From the NCBI GenBank assembly GCA_015178975.1, contig WHVD01000076.1, positions 62,001 to 126,000 of the forward strand: DNA of 64,000 bases, given 5' to 3'. Under the pieces are notes generated by a model. That model saw nothing but the letters and a program-made list of their open reading frames with translations, was not told the origin of the DNA and did not search any database. Positions 1-64,000 of this stretch are shown here, piece after piece. Made by a program: the position numbers and the translations under genes. How positions within the stretch are numbered: the first letter of the stretch is position 1; each line of letters begins with the position of its first letter. Source of the DNA: Hysterangium stoloniferum. Lineage: Eukaryota; Basidiomycota; Agaricomycetes; Hysterangiales; Hysterangiaceae.

Positions 1-3000
1 TTGGCAACATCGGCCCCAGGCCCAGGCCCAGCCCCAACTTCATTCTCCTTCTCCTTATCACTCCGCTCCCTCTCCTCCCTCTCCTTTCGTTCCCTCTCCC
101 TCCGAATTTTCCAGTCCGAGAGTGAGAGGCGTGGAGGTGCTTGTACGGGAGGAGGCGGAGGCGGCGCGGGTGGAGATGGCTCACGAGTTGGTGAAACTGG
201 GGTAAGTGTGGTGCTTGGCCTAAGTGTGGGGGCTGATGTAAGCGTAAGGGGCCGAGCGTCAGGGTTAGCAAGCGGGTGTGTAGATGCCGGCGTTGCCGAA
301 GGCGTGGGATGCATCGAGGTCGACTCAGGGACGTCCGGCGCAATTAACTTTTTCATATCCCTATCCCTATCCGCATCCTCTGGCGAACCCGCTTTCAGTC
401 TTGATGCAATATGCACATCAGGACCAACCGCCACACCAGCATCCATCTCCTTACTGCTCTCCCCACAAACAGGAACATCCGGCACCGGCATATCCTCGGA
501 AGATGACGGTTCACGCCACGTATCATCCGCAGACGGCGGCAACAATGGCATATTGTTCAGTGTGGAGGATGTCGATGTTGGTGTTGAGAGGGTGGTTACT
601 TTAACAGGGGAAGGTGAGGATACAGTTATGATGACTGCGGATGCATTGGGTTTAGGTGTGGGGAGGATAGGCTCGAACGGGTGAGAGTCATGGTCGTCAT
701 CAGATGTCCCGCGTAAGGACAACCCAGCCATCGCTGTACTGGGTGACAACAACGCTAAACGCACGGGAGGAAGAAAACACATTAATACGCAAAATGGGGA
801 AGGTAAGATAAAGCAACTACTAACCAGTCTCATCCCTGTTCATTTTCACGTCTAGTCCCAATGCCAGGCCCATATCAGTCTTGCCCTTGCCCGTCGTCCC
901 GTCTATCCCATCATCCATCTCAACATCCACATCGCCATCTCCTACGCCTCCCTCATCCCCGCCGTCGCGGCTATCCGCAGGAGTACCAGGCGAGGCTCCA
1001 CCGCCATCCAACTCCTTAGCAGTTCGTCCGGTCCATTTCTTCCGCATCTTCGGTGGGAGGGCATTTTCACCTGGCATGGATGGGAGTTTGGATTTATTTG
1101 CCGCGGGAGAAGGTGCAGAAGCGGGAGCAGGAGCAGGACTACCAGAAAGAGGCGCAGAAGACGTCGTCGCATCCTTCACCCTCGCCTTCGCCTCCTCGGC
1201 ATTACCACTGTTCTTATTCGTTGCATCCGTCACCCGCGTCTTCCCCTTCTTCCTCCCCACCACCCCACCCCCACTCCAGCTCTCCCATTCATTACCAACC
1301 CTGGATTTCTTCCTCACAGGTCCTCCAACGCCATTAACGTCAGCCTCGCGTTTTCTACCTGCTGTCACTGGCTCAACGACAGGTTTCTTGTCAACGTCTT
1401 GGTCTCGGTCCATATCCTGGGCAGGATCCAGACCATGATCATCACCATCGCCGCGTAAACTAGACACATTCGGCTGCACAGGGGACATGACGTAGGTTTG
1501 ACCATCGCTGTCCTCCTGGTGCTGGTGTTGATGCTGGTGCGGGAGACAGGAGTTTGCCGTTAATCGTTCTTGTGCTTGTGCTTGTGCTTGAAGCGCACAG
1601 TGTGATAATGAGCCGCCACAGGCGCAGGTTGTGAATGACGCAAGGAGAGCGGCAACGACTGGTGACACCGCGACGAATGTACTACTGTAGAAGAGAGTAT
1701 CAGGGATTGGAAACAATAGAAATAAAAATAAAACAATGCGAGAGACGTACCCATGCATATCCCCAACATCTCTTGAGCTCCCCGTCTTTTCACCACTCTC
1801 ATCATCATCATCACCACCACGCCACTCCCACCCTAATACGACCTCCTCTCCCTTCTTCATGTCCCTCAACGCAAATATACCTAGCGAGATGCCGGACGTG
1901 TTTTCGGCGTTCGGCGTTGAGTAGAACTTGGTATGTTGATGATGGTGGTGGGCCGCATTGGACGCGCGGGCGTGGATGTCGTGCGACTGGAAACCTGGCA
2001 GCGGCTCGAGATCATCCTGCTGTTGTTCCCCAACGACGCCATCCTCCTCCAGCTGCTGATCAAAACCAGAACCAGAACACAAAATAGGCCGTATAATCGC
2101 ATTAGCGCCGGAGCTTGTCGTCGTCGTCGTCATCGCAGAGCTTGTCCCATTAACAAAACACCTCCCCCTCCTTGTAGCTTCATCGTCATCTACCTTCAAA
2201 CCACCACGATCACGAACACCCCTATCCAACTCCAAGTCCACCTCCAAACCAGGCGACCCTGGCGACGGCGACGGCGATCCACTTCCTTCCCCGCCCCCGA
2301 CATCCAACGAAATCGCCAAATAGTCCCGTTTTGATATGGGGTGAATAGCCTGGTGCACGACGGGATGACAACGTCGGACGAGCGTGCGATTTGGGGGTTT
2401 CTGTGAATCGCGTCGATGCTGTGATTGTTGCGAGGACCCATATGCAGATCGAGATCCAGATGCCGCCGACAAACCCAAACCCACATTTGTATCCAACGGC
2501 GATAACAACTGCAAAGTCGGCCTTGTGGTCCTAAACGGCGGCGACGACGACGGTAACCGGCTCTGTGTCGTCTTTGACCTTGTCTTTGTACGTTTCCATC
2601 CGGATCCCGGACGAGTAATAGGGGAGGTCATCTCAACGTCGATTTCCTGGTCCTGGTCTTGGTCTTGACCTTGGTCGTGGTCGGGGTCTTGCTCATGATC
2701 GTTCAAGCTCGTTCCAATACTCGCAAGAGAAACCCCCCGCCGACGCTCCCAATTCCTGTTGCGGTCGCGGTCTATGCTGGTCTGTTCGTGCTCCTGGGCC
2801 CGCTCGTAATCATGTTCGTGTTCATGTTCAGCGACCGATACCGATCTGTCCACATCGACGCTCGTCCCGCGACTATGACCCACACCGCTCGCACTCGCGC
2901 TCACACTGGCCCTCGCTTTTTTCCGCCCAGGACCACGACGCTTCTCCCTCTTGTCTTGATCCTTGTCCTTCTCATCACCCAGACTTGTCCTCCCACTTCC

Positions 3001-4390
3001 CCCCGCAGAAGCAACGCTCATCCCTCTCCCTCTCGCAACCTTCCTCCCTTCCCCCTTGCCATTTACTTCGCCCACGCCCACAGCCTTCCCCTCCTCATTT
3101 GTCGTCGCATTCGCACTTCTTTTCTCTGCCCGCCTCTTCCCCTCCAGAGCCTTCTTCATCCTCTTCCTCGCCCCCTCTCCATCAACAGCACGCGGATTAC
3201 AGCGCTCACAGAGATACACCTCTGGGACATGATTAGGACGAATACGCATGCATGTGCCGTGTTGCCAGACGTGGCATGACTCGCATTGAATTGTGAAGCC
3301 TGATGATACTGTGCAGGGCGGGAGGGAAGTAAGTAAAATATTTAGATAAGAGGACAAAAATAAATAAAGAATGAGAGGAAGAATAAGAATAAGAGCAAGA
3401 GCAAGAATAAAAGCGAAAGAGTTTGGATGGGACGAGGCGCAGTGGATTATCGACTATGAAGTCTTGGTGACTGGATCGAAGGGTAAGGAGACCATGCTTG
3501 TGTGTACACGTAGGTGGCATGCAGTGTCGTTGAAGGTGGCTGGGAGATAAATCATAGATCACCGCACATGCCACCAGCACCTGTGACGGAGGTTTCACGA
3601 CAATCACACAGGATAGTCAATAATTGTTTGACGATGTGGATTCAGTCCGGTCTGATGACCATGGCTATGGTGCTGCGCCACATATTCATACCGTCGGCAT
3701 GAAGAGAGAAGAAGACAAAACAAGGACAGAGAAGGACGAGACAAAGAAGACATCGAAGAAAAAATACGCACGCTGTAGTTCACAGATACACCTCATAACA
3801 CCCTCATCCTGTGTCTGCTCCTTCTCGTCTCCATCAAACTCAACATCCACCTCCCTCTCCTTCCCTTTGCCATTACTGCCAGGCGACGCACCCCTCGGAG
3901 GCGCAGGCGCAGGGGACATCTTCTTCCTTTTCCTAGGCGGCTGTAGTTCCTCCGGCGGCAAGTACGACGCTAGCTGTCGTTGCAGCGACGAAGACGACGA
4001 CGCCGCTCCCACCTGTCGTGAAAACGCGTTTACGTTCATGTTCATTTGCGAGTGTGACGGTGGTTGGCCACCCGGCGCCGGTGAATAGACCCACGTCGCC
4101 GTCCCAGGCGAATAAAACCCCTGCCTGCCATTGTGCCCCACTCCTGCCTCCCTGCCGCCACCGCCAAACTGAGCCCCTGGCAGTCCTACCACCCCCGAAA
4201 CAGGCGATCCAGAACATCTTATCTGCAATAACGCCGCGGCCGCCGCATGGTCGTCGAACTGTGTGTGGATTTGCAGCGGGATGGGAGGTGGCAGGCAGCT
4301 AGTACTTGAGCTGGGGTGCGGCTGCGGTTGGGTTTGTGCGTGTGCTTGTTGTGCGTGTGCTTGTGGTTGTGGGTGAAGTGGGCGATTCAT
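1..4390 (-). CDS. PHD-finger/SET3-type chromatin protein, 3' end beyond the left edge
   Basis: Likely subunit of a Set3-type histone deacetylase complex: the PHD finger would read histone H3 tails and the SET-like region is probably not catalytic (family knowledge). Proposed exons on the minus strand: 4390-3772, 3308-1751, 1684-825, 754 to beyond base 1. Splice phases agree at every junction; the 66-nt intron 1750-1685 (GTACGT...CTACAG) and the 70-nt intron 824-755 (GTTAGT...TTTAG) are clear. The first intron is long (463 nt) and could hide a small exon. The start is the first ATG before a Gln/Pro/His-rich N-terminus. The PHD finger (about residues 204-250) shows RCIC, CESC, WQHGTC and LCERC, a full Cys4-His-Cys3 set. 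A SET3-like motif, GIFALRDMKKGEEVVLGWEW, lies near residue 686, followed by TCAC. The last visible exon is open for over 250 codons, is proline-rich and ends in SLSDWKIRRERERKEREE, a charged helix typical of SET3 C-termini. The rest is long low-complexity sequence. Confidence 0.8.
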
Positions 4391-5527
4391 CGTGTTGCTG
4401 AGAGTGCATGTACCCCGTGCTTTAGCTGTATTGTAAGTGAAAACGACGGTGAAGGTGAAGAGACAAGGAACGGTGATGAGGATGGGTGGTGGTTCGGGTC
4501 AAGTTGGGTCGGGGTGAAGATTCATTTAAGCGGAGATGGGATTTGGGACGGGAGTACATTGCGACAGTCGCGGCCACAACGCAAGTCTCTTTTTCAGACC
4601 AGAATGCTGCGAGATGACTGGTAATATATGATCATTGTAAACCTTATTCGCTGTAAAGGGAACGATAACGTGAATACTGGGAAATTCGCTCCGAATCGGG
4701 CGTTCTTAAGCAGATACCAGGTGTCAGTAACCTTTTTTTTTTCAAAGTGAGTTCAGACGTCGAAGACCACTTTCTAAGGATCACTTGCCTTTTCCAGCAC
4801 AAGGCAAGATATACTTGAACGTGGCAGCAGGTATGGGTATATTAGAAGCATACGTCAAGTCCACCTACAAAGTATACTAGCGCTAGGTCTAAGAAGAGGA
4901 GCTTTCAGTGTAGCACTTGGACACATCTCTAACGTGCATACGGCACACATGAATATAACATTCGCCCTTGGTTAATTGGACTTAATCCTAATACCAGTTA
5001 CCATACCCTAGAGCACTCACGCTATATTGCCTCTCTATGAGACATTTGAGACATTACTACCTTCAGTATCGCAATTCGTACTAGGACTTCAACGAATTGA
5101 ATATATTCCCCGCTATCTTGACCTAGCTTTGAATCCTGTCCGGAGCTCTATGGTAAACTCTCCTGGATTGGAAAGTCTCGAATCCCCTCTTGGATTTGCT
5201 TTGTGCTTAATAGGAGATTATTTTTTGAGCCTGTTGAGACCTAAAATTGCTTGTGGGATGTAAAAGCTCGCAAGTCCAGCCCTGAAGCCCAGTTGAGGTT
5301 TTTTCTGTCTTAGCTGACTTTTTCATTGTTGGTTTCATCCATAAGGTCTTTGTTAATAAAGATTGATTTGTAATGATTTTTATAAGTATTTAGAATGGGG
5401 ACAAATAACACCACTGGGAGATGTGTTCCAAACAGCTCATGCACTTCTCAATATTTTCCAATGCATGTATGAAAGTGATTTGAGTGCTCAAGTACAGAAA
5501 ACCTTGTTAAAAGTGTAGAAAATGAAT
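4391..5527. other. Upstream region of the SET3-type gene; no gene seen
   Basis: No reading frame here has motif support. The first 200-300 bases upstream of the ATG at 4390 presumably hold the promoter of the minus-strand SET3-type gene, but I see no convincing TATA box. The remainder is AT-rich, unassigned sequence. Confidence 0.5.
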
Positions 5528-5598
5528 GGCCAGACTGGGGATTGAACCCAGGGCTTCTGCATATATAGCAGGGGTGTTACCCATTACACCACCTGACC
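5528..5598 (-). tRNA. tRNA-like sequence, probably a pseudogene or tRNA-derived repeat
   Basis: On the minus strand 71 nt fold as a cloverleaf: acceptor stem GGTCAGG with TCTGGCC (two G-U pairs), D stem GTGT/ACAC, anticodon stem CTGC/GCAG with loop TATATAT, T stem CTGGG/CCCAG with loop TTCAATC. A perfect pol III B box (GGTTCAATCC) and an A-box-like TGGTGTAATGG are present. The anticodon loop has A instead of the near-universal U at position 33, and the outer anticodon pair is mismatched (C-A). The formal anticodon UAU (Ile) is therefore doubtful. A degenerate gene or a tRNA-derived SINE head is more likely than a working tRNA. Confidence 0.55.
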
Positions 5599-7110
5599 CT
5601 GGGAAACAGTGCTAGTATTACATAATTTAACAAACCTTGCATTACTATATCAATGCCTTCCAATGTGTGGATTTCCCAGCAAACTGGTGACCAGAGCGAA
5701 GGCTGGTGCCTATTATATAGGTTTCTCCTGTCTGTTGTAATTCGCTTGTGTCCCTCTCAGCCGCTCAAACTAGTCGTCTTCAGACACACCCAAGCTGTGG
5801 GTCTCCTGGGAAGCAGAGAATAGATCCATTACAATTTGTGTAGCTCTTCATCTGCCTTCCAAACCAGATAGTAAGACAAGACAAATAAAATCAACATAAA
5901 AGGAACAAAAAATTGAATAAAATGAAAATAAATGATTCCAAACAACTGCTTTCTCTTCACCATCAGAATCAGGAGACTGGACCCATCTTCTGCATTAAAA
6001 TAATAAGAGACCACAAAGTTGCAGGAACAAGAATGGCTGAGTCTATGATGGAGTGCAAGCCATAACATTAAACTACTCGGCCTACAAAAGTTACGCAAAG
6101 ACACTCACTACAGAGCCTTGAGTTAAAATCTTCAGCTTATACTATATGATGCATTGTAAAATGTCGTTTAATAGCATATATGTTAGAGTAAACTGCAAGC
6201 CAGGGAACCACAGTATGAGACTCTCTATGTAGGTACTAAGTAACTTAGATAGAGTGGTGTAGAATAAACCGGTGATATAGCTGGGCTTCCAGTTGAGGTT
6301 TCTACCCCTCAACTGGACTGACTATATACTGTACTACATGGTCTGTGCACCTGTCTGTAGGATTATCTGCTCAGGAACTATCTAATAATAACTATCACAT
6401 GATGTGAACCAGTTGAATCTATACAGACACAAAATGATGAGGTTATAGCTAATTGTATATACTCATATTCTAACAATATACTCTCATTGAGTGGGAATAT
6501 GATGACACCTCAAGTACTCACCCACCATTATAGTCCAGCAATTTGCACAGATTTGATAGACAGACATTTTATTTTCAGTTTTTATAACATTTATGAAGAC
6601 TGACAGGAGATTTTTTGGTTATGCAGCTTTTTTGGTGTTTTCGGCACGTGCTCCAATTGACCGTAACTGCTGAATTAAATTAAATGGTACAGCAGTAGTA
6701 TGTAGGATTGACTAGATTCTGAGGTTCCCATTAGTAAATTAAGCGTGCTGTAATCCTGGTCATCTTACCACAAGCACACATCATCAACCAGTTCCACATG
6801 GACTCACACAACCCTCCTTCTCATCCATCAGACTGCCTCTTAATTCAACCGGACCGCCCTCTGTTTCCTAAACTACAGCACAGCCCCAATTACCCTGGGG
6901 TCACCATGCCGGTATCAGATGCCCATCGAAGGTATACAGTATAACTCTTGATTAAGGATAATTATGAGTAGATATCAATATTTGTATCTTACACTAGCTG
7001 TGAATACTCAACAGAGAAAACCTAGTCCTGTCCACTACCAACTGAGTGAGGCTGATACCAACAGCCTTACACTTTTTTTTTGACATTGACTAAGGAACAA
7101 GCCATCCACC
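5599..7110. other. AT-rich intergenic stretch without a recognisable gene
   Basis: Short frames such as the minus-strand one at 6104-5829 have no motif or splice support. The only structured piece I can name is the dispersed repeat at 6608-6710. The rest is unassigned and may be old, eroded transposon sequence. Confidence 0.5.
6608..6710 (+). repeat. Dispersed repeat, copy 1 (second copy at 50616-50707)
   Basis: This stretch aligns by eye with 50616-50707 in the same orientation. Shared blocks include GATTTTTTGGTTAT, TTTTCGGCAC, CAATTGACCGT, ACTGC and TATGTAGGAT in the same order with small indels. It codes for nothing obvious. Termini and class cannot be determined from two eroded copies. 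Confidence 0.6.
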
Positions 7111-7439
7111 GTGTCTCATTTACCATCCACACCAAAGTCACTGCTCACTCGCTCAGAAACAAGAAGAAGACATCCACTCAGATTACCTCCCCTCCTCATA
7201 AACCCACTTGCCGACACTGCAACCACAGCACACCCCACCTCACCAACTGAATTGCCCCCCTCTGAAACCGAGATGGATACCGACACCGAATACACCACAC
7301 TTCAAATGCACCCCACAATCCTCAAGGTCTCATCACTAACACAGACCAGGAAGAAGAGGATGCTGCAATATGAACCAAGCCAACCTATAGTGGAACTCAA
7401 GGTCAGCAAACTCAAGGAATGCCTAATGCTCACCACTGG
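7111..7439 (+). pseudogene. Short unrecognised ORF cut off by an LTR insertion
   Basis: An open frame starts with ATG-like MSHLPSTPKS and is rich in Pro/Thr/Ser, with an acidic MDTDTEYTT segment. It continues up to base 7439 and then reads straight into the LTR of E1, which supplies the stop codon. I do not recognise a family. The sharp change of sequence character at 7440 suggests the reading frame, if it was a gene, was disrupted by E1. It could also be a chance frame. Confidence 0.3.
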
Positions 7440-8243
7440 TGTTAGGATACACACACAGGGCGGGTCTCCGGAGAAACCCGCGGGATATCCGGTAGGACTT
7501 GGCTTCAGCTTATAGGCTGCACCCTCGCTAGATCATGTTGTCCAATTTCGAACAGGCAGACAGGAATTCCGGGGAGTCCGGGTGGGGTTTGTGGGTCGTA
7601 GGTCGTGGGTCGTGAGTCGACATAGTTGAGAGAGATAGATGCACGGGAGCCCGTGGGCTCTGACTAGTGCGAGTGGTGTGAATCAAGCAAGGTTTTAGAG
7701 CAGAAAATGGATTAGATTACTGGGGGGAATCTAAGCTAATTTTCTGACTGGATTGTATGTACAACATCTGCCAGTTTATATAGACCATGGATTGAATGAC
7801 ATACCAAATCCAGTAATGACAAAATGAAACTAACAAAATATAAAACGGGAATAATAAACACCAAGTTTGGTGTTAGGAATGGGATGGAATGGAGTGGAGT
7901 CCGAATCGTGACAAAGCATAACCCATAATGGGAAATGGAGCGGGAGCGGAGTCCTAAATCGTGACAGGTCATTTGACTAAAACAGGAATGGGGCTCAATT
8001 AGAGTGGTGATGGGATTCTGAGTGGGGTCCAGTGACTGATGCGTGGGACGAAGACGGACATAGACAGAGACGGAGTCTGGGGGAAATCCAGTAACTGATA
8101 TGTGTCATAATGAGGTCGAATGTAACGAGTCTTGACATACGGAGTCTGGGCGGGAAATCCTATAAACAGATGATTGGTGCATGTAGGGCATGGGGGCATA
8201 CAGGTTAGTGCCTGGAGTCCGGCAGGATTGTCCGGTCATAACA
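7440..8243 (-). repeat. 3' LTR of E1 (family A, complete, 804 bp)
   Basis: In element sense the LTR begins TGTTATGACCGG and ends GTATCCTAACA, so it has TG...CA ends. It is repeated at 15288-15888, 24387-25222, 27817-28662 and 55735-56352. It contains a TATA-like box and the 11-mer AGTCAGAAAAT that pairs with the primer-binding site. The shared LTR motif lies at 7501-7520. Confidence 0.85.
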
Positions 8244-8246
8244 GTA

Positions 8247-8256
8247 CCCTCCCTTT
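8247..8256 (-). other. Polypurine tract of E1
   Basis: In element sense AAAGGGAGGG followed by TAC lies directly upstream of the TGTTATGACC start of the 3' LTR. Position and purine content fit the plus-strand primer of reverse transcription. Confidence 0.75.
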
Positions 8257-8453
8257 ATGCCGAAGTCCCAAAGAGGCTCTAGGCCTAGATAAGGTGCTTG
8301 TCGGCTACGCGCATGTGTCAAATGTCATGTCGGTTACACGTATGTGTCAAAGAGTCATGTGATCTGGAAGGTAAGGTTCAAACGCGACGAGCCTATATAT
8401 AAATTTAAAAAAATAGAAATTTCTGCTTCTTTATTACCCCCATCATTGATAAC

Positions 8454-9470
8454 ATGGGACCAAAGCCCACACCACGTAAGCCTATGCCAACCGCCGGGCC
8501 CTCCACGGGCAATCAGTACCAGGTGCTGCTCTCCGCTGCCTAAATCCTGGCACAGCAGGACGAGCAACGTCAACAATGAGAAGAGGCGGAATGAGAACCC
8601 GGGAGGTCAAGGAGCCCCTGAATAGGGAGTACCAGGTGGTGGTGGCCACGGAGGAAGAGGCTGTGAGGCAGAAGCAGAGGGATGAGGAGGAGGCTGCGTG
8701 GGTGGTTGCAGAGAAGGCCAAGGTGGCGGCAGAGAAAGCCCAGGTAGCCGTGGAGAGAGCCGCGATTGTTGCAGGAAAGGTAAGTCCCATCATTTCAACT
8801 TGTTGTTTTTTTTTTGACTTGGCGTTTTCAGCGCAAGGCAGTGGAAGTCGAGTCAGAGTCCGAGGGGGAGCCAGAGAGCCCCAACAAGGTAAGTCTCGGG
8901 TCTGTGGGTATACCATGGAGCTAACCGTATCAACAGAAAGCAAGGAAGGCGGTGCCAGTCTGCCTACCAACTCGGAACAACCCGCGATGTTCCAGTTGTA
9001 ATGACTAGAATCCTGAGTGTAATCAGAAGTCCAGCCGGGGCCCAGGGTGTTACCAGTGCGCGCACCTCAACGCGAGGTGCTCGCTTGTTCATGAGCAGGC
9101 TGCGGGGTTCGGTTCATGGGAGAATGGTGGGTCAGATGGATACTCTGGTCTGGAGGAAGCCTTGGGACGGATCGCCGAGGGAATTGAAGCCAAAAATGAG
9201 TTGCTCCGGAAGAGCAACAAGGTCAGTGTCATCATGGCCAATGATCTCTGTGCACTCCGTGGGGAACATTTTAAGTTCCTGATGGAGTATGCCGGCTTTG
9301 TGTATGAGAAGCTGGAGGCCGGGAGTTCTGAGGAAGCCGGTACAGATGAGGAGGAGGTGCCCACGGAGATAGCGGAGCTACCCGAGGAGATTAATGAGGC
9401 AGGAAAAGCTGAGGTGGAAAAACAGGAGGCGGGGAAAAAGAATAGCCCCATCAATGTGGATGAAGAATAA
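8454..9470 (+). pseudogene. Antisense accessory ORF of E1: coiled-coil plus Cys-rich protein, with introns
   Basis: The gene is encoded opposite to gag-pol between integrase and the 3' LTR. The proposed ATG at 8454 reads MGPKPTPRKPMPTAGPSTG. After stops and frame changes at about 8500-8575, a frame opens at 8576 and runs to 8779, rich in Glu/Ala/Lys heptads (likely coiled coil). Introns 8780-8831 (GTAAGT...TTTCAG) and 8889-8936 (GTAAGT...CAACAG) join it in frame to 8832-8888 and 8937-9470. The last exon has a CSSCN...NPECN...GPGCYQCAHLNARC cysteine pattern, interrupted by one TAG between the first two pairs, then an acidic C-terminus. I do not know its function. The Cys spacing suggests a zinc-binding domain, possibly nucleic-acid binding. 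Confidence 0.65.
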
Positions 9471-9663
9471 TAAAAGTTTTAATAATAATTTTGAATATAA
9501 AAGTAAGGCTTGAAAAAACATAAAAGTCAAAGTCAAAGTCTGCAGGGAATCTGCTTAAGGACTTGACAAGACATGTCAGAACCTGTAAAAGCAAAGAGAG
9601 ACATAGGGCAACAGGGAATAATGAAAATGAGTCCAAATGTAACACGGGGTCCGTGGAATGCGA

Positions 9664-10782
9664 TCAGAGAGACAATAGTGGTCCGGGTTTGAGTGGGTAA
9701 GCTGTATGAAAATCAGTAACGATTTCCGTGGCATTACCGAGTTCCGTGGCCAAAATCCATGAGGTTTCTTCATCGGTGCCCTCGTAACCCGCCCACTTGA
9801 CCAAGTAAAGCAGTTTACAAGTGCATCGACGCTTGTCAATTTTTGAATCTAAAATCTGGGAGATTTCAAACTCGGGTTCTCCGTCAATAATGACTGGAGG
9901 AGGCGGAGATTGCACGCGATCCAGGATAGTGTTAGCAGTACAAGGTTCTAATATAGAAACATGAAATACCGGGTGTACCGCGCACATGCTATCTGGAAGC
10001 CGTAGTGTCCAAGAGACTGAACCTACTTGTGCAATAATTTCAAACGGACCTAAATATTTTTCAGCAAGCTTTTTTGATGGACGGGTAGTCCAGAAGAATT
10101 GAGCTTTGACATAAACACAGTTGAAGTTGGGTGGCAGGATCCGGTGTCTGTCTGCTGAAAGTTGGTATTGCTCTTGGGCGGACTTTATTGCAGTCTGGAG
10201 TTCCTCGTGGACCTCGTGGAGGTCTGTGGTGAACTCTTGAGCGCGAGCGGAGGCAAGATTTGATTCTGGATGTACTGTAATATTTGAATTATATCCTTTA
10301 TTTGCAAAGAACGGGGAAACACCAGTAGTGGCTGAGGGTGCATTGTTGTAAGCAAACTCTGCAAGTGGTAACAAGGATTTCCAATTGTCCTGTTGATAAT
10401 TGCAATATACACGGAGGTATTGTTCCAATGTCTGGTTGACACGTTCGGTTTGTCCGTCACCTTCCGGGTGATGTCCAGATGTGAAATGTAATGTCATGTC
10501 CAAGGATTTTCCGAGGAATCTAAAGAAGTGAGACATGAACTCTGATCCTCGATTGGAAGTCACGTGGGATGGAACTCCATGCTTGGAAAATACGTGGATA
10601 ATGAAAAGTTCTGCTAACTGCACGGACGTAATTGTATCATATGTAGGGATGAATATACCTTGTTTTGAGAATCTGTCAACAATGACTAGAATGGTGGAAA
10701 AGCCTTTGGAATCCGGTAGGTGTTCAATGAAATCCATAGAGATAGAATTCCAGGGATGTTCCGGTACTGGGAGTTGTTTCAA
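9664..10782 (-). pseudogene. E1 integrase core and chromodomain
   Basis: The 372-codon frame holds the retroviral-type integrase core followed by a C-terminal chromodomain. The first catalytic Asp is in SMDFIEHLPD and the Glu is in DGQTERVNQTLEQY. The second Asp is replaced: VTSNRGSEF instead of the VTSDRGS seen in the related element E2 at about 34.9 kb, so strand transfer should be impossible. The chromodomain is LYLVKWAGYEGTDEETSW near the end; in chromoviruses this domain steers integration to methylated-histone chromatin. The N-terminal HHCC part lies upstream at 10783-11023, out of frame or degraded. The ATG listed is only the first in the frame. In life it would be cleaved from a polyprotein. 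Confidence 0.85.
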
Positions 10783-11022
10783 AAGGCCGTATGGCTTGTG
10801 TCGCTGAGACTTCGAGTGGGGACAAGTAGTGCGAGATTTACAATAGTGCTTAACGAATCCACGGAGTCCGAGCCAAGTATATTCTCTTCTTATTAATGAT
10901 AGAGTTTTGTTTGTCCTGAGAGTGGATGATCATGTCAAGTCTAATGAAACCATGCTGATCAAGAGACCACCGAGGTTGATCGGGGTCCACGGGATTGTCA
11001 AGGTGAGCTTTAGTAATCGGGT
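10783..11022 (-). pseudogene. Remnant of the RNase H-integrase linker and integrase zinc finger (E1)
   Basis: Minus-strand pieces such as PITKAHLDNPVDPDQPRW and a following IIHSQDKQN segment align with the E2 sequence at about 34340-34560. The region links RNase H to integrase in the polyprotein, but the frame is broken. Confidence 0.55.
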
Positions 11023-11025
11023 CTA

Positions 11026-11700
11026 GGAGGATATCTGAAAACTATTAAGTATACCAAATTCTAATATACTCTAAAGGTCATTTAAACATCTGGGATGTGA
11101 TTCAAACATAATTTGGTTTTTAAAACTTTTTGAAAGTTTTAAACTCTCTCATACATTACAAACTAATGAATCTTTCTGGACACGAGTAGACAATAAAAAA
11201 AATTAGTAGTTTGAAACACTAATACTTTTAAAAAATAGATACCTTTAAATAGTCCATTCCATGCATATGTATATCATTGGCACCTCTAAATACATATGTA
11301 TTACTTCGGAATAGATCTGTCAATCTAAACAGATTTCTACTTGATTCAACATACCCAGAATATATAGGGGGTTTTACTTAATAAAGACAGCTGTGGTATG
11401 AAAAATTTCCAACAATATTTTACATATTTTACATGGAAATAACTTCATTACAACTTTTAAAAAACAAAGTACTAATAAAAGTATTAGTAGGCATCTGTAA
11501 AAGAAAGGAAATTATATACAATGGAATTTGTTAAATAACTATGGGTTGTATAAGATGTAATATGGAGAACTATTTCTGATGGTTGTTTTTTGATGATATA
11601 ATTGTTTCAGAATAGATATCACTATTTAAAGATGGAGTTTTGTAAAAATAAGACTTTTATTAGTAAATATTTGAGATTATAGTAATTATAAACACCCTCC
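11026..11700. mobile_element. Small TIR element (MITE-like), copy 1, inserted in E1 pol
   Basis: A 675-bp AT-rich, non-coding unit begins GGAGGATATCTG and ends with the inverse GGAGGGTGTTTAT; the mismatches between the two ends are nearly all transitions. It is flanked by CTA on both sides, and removing it plus one CTA restores the E1 pol sequence (CGGGT-CTA-GTGGAATTG). A second copy is at 27596-29102. No transposase is present, so it is non-autonomous. Target duplication could be CTA or just TA, so the superfamily is open. Confidence 0.7.
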
Positions 11701-11812
11701 CTAGTGGAATTGCTGATAGAATATCTTGATGTAACTTCTTGATATCCATAATGATAATTCCACGGACAATGGAATTGATGAGGAAAGTTGCACAGACTGA
11801 TGCAGTAAGTTG

Positions 11813-12799
11813 TTAATTCATGAAAATAGCTTTCAGGTTGTGCAGGTTTACCGTGGCATAGTCGTTGCTCCCCTCTTTAGGATAGACGTCCCATTGTCTA
11901 GTTAAAGCATCAGGTTTGCCCCCGAGATGGCTGGGTTGAAAACGGATAATCATATTCAAGGCAGATAGATATTCAGACCAGCGGGCCTGCTGGCGGGTCA
12001 AAAGTTTTGTAGTAGAAAAGTATTCACGGTTTTTGTGATCTGTTACAATGTCAATAGGAGTTCCCGAGCCTTCCAAATAGTGTCGCCACGCTTTGAAAGC
12101 TGAAAAGATTGCCAGGAGTTCCTTATCATGAACGTCGTAGTTGAGCTCTGCTCCGGTGAAAGTCCAGGACAGAAAGGCCATGGGGTGGACTTCTCCGTCA
12201 GAGTCCTGGATAGACAGAATGGCTCCAAGTGCATAGTCCGAGGTGTCCATTTCAACAATGAGCGGGAAGTCCGGTTTCCAATGCGACAGAATAGGAGCTG
12301 AAGAAAAAGAATTTTTTAACAGATTGAAAGCTTTTTGACACTTATCATTGAAATTCCACGGAGTACCCTTATGCGTAAGACGGGTAAGGGGTACAGTGAT
12401 GTCGGAATATCCACAGATAAACCGTCGGTAAAAATTGGCAAAGCCGAGGAAGGATTGTATATCTTTGACTTTTCGGGGTTTGGGCCAATCTTTGATGACT
12501 TGCACTTTAGTTTTGTCCATGCGGAGTCTGTTGGGTCCCATCATGAAACCCAGGTATTCCACAGAGTCCGTGTCAAAAGTACATTTTTTACCATTTGTGA
12601 ATAAACCATGTTGTCTGAGTCTCCTGAGAACTTCACGGACTTGTTTGTCATGTTCCGTGGGATTATCAGAGTAGATAAGAATGTTATGTTGTCCAAGTAA
12701 ACAATAACGCATACATTGAGCATGTTGGAGAAAATGTTGTTGATAAAACACTGAAAAACAGATGGAGCATTGGTGAGTCCAAAGGGCATCACCAACCAC
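11813..12799 (-). pseudogene. E1 reverse transcriptase C-terminus and RNase H
   Basis: This frame picks up RT after a frame change inside the catalytic YxDD box. Recognisable are NILIYSDNPTEHDKQVREVL, the RT connection VEYLGFMMGPNRL, and QSFLGFANFYRRFI. RNase H follows with VEMDTSDYALGAIL and VHDKELLAIF, its first catalytic residues apparently intact, and ends in GGKPDALTRQWDVYPKEG. The frame overlaps the upstream PR-RT frame because of a 5-bp tandem duplication at 12681-12690. Confidence 0.85.
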
Positions 12800-14127
12800 T
12801 CGAAGGCCCCATAATGGGTTCTAAAAGTGGTTTTCCATTTGTCGCCCACTGCGATCTGGACCAAGTGATAGGCATGTTTGAGATCTATTTTGGTGTAAAT
12901 CCGGGCATTCCGCAGAGCGTCGAGCAGATCAGATATGAGTGGGAGTGGGTATTTATCCTTTTTGGTGACAGCATTGAGGCCTCTGAAATCAACATATAGT
13001 CTAAGGGATCCATCCTTTTTTCTGACAAACAGAACAGGTGCTCCAAAAGGAGACTTTGAGGGTCGGATAAAGCCTATGGACAAATGTTCATCCAGGAAAT
13101 TGCGGATTGTGGAAAGTTCCATGGACGAGAGCGGGTAAATATATCCTAGGGGTAGCTGGGCACCATCTTCGAGATCAATTTTTAAGTCATATTCTCTGTG
13201 AGGCGGAAGCCGGTTAGCTTTCCGCTTGCTAAAAACATCCACAAAGTCATGATATTTCTCTGGGATGCCTTCTAGGTCAGCGGCTTGCTCAGATTCAGAT
13301 ACTGGGGTTGAAAAATGTCCAGTTGCTTCATCAATTTTTAAGTTGATAGTGAATGCCTGGGACCCATCCATTTTTGAAGCCCTAATAAAAGCTGCAGCAT
13401 TAATCAGAGAAATGGATGGAGGTGCTGTGGGTTCTGGGGAAGCCATGGGTGCCGTATGGATCACAGGAGTCCTCGAGACTGCAGGTGCCGGGAAAGCCAT
13501 GGGTGCCGTGGAGGCCGAGACAGGTGCAGTTTCCTCGGCTGCTGTGGGGGTCCGGAATGTTATACTGTTAGCTATCCAGTCAATCAACGGATTGTAGTGG
13601 GTAAGCCAGTTGTGTCCTAGGACCACCAAGCAACTTGAGTCTAACTGGGTCACATAGAAAGTGACCAATTGAGATGTTCCACACAGGAAACAGATGGGTA
13701 AATAACAAGCTTGGGTGATAACTGAATTACTTGTGCCATCAAAGAGGCAGAGGCCGACGGGATTTATCGAATAAGTTGACAACATATTTGTTTCTGTAAA
13801 GTTTGTATCTAAAAAACAATGAGTCGAGCCGGAATCTATGAGAGCTGAAAAAACGAATTTCGGGATCATATTAGACATAAGTTTAATGAAAAATGAATCA
13901 GAATGTGAAAGAGCGGATGCGTTGAGACGGGTAAACTCTTGAATGTGCAGAGAGGCAATGCAACCCCGAACCCACACGGAGTCCACGGGGTTGCTTACTC
14001 TTTTTTCGAGTTGGAAGCCAGTTTGTCCTTCAACGGGGTTTCTGTGGAGGCCTTGGCTGTTTGACCCTTTGAAGAGTTTGCTTTTGCCAGTGGACATTCT
14101 GGGACTCGATGACCAGGTTTCCTGCAC
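12541..14127 (-). pseudogene. E1 protease and reverse transcriptase (5' part of pol)
   Basis: The frame holds an aspartic protease with ALIDSGSTHCFLDT (active-site DSG) and then RT with LDEHLSIGFIRPSKSPFGAP, KKDGSLRLYVDFRGLN and FEWLVMPFGLTNAPSVFQ. The catalytic box is VYLDNIT, where YLDD is expected: the second metal-binding Asp is Asn (codon 12690-12688). Immediately behind it ATGTT is tandemly duplicated (plus strand 12681-12690), shifting the frame. The pol frame is -1 relative to gag and overlaps the end of gag, so expression presumably needed ribosomal frameshifting near the A6 run at 14006-14001. Without the duplication it would be fused to the frame at 12799-11813. Confidence 0.85.
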
Positions 14128-15269
14128 AAGAGACAGAGGTTATTGTCCATGCGACATTGTCTTTCCTGTGGGGTCAATTTGCCATCGGGTCCGAGTTTGC
14201 CTGAGAGGTCGGGTTTTCTGGCTTGCTTGCCGGACTGTTGACCCTTGTTATTGTCCTTGTTGTTATTGTTGTTGTTGTTGTTTGAAGACTTTTTATCGTT
14301 CTTCTTGTCAGATTGCGTGGAGTCCTGGTTGCTGGTTGATGAGTTGTTGTTGCTTTTATTGGCCGTGGACTTGTTCACTTTGTCCATGGAGGTCTCGTGG
14401 GTAACTTCCATGTGACATTCCCAATAACGTGCATCCGTGTTTTGAGCTTTGAGGTGCATATGGGACAGGGTTTTTGGCTTGCCATCTTCTCCTTTTGAGA
14501 CTTCATCTTTAAGGTGGGACAGCAGACCGGCGTAGAATTGGTGGCAGAGAGCGGGATCGCCCCACTGACAATGAGCTGCAAGATTGTTGAATTGGACAAT
14601 GTAGTCCGTGATGCGCTGCGTGTCCTTCATACGAAGATTTGTGAGACTATTCTCGGCTTCTCCTGTCGGGTCATATGGGCCAAAGTTGGTTTCAAGCTCC
14701 TCAACGAAAGCATCCCAATCTTCGAGCCAAAGCAGCTCTTCCTCGGAAATTCCACTAAAAGCTGGTTCGAACCATTTCAACGCAGATCCCGACAAATATG
14801 AAAGTGTGTAGTTGACTTTTTGGGAGTCTGTGGAGAATGCAGCGGAACGATCATGGAAATTGAAGCGACATTGCATGAGGAAAGTAGAGAGTTTGTTTGG
14901 GTTGGAACCCGTGAAGGGTTCCAGAGCATTGACTTTTGACCATGGAGGTTCTTGTTCCTTTTTCTTTCGTTCTTCGAGCATGTGCATCATAAATTTATCT
15001 ATAGTAGCATCCCCCAAGTGCGGTCGTTGACTAGGCGGAGGATTTTTGACACCTTTGCCCTTGTCGGGGGCCACAGATTCGTCCTCATGCTCGGATTCAT
15101 TCTGGTTTTCTGGGACTTCTTCGATATAGGCTTCTTCCATGGGTTCCGACTGGTTCACAAGCATCTGGCTGCTATACAGAGTTAATGGGGAATGAAGAGT
15201 CGACGGTCCAGGTAATGATGCCTGTGCGCATGTATTTCTTCTTGGTGGTATAATGAAAACAATCTGCAA
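13995..15269 (-). CDS. E1 Gag (capsid and zinc-knuckle nucleocapsid)
   Basis: This 424-codon frame is intact. Its central part (DRSAAFSTDSQKVNYTLSYL, LKWFEPAFSG, NLRMKDTQRITDYIVQFNNL) matches the retrotransposon Gag capsid pattern. Near the C-terminus a CCHC zinc knuckle, CLLCRKPGHRVPEC, marks the nucleocapsid, followed by a Lys-rich tail. The stop TAA (13997-13995) directly follows AAAAAAGAG. The same string ends gag in E2, which suggests a conserved frameshift site. The listed ATG (MQIVFII) starts close behind the LTR, and a downstream ATG such as the one before LVNQSEPMEEAYIEE is possible. Gag would assemble virus-like particles in the cytoplasm. Confidence 0.85.
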   Translation of the reverse strand: MQIVFIIPPRRNTCAQASLPGPSTLHSPLTLYSSQMLVNQSEPMEEAYIEEVPENQNESEHEDESVAPDKGKGVKNPPPSQRPHLGDATIDKFMMHMLEERKKKEQEPPWSKVNALEPFTGSNPNKLSTFLMQCRFNFHDRSAAFSTDSQKVNYTLSYLSGSALKWFEPAFSGISEEELLWLEDWDAFVEELETNFGPYDPTGEAENSLTNLRMKDTQRITDYIVQFNNLAAHCQWGDPALCHQFYAGLLSHLKDEVSKGEDGKPKTLSHMHLKAQNTDARYWECHMEVTHETSMDKVNKSTANKSNNNSSTSNQDSTQSDKKNDKKSSNNNNNNNNKDNNKGQQSGKQARKPDLSGKLGPDGKLTPQERQCRMDNNLCLLCRKPGHRVPECPLAKANSSKGQTAKASTETPLKDKLASNSKKE

Positions 15270-15274
15270 GTGTT

Positions 15275-15285
15275 AGTCAGAAAAT
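15275..15285 (-). promoter_or_regulatory. Self-complementary primer-binding site of E1
   Basis: Reading in element sense, the 5' LTR ends CCTAACA, then come GT and ATTTTCTGACT. This 11-mer is the exact reverse complement of AGTCAGAAAAT inside the LTR (15612-15602). The match stops on both sides of the 11 bases. No TGG-type tRNA primer site is present here. In Tf1 (established) the first 11 nt of the mRNA anneal to the PBS and prime cDNA synthesis; the same is inferred here. Confidence 0.75.
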
Positions 15286-15287
15286 AC

Positions 15288-15888
15288 TGTTAGGATACAC
15301 ACACAGGGGGGGTCTCCGGAGAAACCTGCAGAATATCCGGTAGGACTTGCCTTCACCTTATACGCTGCACCCTCGCTAGATCGTGTTGTCCAATTTCGAA
15401 CAGGCGGACGGGAATCCCGGGGAGTCCGGGCAGGGTTCGTGGGTCGTAGGTCATAGGTTGGAGGTCATGGGTCGTGAGTCGAGATAGTTGAGAGAGATAG
15501 ATGTGCTGGAGCCCGTGGGCTCCGACTAGTGCGAGCGGTGTTAATCAAAGCAAGGTTTTAGAGCGGAAAATGGATTAGATTACTGGGGGGAATCTAAGCT
15601 AATTTTCTGACTGGATTGTATGTACAACATCTGCCAGTTTATATAGACCGTGGAGTGAATGACATACCAAATCCAGTAATGACGAAACAAAACTAACAAA
15701 ACATAAAACGGGAATAATAAACACCAAGTTTGGTGTTAGGAATGGGACAGAATGGAGCGGAGTCCGAATCATGACAAAGTGTAACCCATAATGGGAAATG
15801 GAGCAGGAGTGGAGTCCTAAATCGTGACAGGTCATTTGACTAAAATGGGAACGGGGCTCAATTAGAGCGGTGATGGGATTCTGAGTGG
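15288..15888 (-). repeat. 5' LTR of E1 (family A), truncated
   Basis: It aligns with 7440-8040 and stops abruptly at 15888 within GATTCTGAGTGGG, so about 200 nt of the start of the LTR in sense are missing. The 3' end of the LTR, the TATA-like box and the 11-mer AGTCAGAAAAT are retained. Promoter function of U3 is probably impaired. Confidence 0.85.
15602..15646 (-). promoter_or_regulatory. TATA-like box and predicted transcript start in the E1 5' LTR
   Basis: In sense CTATATAAACTGG is followed by AGTCAGAAAAT, with 33 nt between the first T of TATATAAA (15645) and the first A of the 11-mer (15612). That distance suits a pol II start at or next to the 11-mer. Family B shows the same 33-nt spacing. 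Confidence 0.65.
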
Positions 15889-16393
15889 GTGTCACAACCA
15901 TCACAAGTCACAACATTGTCACAAATATTCAAAGGTAATTTTCAACAACTCTTCGACGCATCGAATTTGACTCGACAAACCCAAACATTATTCGACAACA
16001 TTGAATCTCTTTCAACATGTCTCATTTCAACGTCATGTATGATTTCACTATTAGTTCATAACATAGTCATAAGCTATGAAGAAAAGCATAAAAGGGCTAC
16101 AAAAGGAGCGAGGGAAGTCAGTCAAAATATCTGTATATTAGTAATACTAGTAATTTATTGTATTTTTATTATATTGTTATTGTGAAATATAAGGCTCTAT
16201 TCCTTTTAACTTCACATAATAATAGCATATATAAACTCATATTATGCTATTATATCTTAGTTAATTTATTATAATTTTTAACTAATTATTTATATTTTAT
16301 TTACTTAGTTATTACCTTTCGGCACCTTGCTGCAGCCTAGTTTGCGCATTTTTGGAGTCATGTGACTTATTAGATAAGCCTCCGGTGTCGGGA
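15889..16393. other. AT-rich stretch of unknown origin
   Basis: The family A LTR is broken off at 15888 and the sequence continues TGTCACAACC, resembling the TGTCACAAAG start of the next LTR at 16394. It holds no gene. It may be the outer part of the same or a related LTR insertion. Confidence 0.4.
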
Positions 16394-17425
16394 TGTCACA
16401 AAGGTCACAAATGTGACTACCCGAGTCACACAAGTCACAAATGTGACTACCCGAGTCACACAAGTCACAAATGTGACTACTCGAGTCACACAAGTCACGA
16501 TTGTGACTACCCGAGTCACACAAGTCACGAACGTGACTACCCGAGTCATTATTAGATTCCGCCGACTCATCGTTTGCTTCCGTCCCGGGACCGCGGCCTT
16601 GAACCTTCCTGTTCAAGCAAGAGGTTAGAACCCTTGTCTCAGGGAAGGGAATCACATGATAGACAAAGGGTAAATAATGAGTAGAATATGAGGTCATTAT
16701 GATCTCACTAATGACCTCATAAACTAAATAGTTAGCTAATCATTGAGTTATCAAAATGTATATAAGGAGGGCCAAGTTTCCAATAAAACCAATCTATCAC
16801 ACACATATTTTACAGTACAGCACAGAAGCTTACCTCATCATCCTAAGGACAATAATAGCCTTAGTCTGATACACTCACTGCAAGCACCTACACTTGCAGC
16901 ATCTTGAATCTTTGTCAGCAACTCTTGGACTTAGCTAATCATCTAAGTTCCCCCAGCCTCACAGCTACCCTTTAGGCTTATTAATTAGATAATAAACCTA
17001 ATAAGTATCTAAGTATCCTTACTGAAATCCCTGCCAATACTAGATTACTCAAGGCCCAGCCCTAAGTTTATTGAATTAATCAAGTACAAGCACTCAGATA
17101 ATCCAATACATATTATTTTCTCTATTAATAAATTATTTAACACCTTGTTAAATAACTATTAATAGTTACAAATAAGCATACAAGAATCTGAAGCTCTTAT
17201 ATCAAGTCTCTGCCAAGTTACTGTGCATATATTCAGCTTCCAGCCCCTATTCTCAAGGAATAGTTCTTGTATTTGCTAAAAGAGTCATATACAGTTCTAT
17301 TGAACCTTTCAATAATCAAAATAAGCATTGATTTGAGTTGTTTAAGCTTCATAGCGCAGCTCATTAATCTATCAGTATTTAAATTACTGGACCTTTGCTT
17401 GTTTTATTGTTGAAGCTCTGTGACA
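16394..17425 (+). repeat. Probable solo LTR with repeats in U3
   Basis: The stretch begins TGTCACAAAGG and ends CTCTGTGACA, giving TG...CA ends inside a TGTCAC/GTGACA inverted pair. It has a TATA-like GTATATAAGG at about 16758 and a T-rich 3' part. Five 30-bp tandem repeats sit at its start. I find no target duplication, so the exact ends are uncertain. Confidence 0.5.
16404..16553. repeat. Five 30-bp tandem repeats with an internal palindrome
   Basis: Units start at 16404, 16434, 16464, 16494 and 16524. Each begins with GTCACAAATGTGAC, or GTCACGATTGTGAC and GTCACGAACGTGAC in the last two, then TACCCGAGTCACACAA. The inverted GTCAC/GTGAC pair is kept while its centre varies, as would be expected for a repeated binding site of a dimeric protein. 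Confidence 0.85.
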
Positions 17426-19234
17426 CTATAGCATATATTGAGCTATCAAAGAGAATCCCCTGAATACATTACACACGCAGTCATGCAACATCCTCGGCCA
17501 GAAGAAACGGTCTTTCATCAGACTAAAGAGCCTATGGCCGCCTGCATGAGCTCCTTCGAAGGGATTATCATGTATCAGCTTGAGTATGGTCATCGTCATG
17601 CTGCTAGGAACGCAGATTCGACTTTTCCAGTCCGAATCTTGAAAGAACAATAGCTTATTCTTGCCGATGAAATAATGCAAAGGAGTAGTTACCATGTTTG
17701 GAGAAATGGGATCGGTGGCATAATAATTTCTGAAGGCAGGATCCTTCTGGTATCCATCGCGAAGTTCCTTAGCGTAATTTTCGTCGATCTCTATAAGCAA
17801 TTGTGGATTTGAGAGAGTAAAATTCGCTTCATTGGTTTCTTCGTTTCTGGGGAGGTTGTGCAAATCCCATTTCATTTGGGGGACCTCTTCCATGGTTCCG
17901 ACTGGTTCGACTAACTCGTGATGAGTGAGAAAGACGGCCTTTTCCACTGGTTTGTTCTCCCATAACGTCTCATCGTTATTCCGGTGATAAGAATCTGCTA
18001 CGATCGGTAAAAGGTCGTCTCTCACGGGGCTAGCATAGTCCGGTACTCGAGGAAGTCTAGACAGTGGGTCAACATTGCTATGTATTCGTCCTGCTCTATG
18101 TAGGATTTCCAGACCGGGGTATGCAGCATATACCGCCCCCCATGCGGCCAGTCGACGATTAGTATTCTTGTAAGATCTGGCCCATTGTAATGCCACATGG
18201 TCAGTGATCAGAAGGATATGTTCGCCTTCGATAAAGGGCTGGAAATGGACTAATCCTTCTTTAGCGGCTAACACTTCTCGCTCTGTGGCTGAATAGTTAC
18301 ATTCTGCTTTCTTGAGCATACAGCTCCAATAGGCGATAGCACGTTTGACCGTGACACTGGTGTCGTCAAAATCTGTGGCCCAGGAATCCGTCCAGGTGAA
18401 TTCCGGCTCCTTGGTTTTATAACGAGTAACGAAGATGGGCAAGTCTCGTGATTGATCGAAGGCTGCTCGTGCTTGGGCATAAATTTTCGTATCCTTAAGG
18501 TCTTTAAGCGTCATTTTCTGTATTTGTTGGAGACAACATCCTAGCGCAAAATCTGAAGCGTCTGTGTATAACCGATAAGGCATACCACTCGCGGGGTGTC
18601 CGAGTACTGGAGCTGAGCTCAACGCAACCTTGATGTCCTCAAAAGCTCGGGCGTGTTCAGAATCCCAATTCCAACGAACTCCTTTCTTCAAGAGGTTGAA
18701 AAGTGGAGCGACCGTCCAGGAGTAAAATGGTATGTACGTGGAGAAATACAGAACCATTCCTAGAAAACGTTGAAGATCTGCTATCTTAGAAGGCGTAGCC
18801 AATTCTAATATAGCAGCGACCTTTTCTTGATGGGTCGAAAAGCCGAGTCTAGACACCTTATGTCCTAGTAGTAGAATCGAATTATACCCCACATAGCACT
18901 TTTTGGGTGAGAGAGTGATTCCCGCGGCAATTATGGCTTGTAAAACCTGATCTAAATGTTCTAGATGATCGTCCCATGTCTTAGAAAAGATCACGATGTC
19001 GTCAATATAAACCAGACAGAATATCCATAAGTAAGGTGCAAGTACGGTTTGCATAACCCTTTGGAATATAGAAGGTCCATTACGAAGTCCAAAGGGCATT
19101 CTCCTGAATTGCCACAGTCCTCGATGGGATCTGAAGGCGGTCTTCAGCTTGTCTTCCTCTAATATTTCAAGTTGGGTAAAACCGGCTAGTGCATCGAAGG
19201 AAGATAAGATGTTGGAGCCCGAAAGTGCTTGCAT
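17426..19234 (-). pseudogene. E3 reverse transcriptase, RNase H and start of integrase
   Basis: RT shows QFRRMPFGLRNGPSIFQ and an intact catalytic FCLVYIDDIVIFSKTW, then a thumb with GHKVSRLGF. RNase H follows: YRLYTDASDFALGCCLQQ and YSATEREVLAAKEGL, with DHVALQWA later. Near the end HDNPFEGAHAGGHRLFSLM and FFWPRMLHDCVC begin the integrase HHCC zinc finger; the second CxxC is missing and the frame runs into unrelated bases before 17426. All DDE residues are absent, so the fragment cannot integrate. Confidence 0.8.
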
Positions 19235-19559
19235 GCGACTGGCGTGGCAGTGGGAATTCGTCGGGAACTGTTAGACTGTTCAACTTTCTATAGTCGATCA
19301 CTACTCGTAGTTTCCCATTGCGATAGACGACAAAGGCTGGCACCCCCCAAGGACTCTTGGACGGTTCGATTACTCCCTGTTGGAACCAAGTATCCATTTG
19401 TTCATCAATGACTTTCCTATTAGCTGGGGAGGTTGGGAACATTGACATTGAAATAGGTTGCGCACCCTCTTTCAATGGGACATTGACCTTGACATCCACT
19501 TGTCCCAGTTGCCCGTCTACTCCGAAGGCTAGGACATTCTTAGTTAATACCAACTCCAA
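19167..19559 (-). pseudogene. E3 reverse transcriptase N-terminus
   Basis: This frame carries the fingers/palm start of RT: KSPWGVPAFVVYRNGKLRVV, IDYRKLNSLTVPDEFPLPRQ. It leads into the frame at 19234-17426 after a frameshift near 19200. Upstream it should connect to the protease frame. Confidence 0.75.
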
Positions 19560-19688
19560 GCGGGAGGAGACATCGGTAGGGATGTCAGGTCCTAAATTAA
19601 CCAGCTTATGCAGATCTTCCGCACGAAATGTTTCCGTGGTGGCAACCTCTGACGTTTTAGGACCTGCCGGGTCGAAATCGTCTGTGAG

Positions 19689-21899
19689 TTACCATTCTGG
19701 GGGCAGTCCAGAGGATTGAGGATTAAGGACACGCTCCTCTTCTATTTTTGATAGACTCTCAACGAGATGGGTGATCTTGGTTGCCGTTGACTGCATCGAT
19801 GCTTTCTCAGTCAAAGATCTAGGAGTCTGGGCCCATTTGTTCGCGTCGTGAATTAATCCAACGGTTTCCCCTCGTCTGATGATTCTTGGCGTCAGAGAGG
19901 GATTAGCGAGAGGTATCGCGGCACGTTCCCTAGAGATGGCGGTGGTGGGAGCAGCTAGTATACTCCCATCATTGTTCTGCAAGACCACTCCCTCGACTAT
20001 CCATTGGTCACCAATAAGATCTCCTACAAAGATTGGTACTAATCGAGCCGATTCCGGTTCTACAGTACAATCTTGTAAGGCCCGTGTGACTCTTTCAGTA
20101 TGCACTCCTTTGTCTGGTTTGGAAGTCAATTCAGGCGAGTCATTGGCTAATTCCTCAAAGGGGATCTTGCTAATCGAAAAGGTTAAAGGCTGTGGCTCCT
20201 TGGAAGAACTGGCTGGGATAGATCCTGCTCTCCCAGGCAAAATCAATCTGGAACCCAGCGGTTGGTCTCGCAGTGTCCCAATCTCATAGTTCACGTGAAA
20301 GTCTTCTCCAAGAAGGATCGGGACAGTCATACCTCGGACAACGTACATTTCGGCAGTAAATTTAAGGAGTATACTGGTGTCATCCTTGAGATAAATGGGG
20401 ACGTTGACATATCCTAATACTTTGGCATTACCGGTAAGTTGCACGAGGTGCAGCTTGAGTCCTTGCTTGAGTTTAGGGTGGTCCTCTAGTTCCTTATAGA
20501 AATCCTCTGAGATTAAGGAGAGGTCAGCCCCAGCGTCCAGCCTGATTTTAATAGGATTTGAGGCTTCTGAATTCCCTACGCGTCCGTAGACGTGTAATGC
20601 TGAAATCCCAATACTGGAATATCCACCCGGAGGGTCCCTTCTGCGATAGATAATAGTCGAATCCTCTTTCATAAGTCGACTGGATCGGGGGTATTGAACT
20701 CTAGGTCTTTTGCTTTCTTTTCTTGCAGCCAGTTTGACATTCCTCCTGATACGTCTACCGTTAGGTACCTTGGGAGTGGGGTTCGAAATAGAGTCGTCCG
20801 CTTCAGAGTCTGATTCATCGCTAGGAATTAAGTCGGGTAATTGCCCTGGGTCAAAGGGGAAGCTCTCCTCCTCCGATCCCTCTGACTCAGAGGGGTCTTC
20901 TATAATGTAGGTCTGACTTATTTCCTTAGATCGGTTCGCAAATGCGTCCTCGTCGACGATTTCCTCAATGGTGGGAGGTTCAGGTCGCGATAAAACTCTC
21001 GTCTCAGTCAGACCTTCACGGTTCTGATGATGAACATCTAGCCAGTCTCCTTTCTCGAGAAAATCATGGTCTGATATAGAAACACAAACTTGCGATGTCT
21101 CGTTCTCATTCGAGGATGCTTTCACGTCCGAAATGATGCTGTCCTCTGACTGAGGAAGGTAGACAGAAATGAAAATCGATTCCTCATCAATGTTATGTAC
21201 TTGTCCCTGTACACTTAATCCATAAACCGTTTCATAAGCCCTTTGATCCTCCACCTCCTCCATTGGGTTCTGCACGGAGCACTTGTTAATAGAGACATAG
21301 TGCGACATCCTGCCCACATGGGGGCAGTTGATCTTGAAATGCTCTAAACTCCCACAAATACAATACTCCTTTGGAGGTTTGGCGATGCTTTTCTTGTCAC
21401 TCCATTTGAAAAAGAACTTGGCATGTTTCTTACCCTGCTTAGCATTCACTCTCCTAGGGATGGTTTTATCCTCGAGTTCGCCGAGGAGGACATGACCTCG
21501 GTTAGTGGGATCGATTCCTCCAGAGTGTTCTTCCTCATGCCAGGGATCCGACTCATCTTGCTCGGCGATCATGACTCTAGGTTTTTGGAACCGATAATGC
21601 TCTCGATGTGTTTGAACCCAAGCGTTAATCAATGCCTCTTGTAAATTGTTCGCGTAAGTCTGTAGGCTCATGATGTCGTCGATAGGTTGTCCCTGTAGAA
21701 GATAAAGCCATTCTGTGGGCAGTGTCAGGATAAGTCTGTGCGTTTCATCCTTCCGGTTTTGGTGGAACCCATACAAGAATCGATAGAGCTTGACCCTTCG
21801 CTGAATGTAATGAACGGGTGTCTCATGATTGTGACCGGCCTGTCGAAATTTCATGGCTTCCCATTCTAGAGCCAAGGATTCCGCGCCAATGAGTTCCAA
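19689..21899 (-). pseudogene. E3 nucleocapsid-like and protease polyprotein part
   Basis: The 736-codon frame starts with a capsid-like segment (QRRVKLYRFLYGFHQNRKDE), then a Cys/His cluster CICGSLEHFKINC that resembles a variant zinc knuckle. After a long acidic linker, RLDAGADLSLISEDFYKEL looks like an aspartic protease with DAG in place of DSG or DTG. This is followed by LLGEDFHVNYEIG, the protease C-terminal pattern. No start codon can be assigned because gag is broken upstream. Confidence 0.7.
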
Positions 21900-22856
21900 G
21901 TAATCCTTCTACGATGCCCCAAAGAAAAGATCCGTGAGATTGACTAAATTCAGTGCGATGTTCACGGTCTAGGGTGCTCCACCAGATCTTAGCACTGCCG
22001 GTGAGTCGTCTTGGCAGAGCGACTCCCAACAATGTACTCATGGAGTCAGAGATCTCCGAGAGGCTCATAATATCCATGATGTAATCCAACGCCTTGGATT
22101 GAGTCCCATCGTATTCGGGAAGGTCTGACCATTTGATCTTGATGTCGTTGGTGTTAAGAGCGATCCTTTTATCCTTAGGTAAGTCATTGATAGGCGCGCT
22201 GGCTCGAGGTTGCATCGGAGTTTGAAAGGGAGAGCTAGGTACTCTACCGTGATGCCCCCACGTCCCGAATTCTCTCCATAGCTTGAGGTACTAGAACTCC
22301 CAGATGAATTACTAGGAGGTCTTCCTGATGGCAGAAAGGGGTTGGAGGAGATCGGCAGGGAATGGCGAGGATCGACCAGATTCAGCGATCCTCGACCAGC
22401 AATTTGACCAGCTATACCCTCGGTGAATGCAGTGGAGAAAGACGGTTGACCCCTGTTGGCGACTGATCGATTTCTAGTCGTAGTTGGTTCATCACCTATG
22501 TTCGTATTACCAGGGATTTGTTCGAACGCGATGCGAGAGTGGTGAATTTCCTGATGGGGGGTAGGGCTAGGTTCCGTCGCGATCCCTCTCTCGATTTCGA
22601 CCGTATTCAAAGGTCGACGAGGTTGAGGTTGATAGAGGGGGATGCATATTTCCATTCCTTTTTCCTGAAGACGTTCCGCAACCTGCATCCTCATGTCCGA
22701 CGGGAAGTCTTGCAAAATAATAGGATGATTGAGCGAATGAAGGAAACGAGTGTCGGGAGACCCATTCAGGGTATGAACAAACGAACTTGTTGTGGAGATG
22801 GGCGAATCGGGTACTTGGATGGAATCACCATAAGGGTAAAGCACCTCCAACACCAT
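21823..22856 (-). pseudogene. E3 gag middle part, two overlapping broken frames
   Basis: Frames 22856-22065 and 22215-21823 overlap and together read as one capsid region (KIKWSDLPEYDGTQSKALDY; RLTGSAKIWWSTLDREHRTE) with a frameshift near 22100. A Ser/Pro-rich stretch precedes it. The pattern of a low-complexity N-terminus, then capsid, fits Gag. Confidence 0.6.
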
Positions 22857-23171
22857 CTTATCGAGTCTTCTCTGATTTCACCTTAACTGGCCCCTTAAAG
22901 TAAAATATGCAAACGAAGAATTCCGAGTAATCCCGTTAAGAGACTCCCCCAGCATCTGAATGTATATATACTGGTAGTCGACTTTAGGGACGATGTGATC
23001 CCCACCGAGTAGGATGTGAAGGATTTGTAACGCATCATCGTGCATGCGGAGTGCTTCGAGGAATGAAGAGAACACTTCTTGTTTAAGAACCATCCTCCCT
23101 CCTTCCATAACAGAAGTAACTTCACTCGACCATTCGGGGATCGAGCGAGTTAGATCCTCAAGGGTTCCAGG

Positions 23172-23681
23172 TCATGTGAATAGATCTTGCGCCGATAAAA
23201 TGGCCTGATAACAACCTAACCAGACTGCTACAGTCGCCGGTAGAAGAGGGTAATCCAAATTATACTCCTCCACAAAGGGAGTAACCTGATCCGCAGGGAT
23301 TTGATCGGCGTAGTACGCATCCCATTGTAAGTCAATGGGTTGAGCATAAATCATTTGACCCCTGAAGAATTGCTTAAGGATGACCTGTCTAGGCGGGAAT
23401 GAGAGAACGGGTTCGCAAGCGTGAATAGTTTCGATGTTAGCTCCTGGAATGTTCGACTGCTCAGTCAGTGGACGTTCTTCTTGTGGACTTGGGGGGGCTT
23501 CCGTTGACGGTCCAGCTGCTGCTCCGGGAGGACTCCCAGGAAGAACTGGTTTTTGAGAAGTCAACGAAGACTTCCTCATGGTGACGTTATGGGGTGGTTC
23601 CAGACTCGCAGGTCTTTGGCGAGGTTTTGAATTACTCGGGGTCATCGAAGGTCTCGACGTTTGGTTCTTGCCAGTAGTCAT
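23172..23681 (-). pseudogene. E3 gag N-terminal part
   Basis: The frame starts MTTGKNQTSRPSMTPSNSK, a basic Ser/Thr/Pro-rich N-terminus, and continues with WLGCYQAILSAQDLFT. It is the first frame behind the primer-binding site and leader, so it probably contains the Gag start. Frameshifts separate it from the next gag frame. Confidence 0.6.
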
Positions 23682-23742
23682 TTACGTGCTTAGAAGCTTA
23701 TAGTCATAAGATATCGTTTTTTTCCTTCGTAGGGAAAGTACG

Positions 23743-23760
23743 GTCTGGCCCGGATCACCA
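23743..23760 (-). promoter_or_regulatory. E3 primer-binding site (tRNA type)
   Basis: In element sense TGGTGATCCGGGCCAGAC stands one base behind an LTR end reading CTTCACA. A PBS starting TGG is complementary to the CCA end of a host tRNA. This contrasts with the self-complementary sites of E1 and E2. I cannot name the tRNA. Confidence 0.55.
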
Positions 23761-23761
23761 C

Positions 23762-24380
23762 TGTGAAGAGTAGTGGAAGTTCTAACCATTCTATATACGA
23801 AGGATATCGACCGTTTAGGTACGACACTAAGATGTATTGACTGTTGAAGTCTAATACAGAATGAATGCGTATTGACTACTTAGTTCAATACGGTAGAGGG
23901 AAGTAGCTATCTAGAATAAGGTAGAGAGCTAAAACAAATAAGTAGAATCGACTGTCAAGTGCAATTCTGAACGACTACTCGAGAGTAAAGTAGAGTACTA
24001 GAGAGTCGAATAATAGAGTAGCGTGGATGTGGTCCACGCGAGTTGAGATAAGGATTGAGTTTCGACTGGTACAGTTTGAAACTCTGATAGAGTAGATAGC
24101 TAAAGCCCGTCTGTGACGGTCGAGACGATACACCAATCACAACTTACAGGACACTAATGGGTGTCTGGGTAAGTCGTGGTTGTGGTGTAAAAAGTGTCTG
24201 AGTTCTAAACTACAGGTGCTAGAATACATAAGTCTGGTGTGTGTGCACCCACAAGAGTCGATGCACCGCATACATAGGTTGTCGAACTAATTATAGATAT
24301 AATAAAAGAGAGAAAATAGAAATGATAAAGGAGATATAGTAAGAGCTCATCCGACTATATTTCCTGAGTGTATTTTGCCA
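23762..24380 (-). repeat. Probable 5' LTR of E3
   Basis: The plus strand runs from TGTGAAGAGTAG to TATTTTGCCA, so the LTR in sense would begin TGGCAAAATAC and end CTTCACA (TG...CA, about 619 bp). There is no second copy in the window, so the left boundary is a guess based on the end dinucleotide. Confidence 0.45.
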
Positions 24381-24386
24381 TACCTC

Positions 24387-25222
24387 GTGCTTGTAGCGCG
24401 TGGGGGTGTACGGGTTAGTGCCCGGAGTCCGGCGGGATTGTCTGGTTGTAACACACCCATGCCCTATACGCACCCATTATCAGTGTACTGGAATTCCCAC
24501 CAGACTCTGTATGTCAGACTTGTCTACGTTCATCGTCGTTATGTTGTGTTTCAGTCACCGGAAAACCCACCAGACTCTGTCTCTGTCTATTTCCAACCTC
24601 ATCCTGTGCATCAGTCACCGGACCCCATTCAGAAAACCCATCTTCCCTCTAACTGAGCCCCGTTCCCATTTTAGTCAAATGACCCGTCACGATTCAGACT
24701 CCACTTCCACTCCATTTCCCATTATGGTTTATGATTTGTCACTATTCGGACTCTGCTCCATTTCTGTCCCATCCTAACACCAATTTGGTGTTTACTATTC
24801 TCGCTTTATGTTTTGCTCATTTCGTTTCATTATTACTGGATTCAGTATGACATTTACTCCATGGTCTATTTAAACTGGCAGATGTTGTACATACAATCCA
24901 GTCAGAAAATCGGCTTAGATTCCCCCCAGTAATCTAATACATTTTCTGCTCTAAAACCCTACTTGAATCACACCGCTCACACTAGTTGGAGCCCACGGGC
25001 TCCGGCACATCTATCTCTCTCACTAATCTCGACTTACGACCCACAACCTCCGACCTACGACCCCTCAACCCACGACCCCCACCTGGACTCCCCAGGATTC
25101 CTATCTGCCTGTCTGAAATTGGACGACACAATCTAGCGAGGGCGCAGCCTATGAGCTGAAGCCAAGTCCTACCGGATATTCTGCGGGTTTCTCCGGAGAC
25201 CCGCCCTGTACGTATCCTAACA
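24387..25222 (+). repeat. Solo LTR of family A with a fold-back 5' end
   Basis: From 24454 to 25222 the sequence is a sense family A LTR, including the TATA-like box, the 11-mer and the CCTAACA end. The first part is replaced by the LTR terminus in antisense (24387-24453, ending TTGTAACA), joined directly to sense sequence that starts at about LTR position 47. No target duplication is visible. Confidence 0.75.
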
Positions 25223-25315
25223 CTGCTCAACATCCTGGGCATTGTCGCCTTATCTGCCCTATTCATTGGTGATGCAATCTTATTTGCTATCAATTTCCAG
25301 CAGCGTCGATTTCAA

Positions 25316-25535
25316 ATGTTGCGATGCATAAACAACATTTCATTATCGCCTCTGAGCGAAATTTTCATGTGCCAATCTGCACCGTCATCTATCACCTCTG
25401 TGCAAATTTTTAGTGTGCCATTATGCACTGTCTTACTATCGCTCTTGAGTGAAATTTTTGTGCCATTAGGTACCATCATTTTACTATCACCCTTGAGCAC
25501 AATTTTTGCCGTCATTTTTCTGTCGGCTATATTTT
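25316..25535. repeat. Degenerate tandem repeat, about 50-bp units
   Basis: About four units carry the theme TATC-CCTCTGAGCG-AAATTTT-GTGCCAT-GCACC. Units can be followed at about 25340, 25390, 25440 and 25487. Reading frames here are products of the repeat, not genes. Confidence 0.6.
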
Positions 25536-25537
25536 CT

Positions 25538-25815
25538 TGGAACTGCCTATTCCAAAGTCTACCACAACTACTCCTCAATAGGAACTAGGTAATTTCTGAG
25601 ACAAAATTTATGGCAAAGATTTATAGAGCTTAAACTTGATTTTCTTCAGAACTGCCTGTTCCAAGTTGACCACAACCACCTCTCTCTGGCTGGTGACAAA
25701 ACTTATGGCAAAATAGCTCAATTTTTATGGAACCACTTGTTCCAAGTCCACCACACCCACCTTTGTGTGGCCATTTTGGCAACAAGATTTATGGCACAAT
25801 TTATTGAGTATAAAA
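25538..25815. repeat. Degenerate tandem repeat, about 90-110-bp units
   Basis: Three units share GAACTGCCTGTTCCAAGT, then CCACAACCACC and TTATGGCAAA-AT. They follow the 25.3-25.5 kb array without a gap. The copies are diverged, so the array is old. Confidence 0.6.
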
Positions 25816-26154
25816 TTCATATTGCATTTCCTCAACATACAATCCTTCTATTTTGACAGGTGTGTGTATAATCAGGAAGCAACAATCTATGCCAGCTTAA
25901 CGGCACATTTACAAACCCAATTTTCTTGATGTGTGACCACTTTGCTTTTGCAGGCACATGCATAATCAAGAGGCAATACCACTTTCTGGACCAAAACCTT
26001 AATACTGTAACAGGGCAGGAAGCTTCAACATCTTGCCTTATGTATTTCTTTTAGGCCAAATCTGACTCTGGAATACCCTCAATAATCTACTATTTTCTAT
26101 TACTTGTCTAGCAATCCGTCGGTCGTTATACAAGGCCTATACAGGCCGAGGAGG

Positions 26155-26345
26155 AACATTTTTGACCTACATTATATGACCCAGCAAGCTCTATTTTGGA
26201 CCTACGTTATACAACCCAGAAAGCTTTATTTTGGACCTATTTTATACGACCCAGAAAGCTTTATCTTGGACCTATGTTATACAACCCAAAATTCACTTCA
26301 AATTTTGGACCTATGTTATACGACCCAAAAATTCACTTTACTTAT
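26155..26345. repeat. Tandem repeat, about 38-bp units
   Basis: Five units of TTTTGGACCTACGTTATACGACCC plus AGAAAGCT or AAAATTCACTT. The plus-strand frame 26104-26505 reads through the array and gives repeated LDLCYTTQ-like peptides. That frame is better explained as a by-product of the array. Confidence 0.75.
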
Positions 26346-26512
26346 ATGGATAACTGGTGACAATCAGTTTTCACAGTCTATTCCATTATCTCAACTTCCT
26401 TCAATGCACTATGGCAAACCATCTATTTCTAAACAGTCCACAATTCATGTGACTACAAAAAATTGCTTGGACTACATTAGGGCAGCAGTAGAAAAGCATT
26501 GGTGAGGAGGAG

Positions 26513-26896
26513 TGTTGGAAGGTGAAGAAAACATCATTCTGCTTTTCCCGATCAGGGGGCAATATGACCTGAGACATAAAGGTTCTTCTGCCCTTTGTTC
26601 TCAGGCATATCTCCCTGACTCCCCCAGCACCTACATAATCGAAAAAATGTATATAAATGAGGCAACTACTGTATAGTTACACTAGCCTGTTATACTCATC
26701 CATGACTCCCTAATAATATGGGTCTTGAATTTTAACAATAGCCAGGGATACTTGGAGAAGTTAGTTGGGAAGGGGTGGGGTCCAATGGGTTTTAGGACAT
26801 AAGATGAGGCATGTAGTTGAGGGAAAAATATCCACCTGGGAACTGAGGTGAAGGGTACTTGAGGAATGAGATTCCAGTGGATTCTAGATCCTAACA
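26513..26896 (+). repeat. Possible solo LTR (384 bp)
   Basis: TG...CA ends (TGTTGGAAGG to AGATCCTAACA) and a TATA-like GTATATAAATGAGG at about 26650 suggest a small LTR. No direct repeat flanks it and no second copy is present here. Fourteen bases further on TGTTAGGATCCC starts in mirror image to its end. Confidence 0.4.
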
Positions 26897-27595
26897 CTAA
26901 TCTAGAATACTGTTAGGATCCCATTGTTTCAGACCCCCATGACTTGCTTCTCACTAGAAAACCATTGTCTTCTCATTATTGGAACCTCCACTCATGTCAT
27001 TACCCTTTGTGGCACTCCTGATACTTGTTTATAGTATATTCCTGTCCTGTTCCATCTCACCCATCTCTCTGTTTCCATCTCTAGGTATACTCTTATTTGA
27101 CACCTAGTATTGTTCTTAGTACCATACATCAGTTTCCATATATATCTTGTAAGACTAGTATCTGTTGCAGGTGCAGACAGACACTAGAATGCGTGATGGG
27201 GAATAAACCACTACTGTATTGAAATCCACATGTACATAATATATACTAGTGGAGAACAATGGGATGTGGACAACAATAGAGCTAACTATTACCAAATCAC
27301 AGTGTAGGGAGTCTCACTCCCTTATAATCTCCTCCTGTTAGATTTAGTGACTCAGCACAGTAGCTATAAATTGTGTACCATTGTGGGTCTGTAGTGCATG
27401 CTGGTGAAATTTGCATTCACTTGTTCATGTCTGTGTCTGAATTCTCACACTTCTTGTGTTTCACATCCACCTCTCTTCTACATTCTAACACCTCCACCTC
27501 ATTATCACTCTTAACAAATATGCTTCAATAACTGATATTATATCTGGAGAATACTCAGAGGAGTTTCTAGGTATGGATCTTCACAAGATTTCCTA

Positions 27596-29102
27596 GGAGG
27601 ATATCTGAAAACTATTAAGTATACCAAATTCTAATATACTCTAAAGGTTATTTAAACATCTGGAATGTTATTCAAACATAATTTGGTTTTTAAAACTTTC
27701 AAAAAGTTTTAAACTCTCTTGTACATTACAAACTAAAGAATCTTTCCAGACACAAGTAGACAATAAAAAAAATTAGTAGTTTGAAACACTAATACTTTTA
27801 AAAAATAGATACCTTTTGTTAGGATACACACACAGGCCGGGTTTCCGGAGAAACCTGCGGGATATCCGGTAGGACTTGGCTTCAGCTTATAGGCTGCGCC
27901 CTCGCTAGATCGTGTTGTCCAATTTCAAACGGACGGATGGGGATCCCGGGGAGTCCGGGCGGGGTTCATGGGTCGTAGGTCATAAGTCGGGGGTCGTGGG
28001 TCGTAAGTCGGAGGTCATGGGTCGTGAGTCGAGATAGTTGAGAGAGATAGATGCGCCGGAGCCTGCGGGCTCCGACTAGTGCGAGCGATGTGAATTAAGT
28101 AAGGTTTTAGAGTGGAAAATGTTATTAGATTACTGGGGGAAATCTAAGCTAATTTTCTGACTGGATTGTATGTACAACATCTGCCAGTTTATATAGACCA
28201 TGGAGTGAATGACATACCAAATCCAGTAATGGTGAAACAAAACTAACAAAACATGAAACGGGAATAGTAAACACCAAATTGGTGTTAGGAATGGAACGGA
28301 ACGGAACGGAGCGGAGTCCGAATTGTGACAAAGCATAGCCCATAACGGGAAATGGAGTGGGAGCGGAGTCCTAAATCGTGACAGGTCATTTGACTAAAAC
28401 GGGAACAGGGCTCGATTAGAGCGGTGACGGGATTCTAAGCAGGGTCCAGTGACTGATGTGTGGGACGAAGACGGACATAGACAGAGATGGAGTTTAGGGG
28501 AAATCCAGTGACTGATATGTGTCGTAATGAGGTCGAACGTAACGAGTCTTGACATAATGGAGTCCGGGCAGAGAAATCCTATAAACAGACGATTGGTGCT
28601 TGTAGCGTGTGGGGGCGTACGGGTTAGTGCCCGGAGTCCAGTGGGATTGTCCGGTCGTAACACCTTTAGATAGTCCATTCCATGCATATGTATATCATTG
28701 GTACCTCTAAATACATATGTATTACTTTGGAATGGATCTGTCAATCTGAACAGATTTCTACTTGATTCAACATACCTATATAGGGGGGTTTTACTTAATG
28801 AAGACAGCTGTGGTATGAAAAATTTCCAATAATATTTTACATATTTTACATGGAAATAACTACATTACAACTTTTAAAAAACAAAGTACTAATAAAAGTA
28901 TTAGGAGGCATCTGTAAAAGGAAGGAAATTATATACAATGGAATTTGTTAAATAACTATGGGTTGTATAAGATGTAATATGGAGAACTATTTCTGATGGT
29001 TGTAATTGTTTCAGAATAGATATCACTATTTAAAGATGGAGTTTTGTAAAAATAAGACTTTTATTAGTAAATATTTGAGATATAGTAATTATAAACACCT
29101 CC
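27596..29102. mobile_element. Small TIR element (MITE-like), copy 2, split by a solo LTR
   Basis: This is the same unit as 11026-11700: it starts GGAGGATATCTG, ends AAACACCTCC and is flanked by CTA on both sides. The family A LTR at 27817-28662 is inserted in it. Without the LTR and one CCTTT the element is about 656 bp. Confidence 0.75.
27817..28662 (-). repeat. Solo LTR of family A with perfect 5-bp target duplication
   Basis: Complete LTR of 846 bp from TGTTAGGATAC to GTCGTAACA on the plus strand. CCTTT stands at 27812-27816 and again at 28663-28667, and the empty site is seen in the other TIR copy (GATACCTTTAAATAG). This fixes the family's target duplication at 5 bp and defines its ends. 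Confidence 0.9.
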
Positions 29103-29104
29103 CT

Positions 29105-30315
29105 AACTCTTTCAGAAATGCAGCATTACTGGAAAGAAACAATACCCAATAACAATGGGTGAATAGAGAGGCTAGTCAGAGTGTCACCAAAAGATATAAT
29201 GTGGTTTGGGTCAGGAATTGCAGAGGTTTACTGTCAGAGGCTCAAATTTGTTTCAAACTCCACACACTTTGAATAGTAATACTTAATTTACATAGTATAT
29301 GCTTTTTGAAAAGTGGCTAACTCTCCATTTCAAAAATTAAAACTGTATCTTAAAGTGAATTGACAGGTCCCCAAGTAGGAGGATAGCCCAAAACTTTAAA
29401 AGTTATTTATCCACTAAAGTATCTATATTTATATTGTTTATTGTAAAATTAATATTTAATCAAATTCAGTCTATCAGATGACATTCTGGAGAATAAGGAA
29501 ATATTAATATTTATCTTGTATCTGACAAAAGTTAGTCAAACAAACATATATTGGATTATCCTTTTGGGAATAAATTCCACAACAAGGATTGGTTGGCCAG
29601 ATAGTTCTGGTTAACTTTCTAAACCAAATAAATTTAAATTATATGAACTACATTTGAAAGTTTGCATAATATACTAGAGAATGCATCTCATCCCAAAGAT
29701 TCAGTCATAACCCAAATAATTTTGGTTAACTATAATGTTTGTGGACATTTTAAAAGTCACAGAGATACTAGAGAATGCATCTCATCCCAAAGATTAAGTC
29801 ATAACCCAAATAATTTTGGTTAACTATAATATTTGTGGACATTTTAAAAGTCACAGAGATACTAGAGAATGCATCTCATCCCAAAGATTAAGTCATAACC
29901 CAAATAATTTTGGTTAACCATGACATTTGTGCATATTTTAAAAGAGTATACAAGTTTTAAAGATGAAGTTTTGGGGTAATGAAATATAAACTCCTAAAAC
30001 ATATAGTCATAGCCAAAGGAAATAGTCTCACTTAAAAATATGAGGACCTTTCCATAAAATTTTGTATATTCAATGAAGTGTGACTATCCTCCATACATAT
30101 ATTCATGTATTATAAAGGTAGATGGAACAATAGATGTATTTTATGTTAATCACATGTGTTTTGAGGCATTTTGAGGTGTTTGTGACAGTCACAACACCCT
30201 GCATGCTACTTTCATAGACAACAGATTCCGAAGACCACATCTATTTTTAGGACAACAAAGGAATCATGTCACTTGACCAACTTCCCTTTGTTGCACCCTT
30301 TTCTTTGTTCTGCTG
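29105..30315. other. AT-rich region with a 94-bp triplicate; no gene
   Basis: No supported reading frame. Apart from the tandem repeats at 29671-29952 I see nothing I can assign. Confidence 0.5.
29671..29952. repeat. Three 94-bp tandem repeats
   Basis: Units start at 29671, 29765 and 29859 with ATACTAGAGAATGCATCTCA and contain CATAACCCAAATAATTTTGG. The first two copies are nearly identical and the third diverges towards its end. The low divergence points to a recent duplication. Confidence 0.85.
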
Positions 30316-30320
30316 CTTAT

Positions 30321-30860
30321 TGTTACGACCTGTTCCCGGATGTTTCAATATCCGACTTCCAACTTCCAACTACAGAATATCATAGTTACTGTATCTTCCA
30401 TATTCTTCCCTTGTTCCACATTTGGTAATTTGTCTGTTGACAAGTATTCACTCGTTTGTTTATTATATTCAGAATATTGTCTCCCCAATTCATCTGATTG
30501 TATTCCCATTTCAGAATACTTCCATTTCTGTCTTATTGTGGTCTTAGTTTGTAGTACAATAACAAGAAGACTTATATTAGTTTCCACAAATTTGTACTTT
30601 ACTTTAGATCTGATATTGACTTAGTTTCTTATTCCCTCTTCCATCTTTCTGTACGCTCGATATTTGGAACTCTTCAGAACTCTGAATATCTGTATCTTCC
30701 GGTGTAAGTCTCACCTTTAAAATTAAAAACTTCTGAGCATTTGCGTAGAGGTGCAGCACATAAGCTGAAGCCAACATCCTGACCCTATCTGATAGTTTCT
30801 GAATTCCCGGTGACTTTCTGATTGTTTTGGAATACATAAGTTCCAATACAGCACTTAACA
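30321..30860 (+). repeat. 5' LTR of E2 (family B, 540 bp)
   Basis: TGTTACGACCTG...GCACTTAACA. The part from about 30505 to the end is repeated at 35029-35389. It shares only its first bases and the GCAGCACATAAGCTGAAGCC motif (30753-30772) with family A. Confidence 0.85.
30573..30616 (+). promoter_or_regulatory. TATA-like box and predicted transcript start in the E2 LTR
   Basis: TATATTAG begins at 30573 and AGATCTGATAT at 30606, again 33 nt apart as in family A. The 11-mer is the reverse complement of the sequence behind the LTR. Confidence 0.6.
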
Positions 30861-30862
30861 GT

Positions 30863-30873
30863 ATATCAGATCT
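30863..30873 (+). promoter_or_regulatory. Self-complementary primer-binding site of E2
   Basis: Behind the LTR end CTTAACA come GT and ATATCAGATCT, the exact reverse complement of AGATCTGATAT at 30606-30616. The match ends after 11 bases on both sides. Position and length equal those in E1 although the sequence is unrelated. Confidence 0.75.
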
Positions 30874-30894
30874 CAATTCTGCGACTCACTCATC

Positions 30895-32121
30895 ATGAGT
30901 CCCAAATGCAAAGCTGCCAAAGGACCATCTCAACTTCAATCCCCATTGCAACTTTATACCACCCAACCCAAAACACCAATTCAGCTGACAGCATCAGCTT
31001 CCAGCGAAGAAGTTACCAAGGTAGCAAAGGATCTCAATGCTCCCAACACTTCCAACAATGAAGTAGAAGAACAGCTGGTGACATCAAAAAAGAAATCTTC
31101 CAATGAACCAACTGAAATGTTGTTTGTCAACTCCATTGTGAAATTAGCTGACTATTTGAAATCTTCTGAGGAAAGCAAAGAATCATCCCACACCAGAGTT
31201 AAAGAACCCAAACCATTTACTGGCAAGGATCTGAAAAAATGGAAGAATTTCCTTCTCCAATGCCATTTCAGTTTCGGTGATTGACCCGCTGCATTTAAAT
31301 CTGACAGTCGAAAAGTAAATTTCACACTCTCTTATCTCAAGGATACCGCTCAGGATTGGTTTGAACCTGGACTATCCAGAATATCCAACAAGACACTCAT
31401 ATGGCTTGATGACTGGGACACATTTGTGGAAGAACTGGAAACTAATTTCAGACCTTACGATCAATCCGTGAAGCAGAAAATGAATTAATGATGCTTAAGA
31501 TGAAGGACAATCAACAAGTCTCCAATTATCTTGTCAAGTTCAATACCCTTGCCACACGATGTGGTTGGGATGATTCCACCCTCAGGCACCATTTCTATAT
31601 GGGACTTCTGTCATGCCTTAAAGACAAGATCTGCAAAGATGGGAAGCCGAAAACTCTCCATATCATGCAGATTAAAGCTTTTTAAAGCTCAGACATCTGA
31701 TGCCCATTATTGGGAACAAAAAGCCGAGGTCTCCCAAGAGAATCTGACAGAATGTTCTCAAAACAACAAGGTGTCAACTAGCAAGTCTTCTGGCAATAAC
31801 TCAGGCAATAACACCGGCAACTCTGGCACTAATACTGGCAAATCAAATCCTGATTGGAAAAAAGACAAGAAATCCAACAAGGAAAAACAGTCAACTTCCG
31901 ACAAACCTGACATTTCCCACTTGTTGGGTACCAACAGTAAACTCACCCCAAAGGAGAAACAACGACGCATGGATAACAATCTCTGCCTTTTCTGTGGGAA
32001 AGGCGGACACAAGGTTTCTGACTGTACCATTAAGTCTAACTCTTTTAAGGCCCATGTGGCAACTTCCACTACGACTACAACATCCAAGGCAAAACCCGCC
32101 ATGGAGTGGAAAAAAGAGTAA
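30895..32121 (+). pseudogene. E2 gag
   Basis: Starts MSPKCKAAKGPSQLQSP at 30895. A TGA at 31282-31284 (FGD-stop-PAAF) stands where E1 has Arg in HDRSAAF. Frame changes at about 31480-31690 separate the later parts. The capsid part (LMMLKMKDNQQVSNYLVKFN) and the CCHC knuckle CLFCGKGGHKVSDC are clear. It ends MEWKKE-stop on the same AAAAAAGAGTAAG string as E1 gag. Confidence 0.8.
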
Positions 32122-32732
32122 GCAACCCTCTGGAATCTGCATGGACAGAGGGTTGCATTAACTCTCTCCATGTTTCCGAGATTATCCATCTCAATGTGTC
32201 TGCTCTCTCTAATCCCAACTCACTATTTTTAAAACTCATCTCTGACCTTCTTGGAAATTTAGTGTTCCGAGCTCTGATAGATTCTGGCTCCACACACTGT
32301 TTTGTAGATACCACCTTTGCCATGAAACATAATCTGAAACTCCAATCTGTTCCCACAATTTCTTTGCATCTGTTTGATGGCACTAGCAATATGGCAATTA
32401 CTCAAGCCTGTGACATGTCTATCTGGTTCCTGTGTGGAACATCCCAGACGGTGACTGTTTTCATAACACAGTTGGACTCTAGCTGTTCGGTAGTTCTTGG
32501 ATACAACTGGCTCACCTGATATAATCCATTGATTGACTGGGTATTGGGCAGTATTAATTTCTGGATTCCTGACACTTCCATTCCTCCTGCAGCGTCTTTT
32601 CTGGCCAGAGCCTCTTCGGCCTTGTCGGCACTTCTGGCTTCTACCAAAACCTCCAAACCTCCGAAAATCTCTCTCATCAACACTTCAGCATTTGTTAGGG
32701 TGAGTAAACTGGACAGATCGCAGTGTTTTTGA
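32106..32732 (+). pseudogene. E2 protease
   Basis: In the -1 frame relative to gag the sequence reads EKRVSNPLESAWTEGC and then ALIDSGSTHCFVDTTF, the aspartic protease active site. A TGA at 32518-32520 interrupts it (NWLT-stop-YNPLIDW), and it continues to 32732 with a Pro/Ser/Ala linker. Confidence 0.8.
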
Positions 32733-34180
32733 TCAGCTTAAAAGTTGATAAAGCATCTGGACATTTTGCGACTCCAGAATTATCTGAGCTAAAAGCTGAC
32801 CTGGAAGGAGTTCCTGAAAAATACCATAATTTTGCAGATATTTTCAGTAAGCAAAAAGCTGACCAGCTTGCATTATGCAGGCCTTATGACTTAAAAATCG
32901 ATATTGAGCCTGGTCCAAAACCTCTGTTAGGACCTATTTACCCATTATCCCAATTGGAACTTTTGTCTATTCGGGAGTTCTTGGATGAACATCTGTTGAT
33001 AGGTTTTATCTGTCCCTCAAAGTCTCCGTATGGAGCACCCATCCTTTTCATCAAGAAGAAGGATGGTTCCCTTCAACTCTGTGTTGATTTCAGAGGATTA
33101 AATTCCATCATACAGAAAGATAAGTACCCACTTCCACTCATTATCAACTTACTCGATGCTCCACAGAAAGCTTGGATCTACACCAAAATAGACCTTAAAC
33201 ATGCCTATCATTTGGTCCAAATTGCTGAGGGCGATGAATGGAAAGCTGCTTTTCGGACTCACTATGGATCCTTTGAATGGTTGGTTATGCCATTTGGCCT
33301 TACCAATGCCCCTTCTGCTTTTCAACGTTTTGTTAATGATATATTTTCCGACATGCTTGACATATGTGTTATAGTCTATTTGGATGACATTTTGGTATTT
33401 TCCAAGGATCCCGCTCTTCATTATGAACAAGTCTGCAAAGTTTTCTGAAGACTCCGAAAAAATGGTCTTTTCACCAATGGTAAAAAATGCTATTTTGACA
33501 TGGATTCCATTGAATACTTAGGTTTCATTATCGGACCTGAGGGTCTCCATATGGATGAAACCAAGGTTCAAGTTGTCCGTGATTGGCCCAAACCATGGAA
33601 AGTCAAAGACATTCAGTCATTTTTAGGTTTTGCAAACTTCTACCATCATTTCATTCAGAACTACTCAGATATTACAATACCACTCACTTGCCTTACCCGT
33701 AAATCTCAACCATGGATTTTTGATGACAAATGCCGCTCTGCTTTCCAGACTTTAAAAAATGCTTTCACTTCCACCCTGATTCTTTCTCATTGGAAACTTG
33801 ATGTTCCGATTATTGTGGAAACCAATGCTTCCAATTATGCAATTACCGCGATTCTTTCCATTCAAGATTCCAATTCCAATGGTGAAATTCATCTGGTCGC
33901 ATTCCTTTCTTGGATACTTTCAGTGTCCAAACTCAACTATGACATTCATGATAAGGAACTTTTGGCAATCTTTGAAGCTTTCAAACATTGGTGTCATTAC
34001 CTCAAAGGTTCCGCAACTCCCATTGACATTGTTACTGATCACAAAAATCTCAACTATTTTTCTACCACTAAACTTTTGACCTGCTGGCAAGCCTACTGGT
34101 CCAAATTTCTCTCCATTTTCAACATGATTGTCCGTTTCCGACCCGGACATCTTGGTGGAAAACCAGATGCCCTGACTTGA
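32723..34180 (+). pseudogene. E2 reverse transcriptase and RNase H
   Basis: RT motifs: KKDGSLQLCVDFRGLNSI, FEWLVMPFGLTNAPSAFQ and an intact VYLDDILVFS. A TGA at 33446-33448 (KVF-stop-RLRK) stands where E1 has Arg (VLRRLRQ). RNase H follows (ETNASNYAITAIL, HDKELLAIFEAF); its first Asp is replaced by Asn (VETNAS against VEMDTS in E1). It ends DALT followed by two TGA codons (34178-34183) where E1 reads DALTRQWD. Confidence 0.85.
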
Positions 34181-34319
34181 TGATGGGACATCTATCCTAA
34201 AGAGGGGGAAAGTAACTACACCATTGTTAATCCACATAACTTGAAACTGGTTTTAACAACACAGCAAATTTCCACATCTATTTGAGTGACTTCCCTCTAC
34301 TATCCAATTATATGTAGCG

Positions 34320-35028
34320 TTATGATTATGGACATTGAGCAATTACATCAAGATATCCTTTCTGCACTCACTTCCGACCTGGCCCTCAAGCCACACCTAG
34401 AAGTTCCTGATAATTCCGACCAACCCTGATGCTCACAAGACTCTCAAGGTTTTATCCATCTCGATGGATATATCTACATTCCAGATTCCAATAATCTCCG
34501 ACTCCGTGTACTTCAGTACAAACACGATCATCCAATCTCTGGGCATTATGGCATTAACAATACTCTTGGTCTAATCCGAAGAGAATATACTTGGCCCAAC
34601 CTCCAAGATTTCATAACCCAGTTCTGTAAGTCATGCACCACCTGCTTACACTCTAAAAACATAAGCCGTACGGCCTTCTCAAGCAACTTCCAATACCGGA
34701 AAAACCCTGGAACTCAATTTCCATGGATTTTATCAAACAACTTCCAACTTCCAAAGGCTTTACATCCATCCTAGTTGTTGTGGATCAATTCTCGAAACAA
34801 GGAATTTTCATACCCACTCACGATACAATCACATCCTTACAATTAGCAGAACTTTTCATTATTCATGTATTTTCCAAACATGGTGTTCCATCTCACGTAA
34901 CTTCCGATCGAGGCTCCAAGTTCATCTCCCATTTCTTCCAGGCCCTCAGAAAAGCCTTCAACATGAAATTACACTTCACCTTGGGATATCATCTGGAAGG
35001 TGATGGACAAACGGAACATGTTAATCAA
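34320..35028 (+). pseudogene. E2 integrase fragment
   Basis: The linker reads IEQLHQDILSALTSDLALKP with a TGA at 34427. A zinc-finger region follows (HDHPISGHYGINNTL; FCKSCTTCL). The core from 34723 has DFIKQLPTSKGFTSILVVVD and VTSDRGSKFISHFF with both Asp residues. It ends at DGQTEHVNQT, where it is joined to LTR sequence at about 35028. The catalytic Glu is just retained, while the rest of the domain and the chromodomain are lost. Confidence 0.8.
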
Positions 35029-35389
35029 ACATCCCATTTCAGAATACTTCCATTTCCATCTTATTGTGGTCTTAGTTTGTAGTACAATAACGAGAAGACT
35101 TATATTAGTTTCCATGAATTTGTACTTTACTTTAGATCTGATATTGACTTAGTTTCTTATTCCCTCTTCCATCTTTCTGTACACTTGGTATTCTGAACTC
35201 TTCGGAACTCTGAATATCTGTATCTTCCAGCATAAGTCTCACCTTTGAAATTAAGGACTTCTGAGCATTTGTGTAGAGGTGCAGCACATAAGCTGAAGCC
35301 AACATCCTGACCCTATCTGATAGTTTCCAAATTCCTGGTGACTTTCTGATAGTTCTGGAATACAGTAAGTTCCAACACGGCGCTTAACA
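35029..35389 (+). repeat. 3' LTR of E2, 5'-truncated
   Basis: It corresponds to 30505-30860 of the 5' LTR. The breakpoint lies at CATCCCATTTCAG. The CTTAACA end and the following CTTAT target duplication are intact. Confidence 0.85.
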
Positions 35390-35718
35390 CTTATTGTTCT
35401 AACTATCTCATTGTTCTACCAAAGATATATAAGCAGTAGATAATAGTTTACTTTACATCAGTCTGTTATACTTCTTATATGAGACTGAGGTAAGCTTTCT
35501 TTTAGTATATATGGTATGCTTTATTCATGTATTTTATAGATGTTTTAGGTACTTAACATAGTCCATTATACTTCTTATACAAGACTGAGATGTTTTAGGG
35601 TCTTGATTTTTAACACCCCATACACCTGGGATGAGCTCTTACACTGTACTCAAGGATATAACCTCAAGTGCCTGTTCCTATTAGCTTATATACACATTGA
35701 ACTCAGAGCTGTAGAGAG

Positions 35719-36500
35719 TGTTAAGAACTGAAAACTGACTAATGTCGGTGGCTGACAAGGACCGATCGGAAGGACTTGGCTTCAGCTTATGTGCTGCACC
35801 CTCGCAAATATCCGTAGGGTGTCCTTAGATTTCAGACGGGCAAAGACTAATCCTAAAGAGTTCCTTTCGGCGAGTTACCGATCGGGACCAAAGGACAAGT
35901 CGAGTGTCGGGCCGAGGAGGGGTCGGGACCGGGAGTGGGCAAGCGTACGCGAAGGCGGATGGAGGGATTCTTAGTATGAGACTGTTGCAGATGTATGAGG
36001 GTATTCTAAGTCGATATTCTGATTGCCTAGTAACTACAACTACAGTGGGTTCATATACAAGTAACAGGCGTCTAGAAAATACTAACGGGGAGAAGGGCAG
36101 AAAACGGTATTAACAATAAGCTTGACTAGGAACGGGAAGTTTATGATTAGTTCAGAGGCCGATGATAACCAAGAGTGGAATTACAATAAAAGGAAATAGT
36201 TCAAGGACTACAAATATAGATAAACATATGTGAAACATAGGATTGAACAGATCAACATAATAAAAGGGACATATCAAAAGTTTAACCAGACAATACGAGT
36301 TATTTTGACGTAGGCGTAAATGGAGTTTGATCATCACGAAAACATACGTCAGCTTCGGGGGCCGATGGTTTCCGAAGTGGTGACTTGAGAACATTGATAA
36401 GTGTCGATAACCTTGGGGCCGATAGGGTTGCAACACAGTCGTAACAGAGAGCTGTATTAAGTAACAGTTGGAACAATGGTTGGGATTACATAATCTAACA
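35719..36500 (-). repeat. Probable solo LTR carrying the shared LTR motif
   Basis: Plus strand runs from TGTTAAGAACTG to AATCTAACA (TG...CA, 782 bp). It holds the motif GGCTTCAGCTTATGTGCTGC with GGACTT before and ACCCTCGC after it (35773-35803), so its sense strand is probably minus. No target duplication is seen; the ends are inferred only from TG...CA. Confidence 0.45.
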
Positions 36501-39264
36501 CCTTCATCCAAAAGTAAAAGCTTACTTTGTCTCAAAATGGCTTGTGCCAGCACCAAATCTGCTGCTGACCAACAGAGAAGTTTCTGCCGCCACCAGATAT
36601 TGCACTGTCCAACATAATGCTTGAAGTTTTTTTGCTATGTTCCTACAACTTAAATGATCCTTCTGAATGCAAAGTATTGTTCAATGTTGTGTCTCAATGC
36701 TCCGAAAAGGGATCAAGATTCTTGCACAGTGTTCCCCTCAAAAGCTCAGGGACCTGTGGTATAATCATGATGCTAGACCTCAAGGCATTGATATTAGTGG
36801 AATCATTAAGCTGTCAAAACAAACCTGGCCATCGGTGGGGATACACTGCAATAATGATAGTGTCAAAGATGATTTCCCACCTCCCATGTGACCTACAACG
36901 CTCATCCTTTTGCCAGATTTGATTTCAAAGGATATGTTATGCAAGACCTCGCATCACAAATTAACGAGCATCGTAATACTTTTTGTGAAAGTACCTCCTA
37001 TCCATCTGGAAAATAGCATACACCAAGGTTCTCCACGATAAGTGAACCAGAAGTGTAATCCCATCGTCAATTGTGATCACTGGTGGTCATACGAGTTGAC
37101 AGGACCACAGTGTATTGTCCAGAACAAGAACAGGATACAGGCAGATGCAGTGTACGGTAAGGAAAGAGAAGGAAAACTACCTAGGCTATATATGCTGTGA
37201 TCACATGCTAGAACAAAAGGAGTGGCACAAAAGGAGAATGGGTAAGACTGGGGCACCAGGCTTACAAGAAGCCAGCTAATACGCTAACAGTACTCCGTGG
37301 GCGATAGGCCAAGTCACTTTATCAATGTTTAAATAGCCTTCTATACACTCTAAGCTAAATATCAGAGTAAAGATCAAGTTTGCACTACATAGTTTGATAT
37401 TGGAACGCGACCTGTTGCCCTGCACTTGGATTTAATTTAAAATTCTGACCATTTATGTTACGTTAGAAGCAATACACTCTTACCGGGTGTATGAAAATTT
37501 ACTCCACCGCAAAACCCGATCCAAGAGCACGACCGGCCATTGCTAACGAGAAACCAATCTCACCGGGCGTGCGAAAGGTTTTACTGTAGGCGAGATATAA
37601 CGTCAAACAACCCGGGGAAATGTAGTTCCAATCGTCTCAATTCGGACTCCAATCCATCTTTCAGATATCAAGTACCTAAATCTTCAAACAGGAGGTATAA
37701 TTGTCGAATTATTTTATATTCAGGTTATAATTTTGGTTTCTTTGCACTCGTGGACTCGGCAATTAGTTAAAAGTAACTTAGTAATCCTCCACAGTTGCTT
37801 AGCAATGTGAATGCTTTTTATTCGCATCCACCCGGCGTATATTCCCCCCTCCTGCGTCAACAATAATAACCGTACCTGTTAACACCATACCCGTGTGGCT
37901 TCTCTAACTCTTCCTGAACACCTTTGGCTCCGACCGAGAATCCTGCGCCAGTGTTAGTCATCTACAACGGGATTGCATAATGATCGCCCAAATTGGCACA
38001 TTAACTCCACTGAGTTCCGTAACGAGTTTGTTCGCTAAAAGAGGAGGCTCACGTATTAGTGCCAGTAATTGCAATTACAGTATTTAATGGGCCGCAATCC
38101 CCCCTGTTCCTCTCAATGAAATCAGCGCTTCCAAGGCTATCAGCATCTACCGACTAGGAATATCCCGGTGAAACTAATCACCGCTGAGAGCCTTGTGCTA
38201 GAAATGATTTTAACATCCTTGCCACGACGGCGATTGCCACATTTGTACTGGTTTTTACATTCGCCCCAGCTAATATGGTTACAGGCAAATTTTTGAAGAT
38301 TGTGAACAGCGGATCTGAGAAAGTTAAGAAATTGGTTGTAACCGTATTGACCCGGGGTTGCATATATGTCCACTGGGGGCAATGTGCTTATAACTACCGG
38401 TGTAACAGGTGAGCGACCAAATCACCGTCATGGCAACACATTAAAAGATCCTCTCTGGCACTAGCGTCTCAACTGTGACTTGCCTAAGACTTAGCCAAGA
38501 CCCTGAAATCAACAGGCGCTTCTGCGGTGAACCGAGATGAATTTAATAATTTTTTTTTTGCACTAAATCTTACCTAAAATAGACATCTTGGGTCACACAA
38601 AGAGTGAAAGTAAAGGTAACCTTTAAGTTGAATTTAGTTTGTAATTAAATATCACATCTAGTTTTAAAGTTAAAAAATAAATTTATTAGTAATCAGATTT
38701 TAGGTACATCAAATTAGCTATGTTAGTAAAGGGATTTAAGACACTAAAAAATGTTTTTTAAATTATAATTTTGTGCACTACATGCAGGAAGAAGGCTTAG
38801 CAAATCATGTGACCTCTTTGACAGTTAAATGAGTTACATATTCTAATATTTCATTAGTTGCAAATAGAAAATATGAATAAATCTCGACAGAACAAGCGCA
38901 GTGCAGTGCAAGTGATATTAGAGGGTTATAAATGCATGGGTCTCATGCATAACTACGGGTATATATACTAACAATGAGAGTGGTAATGAATGTGGGTATT
39001 GACGACCCCGGTCACTATACGACTCCAACTGCTCGCTTTACCCTAAAAATCTAACACTTTATTCACAAGAAAGAAGCATAATCTTGAAAAGAAAAAATTC
39101 CAAACCTGTTAGAATTGGAAATACAATACCTTTCTGGTTATGTTTGTGTGTATGGTATAGTGGACAAGTCTGGACAAAAAAGAGCCAGAGAGGACCTATA
39201 TTTGCATATAATACAGTTGATGTATATATAATCCATCCTACATCCATCCTATAACACTAGACCA
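36501..39264. other. Unassigned region with fragments of reading frames
   Basis: Frames such as 36667-36891 ([20 protein letters not shown]) and minus 38382-38140 look protein-like in composition, but I recognise no family and see no splice structure. Around 38610-38680 the sequence TTTAAGTTGAATTTAGTTTGT resembles 46912-46950, which marks the outer edge of the duplicated island. Confidence 0.4.
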
Positions 39265-39332
39265 TGAGATCCAGTAGCTCAGTGGTTAGAGCACTGGCAT
39301 ACATAGCCAGGTTGGGTCAATACTTTTCTATA
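39265..39332 (+). repeat. tRNA-like sequence (decayed tRNA or SINE head)
   Basis: TAGCTCAGTGGTTAGAGC matches a tRNA D arm and A box. CTGGC-ATACATA-GCCAG is a perfect 5-bp anticodon stem with 7-nt loop. GGGTCAATAC is a degraded B box. No T stem or acceptor stem can be closed. Confidence 0.5.
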
Positions 39333-39775
39333 CCTATAATAACTTAACAAGATCTTTGCTGCAACAATCATATCACTTGATAATCTGTGGGAACTTTTTC
39401 ATTCCGGACCAGTGCAAAGCACAGTTCACAGGAAGGCTTTCTGCAAAGCTTTGATGACGATTTATTGGATCGTACAGGCGTTAGCAGAGCAGGCTTGATG
39501 GCGGTGCTGTAGAGACAAATTTCGATGGCGAATTCACCGGTTAATATAAATCAATAATCAAATGAAATTTCTATCCATATCAATTGAAATAAGCCTTATC
39601 CTGAGCCCTTAATTAACCCCTTAGCCCTCAGGGATGACAGAAACTCAAATTAAAAACTCAAGGGCGAACACGAGTTAGTTTCACCTTGTGAAAATAGAAG
39701 AACTTCCCCAAGAAATTACAATAAAGTAACAATCCTGCTTCCACGGCAAACTACAACAGTATCCCAGAAGTGACA

Positions 39776-40962
39776 ATGCCTTTCTCTTTCCAAATACTTA
39801 TCCACTTCCTTTGCGAAACGAAATCTAGTGACAGCGGGCTGGGAATCAAATTACTTTTCGAGCCTCCGGGGGAAGTCACCCCCACTGTTGAGTAAGTATT
39901 ACACAATGACATGTCCTAATCTCAAATAATATATCTATATTCCTTGCAGCATTGTCGCCATCCATGGATTGGACGGACACCGTGAAAAGACATGAACAGC
40001 TAACAACGGCAAATGTTGGCTACGTGATTTTTTACCGGAAAAGATCCCAAGCGGGAGGATTTTAACGTATGGTTATGATACCAAGTCGTGGGGTTGGGGT
40101 AGAAGATCACAGCAGCTGTTGTACGACCATGGGCAGGATTTCGTTTCGCGGCTTGTCTCGTTCAGGACCAATACAAACACTACTGTCCGTCGTTTTTTCT
40201 CTGTACAACGTTTGTACATCGTAAATTCAGCACTTATGTGTGCCGTATTAGGAGCGCCCAATTATTTTCGTTGCACATAGCCTCGGAGGGATAGTTCTGA
40301 AATATGTGAGTACTGGCTATCGAAGTCATCCAAAAATCAACCAACAATGAAGGTTATTTCCAGGCACTTTTGCATTCCAGGACGACACATGAAACCCATT
40401 TATTCAGTCATAGACAGCTCCACACATCTACGTATGGCATCATATTCCTTGGTACCCCACATCAAGGCACCACCTTTGCAGACATGGCTAGTAAACTGCT
40501 TACATTCAGTGTCGTATCGCTTTTCATGAATCCTAACATGAAGATATTAAAACATCTACTTGCGAACTCAGAGACCTTGCAGGACCAAATATCTGAGTAC
40601 ACGTCCATCAGTAGTGATTTTGTCACGAAGTTTTGCTACGAGCTCTATCAAATGCGCTTTTGTGGGCTACATGCGCTGGTCAGCATACGGTTATTCATGG
40701 TCTGATATAATTTTCAAAATTTTTATGATTCTCAGATTGTTCCAAAAGAAACTGCCGTAGTGCCTGGTGCCGTTAATGCTGAGCCACTAGGTATACATGC
40801 AGATCATGTGGAAATGACTAAATTTCCTTCAAACGATGTGGATGACTTTATTCAGATTTCTCAGTGGTTAGAGGGTATGGTGGCGGAGGCACCTCCCAAG
40901 ATAGAATCCAATTGGGCAGTGTTCAGACCCACTCTTACTCCTTTGGATTCTGGAAGTTTATA
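39776..40962 (+). pseudogene. H1: SERAC1/SesB-like alpha/beta hydrolase gene with a nonsense codon
   Basis: Serine hydrolase of the lipase-like type that also serves as an N-terminal domain of fungal NLR proteins (family knowledge; role here unknown). Exons: 39776-39891, 39950-40184, 40252-40305, 40364 to about 40680, 40736 to 40962 or slightly less. Exons 1 and 3 (116 and 54 nt) have the same lengths as in the paralog H2. Motifs: IVAIHGLDGH (oxyanion region), FVAHSLGGIVLKY (nucleophile Ser), STYGIIFLGTPHQGTT and GIHADHVEMTKF (catalytic His). TGA at 39993-39995 stands exactly where H2 has the Trp of NSWTTDD, so the protein should stop after about 53 residues. Everything downstream remains open, so the stop may be recent, or a sequencing error. 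Confidence 0.75.
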
Positions 40963-41049
40963 AGTCGCAGCAGTCATCTCACTCAGGACTACGTTCTTCC
41001 CATAGGCGTACCCACTGCTTCACGGGAGATGTGTAGAATAATGGAATGA

Positions 41050-42100
41050 TGGGGGTCTAGGACATATAATGCATGAGATTGGATTGACGTCGTACTTGCG
41101 GAGAGTAGAAAACTGAGTTCACATGATTAAAAGATGACTGCGATGAATGCCCTCAAATGACATGCGTTCTGACTCCGAAGCTTTTTTCTAACAATGACGA
41201 TAACTAAAAGGTCTCTTGATTGTTGACACGGCCGGTTAATATGTCCCCATACCATAGAACCCCAAATGGCGCGAATTCGAGCTTGGTGCGGGCCTACGTG
41301 TGTACATTGTGTTCAAATTTAAAACTAGGTTATAATATCTTCAACGATATATCACCAAAGCTCTGAAATTATCTTGTCGCTGACGGATAACAATGATATC
41401 CCCATGACCATAGCACAGTTCCCACCCTCGATGTAGCTTATAGTCACTCAATTCATGCAAGCTTCGTCGGCTGGCATTTCTGTTTTATTGATTGCGAACA
41501 ATGTCGCATGTGATGCCCGGGTAACCGGCTATGGTATTAGTAGTTAAATATATAATCTAACTATTTGTACTAGTTCCCGTGTACCCAACTAGAGCCAAAC
41601 GTGCTGCGAACCGTAAAAGTCAGCATGTTTTCCATCCTTTACTATGCCTCAAGTTCTTCCCTTTTGTCCGCGTTCTTACTTTCATGGTGTGCCATACTCA
41701 GCACGTCGCAAAGGCTGCTGTTGGCGGAATCATCAAGGGAGCTCTCTCACTCCTTTAGAGAATATCCCCCAGGCTCTTTCCCTGAATCTCTCCGCATTGG
41801 GACATATCATCCACCTATTTTTGACCCATCCTTAGCATTAGCCTTTCAAGATATTCTTCCTCACTTCAGAGTCAAGTCGGGTCGGAAAGATGTAAAAGAA
41901 AGAAGATGAAAAAAGGGGGGATTGAGGGGTTGGAATTCACTGTCTGAGACGCTGACCTGATTCCAATCAAAATGATAAGAAATATCCCAGATGAGTGTAT
42001 TAATTTAACGTATGCAATTACCACTTATTAACTTATTTATGTACGTGATTGGACAGATGTACGGTTTCCGTTCAACTCCTGAAATACTAGTATTCCAAGG
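41050..42100. other. Spacer between H1 and the small ORF; no supported gene
   Basis: A plus-strand frame at 41601-41909 has a hydrophobic start (FSILYYASSSSLLSAFLLSW) but no family match and no duplicate in the second island copy. I leave it uncalled. Confidence 0.4.
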
Positions 42101-42235
42101 CTCGCACCCAATCTGAGCTGAATTGGGCTGGGCTCTTTTCAATCAATAGGGCAATATCGGCAACTGCCAACAATCAGGCAAACAGATGATCGCCCTTCAA
42201 ATGACAAGTCTTCTAACCATCTCCTGGAAACTAGG

Positions 42236-42835
42236 GTGATAGATGACTCTCTCTCTTGGCTTGCATTCATAACCAAAGTCATAATTGCTCTTCGGCATGT
42301 CATACGAGATAACAATGACATGATTGATATCAGTGAAAAACCTGGCACCCTCTTCATTGCATCCACACTGCCCGCTGTGAGTGAACTTTATTGGGCAGTC
42401 GGTGATTGCCGCTCATTTGAAGATGACCTCCAAGTTGAGACTGGCTCGAGATTGTGTCGTTGCCTTTGGAATGTCAAAGCGAAAAGTCAGTCAACGGAAC
42501 AAACTGATCTTAATTTATTTGACCGCCTCAATGTAGTCATCATACAATACGAAGCTATCTCGCATACATTTCTTTCGCGTCAAGACTCTTCTTCCTGCCC
42601 TAAATACCGACCTTTCAATGGCATTAACAACAGAAAAATCATCAACGATCTCATTGGATTATGTCAGTTTGATCCTATTGAAGCAGAATTCATGTTATGC
42701 TCCGAGCATTCATCATGTTGGAAGTTGATCCCTGTGCTCAAGGATTGTCGGTCGTTACATCCTGAGGAATTGGCTGCCCCCGCAGAGCGAAGGTTGAGTA
42801 TGAGCCTTGTAGCCTACCAGCGGATCCCGTCCTGA
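42236..42835 (+). CDS. Unrecognised 199-codon ORF next to the DUF6533 gene
   Basis: Open frame MIDDSLSWLAFITKVIIA... with no motif I know. In favour of a gene, a diverged copy can be followed at about 44800-45120 (the IIQYEAISH segment; CLCDVNA against CLWNVKA), next to the second DUF6533 copy. That copy has stops, so the segment was duplicated and one copy decayed. Its end overlaps the last exon of the minus-strand DUF6533 gene by 22 bp. Earlier exons may lie at 42080-42235. Confidence 0.4.
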   Translation: MIDDSLSWLAFITKVIIALRHVIRDNNDMIDISEKPGTLFIASTLPAVSELYWAVGDCRSFEDDLQVETGSRLCRCLWNVKAKSQSTEQTDLNLFDRLNVVIIQYEAISHTFLSRQDSSSCPKYRPFNGINNRKIINDLIGLCQFDPIEAEFMLCSEHSSCWKLIPVLKDCRSLHPEELAAPAERRLSMSLVAYQRIPS

Positions 42836-44126
42836 TGTGAGATGCAATGTAAAAATTGTGAAAGTATAACTTACGCAGAACCCACTAACGGCGAAGTACC
42901 ATCTATGATATACTGTCAATAAAGCACAAAAAGGTGGCAAAAACAGAGGAATCGAGCAAAACAAAAACTTCATACCCCGTTACATATGACCCTACCACTA
43001 CTGGAGAGACTCCATACGAGATTATGCTCCTTAGGAAAACGCCTGTTGAGAAATTACGATTTTGAGCGTAGTCATATGATTTTCAATGAATGAAATCTGA
43101 CCAAAATTAATGGCAAAAACCCAAATTCCATCTCTTATAAACACCATGAGAAGCTGGGATACACTTTTATTGAATCCCCAGTGCATGTGTACAAATCTCG
43201 CCATCATCATGAAAAATAGAACACTTTGCAGTATTAGCTCAGGGATCCTATCAGGGACAGCAAAACAGCGGTAAATCATGGCCCGTCGTTGTATACGGAT
43301 ACGTACCAGACGCGAGGGAGGAGTGCCAGCTTGTCCACTTGTAAAAATGCACAGATATACATATGAGTCTCAGCCGGTAGCTGTACGTTAATAACCGCAC
43401 TCTTGGGTAAAATAATCAACTCCATGGATAGAGCAGCGATGTTGCAGAGAATAAAAAGGGCAACAAGGCCTACGAATATATACTTATTGCGCTCATAAAA
43501 TGCAACAACTAGAAGAGAAGAGTTAGAATCGGGAAATATCTGTGACCATTGATGCATGCCTCGCAAGATAAGTATTATATCTAATCCAGCGAACGCTATC
43601 GTCGCAGCTAGGCCCAAAAACAACAACCAACTCAAGCATAGGTCTGTAGACCTGAGAATGCCACCAATATTTATCGTCAGCATGAAATTATAACTATTAG
43701 GGAAGGAAAACTCAGGTAACAGAAGAGATGTGTGAGAACAACTCGTACCACTGAGCAGCTAATGTGAGACCTCGTATTATCAGAAACACCGATTTGACAA
43801 AACTCCTTCTTGAGCTACGTCCAAAGAAATTGAACCATAGGTACAGACAGCGTCTCATGGTCGATCTCACTGGAAAATGAATTCAAGCTAATGAAATGGT
43901 TCTTAATAGGTGGGATTATTTGCCATTTAGGATTGGGAACTGACCACATCAGGGAGTGTCAGTACCAAATCCCAGATCGTCACTGTTGACGCGGCAACTA
44001 TCCGATGGTCTATTAGCATGGAATATATTATTTTAGGAAGGATGACACTTGCTTACTTGTGTTATATATGTGAGCATTTGACAGATTTTTTAAAGAAGAA
44101 ATAGTAATGGCCAATGGTGTAGACAT
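42814..44126 (-). CDS. D1: DUF6533-type multi-pass membrane protein
   Basis: Basidiomycete integral membrane protein family of unknown function. Exons: 44126-44057, 44009-43945, about 43872-43750, about 43690-43560, 43508-43307, 43247 to about 43080, then two short C-terminal exons ending at TAG 42816-42814. Diagnostic motifs: TIWDLVLTLPDV in exon 2, SFVKSVFLIIRG, then CLSWLLFLGLAATIAFAGLD, VVAFYERNKYIF (the family's YALYxRNK position) and MVFIRDGIWVFAINFG near the end. Hydrophobic segments follow at the usual places. The intron 43559-43509 has a GC-AG boundary. The join of exon 2 to exon 3 is one base out of phase with the sites I can see, so the gene may be mildly damaged or use another donor. 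A decayed copy lies at 45390-46290. Confidence 0.7.
43509..43559 (-). other. GC-AG intron in the DUF6533 gene
   Basis: The coding text ILILR joins to VVAFYERNK only if 51 nt starting GCATGC and ending CTTCTAG are removed. The intron length is a multiple of three with no stop codon, so a plain ORF reads through it. The neighbouring introns use GT. Confidence 0.6.
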
Positions 44127-44799
44127 TTTGTTTGCCAGGAGCTCTGTTGGCGTCGAAGGTTAGCACAACTCATCTTTGCTAATAAACATTCTTATATCTA
44201 ATCGTGTAAGTCTTCATTGATGCCTGATGAGCCACCTACGTGAGCGGATCCAACTCCAATCAATACCAAGTGGCAGAACGAAGTTCAACAAACTAGTTTC
44301 ACAACAGTTGACTGTTGAGTATGGCCGAGATACAGCCGGAAATTTGAATAAGCAAGCCATATTTGAAATCAAAGGTCGATTCACGTATATCCCCCCTCCC
44401 CCCCCTTCAACTCGACCTGAAACAGCTCTGAAGCCAGAGCAGGCCACTTTGTAGAAAAATGAACCAGCGATATAACCAAAATGGTGGTATATTACAACAC
44501 TCCGTTAAATTCTTAGGCAAATTCCTTGTTTGACGGCATGAAGAGGAGAACTCATAACTGCCATTCATCACTGATCACATGTGACAATCACGTTAACTCA
44601 CATCGGGCTGTAGCATCTGAAGACCGAAGTGCTCGCGGAAACGACTGAACTCTTTTCAACTGAATAAAACTATCACGGTTGCTAACAACCATGCCAGACG
44701 ACTGCCCTTCGATCACCAACTATTCGATACATCTGCCGTTGGATAGACTTCTATTGATTTCCCAGGCTCATACCCAACTGAGCTCACGATCGCCTTGAC

Positions 44800-45250
44800 G
44801 CATATCATAAAAATGAACGTTATTATGATGAATTCAAGAGAGAAGGACCTGGCCCTTTTCTCATCGCATGCACACTTCCCTCCTCGTCACAAGCCCCTTT
44901 TTTGATCGCGATCCGTGATCGCCGCCATCTGAGAATTAACGATCGTGGAAAGCGACTCGACTGACCTCCCTAATTGCCTTTGCGATGTCAATGCAATACA
45001 AGTGAGTCGAAGGTATGTAGTGATATTGATCTACTCCACAGTCTCATTGTATTCATCCTGCAATACGAAGCTATTTCTCATACAGTTCTTCGGCCAGACT
45101 TCTTGCTCCTGCCGAAACACCCTCTGATATCATCCGACTTTTTTTTTTTTGAATACTTTGTTTTGAGGTTCTTTGCACGCAAAGTTTGGATAAGTCGTAT
45201 ACGTGAAAACAGCGTCAACAGCGCAGATATCACTACCGATCTTCTTTGAT
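44800..45250 (+). pseudogene. Decayed copy of the 42236-42835 ORF
   Basis: Blocks such as CCTGGCCCTTTTCTCATCGC, GATCGCCGCCATCTGA and ATACGAAGCTATTTCTCATAC match the other copy in order, with frameshifts and stops. It lies in the same orientation and the same place relative to the second DUF6533 copy. Confidence 0.55.
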
Positions 45251-45389
45251 CCCACCGGTTTGGCTGACCCATTGAAACGGAGTGCATGGAATGCTCCGAG
45301 CATTCAATATGTTGGGGGTTGATTGCTGTGCTTCATGATTCCCAGCTGCGGCTTCCTTGCCCGGTGTGAGATACAAACTGACAAAGTAT

Positions 45390-46290
45390 AACTTACGCAG
45401 AACCCACTAGCGACAAAGTACCATCTATGACATACTGTCAATAAAACGCAAAAACAGAACCAAAACGAAAACACGTAGCACATACGCTGTTATAAATGTC
45501 CCCACTACTGATGGAGAGACTACATACGCTATTATGTTTAATAAGAAAACTACTGTTGTGTAATATCGCATTTCAGTATAGCCATATATTGAAATGTATA
45601 AAATACGACCGAAAACAACGGTGAGAACCTAAATTCCAATTCTTATACATACAATTAGAAGTTGAGGGACATCTCCCTTCGATCCCTGATGTATGCAAAT
45701 AAACCTCACCATCATTATAAAGAATAGAACTCTTTGCAAGATTGGATCATGGATCCTATCAGGATAGCAAAACAGGGGTCGACTCTTATTTTTGCCTACG
45801 GACACAGACCAGATTTGAGAGAGGAGTGCCAGGTTGTCTACCTCTAACAGTGCAGATTAACTTGGGGCAGCAGTGGAATATTAATAACTGAATTCTTCGT
45901 TAAAATAACCATCCATGGATAGAACAGCAATTTTGCAAAGAACAAGAAGGTCGTGGGGCGGCGATTAAAACCAACCCATTTGACAAGACTCATTTTTGAG
46001 GTACGTCCGAGAAAGGTCGATCTCACTAGAAAATAAATTCCAGCTAATGGAAATGGTTTTTAATAAGCGGGAAGAATTTGACATCTTAAATGGGGACCAG
46101 CCAAGGAAATGTCAAAAACAAAGTTCCAGACTTTCACCATTGATGCTGTAACTATTTGATGTTCTATTGGTATGCGATGGCGTCTTTCGAAGCGCTAAAA
46201 CTGTCTTACTTGCGTAATATATGTGAATATTTGATATATTTTTCAAAAAAGCAATACCACGTACGGCCAATAGTATAGGTTCCTGACAGC
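45390..46290 (-). pseudogene. D2: decayed DUF6533 copy
   Basis: Non-coding blocks (TATAACTTACGCAGAACCCACTA, minus a base) and coding blocks match D1 across its length. A readable remnant is VRSTFLGRTSKMSLVKWVGF, which also shows the family pattern better than D1 does. No continuous gene can be assembled: the middle membrane segments are missing or shifted. Confidence 0.65.
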
Positions 46291-47166
46291 GGATCGAAGG
46301 CTAGCAGAACCTATATCCGTCTGATGGGGGTTGATCGTGATCTATTCATTCAACTACGATAGTGGCGCGCGTGACGCAAATGCCTCAGTTCAACACCATA
46401 TACTTACATAAGTGCTGCGTGCCCAGTGACAGAGCTTTTAAAGCTGAAACCTAGAACTTGATCTCATCCTTGACAATATGGGAGCATCACTGGCACATGC
46501 CACAGAAGTGTTCCGTGAGCTTACAAAAGCTGTGATCTATTGAGTACAAACCAACAAATTTGAGTGTCAATTGTTAAAATTTATTAGTATTATGTCAAAC
46601 CAGTGCTCGCGGTTTTTGCTGTGCTCTTTTGACACACTATATTCGATTTTATTCAACGGACATTTGCCTCACGGTAGCTTAGTAATCAGCTGTACTCTAG
46701 AAGGGACTTTGTTCGCCCCCTTCACCTGCATGAAAATGCACGTATACTTTCAACACCAATCACATTGAGACAGTGAAGCTTTCCTCCATGGATGATGATA
46801 GCTTCAAAAGGGTACCATCATGGGTCTAGATTGACACAGGAACCCAAATCGAGAGGCACCGGCACTTGTTGTGTACAATGACATTTTAGGTCAAACAAAA
46901 ATAATGGTGACTTTTTAAACTGAATTTAGTTTGTCAGTAGATATCACATCTAGGGTTCAATATTGTGCGTGCCAAAACATGCCCAAAAGTTAACCTTTGT
47001 CAGCATTTTGTGACCAAAAATAACAGTTGACATTTGCCACTGTATGACGTAGGGTATCTGTTTTGGGAAGTGCTTACATAATACACTCGTTCAAGGGTGC
47101 ACTCCACTTGTATCCGTGTACACTCTTTCCACCTTGGCTTTCCATTCGCACCCTGATATTCGACAA

Positions 47167-48292
47167 ATGCCTTCGCTTTGGGACCGTCTTAGAATGAGAA
47201 TTCGATCCCTAAATTTGCAGAGGAGAAATCCATTTGCGCTGGGAATCCAGGAAATTCACGCGGGTGATTCACCTACCGTTGAGTAAGCCAATACAAAAAC
47301 ATCTCATGAATCGTGGACCATTATATTTATATGTCCCAGCGTGGTTCTCGTTCACGGGCTAGACGGACACCCTATTAATTCATGGACGACCGATGACATC
47401 TGCTGGCCCCGCGATTTGTTGCCGAGACTCATTCAACATGCCAGGGTGCTAAGTTATGGTTACGGTGTGCAAGACTCTAAGAACGCTTTGGCAGAGCAGC
47501 TGTTAGAACATTACGCGACCAACCTCATCGCGAGTCTCGCAGAGCATAGGTCAAATACAGAGACTACGGTGCGTTAAATCACCACCTATTCGCTCTGACG
47601 TTTCATGGATGTATTAAATTTCTTTAATTTTTTTTTGTTAGGAGAGACCTATTATCTTCGTTGTCCACAGCATGGGGGGGATTGTTCTGAAAGCGGTATG
47701 TGATTTGTCAAACTGCGTGGCCTCGTGACCTTTTTTATTTGAATCCAGGCACTTGTACATGCGAGCAAGGCAACGGAAGACCAGTTGTTTAGTCATAAAC
47801 AAATTTATATATCCACGTATGGCATCGTATACTTGGGAACGCCACACCAAGGCATAGATATTGCGAAGATGGCTACTCAATTGATTAACGTTGCCGCAAT
47901 TTTTACCTCCATAAACACAAAGTTTTTGCGATATTTGGAAGCCCATTCTGAGAAGTTACAGACGCTGCAAGCTGAATACAATTTAATCAGCACTGATTTT
48001 GTTACCAAGTATGCGTACGAGCTTTATACAACCCGGCATAAAACCGGCATAGAGATGTGGGCGAGTGTTAATAGTGGTTATATTACCATTTCATTTTCTG
48101 ACTATTCCTATTATTTTACAGATTGTTCCAAAAGCTTCTGCCGTAGTGCCTGGTGCTGTGAATGCTGAATCCACAGGCATAAACGCTGATCATATCAACA
48201 TCTCTAAATTTTCTTCTGATACTGATGATGGCTACATCACAATATCTGGGTGGTTGAAGGACATGGCGGACGCTGCTCCGGCAGCGATATAG
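47167..48292 (+). CDS. H2: SERAC1/SesB-like alpha/beta hydrolase
   Basis: Exons: 47167-47282, 47340-47568, 47642-47695, 47749 to about 48070, 48121-48292. Reading in phase throughout, it gives about 290 residues. The start MPSLWDRLRMRIRSL is the first ATG behind a stop-rich stretch. Motifs: VVLVHGLDGHPINSW, FVVHSMGGIVLKA (catalytic Ser), STYGIVYLGTPHQGID and GINADHINISKF (catalytic His). By analogy with SERAC1/SesB proteins it would be a lipid-directed serine hydrolase, perhaps acting in programmed cell death or lipid metabolism (inference). The end is odd: ATA-TAG-TCC-AAA-TGG stands where H1 has ATA-GAA-TCC-AAT-TGG, so H2 may be cut short by a Glu to stop change. The donor of the fourth intron is weak (GTTAAT or GTGTTA). 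Confidence 0.75.
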
Positions 48293-48299
48293 TCCAAAT

Positions 48300-50310
48300 G
48301 GTAGAATACAAGCGGGGTAATATGTAACTGGTGTGGACAGATATTCCACTTATATTCACTTCCTCTCATCCTTTATGCTTTTCCACAGTATAGTTGAACC
48401 TAGTGATTTTCTCAGGCTGCCAATGGTACCCCCGAGAATCGTGTTGCTATTTAACTCATGTATTTTGTTGTGTATACGCGAAGGGTGGATACGGTTACAA
48501 TGCCACGACGATGTGATATGGATACAGTATTTTCACCGATGTACTGGATCGATCCTCCATTTTTCTTTTGTGGAGCTTTGGGAGGAAGGGCCAAGTAGCC
48601 AAACCGCTTGCCCAACCTCAGCAAAGTTTCACTCGCTCGTGTCAGGCATGTGCAGTACTGACCTGATTGCGCAGAAGTGTAGATATATAATATCTATTAT
48701 AATAGTCGCCACCCGAGGACATGCATTTACGCACAGTAGCTAGGCTATTAGTGAGGGACTCGAGCGGGTGGAGGTCCCATGAAAGCGTTCCTTACTATAC
48801 CTGTTAGAATATTGAATGCTAGAATATATCTCAGTCTTTTCACGCGGTTGCGAAGCCAAGGGTGAGGCTAAGGAAATATATGCATGTGTATTAGGTGATC
48901 AATGGTTCTGGAAGGTGTTCCAGGCATTCAAATGTAAAGATATAGCTTTGTCCTAACGGGGTGATCTGGAAAATTTGAATAGTGAAAAGATATCAAATAA
49001 TATAGATCCCAGACTAACCACAAGCAGACGATCAAGGTAGCGGTGCGGCGGCGTCACCCTGAGGTTACGGATAATAACCACGATGAGTATGAGAATCGTA
49101 TAACACGAATTCCACCACAAAAAGCTTATCACATTACTCTTTGGATTTAATATTTAGGTTTTAATATTATACTGAGGCAACCTGTGGGGCTAGCGGCAAT
49201 CTGTCAGCGATATAGGGTATATGAAATGGGTCTCGCTGAGGCATGATCTGTGAGGCAAAGGCGCAATTAGATCACTTCTAGCATAGTGAAAAATGGAATA
49301 AAGTGTGTTCTTAAGATTCGTTTGTTCATTAAGCTGGCGTATGAAATGGTGGATCGACGCCTATCTGATATGGAAAAATATGTGCAACGGACATAGGCAA
49401 AAACGAAGTTAAGAACAGACGGATGAGCTCGATAGGGAAACGCACAAAGCTCCACATTATGGCCATGGTCAGAGGTAAATACAAACGGCGTGCGACTTCC
49501 CTGAAACTAGTAAAGAACACTTGGAAACAGATCCTGGAGTGACCGACCAAGAGTCTCACAAGTCTCAGAAATGGATATTGCCGGGGTTTTAATGGTTGTT
49601 GTTAGGTTGCCAAGCACGTTATAGTTCCATCCAATGTCTCTTTAAGTACCCTGGTCGCATTCTGGTGTCACAGCGGAATACATCTAGTCATAAAAAATTG
49701 TCATGAAAACTTATTCTAGAAAAGATTGAAATCCGGTCTTCGACTATGTCCATGCTAAAGTCACTATTCGTGATTACACGACAAGAGTATGATCATATTT
49801 GGGTGAATGGTCAAATAGTTCAACATAGGAATTAACGAAAAAAAAAAAAAAAAGTGGCCTAATCCAGAGGACAACGTAAAATATGGAGTTTTGTGTGAGC
49901 AAAGAGTTGTCAATCAATCAATGGGGTACCGCAACGTTGAGGAAGTGATGAAAGTGATGACTCTTGGAATTGTCTTGGCTTTTAGCATTCGTGATGATAC
50001 AAAACACATCGAAGCTTTATGTCTCTATCCTTAACGAGCCTTTTCCAGGCTATGTATCGGCTGCCCAGTCAAGTCAATTATTTTTGCCTAAAAAGAGAAT
50101 AGGTGATGGTGTACATGTTCCGTTTGGGGTCCATTATCGAATCTTGGGCAACATGGTATGTTTCGGGTGCATCTCATCACGGATCCCAGGTCACTACGCA
50201 CCTTTGAATCTGCCTATCTGGTTTATTAGTCAACTTCGGAAATATACCGGGATAGCAGTAAGCAGTACTGTATATAAATGAGACTTGTATTTATAGCCTT
50301 CATCCATTTA
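48300..50310. other. Spacer with uncertain coding fragments
   Basis: Minus-strand frames at 49559-49267 (hydrophobic: LYLPLTMAIMWSFVRFPIEL) and a plus-strand frame at 49964-50281 look partly protein-like, but without family or splice support. A run of about 15 A lies near 49840. No firm gene is called. Confidence 0.4.
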
Positions 50311-53300
50311 CAGTGAGTTAAACATCAACTACTCAGAGAAATGGAAAGTTCTTCAGTCTAGTGCAAAAACTTCAACACCATGGAAAACAAATAAAGTTAC
50401 TATTCTCCAACCAGTTTCTGGAGGCACAATTACAAAAACTCAGAGGATGATCTTCTCGCTGCTTAAGAGTAGTATTTTATGTGAGTTTCCGGAGACACAA
50501 GGAAAATGTTGATGACCTGGCAATTCATAGCTTACTTCCAAAGAAACCACATTTTTGATAGATTGATGTGTAATAGCCTATAAATGCTCTAATTTGTTTT
50601 TCTTTGAAATTTTTGAAGATTTTTTTTGGTTATACAACTTTTTTCGGCACCTGCTACAATTGACCGTGACTGCCGAATTGAATGAAATGGTAGTGGTATG
50701 TAGGATGTTAAGCGCGCGCTCACGCCATATGAATCGTATCCTACAGCGTTAGTGTATCCTCGCACGACAGCCAACTAGGTCTATTTGTCCTGTTGAGTTG
50801 TTTCTGTAACTTCCGCATTGAGTTATATTCATAAAGCAGCTCCATTTTCAAGTTGTAACTCAGTGATGCAGGTAGGAGTGGAAATTTTCCTACGACTAAC
50901 TCCGAGTCAATATTCTACAATATAGACGGGGTCAGTCTCAGATATGGTGCCGCTACTTGATCCCTGGAACGTATTTGTAAGGTCAATCTTCAGAAAAGAC
51001 TGTGTCCCAACTTTGTCCTGAGGCATCCTAATTGAGTACTTATTATAGACAGTATAATGGATTAGACAGAGAAGTGAGCAACCCCGTAACCCGTGAGAAC
51101 GATGGTTGATTCATGATCACAGTTGCAGCAATTCCACAACGCTGTCCAAGAATTAGGTCACTTATTCGACCTTCTTATTTCCATACAAAGCATACGCGAT
51201 GGAGCATTTATGATATTTTGGATACTTGCAGACAATGCCACTCAATTACATTATCAGGATGCAAGCCAATTTCAACCTAGCTTCGGAAATTTTCAAAGAA
51301 ATCCAGGCACTGGACCCACGCAACCCCCTGGGCTGTATACTTTTCGTGGTTCTCTGAAGCCAACAGTAGAAACGCTGCACACTGAATTGAGAGTGATGGC
51401 GGATAAAATTGATTCTTTTAAAAAAATAGCCATGTTGGAATTTCCTGAGTTCTACCTGGACGATGACAACTGTCCATTGCATTCAATCACAGCAGACTTC
51501 CGAGTACGTCTTTACCGCTATGTAATAGGAACACCCTAATATGTAAACTACATTAATAGTACTGGGCTGACTGTCTATCACCACACATTGGTACGTTTCT
51601 CGTTATCTCTTGCGGCTGTGTTAGATGTTGTTGTGTGAATGATTATTTTTGGCAACTCAGAATGTCATCGGGCAAAGGCTGTTCGACTTTACATCCAAGA
51701 TCTCTCGAATCAGATAGGGAGCCATTTCCAAGAAATCAGTCGAAGATTTGTCTCACTTGGTTCTCGTTCGTTGTTCTCCCGTATAATATGTAGCTTTCCG
51801 TAGCTGAAAGGTTATCCCAGTTCTTATGTCGCGCCGTCGCACTATATCAAATCTACAGAATCTCTCTACCATGGCGACATTCTTTTCAGCAATTACAGCA
51901 ACAATGCTTCAATATTCAATACCGGTCGGGGGCGATGGCGGGAGGCAAAAAACTGCGAATACCTGTTTGTTCGGATCTTTAGTATTAAGCGTCGCAAGTG
52001 CTCTCAACGCATTTTTGGCGTATGCATTGAGAGGCCACATGTTGTCAGTGGATTGGACTATCGCGACACGCTTAAGACTAATATGCACAAAGCAACGGCT
52101 CCAGGGTCGCCGCAACCATGTGGCGATGGATTCGCCTGTCACCAGGCATATTTTTCTTTTCTTCTGTTTGGTTTTTCTTGTCTGGATTATCCTTCTTTGC
52201 GATGGCAACTCAGGTATATTCTCACATATTTGCTTTTGGAACATGTCTAATGCTCAACAGCCGCTTGTTACAGGATATGTGGTCACGACTTGCCTCATGT
52301 TGTGTACACCAACCCTTGCCATATTGGCATTATCGGAGTTTGCGGCGGTGTGGATACACATTCCATTACAACGTTTTTTTTGGTTGGCGGCAGGCAGATT
52401 TCGTCCCTCGGAAACAATCAACGGCAATCTTCCAAGAGGACCCCGGGCCTCACATGGAGTATCAACAAGCAACTCAAGCTTCTCCTCCATCGAAGGATAT
52501 TCCACCCATCGGTTGAGCTCCAGTGGCATGACACGACGACCAAACATAGTTATTTTATCAGACGTTAACTCGGATCATTTAACAATACCACGTGGTTCCC
52601 TTGAAGAATCAGCGCGAGAGGGATCCCCTGGATCTATATCCAGTATAGATCTTCGAACACGTCAACGTCCACTACGGCGTCTTGTGGGTAAGATGATGGG
52701 TGTAAACCGAGTACTTCTAGCTAGCAACAATGCTCAGATGGCGGTCAGACTCACCAGTCGACTGAAACTCGTTGCTCCTACAGGAGTGCTGATACGGTTG
52801 GAGAAAGAACCACTTGTCGGCTGCCCTGCGTTTAGCCCTCGTGGTGAAACACTTGCTGTATCCGGATCTACACATACACTAAGATGCGACGTACGAGTAT
52901 AAAGCCCATTTAAATCCTGTCATAGTGCTAATATTTCGATAGCTCACAGTCCCGGAAAGTAAAGAATTAGTCTTACGGCAGAGTTATATGGGATCAGGAC
53001 AACGCCAGGTAGCATGGTCCTATTCAGGAAGCCACCTTTTGACATGGACGGATCAAAATCCGTTCATAGACGTGTGGGAAGAGGTAATTATATAGGCTAC
53101 ATTCTATCTTTAATGCAGTATGATGTCAATAATTATGCAGAGTACAGCGTCGTCATCGATAATTAAACGACCTCGGGGGGTGGGTCTTCTCATAGGAATT
53201 CAACCTCCTATAGGTATGAGTCCGTCTCTTTATGAATCGTGAATGGAGAGTTACCGATATGAATCAACCTCAAAGATTCAAATGAAACAGAAACAGCCCA

Positions 53301-54293
53301 TATTGTGTCTAAGTTCGTAGTCGTAGAAGGAAGGAGCATGAACAAGCTGACATTGATAGTAAGCTCCCTTGATTAGAACTGGTATAAATACGTGTAGTTG
53401 ATTTTGATCCCGAAGGATGTCCAAGGCAATGAGGATGTCAGTTGCAGGCTCCCCTTCAGGAACATCCGTATTGAGCATGTTGACGTCTCTTGCTGGCTCC
53501 CGGATATTCGTGGTTGGTTTATTGCTATGGCCTCAACGGTCATTTGTAGTCCAAATGGGCTCCCATCAGCGAATGCAACTCCAATGCGACAGCTAACAGG
53601 TAGTTTCGCCGGTTCCATCTCTTTATCAGACTTAATCCTACCCCATCTAGTGTTCAATCTCAGTAGACCAGATGTGAAATTGTGAATAAATTCTTCTCTC
53701 GACGCTAACAAGCACGCGTGTAATTATTCCGCTAACAAACTTGCAGCGAGATTCCTATTCGGCACGAAGTGCAAGATGTGAAGTTTTCACCGAATGGGCG
53801 GACAGTTGCGGTCAACTATAAAGACAACGTTGGTCAACTCTTCATATCTTTCAATTTTCAAACTAATTGGTGATGAAACAGCCACCGCAAATTTGGTCTA
53901 TCAAGAGAGATGGCAGTGAAATGATATCCTTGACTTTGTTGCGGCAATCACTTGCACAAAGTCCATTGACAATGTTTAGAGGAAGGCTGAGTTGGCTGGG
54001 CAGTGGCCGCTTCCTCCTCGCGGTGACTATTAGTGGGCATTCGATTCCCCTATGATATCAATGTTCTCATAAACTAAATGTCCACCACAGCAGGTGAATT
54101 ATATTTCTGGCGGCGAGACAGAGACGTACCCGTGCACATCATTCGAGCCGCAGATAATGAGGAAGATAGAACCGCTGAAGTGGGCTGTAAAATGGTCGGT
54201 AATGATTTCACGTTTGCTGTGCGCAGCCGGGAGGGTGTGGTTCGAATTTGGAAACCTTATGAAACGCAACACACGCAGTCCGATACATTATGA
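50311..54293 (+). CDS. Membrane-anchored WD40-repeat protein, possibly interrupted
   Basis: Resembles an Agaricomycete family with an N-terminal membrane region and a C-terminal beta-propeller; function unknown. Exons I can support: 51123-51503, 51661 to about 51760, about 51818-52043, 52105-52213, 52261-52890, 52943 to about 53083, 53144-53214, 53746 to about 53838, 53873 to about 54030, about 54093-54293. An earlier piece at 50311-50480 is possible. Introns 52044-52104 and 52214-52260 move the reading into frame so that WRWIRLSPGIFFFSSVWFFL forms a membrane segment followed by VVTTCLMLCTPTLAILALSE. An SRRRT...ATFFSAITATMLQY motif precedes them. WD40-like blades: CPAFSPRGETLAVSGS, VAWSYSGSHLLTWTD, DVKFSPNGRTVAVNYKDN, PPQIWSIKRDG, AGELYFWRRD and FAVRSREGVVRIWKPY. 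Between 53215 and 53745 no blade is readable; an opposite-strand frame lies there instead. Confidence 0.65.
50616..50707 (+). repeat. Dispersed repeat, copy 2
   Basis: Matches 6608-6710 (GATTTTTT-GGTTAT, TTTTCGGCAC, CAATTGACCGTGACTGC, GGTATGTAGGAT). It lies between the possible first exon and the next exon of the WD40 gene, so an intron insertion is possible. Confidence 0.6.
53281..53711 (-). other. Opposite-strand frames inside the WD40 gene
   Basis: Minus-strand frames 53711-53373 and 53478-53281 overlap and read protein-like (VNMLNTDVPEGEPATDILIA; LIKGAYYQCQLVHAPSFYDY). They fill the gap where two or three propeller blades would be expected. Either a foreign piece was inserted here or the blades are degraded beyond recognition. 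No family recognised. Confidence 0.35.
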
Positions 54294-55734
54294 ATGAAGA
54301 GTAAGATAAAGCGATACTCAAAAATGGAATATGTAGGATCTTGGCTGCCGCTCTTCCTAAACTCTATGGTGCTGGTTTTTGTATAACTGTCCCTACCACC
54401 TTTGTACATGTATTTACGACCAGAATAAAAATATTTTAACACCGCCCATAGCTCAGCTCACGGCAAGGAGTACATTGTGCAGAGCATGCCTCAAATGGAA
54501 ATCAGACATATGAGTTCTTGCAGCTCACTTACTGAATTCCCAGAAATTCAACACATGGCCTGACCTCCTCTGAAGTTGTTGACTTTGTTGAAGCAGAGGG
54601 GAGGGTATAAGTCAGTACATGGTGGATGTGAACAACCACATTATCTATTACTAAGCTATTGTACAGGACTAATATTAAGTTCTGGTTCTCTGGGTGGAAT
54701 TTCCAGTGGATATTGCAGACTCTGTCCACAGAGTTCTGGAAAATTAGTCTGGAAACTTCCAGGGATTAGTCTGGGGAGTATTGTAATATTACCAGAGTAC
54801 AGGATGGACTTGGCTTCAGCTTATGTGCTGCCTTGTGCACTCACTTGGGTGTCCATATTTCAGAGGGTGGATATATGGTGGAGTGTTTATACATAGATAC
54901 TTGGAGTTCTGGAGAGTTCTGGATATCTGGAGTCTGGAGAGTTCCAGATATTGAGTGTACAGAAAGAACAAAGGAGCAGATTAGATCAAGACTAATGCAA
55001 GATACATACTAACTAATTTGAGATTAAAAACTGAGGAGTAAGTACATGACTATGGAAGACTATATAGATTTTCCAATAATTTTACTACAAGTCTGGGAGT
55101 ATAATAAGACCTATTTGGAATTGTTTCAAACTAAGCATATAATAACAAGTCAGATAAATGAGGAAACAAGGATGAGGACAGATCATGTTAGGACAACACT
55201 AACAAGGCTACCAAAACACAAAAAGAAACAAGAGAGAGAGGGCAAGATAAGGAGTAGGAGAATAGAAATTCTAATAACTTAAGAATGTCACACTTGCATT
55301 TAGTGTTAGAGTATGATATTACAGCTCTCACATAGTCTATGATGTTCCCTATATTTTTCTGATATTTGTAGTATTTTTCCCAGCACTGTAGGTGCAGTAT
55401 TGAGTGAGTTACCTAGTAAGGTAACTGATGTGTAGGTGCTTAGGTAAGCACCCTGTAGCATACTCCACTGTGGGTGTGGGAAAGTCTCCTTAGTGTTTAC
55501 TTTCCTCACACTCACAGGGTGTTTGTCAAGAGTTATTCAACTGTTTCAACATTTAGTGGAAATCCTAAGAGATTGAAACTGGGGTCTAACTATGTACATC
55601 TTAGGGTATTTACATATACTAAAGGGAAAATTAAATAAAGTTAAGTTTTACATTTGACATGTGTATGTCACATGATCATCATGTGATTGTCATTGTGTGG
55701 CCAAGGCATTTTGCATTTGCATGACATCACACGC
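54294..55734. other. Spacer containing an LTR-like remnant
   Basis: No gene is supported. The sequence at 54806-54832 carries the shared LTR motif (GGACTT, then GGCTTCAGCTTATGTGCTGC), in the orientation of a minus-strand element. Nearby TTCTGGA/GTTCCAG repeats also look LTR-like, but I cannot set ends. Confidence 0.45.
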
Positions 55735-56352
55735 TGTTACGACCGGAATTCCCGCCGGACTCTGGGCACTAACTTATATGCACCCGCACCCTATACGCAC
55801 CAATTGTCAGTTTACCGGAATACGCGCTGGACTCCGTACATCAGACTTGTCTACATTTGACTTCGTTACGTTGTGTATCAGTCACCGGAATACCCACTGG
55901 ACTCCGTCCCTGTCTATTGTCCCACGCATCAGTCACCAGACCCCACTCAGAAAACCCGTCACCCCTCTAACTGAGCCCCGTTCCCATTTTCGTCAAATGA
56001 CCTGTTCAGACTCCGCTCCCACTCTGTTTCCTGTTATGGTTTATGATTTGTCACCAAATTTGGTGTTTACTATTCCCGTTTTACGTTTTGCTAGTTTCGT
56101 TTCATTATTACTGGATTTGGTATGTCATTCATTCCATGATATATATAGTCTGGCAGATGTTGTACATACAATCCAGTCAGAAAATTGGCTTAGATTCCCC
56201 CCAGTAATCTGATACATTTTCCACTCTAAACTCCTACTTGAATCACACCGCTCATGCTAGTTGGAGCCCATGGGCTCTGGCACATCTATCTCTCTTATCT
56301 ATCTCTACTCACGACCTCTCAACCCATGATCACTGACCTACAACCCCTCGAC
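55735..56352 (+). repeat. Family A LTR, interrupted by E4
   Basis: Sense LTR from TGTTACGACCGG, colinear with the family A LTR up to ACAACCCCTCGAC at 56352. There it changes into the LTR end of E4, so about 190 bp of the LTR are missing here and may continue beyond the other end of E4. Confidence 0.75.
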
Positions 56353-56576
56353 TGTAAGGGTTCTGCCATGAAGAGGTAGCGTAATCCCTCAGAGAGCTCT
56401 TGCAAAAGGGAACGAAATGAGTAGGACTAGGTTCCTATTCGTAAGAGACTATTGTAACCATACAAGATATCTACCTATTTATGATAATAGTAGTAGAGCC
56501 CCGGGCAACCAGTCAAAAACCCCGTGAAACAAACACAATAGTATTCTAAGACACCTCCGGTCATACGGGCCCAACA
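56353..56576 (-). repeat. Probable 3' LTR of E4 (224 bp)
   Basis: In sense TGTTGGGCCCGT...GAACCCTTACA, with TG...CA ends and a TATA-like ATAAATAGG. It lies directly behind the integrase frame and abuts the broken family A LTR. The second copy is not in the window, so the length is a prediction. Confidence 0.5.
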
Positions 56577-56672
56577 GCCCGATGCCAAGTCCTCCCTAAC
56601 CCAAGTCCGCTACCGTTACACCCGCCCTCCCACACTGCCAGCAAGGCAATGTGCAACTCTCGGCGGACTGAC

Positions 56673-58991
56673 TCAACTGTGTAGTTCCATAACCCCTTGC
56701 TCCAACTCGTCAAGTTCGTCGTTCCAATCCTGCCCACCACTCCCAATATCCATTTCCATCGACATCGTTGCATCCTGACCCCTTCCACCCCACATTGAAG
56801 CTTCCTGTGCCGTACGATGTTTGCTAGCCGTAGTAGCAATACTACTAGCTTGCGCCATCCTTTCCTGCGGTGCGGCAATAGGTTCAATCCGCTGAAGAAG
56901 TGACCCCTCAGTAGAAGAACCGACCCTCTGCTTCTTTCGTTTTCCATGGCGGCCACGACTACTCCCCTGTTCCCTGTCGTGCTGCCGTGGAGCCATCCCA
57001 CGTGCCTCTAATCTGTCCACCAATGCCACTGACCGATTCTGCTCCCTCCACACACGCGTGCGGCCCCTAGTGCGAGGCGTAGTGGTGTTATCAGTCATCA
57101 TACGCCTTTGTTGCTCCTGCGTTTCAATAATACGTTGGTGAGCCCTCTTGACCTCTTCCCTTTGTAATGCCCACGCGATCTGCACCCCTTTCAGAGCGCT
57201 ATCGCGTACAGCATTTAAAGTCGCAGTGAAGAACTCTGAAGCCATCTGTGTCTGGCCATCCTCGGTAGACATGGTGCGACAGCCTGAGGAGGAAGGAATA
57301 TCAATAGGTGTAGCTGATCCAACATAAATACACGGTAAACACTGCGCGCTTGCCAGGTGAGACACTGACAATTGATCGTTCTCTTTAGCCTGCAGACCCA
57401 TTCTTGTGGGATCGATAGATCGCCCGGACCCTGTTTTCAATGATCGTACATTTGCAACACCAACAGCCTCCAGGTACGCCTGCAAGGGCAGCAAGTTTTG
57501 CACGTCTCTATATGGAAGCCAAGTATTTTGCCCGGTATTCCATACGACCTCAAACAAGGCATCAGCGCCTTTCCCAGTGTGAGCCACAATCTTATCCACG
57601 ATCCAGTCCCTAGATGATTGGCCAAACCCCGGAATCTGTTTCAGCTGCCTGCCAGGAAATAGATGATTGTCATTCGGGATGTGGATCCGCAACAAGGACG
57701 CATGAAACGACGGGTTAATCCCTTGTCTCTTTAACTCGGGGGACAGTTCCAGCTCATAAGTGGCCCCTGGCTCAAGTTCACGAATGATCTTGAATGGCCC
57801 AATATACTTGGGTACTAGCTTTTGTGTGCAATGCTTCGGCAACCGTAAGTTCTTTGTAGATAAATATACGAGATCATTGACTCTGAAATCAACAGCCCGC
57901 CTGTGTCGATTGGCCTGCCTTGTCTGCTTCACCCTAGCGATGAGGATTTCATCGTGGGCAGTCATAATTGCCAATTTCATTCGCTCTGCAAAATCCTGGA
58001 TGCCAGGGTACATTGTGTTCTTCTCCCAGATCATTGGACGAGGCATCCGACCATAATTCAGGAAAAAAGGAGAAAACCCTGTAGTTTCGGATGTAATGTT
58101 ATTCATTGCGAACTCGATAGCAGGCAATTTTGAGACCCAGTCTCTCTGATTTGGTGCTACACACTGCCGCAACATTTGCATCATAGTCCGATTTGCTCGT
58201 TTGGTGGCTCCATCAGTCTGAGGGTGATATGCCAATGACATCTGCAACTCTACTCCCATCAGCCGATGAATCTCTCTCCAGAATATGCTTGTGAACAGTG
58301 AGTCTCTGTCACTAACAATCCTCACTGGCAATCCATGCAACTTATAAACATGTTCGAATATCACTTCCGCCATGTGAATAGCGGTATAGTTGGTCCGCGC
58401 GGGAACCAGATGGACCATACACGTTAAATGGTCGATGATTACGCAAATGCTGTCGAACTCCCCAAGGCGATTCTTTGACACCGGCAACGGACCAACAAAG
58501 TCAATGCCAATGGCCTCCCATGGATGTGAGGGTACTTCTAGCGTGCGGAGTTGTCCCTGTGATCGCTGTGTATCGGATTTGGATGTAGCACACACACTAC
58601 ATGACCTGCAAAACACCTCAACATCCTTTGTCATCAATGGCCACCACACCATTGCTCGCAAGTATGTGGAAGTTTTCCGTGCTCCTAAATGAGCCAAAAT
58701 TGAATGAGCATGTGAAATCAACATTTCCCACACCCTTCGGTTGCCCACAGCAATATCTGGGATACAAAGGAGTTTGCTCCCTGCCATATTGAAAAACAAA
58801 AGGCCATTTTGTGACTCGAAGCCTTTATACTCCTGCAGTGCAGCCAATATTTTTGAAAAGAGACGGTCAGTACCATACCTTCCACGAAATACCTCAGGAA
58901 TGTCCAACCCTGGATTAGGCTCTGACATAATATTTGCTAGAGAAAAATTGGAAAACGATCTCCCTTGTGACTGGTGCCTCCCGCCCTCCAT
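56673..58991 (-). pseudogene. E4 integrase with chromodomain-like C-terminus and long tail
   Basis: HHCC zinc finger (HAHSILAHLGARKTSTYL; CRSCSVC), then the core: GIDFVGPLPVSKN and IVSDRDSLFTSIFW hold the two Asp residues. The third catalytic position reads HPQTDGATKRANRT, with Lys (codon 58202-58200) where DGxTERxN is normal, so the enzyme should be inactive. A GPFKII/GATYELEL segment and then DKIVAHTGKGADALFEVVW with TWLPYRDVQNL form a divergent chromodomain. The last 250 residues (Ser/Gln/Arg-rich, with a final acidic stretch) are unusual in length. Confidence 0.85.
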
Positions 58992-59036
58992 TGTTGGTGG
59001 TGTGGCAATCTCTGCAGAAAGGCTGAGTTCTGTGGT

Positions 59037-59780
59037 TTAGCTAGGTGTACCTGCCCCCATCTCCTGTGGTGAGTTCTCTGCTGGATGACCAGGGGAACCT
59101 CCCCTGGTCTGACTCTCGGTACGTGTTTCTGGCTTCCTGCCACATTGTCCCCGTGATGCTATTCCAGCTAAGGTTGCGTACGATGGACATGGACGAGTGG
59201 CCAACCTACTCGACCTCCTTGAAGGTTCATTGGCGACCAGTACCGTAGACCCCGTGTACAATGGTGTTGAGACACCTATCCCCCATACCCTTGGGACTGG
59301 CTTTGCTCCCTTCTCTTCATCATCCAGGAGTGGAGCATCAATTACATACTCAGATTCCACCCTGACAATTCCCAAAGGTTCGTTACTATATATCCGCAAC
59401 AATGCATCGGCAAACATATTTGACTCTCCGGCAATAAAGTGGATATCGAAGTCAAACTCGTTCAAGAGGTCCAGCCAACATGTCTGCCTTGGAGATAGGT
59501 TCTTCTGTGTAAGGATATACTCTATTCCTTTATGGTAAGTACACACTCGAAACTTAACTCCCAGTAACTGAGGACGAAACCGCTTCAAGGATTCGACAAT
59601 TGCCAACAATTCCTGCTCATGCACCGGATAGTTCTGTTGAGCCGAAGTGAACTTCCCGGACCAGAAGGACACCACAGCTGCCGTTTTGATATCTGTGCCT
59701 TGACTCAGGATACCACTGGCACCTTTCAAGCATGCATCTGTAACTAAGTTGATGGTTGAATGACCCAGTGAGTAGTCCAA
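59037..59780 (-). pseudogene. E4 RNase H
   Basis: INLVTDACLKGASGILSQG starts the domain, then YPVHEQELLAIVESL and HFIAGESNMFADALLRIY, where ADALSR is typical. It is cut from RT by a stop near 59785 and from integrase by a frame change near 59000. It is followed by a proline/arginine-rich linker. Confidence 0.8.
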
Positions 59781-59786
59781 AGCAAT

Positions 59787-60215
59787 TCAATATCGATCTC
59801 GATGAAGCTGAACAATTCGCTTTACATCATCAAACGCATGTTGTTCCATTGCTCCCCATCGCCACACCCTGTTGACACCAGTAAGCCCAGCAAGATTGGC
59901 CATCGGAATTCGAATGCCCTCGCAGTTATTAGCCAGATAGCCAACTGCTCCCAGAAAACCAGCCAAGAGGGCCTTATTGGTAGGCACCTTCCAGTTGGCT
60001 ACCGTGTTTACCTTATGTGGGTCCATCTTTACTCCTTTATCATTTATTACATGCCCCAATATGTTTAGTTCCAAAGCGAACAAATGCATCTTGTCGACTG
60101 CTAGGTATAATTTCTCCCGACGGAGCACCTTGAAAATGACTTGGAGGTGCTTGACGTGATCTTCAATGGAATCCGAATATACCACAATGTTGTCGAGGTA
60201 TACATCCATAAACAC
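59787..60215 (-). pseudogene. E4 reverse transcriptase C-terminal part
   Basis: Begins in the catalytic box FMDVYLDNIVVYSDSIEDHV: YLDN instead of YLDD, codon 60191-60189. Then come LNILGHVINDKGVKMDPHKV and LAGFLGAVGYLANNC. A frameshift just before the box separates it from the upstream RT frame. Confidence 0.8.
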
Positions 60216-62761
60216 CCTGATGTATGACGCAAAATGTGGTTCATCAGAGTCTGGTATGTGGATGGTCCATTACAGTCACCAATCTGCAATGTCAAACTTT
60301 CCATGGTACCATCAGGAGAGGTGAACAATGTTCGGCAAACGTGTTCAGGTACCACTCGGATTTGCTCATATGGGTCCTTGCCATCAATGAGGCTACGATA
60401 TTTATGACGCACCACATTCCACAGGATCGCCTCGATATCTGGCAAAGGTGGGGCTAATTTATATGTATTAGCATTTTGCTGACGCTTGTCAACCACCATG
60501 CGTATTTGCAAGGCTCCATCAGCCTTTGGTGGTTTCGGAATAATTAGCATTGGACACGCATTCGTGCCCGTCGCCACTCTCCACTGCCCATTTTGTAAGT
60601 AGGCATTCTTCTTATCATGCCACAGCTGACGCATGGCTTCAGGGCACTTGGATGGTCGCCATGAGTAAACCTTCGCCTTGTCTATCAGAGGGATAGTATG
60701 ATTGACTGCCCGCAATGGGGGTAGTCTCGTTGATGCTGTATCAGGATCAAGGTCAGCTGCTTCAGCACGTAAGTCCACCCGTAACCTTTCCAACTCATCC
60801 TCAAAGATTTCTGCTGCCGTGGAGTGCAGTAAGGTGACTGTGTCCCCTTTGAGGGGAAGTGGTAGGTTTGACCCGATGTTAACTCGTGTTGGATTCAACC
60901 CAAGCATAACTCGGTGTTGAAAAATAAAAGGAGTTCCCAATATCAAGTCATAGGAATCAAGGTTAGCCACGTCAAAACGGCGAGAACAACTTATACCCTG
61001 GTAGGTAAACTGAGCCATTGCGGAAAAGTTGATCTTGGACCGTGATCCATGTACAGCCAACTGAAGGGTCAGTGGTTTCACCAGTGGTTCCTTAAGGACC
61101 TGAAGCTGATCCACCAAGGCTGTTGACATAAAATCCACAAGTGACCCGCTATCGATGAGAGCCTTCACTGGTTGACCATTGATGAGCGCTTCAATGACAA
61201 CTGGTTTTGGCAACCAGCGAGTAAAATCCTTGGGTTGCATTGAGGTACACTCGACTGTTTTGAGACCTCCATAGCGCAACTGATCATGTTTTTTTTCAGC
61301 TGTCTTCCCCTTAGGGATATGGACAGCATTTACAAAAATGCTAGCCTCGGACGAATCCCCCGTGGTTGCCTGGCGAGCTAGTATCTGAGGAATGCTCCAC
61401 TCCTCATGTTGTAGGTGGTCTGGAGTCACTATGTACTTAACAGCCAACTCCCAATCGTGAATCTCGTATCGTCCAGCGGTACAACAGACTCGGAACCGCC
61501 ATCTTTCCACACCATTGACATCTCGACAGATACTCGTCGTATAATATACACGGAAGTGAAGCTCCAACAACTGGCACATTGCATCTCGACAGTATCTTCT
61601 AAAGGCGGGCATATCGCGGGAGAACCCAGGGATGTGTTCCTCATATACTGCCTGTATTTTATCTTCGAAGTCCTCATTAAGCCTTACAACTGACCAAGGC
61701 ATAAATAATGGGAGATCAGTATTGGCCTCATCCCAGATACGGAGTCCTTCTTCTTCTGTGTAAACCCTAAAGCGCAGATCAGGGGAAATGCCTTCCTGCA
61801 ACGCTTCTTCTGGCAGGAAGTACTCCTTCAAAGCCCCCAGAAGCTGTTGTCCTGATGCCTGCTCCCCTAAATTTGGTGAGTCATCTTCCTCAGGTAACGC
61901 TTCCCGCTCTGTTGATCCTTCCATGATTATAGCGGTACTAACCACTTGTGAAATGGCCCAGTCACTGCAGAAGAGGGCTGACTTGCTGATTGCCATGTAT
62001 AATTGGGGTTGAAGGCAGTCAATAATCTCGTATGTCCAGTATAACTGGTCAAACACCACCTGAAAATGTTCAGTGTGTCGTATTCCAGCTGCAACTGAAT
62101 CAGAATTCGAGAAGTGCACACAGCAACACTGCTGTATAATTGATGCAACCTTAGCTCGGTCAGGGCTTTGGGCAGGGAGCCGTTTTGCAGCCCATTGCTC
62201 GTTATCTTCTATACTTTGGGCCACTCGATACCCAGGCTCCCTACAATCTCTCTTTGCAATTTGCAGGAGAGTTCCGGGTAAGACATGATCCTTCACCAGA
62301 AAGGCCATAAGTGAGTAGGTAACTTCAAACCGTGTCAACGGATTATGTCCCTCAGCTATGGCTGTGTCTGGCCCGAAGAATTCTGTAATTGACTTCTGCA
62401 GCCAGGCAGCGTAAATGCGATCGTGCAAAGTGTCAAATTCCTGCTGGATCTCCACGGTGCTCATTACGAAGGAGGCCATTCGAAGAGGTATGTCAACCTG
62501 CTCCTTCTTCTTTTCCAATTTGGCAAGTCGTTGCACCCTCACAGACCCAGCTGATACATGGTTTCCCCATTTTGGAGCAGGCACAACCTTCCCCTGAGGG
62601 CAATTTCGGGCTTCATGACCTTCTTTCTTACACATGAAACACCTCCCCACTGCCCAAAGCTGATTCATTTCCATTCGACTGAGTTTTTGCTGCTGCACTT
62701 TCGTCGCAGTTCCCGTTACACCCAACCCTGAGGCAGTGGTAGGACGAAAAGTATTTTGCAT
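60101..62761 (-). pseudogene. E4 nucleocapsid knuckle, protease and RT N-terminus
   Basis: A CCHC knuckle CFMCKKEGHEARNC is near the start. A long central domain of about 350 residues (not assigned) precedes ALIDSGSLVDFMSTALVDQL, the aspartic protease. RT begins with YLQNGQWRVATGTNACPMLI and PLPDIEAILWNVVRHKYRS, then LTLQIGDCNGPSTYQTLMNH, where the family pattern has a shorter MPFGLxNAP-like box. The frame is lost just before the YxDD motif. Confidence 0.8.
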
Positions 62762-62845
62762 ACTGTCAGTCTGGCCCGCTGTCTGTTTAGCCCGCTCATT
62801 CTGTCGTGGCCAGGATCGGGTTGATCCCGTCGAAGGGGTCTCTCG

Positions 62846-63895
62846 TCATCCTTTCTCTGCCTGACGAAATTCCTGAGCAGCTTCAAATCGTGTTGCTGTT
62901 TTGATGAGTCGCTTCCACGAGGTATTGTCTGGATTTAAACCATTATCCAACCACTTTTCCTTGATATAGTGGTGCGCCCCATCCCACACAATTTGTTTAA
63001 GCTGACGCTCTTGCATATCAGGGAAACACGTAGCGCTGTTCTCCACATCGCGTGCAAAGTTACGGAAACAATTTCCACCCTGCCGGGCTGAGGTCAATCG
63101 TTTCTGCAACCTCAGCTTATAATCTGCAGGAAAACAATAATCAAAAAGTCCGTCATAAACGGCTTTTAGTGTCCATCGTTTCTGGCTCAAGGCCACATGT
63201 TTCATATAGAATGTGCTGGCCTTGCCATCCAAGAAGTAAATTATTAACTTCACAGCCCATTTCCGATCTAACCCATTTATTTCTGTCCACAGATCATAGG
63301 CATATACAAAGGCTTCCAGGACATCAAGGTCAGCCATGCCGGTGTACACCACAGCTTGCTTTGTCTTGACTCCCACTAAAGGTTTCTTAGTCCGCTTGGC
63401 ATCAGCTGTGGACCGCTTGCGTCTTTCAGATTTTATCTGTTGAGAACTGGGTGAGTTTTTCTTTCTATTCTTCTTCTGGCCTGCTTTCGATGGGCCTCCA
63501 ATATCGTCCTCTGACTCCGACCCAGAATTAGGTGAGTCTGCACTCCTATTAGCTGACCATTCGGTTGTAGTGCTACTTGACGATTCCTCTGACCCATCGC
63601 TACTGGAGGAACTGCTCGGATAAGAGGGTGGTCCAAATTGTCCTTGCCCTCCGACAGCGAAGTATCCACCCTCAGGCACTTGCGAAAACTCTCTCGCATA
63701 TCGGCTAGTCACCCTATTGGACTGTGGACCCCTCGAAGACTTGCTATTCTGCCTCTTACTTTTGGCAGTAGAGTGTGGGCGTGAATTTGCTTTACGCTGG
63801 TCCCCCAGGATATTCTCGCCCTCCATTCGCGCCTTCCCCTTCGTGGATAGAGATGACCCTTCTGGTCTTGTTCCTTCGGTGCGTACAGGCTCCAA
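62846..63895 (-). CDS. E4 Gag
   Basis: 349-codon frame with a charged, Ser-rich N-terminus and a capsid-like second half (WTEINGLDRKWAVKLIIYFL, GKASTFYMKHVAL, SARQGGNCFRNFARDVEN). The zinc knuckle is in the next frame, so the original polyprotein was probably longer. The stop at 62848-62846 may be a later change or the gag-pol shift site. Confidence 0.75.
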   Translation of the reverse strand: MEPVRTEGTRPEGSSLSTKGKARMEGENILGDQRKANSRPHSTAKSKRQNSKSSRGPQSNRVTSRYAREFSQVPEGGYFAVGGQGQFGPPSYPSSSSSSDGSEESSSSTTTEWSANRSADSPNSGSESEDDIGGPSKAGQKKNRKKNSPSSQQIKSERRKRSTADAKRTKKPLVGVKTKQAVVYTGMADLDVLEAFVYAYDLWTEINGLDRKWAVKLIIYFLDGKASTFYMKHVALSQKRWTLKAVYDGLFDYCFPADYKLRLQKRLTSARQGGNCFRNFARDVENSATCFPDMQERQLKQIVWDGAHHYIKEKWLDNGLNPDNTSWKRLIKTATRFEAAQEFRQAEKG

Positions 63896-64000
63896 TACTT
63901 CGGATGGAGGTTCGGTATCTTGTACCTCAATGACAATGGCATTTAGGTTTACTGACGGCGTAGGTCTGGCTGCCGAAATTATAGACCCTTGAATCTCCCA

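Follow-up and report, generated by a model that had tools for sequence, protein, structure and literature searches.

The E2 element in the window (the whole stretch of 64,000 nucleotides that was analysed) is very probably a decayed LTR retrotransposon of the Ty3/gypsy type whose family primed its own reverse transcription as Tf1 does. A word of 11 nt inside its 5′ LTR is the exact complement of the primer binding site (PBS) two bases behind that LTR, and in the genome from which the window comes this pairing at the LTR edge is retained by seven families, which between them use six primer words.

The 5′ LTR of E2 (30321..30860, plus strand, 540 nt, TGTTACGACC...CACTTAACA) is delimited by its TG..CA ends, by the direct repeat D5 and by a 5-bp target site duplication. 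This duplication, CTTAT, was read from the sequence and flanks at 30316..30320 on the left and at 35390-35394 on the right (plus strand). The TATA box TATATT (30573..30578, plus strand) stands 33 nt ahead of the self-primer AGATCTGATAT (30606..30616, plus strand), an exact complement of the PBS that is predicted to form the 11-nt start of the transcript. The LTR terminates with ..TTAACA, the CA being positions 30859-30860, and is followed by the spacer GT (30861..30862) and the PBS ATATCAGATCT (30863..30873), both read directly on the plus strand. The placement of TATATT, primer word, GT and PBS given in the initial annotation was confirmed by direct reading of the coordinates.

Behind the PBS, still on the plus strand, the ORF list shows a gag-like region at 30895..32121 with stops and frameshifts inside, in which a CCHC knuckle was recognised by eye near 32000. 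It is followed by pieces of a reverse transcriptase (RT; 32708..33445, PF00078, Pfam 1.9e-27), an RNase H (33449..34177, Pfam PF17919 and PF17917) and an integrase core (34657..35010, PF00665, Pfam and ORF list). According to Pfam these pieces are in the Ty3 order, and the best solved match of the RT is the Ty3 RT. The integrase frame enters, by the ORF list, the remnant of the 3′ LTR (35032..35389, plus strand), which is recognised by repeat D5, is missing roughly 183 nt at its start and contains another copy of AGATCTGATAT (35134-35144). Repeat D5 gives an identity of 93% between the two LTRs over 300 nt. This copy is dead, with gag and pol in short broken frames, and its integrase is cut off where a chromodomain was looked for. 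Just upstream of E2, a tandem array of three 94-bp units occupies window positions 29671-29952.

The same arrangement is found on the minus strand in element E1, where sequence reading and a window scan place the self-primer AGTCAGAAAAT at 15602..15612, 33 nt behind TATATA, and the PBS ATTTTCTGACT at 15275..15285, after ..CCTAACA and then GT. In the pol of E1 the Pfam pieces follow each other in the order RT, RNase H, integrase, and Pfam also detects SH3_Tf2-1 and a chromodomain (PF00385). The check for a Ty3/gypsy-type pol gave Ty3 as the best solved matches. Among the 120 integrase homologues listed for E1, the few that carry a species name belong to Trametes, Paxillus, Cyclocybe and Pisolithus, all genera of Agaricomycetes, which makes an Agaricomycete the most likely host. 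No relative of the E1 RT was found among the viral contigs searched, nor a match of the E2 RT DNA among the plasmid records searched. An E1-type LTR in plus orientation is also present at 24.6-25.2 kb of the window.

The initial annotation had claimed that E1 and E2 share their geometry while their words are unrelated. In both elements the complementarity is exactly 11, with the next base on each side unpaired, and the distance from TATA to primer word is 33 nt from first base to first base. The words do differ, but they carry the same base at 5 of the 11 positions, so that ‘unrelated’ is slightly overstated. The spacing and the spacer, given there as common to E1 and E2, are constant in part of the families described below. 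The 33-nt distance is exact in E1, E2, C and D, and TATATT occupies the TATA-box place in 30 of the 32 E2-family rows, but E, E′, F and G have no clear TATA at that distance. Likewise, GT is the spacer of E1, E2 and most C copies, whereas D to G have GA, GC or GT. Exceptions are AT in one C copy (L047) and the six bases GTAAGT in one E2 copy (L008), where GT is the end of the longer spacer; GT directly precedes the PBS in 32/32 E2-family rows.

The chance expectation of such a match is small. Of 4000 dinucleotide shuffles of the E2 LTR, one contained a complement to the E2 11-mer, and the corresponding counts were 1 for E1, 0 for C, 3 for D and 2 for E in 4000 shuffles, which accept a complement anywhere while the real words hold a fixed place. 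Among the 15,973,389 pairs of 11-mers that the plus strand of the window offers at distances of 100-350 nt, 16 match as exact complements, a rate of about 1e-6. When the 270 TATAWW sites on both strands were scanned for an 11-mer at +33 with a complement after CA plus 2 nt (CANN), sought within 450 nt, two sites were returned, and these are E2 and E1. With the TATA condition dropped, complements of 11 nt behind CANN were listed in five rows, E1 and E2 among them. The other three are TATA-less: two of them are a single inverted repeat scored once per strand, and the third lies at 39814/40138. Relaxed scans also listed complements of 10-22 nt away from LTR edges (for example in L035, L061, L066, L088 and L094), so that complementarity without position is weak evidence.

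For comparison between families, the 111-Mb assembly containing the window was searched with the E2 LTR, the E2 RT, RVT_1, SH3_Tf2-1, the E3 protein, the E1 RT and the D RT as queries. Loci were picked by hand: 20 of at least 150 E2 RT matches, 17 of the RVT_1 and SH3_Tf2-1 matches, 3 of the E1 RT matches, 20 of at least 123 D RT matches and 5 of at least 56 E3 matches. For want of a usable 5′ end, 14 of 30 E2 LTR loci were set aside (solo LTRs or cut), and none of the 20 loci picked by E2 RT. Also set aside were 6 of the 20 loci picked by RVT_1, SH3_Tf2-1 or E1 RT (L053, L061-L064 and L066) and, from the places picked by D RT, 7 of the 18 regions that exist in the assembly (L086, L088, L092-L096), the other two of the 20 being absent from it. 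In L088 the PBS is present and the LTR is cut; in L092 the LTR is present and the PBS lies beyond the stretch. L042 and L003 are one locus and entered the counts a single time. The 32 E2 rows, in which one place is listed twice, represent 31 distinct copies.

All 61 recovered 5′ ends pair at 9 or more of the 11 positions, and 42 of them at all 11. The E2 family contributes 31 distinct 5′ ends, 28 exact and three with one mismatch. Since the query of the E2 LTR search included the PBS, the copies picked by RT similarity alone are of separate interest; 15 of these 16 are exact. E1 is represented by six 5′ ends including the window copy, five exact and one (L068) with a single mismatch, and family C, with the words AATCAGAATAT/ATATTCTGATT, by six, of which five are exact and L046 has one mismatch. 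Both 5′ ends of D (AGTTTCAATCT/AGATTGAAACT) and both of G (TATCCTTTTCT/AGAAAAGGATA) pair exactly. Pairing is 10/11 in the six 5′ ends of family E (TAGACTTTTCT/AGAAAAGTCTC) and in the three of family F (TATCCTTTTCT/AGAAAAGGATT). The five E′ ends have the same words as E, four pairing at 10/11 and L087 at 9/11. Five copies of E2, E1 and C (L005, L025, L038, L068 and L046) carry a one-sided, uncompensated mismatch, which is expected of dead copies.

Two observations concern the surroundings of these words. Behind the family E primer word of L054 and L056, a 20-nt direct repeat, CTTCGGATTCCCTCTGCTAG, flanks some 45-50 nt that start with GTAAGT, a possible leader intron. In the window, the D primer word AGTTTCAATCT occurs at 55570-55580 on the minus strand, about 30 nt after agtatatgtaaata, and this place is perhaps a D-type LTR.

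The initial annotation had proposed that covariation of the two words would reveal a functional RNA-RNA primer duplex. Run within this genome, the comparison shows that primer and PBS words covary strongly, and the proposal is supported across seven families. In the seven family rows, 97.4% of the cells are paired versus 60.0% in shuffles, and both sides have changed in 10 of the 11 pairs, a number matched by 1 of 500 shuffles. The covariation score amounts to 0.987, whereas shuffled rows average 0.253 (sd 0.066) and none of 500 attains the observed value, although these shuffles do not give a strict probability because the families are related. Sliding the partner by one base lowers pairing to 47-49%, and the picture is unchanged with five rows, without F and G. 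The point is made best by neighbouring families with paired double substitutions: between E1 and C, two primer positions have changed together with their partners in the PBS, and likewise between E and F. The independent evidence lies in families rather than in copies, since copies within a family are close kin and some are nearly identical.

Within the E2 family both words are strongly constrained. Over an alignment that begins ahead of the TATA box and ends behind the PBS, the 31 copies show a mean variation of 6.9% per column, compared with 0.6% in the primer, 0.3% in the PBS, 0.3% in TATATTAGTTT and zero in the PBS edge TTAACAGTATATCAGAT. Only 12 of 338 stretches of 11 nt vary less than the primer. 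As the copies were found in part through these words, the low values of both are somewhat favoured. Further alignments use 24 of the 31 copies, and the seven omitted include the three with a mismatch, so that the invariant primer columns are there partly by choice; the 32-row table covers every E2 copy. Among the least variable stretches of the 31 copies is also ATAAGCTGAAG. A U5 block around GCAGCACATAAGCTGAAGCCAA (window 30744-30780, plus strand) is common to E1, E2 and C with changes, while their primers differ, and it is possibly an RNA signal or a polyadenylation region. Judged by eye in the 24-copy alignment, most differences between E2 copies are transitions of the C/T or G/A kind and many fall at CpG, which suggests decay by cytosine methylation.

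Folds were predicted for one RNA sequence each of E1, E2, C, E and D, beginning with the primer and ending 60 nt behind the PBS. The mean primer-PBS pair probabilities were 0.96 for E1, 0.94 for E2, 0.94 for C and 0.88 for E, a helix that is in part a consequence of the complementarity itself. In the D sequence, primer and PBS are unpaired in the predicted fold (mean probability 0.16). The E2 leader folds better than its shuffles (z -3.1). Duplexes flanking the primer helix, known as the ‘pretzel’ of Tf1, were not found in a convincing form when duplex energies of 11 sequences were compared with shuffles in 22 tests. The shuffle fraction was 0.02 once (E2, 5′ side) and otherwise at least 0.11; long-range pseudoknots are outside the model.

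The RT sequences divide the families into two lineages. Identity is 71-80% among E1, E2 and C and 68-69% between D and E, versus 45-50% between these two groups; the F and G matches are 68-70% identical to the D RT. E3, a distant Ty3-type element, and one relative have RTs that are 27-34% identical to those of E1, E2, C, D and E. None of the five E3 loci examined showed pairing at the LTR edge, and the complements listed in two of them (L072 and L073) fall elsewhere. In L071-L075 the E3-type LTR, TGTAACGG...CTTACA, is followed by CTTTTTGAGTA, which has no TGG start and for which the scans found no complement in the LTR. The E3 LTR of the window lies at 56354-56620 on the minus strand. At 55.9-56.35 kb, E1-type LTR sequence in plus orientation adjoins the E3 3′ LTR; E3 has probably inserted into an LTR of the E1 family, whose far side falls outside the window.

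In view of the above, self-priming of the Tf1 type is with high confidence the best explanation of the paired words, and it suggests the following course of events. In E2 the TATA box would place the transcript start 33 nt downstream, on the initial A of AGATCTGATAT, which would make the primer word the 5′ end of the RNA. The TATA 33 nt ahead in E1, E2, C and D fits a start at the first primer base. The RNA 5′ end is predicted to fold back onto the PBS, two bases behind the LTR, with all 11 bases paired. By analogy with Tf1, in which the first 11 bases of the RNA pair with the PBS as primer (PMC7175516) and RNase H frees the primer between bases 11 and 12 (PMC7175516, PMC4600332), the RNase H of the element could cut after nucleotide 11, or after nucleotide 10 in E and F. 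The freed 3′ end would then be extended into minus-strand DNA, again as in Tf1. Copying would leave the cDNA end with the two bases that separate CA from the PBS, and integrase would presumably trim them.

Other explanations of the paired words should be considered. A chance match, or a by-product of A/T-rich sequence, could draw on the 16 exact inverted repeats of 11 nt that the plus strand of the window holds at 100-350 nt, and on the further complements off LTR edges that relaxed scans of the genomic stretches returned. The rate is, however, about 1e-6 per pair, both TATA-anchored matches are LTR/PBS edges, and with 61 of 61 5′ ends in seven families pairing at the edge, and covarying, chance is extremely improbable. 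The words could also act at the DNA level, as an inverted repeat forming half-sites for a transcription factor or integrase instead of an RNA duplex. DNA and RNA pairing are indistinguishable from sequence alone, and AGATCT within the E2 word is palindromic. Yet the words change while complementarity and position stay (LTR end +2, and TATA +33 in four families), which is unlike the behaviour of a sequence-specific protein, and the places fit a transcript 5′ end and a PBS. A DNA-level role is therefore considered very unlikely.

A PBS for an ordinary tRNA was rejected because in all seven family rows the site starts with letters other than TGG, the start that would match the 3′-CCA end of a tRNA. 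A variant of this option is that a tRNA primes reverse transcription, as in many LTR elements, and that the LTR match serves another role such as circularisation or dimerisation of the RNA. It meets the same lack of a TGG-starting PBS in the seven rows, and use of an internal tRNA segment as primer would not make the LTR word change together with the PBS, leaving very little likelihood for this scenario. It is a tentative and rather doubtful proposal that self-priming spans two RT lineages that are only 45-50% identical, has been re-worded repeatedly by paired double substitutions, has primers of 10 nt within part of one lineage and dispenses with the pretzel, as a leaner version that needs only primer, two-base spacer and PBS.

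The closest known systems are Tf1 and Tf2 of Schizosaccharomyces pombe, in which the word at the RNA start is likewise complementary to a PBS behind the 5′ LTR (PMC7175516) and which also have a Ty3/gypsy-type pol with a chromodomain, here seen in E1. In contrast to Tf1/Tf2, the families described here have other primer words, E, E′ and F pair 10 instead of 11 bases, and convincing counterparts of the pretzel duplexes, described for Tf1 in PMC10085805, are lacking. A predicted 5′ LTR self-primer complementary to the PBS is also found in Tj1 of S. japonicus, Tosmo1-3 and Tcry1, but these are fission yeast elements for which a pretzel is reported (PMC4600332, PMC10085805). Tcn1 of Cryptococcus neoformans is, like the present elements, a Ty3/gypsy element of a basidiomycete for which self-priming was proposed (PMC7175516); its host belongs to another fungal class, and the likeness is one of description. 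Self-priming was also predicted for Tcn1-clade elements of non-seed plants and for TAR-lineage copia elements, which differ in being plant elements and, for TAR, of the Ty1/copia type (PMC6317226). For SM-Tcn1 of Selaginella, a search for signs of self-priming is reported to have yielded none (PMC2864245).

An earlier description of these families was not met in the accessible text of the open literature searched, subscription papers being outside the search. Elements of this kind would have a PBS that is blank to tRNA-type site searches, and the arrangement provides an annotation rule for self-primed elements. It also offers a natural covariation test of Tf1-type self-priming within one genome, independent of the yeast experiments. 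The mechanism is already published for Tf1 and its relatives, and the families described here are a further case, extending the self-priming arrangement to several abundant families of what is probably an Agaricomycete host.
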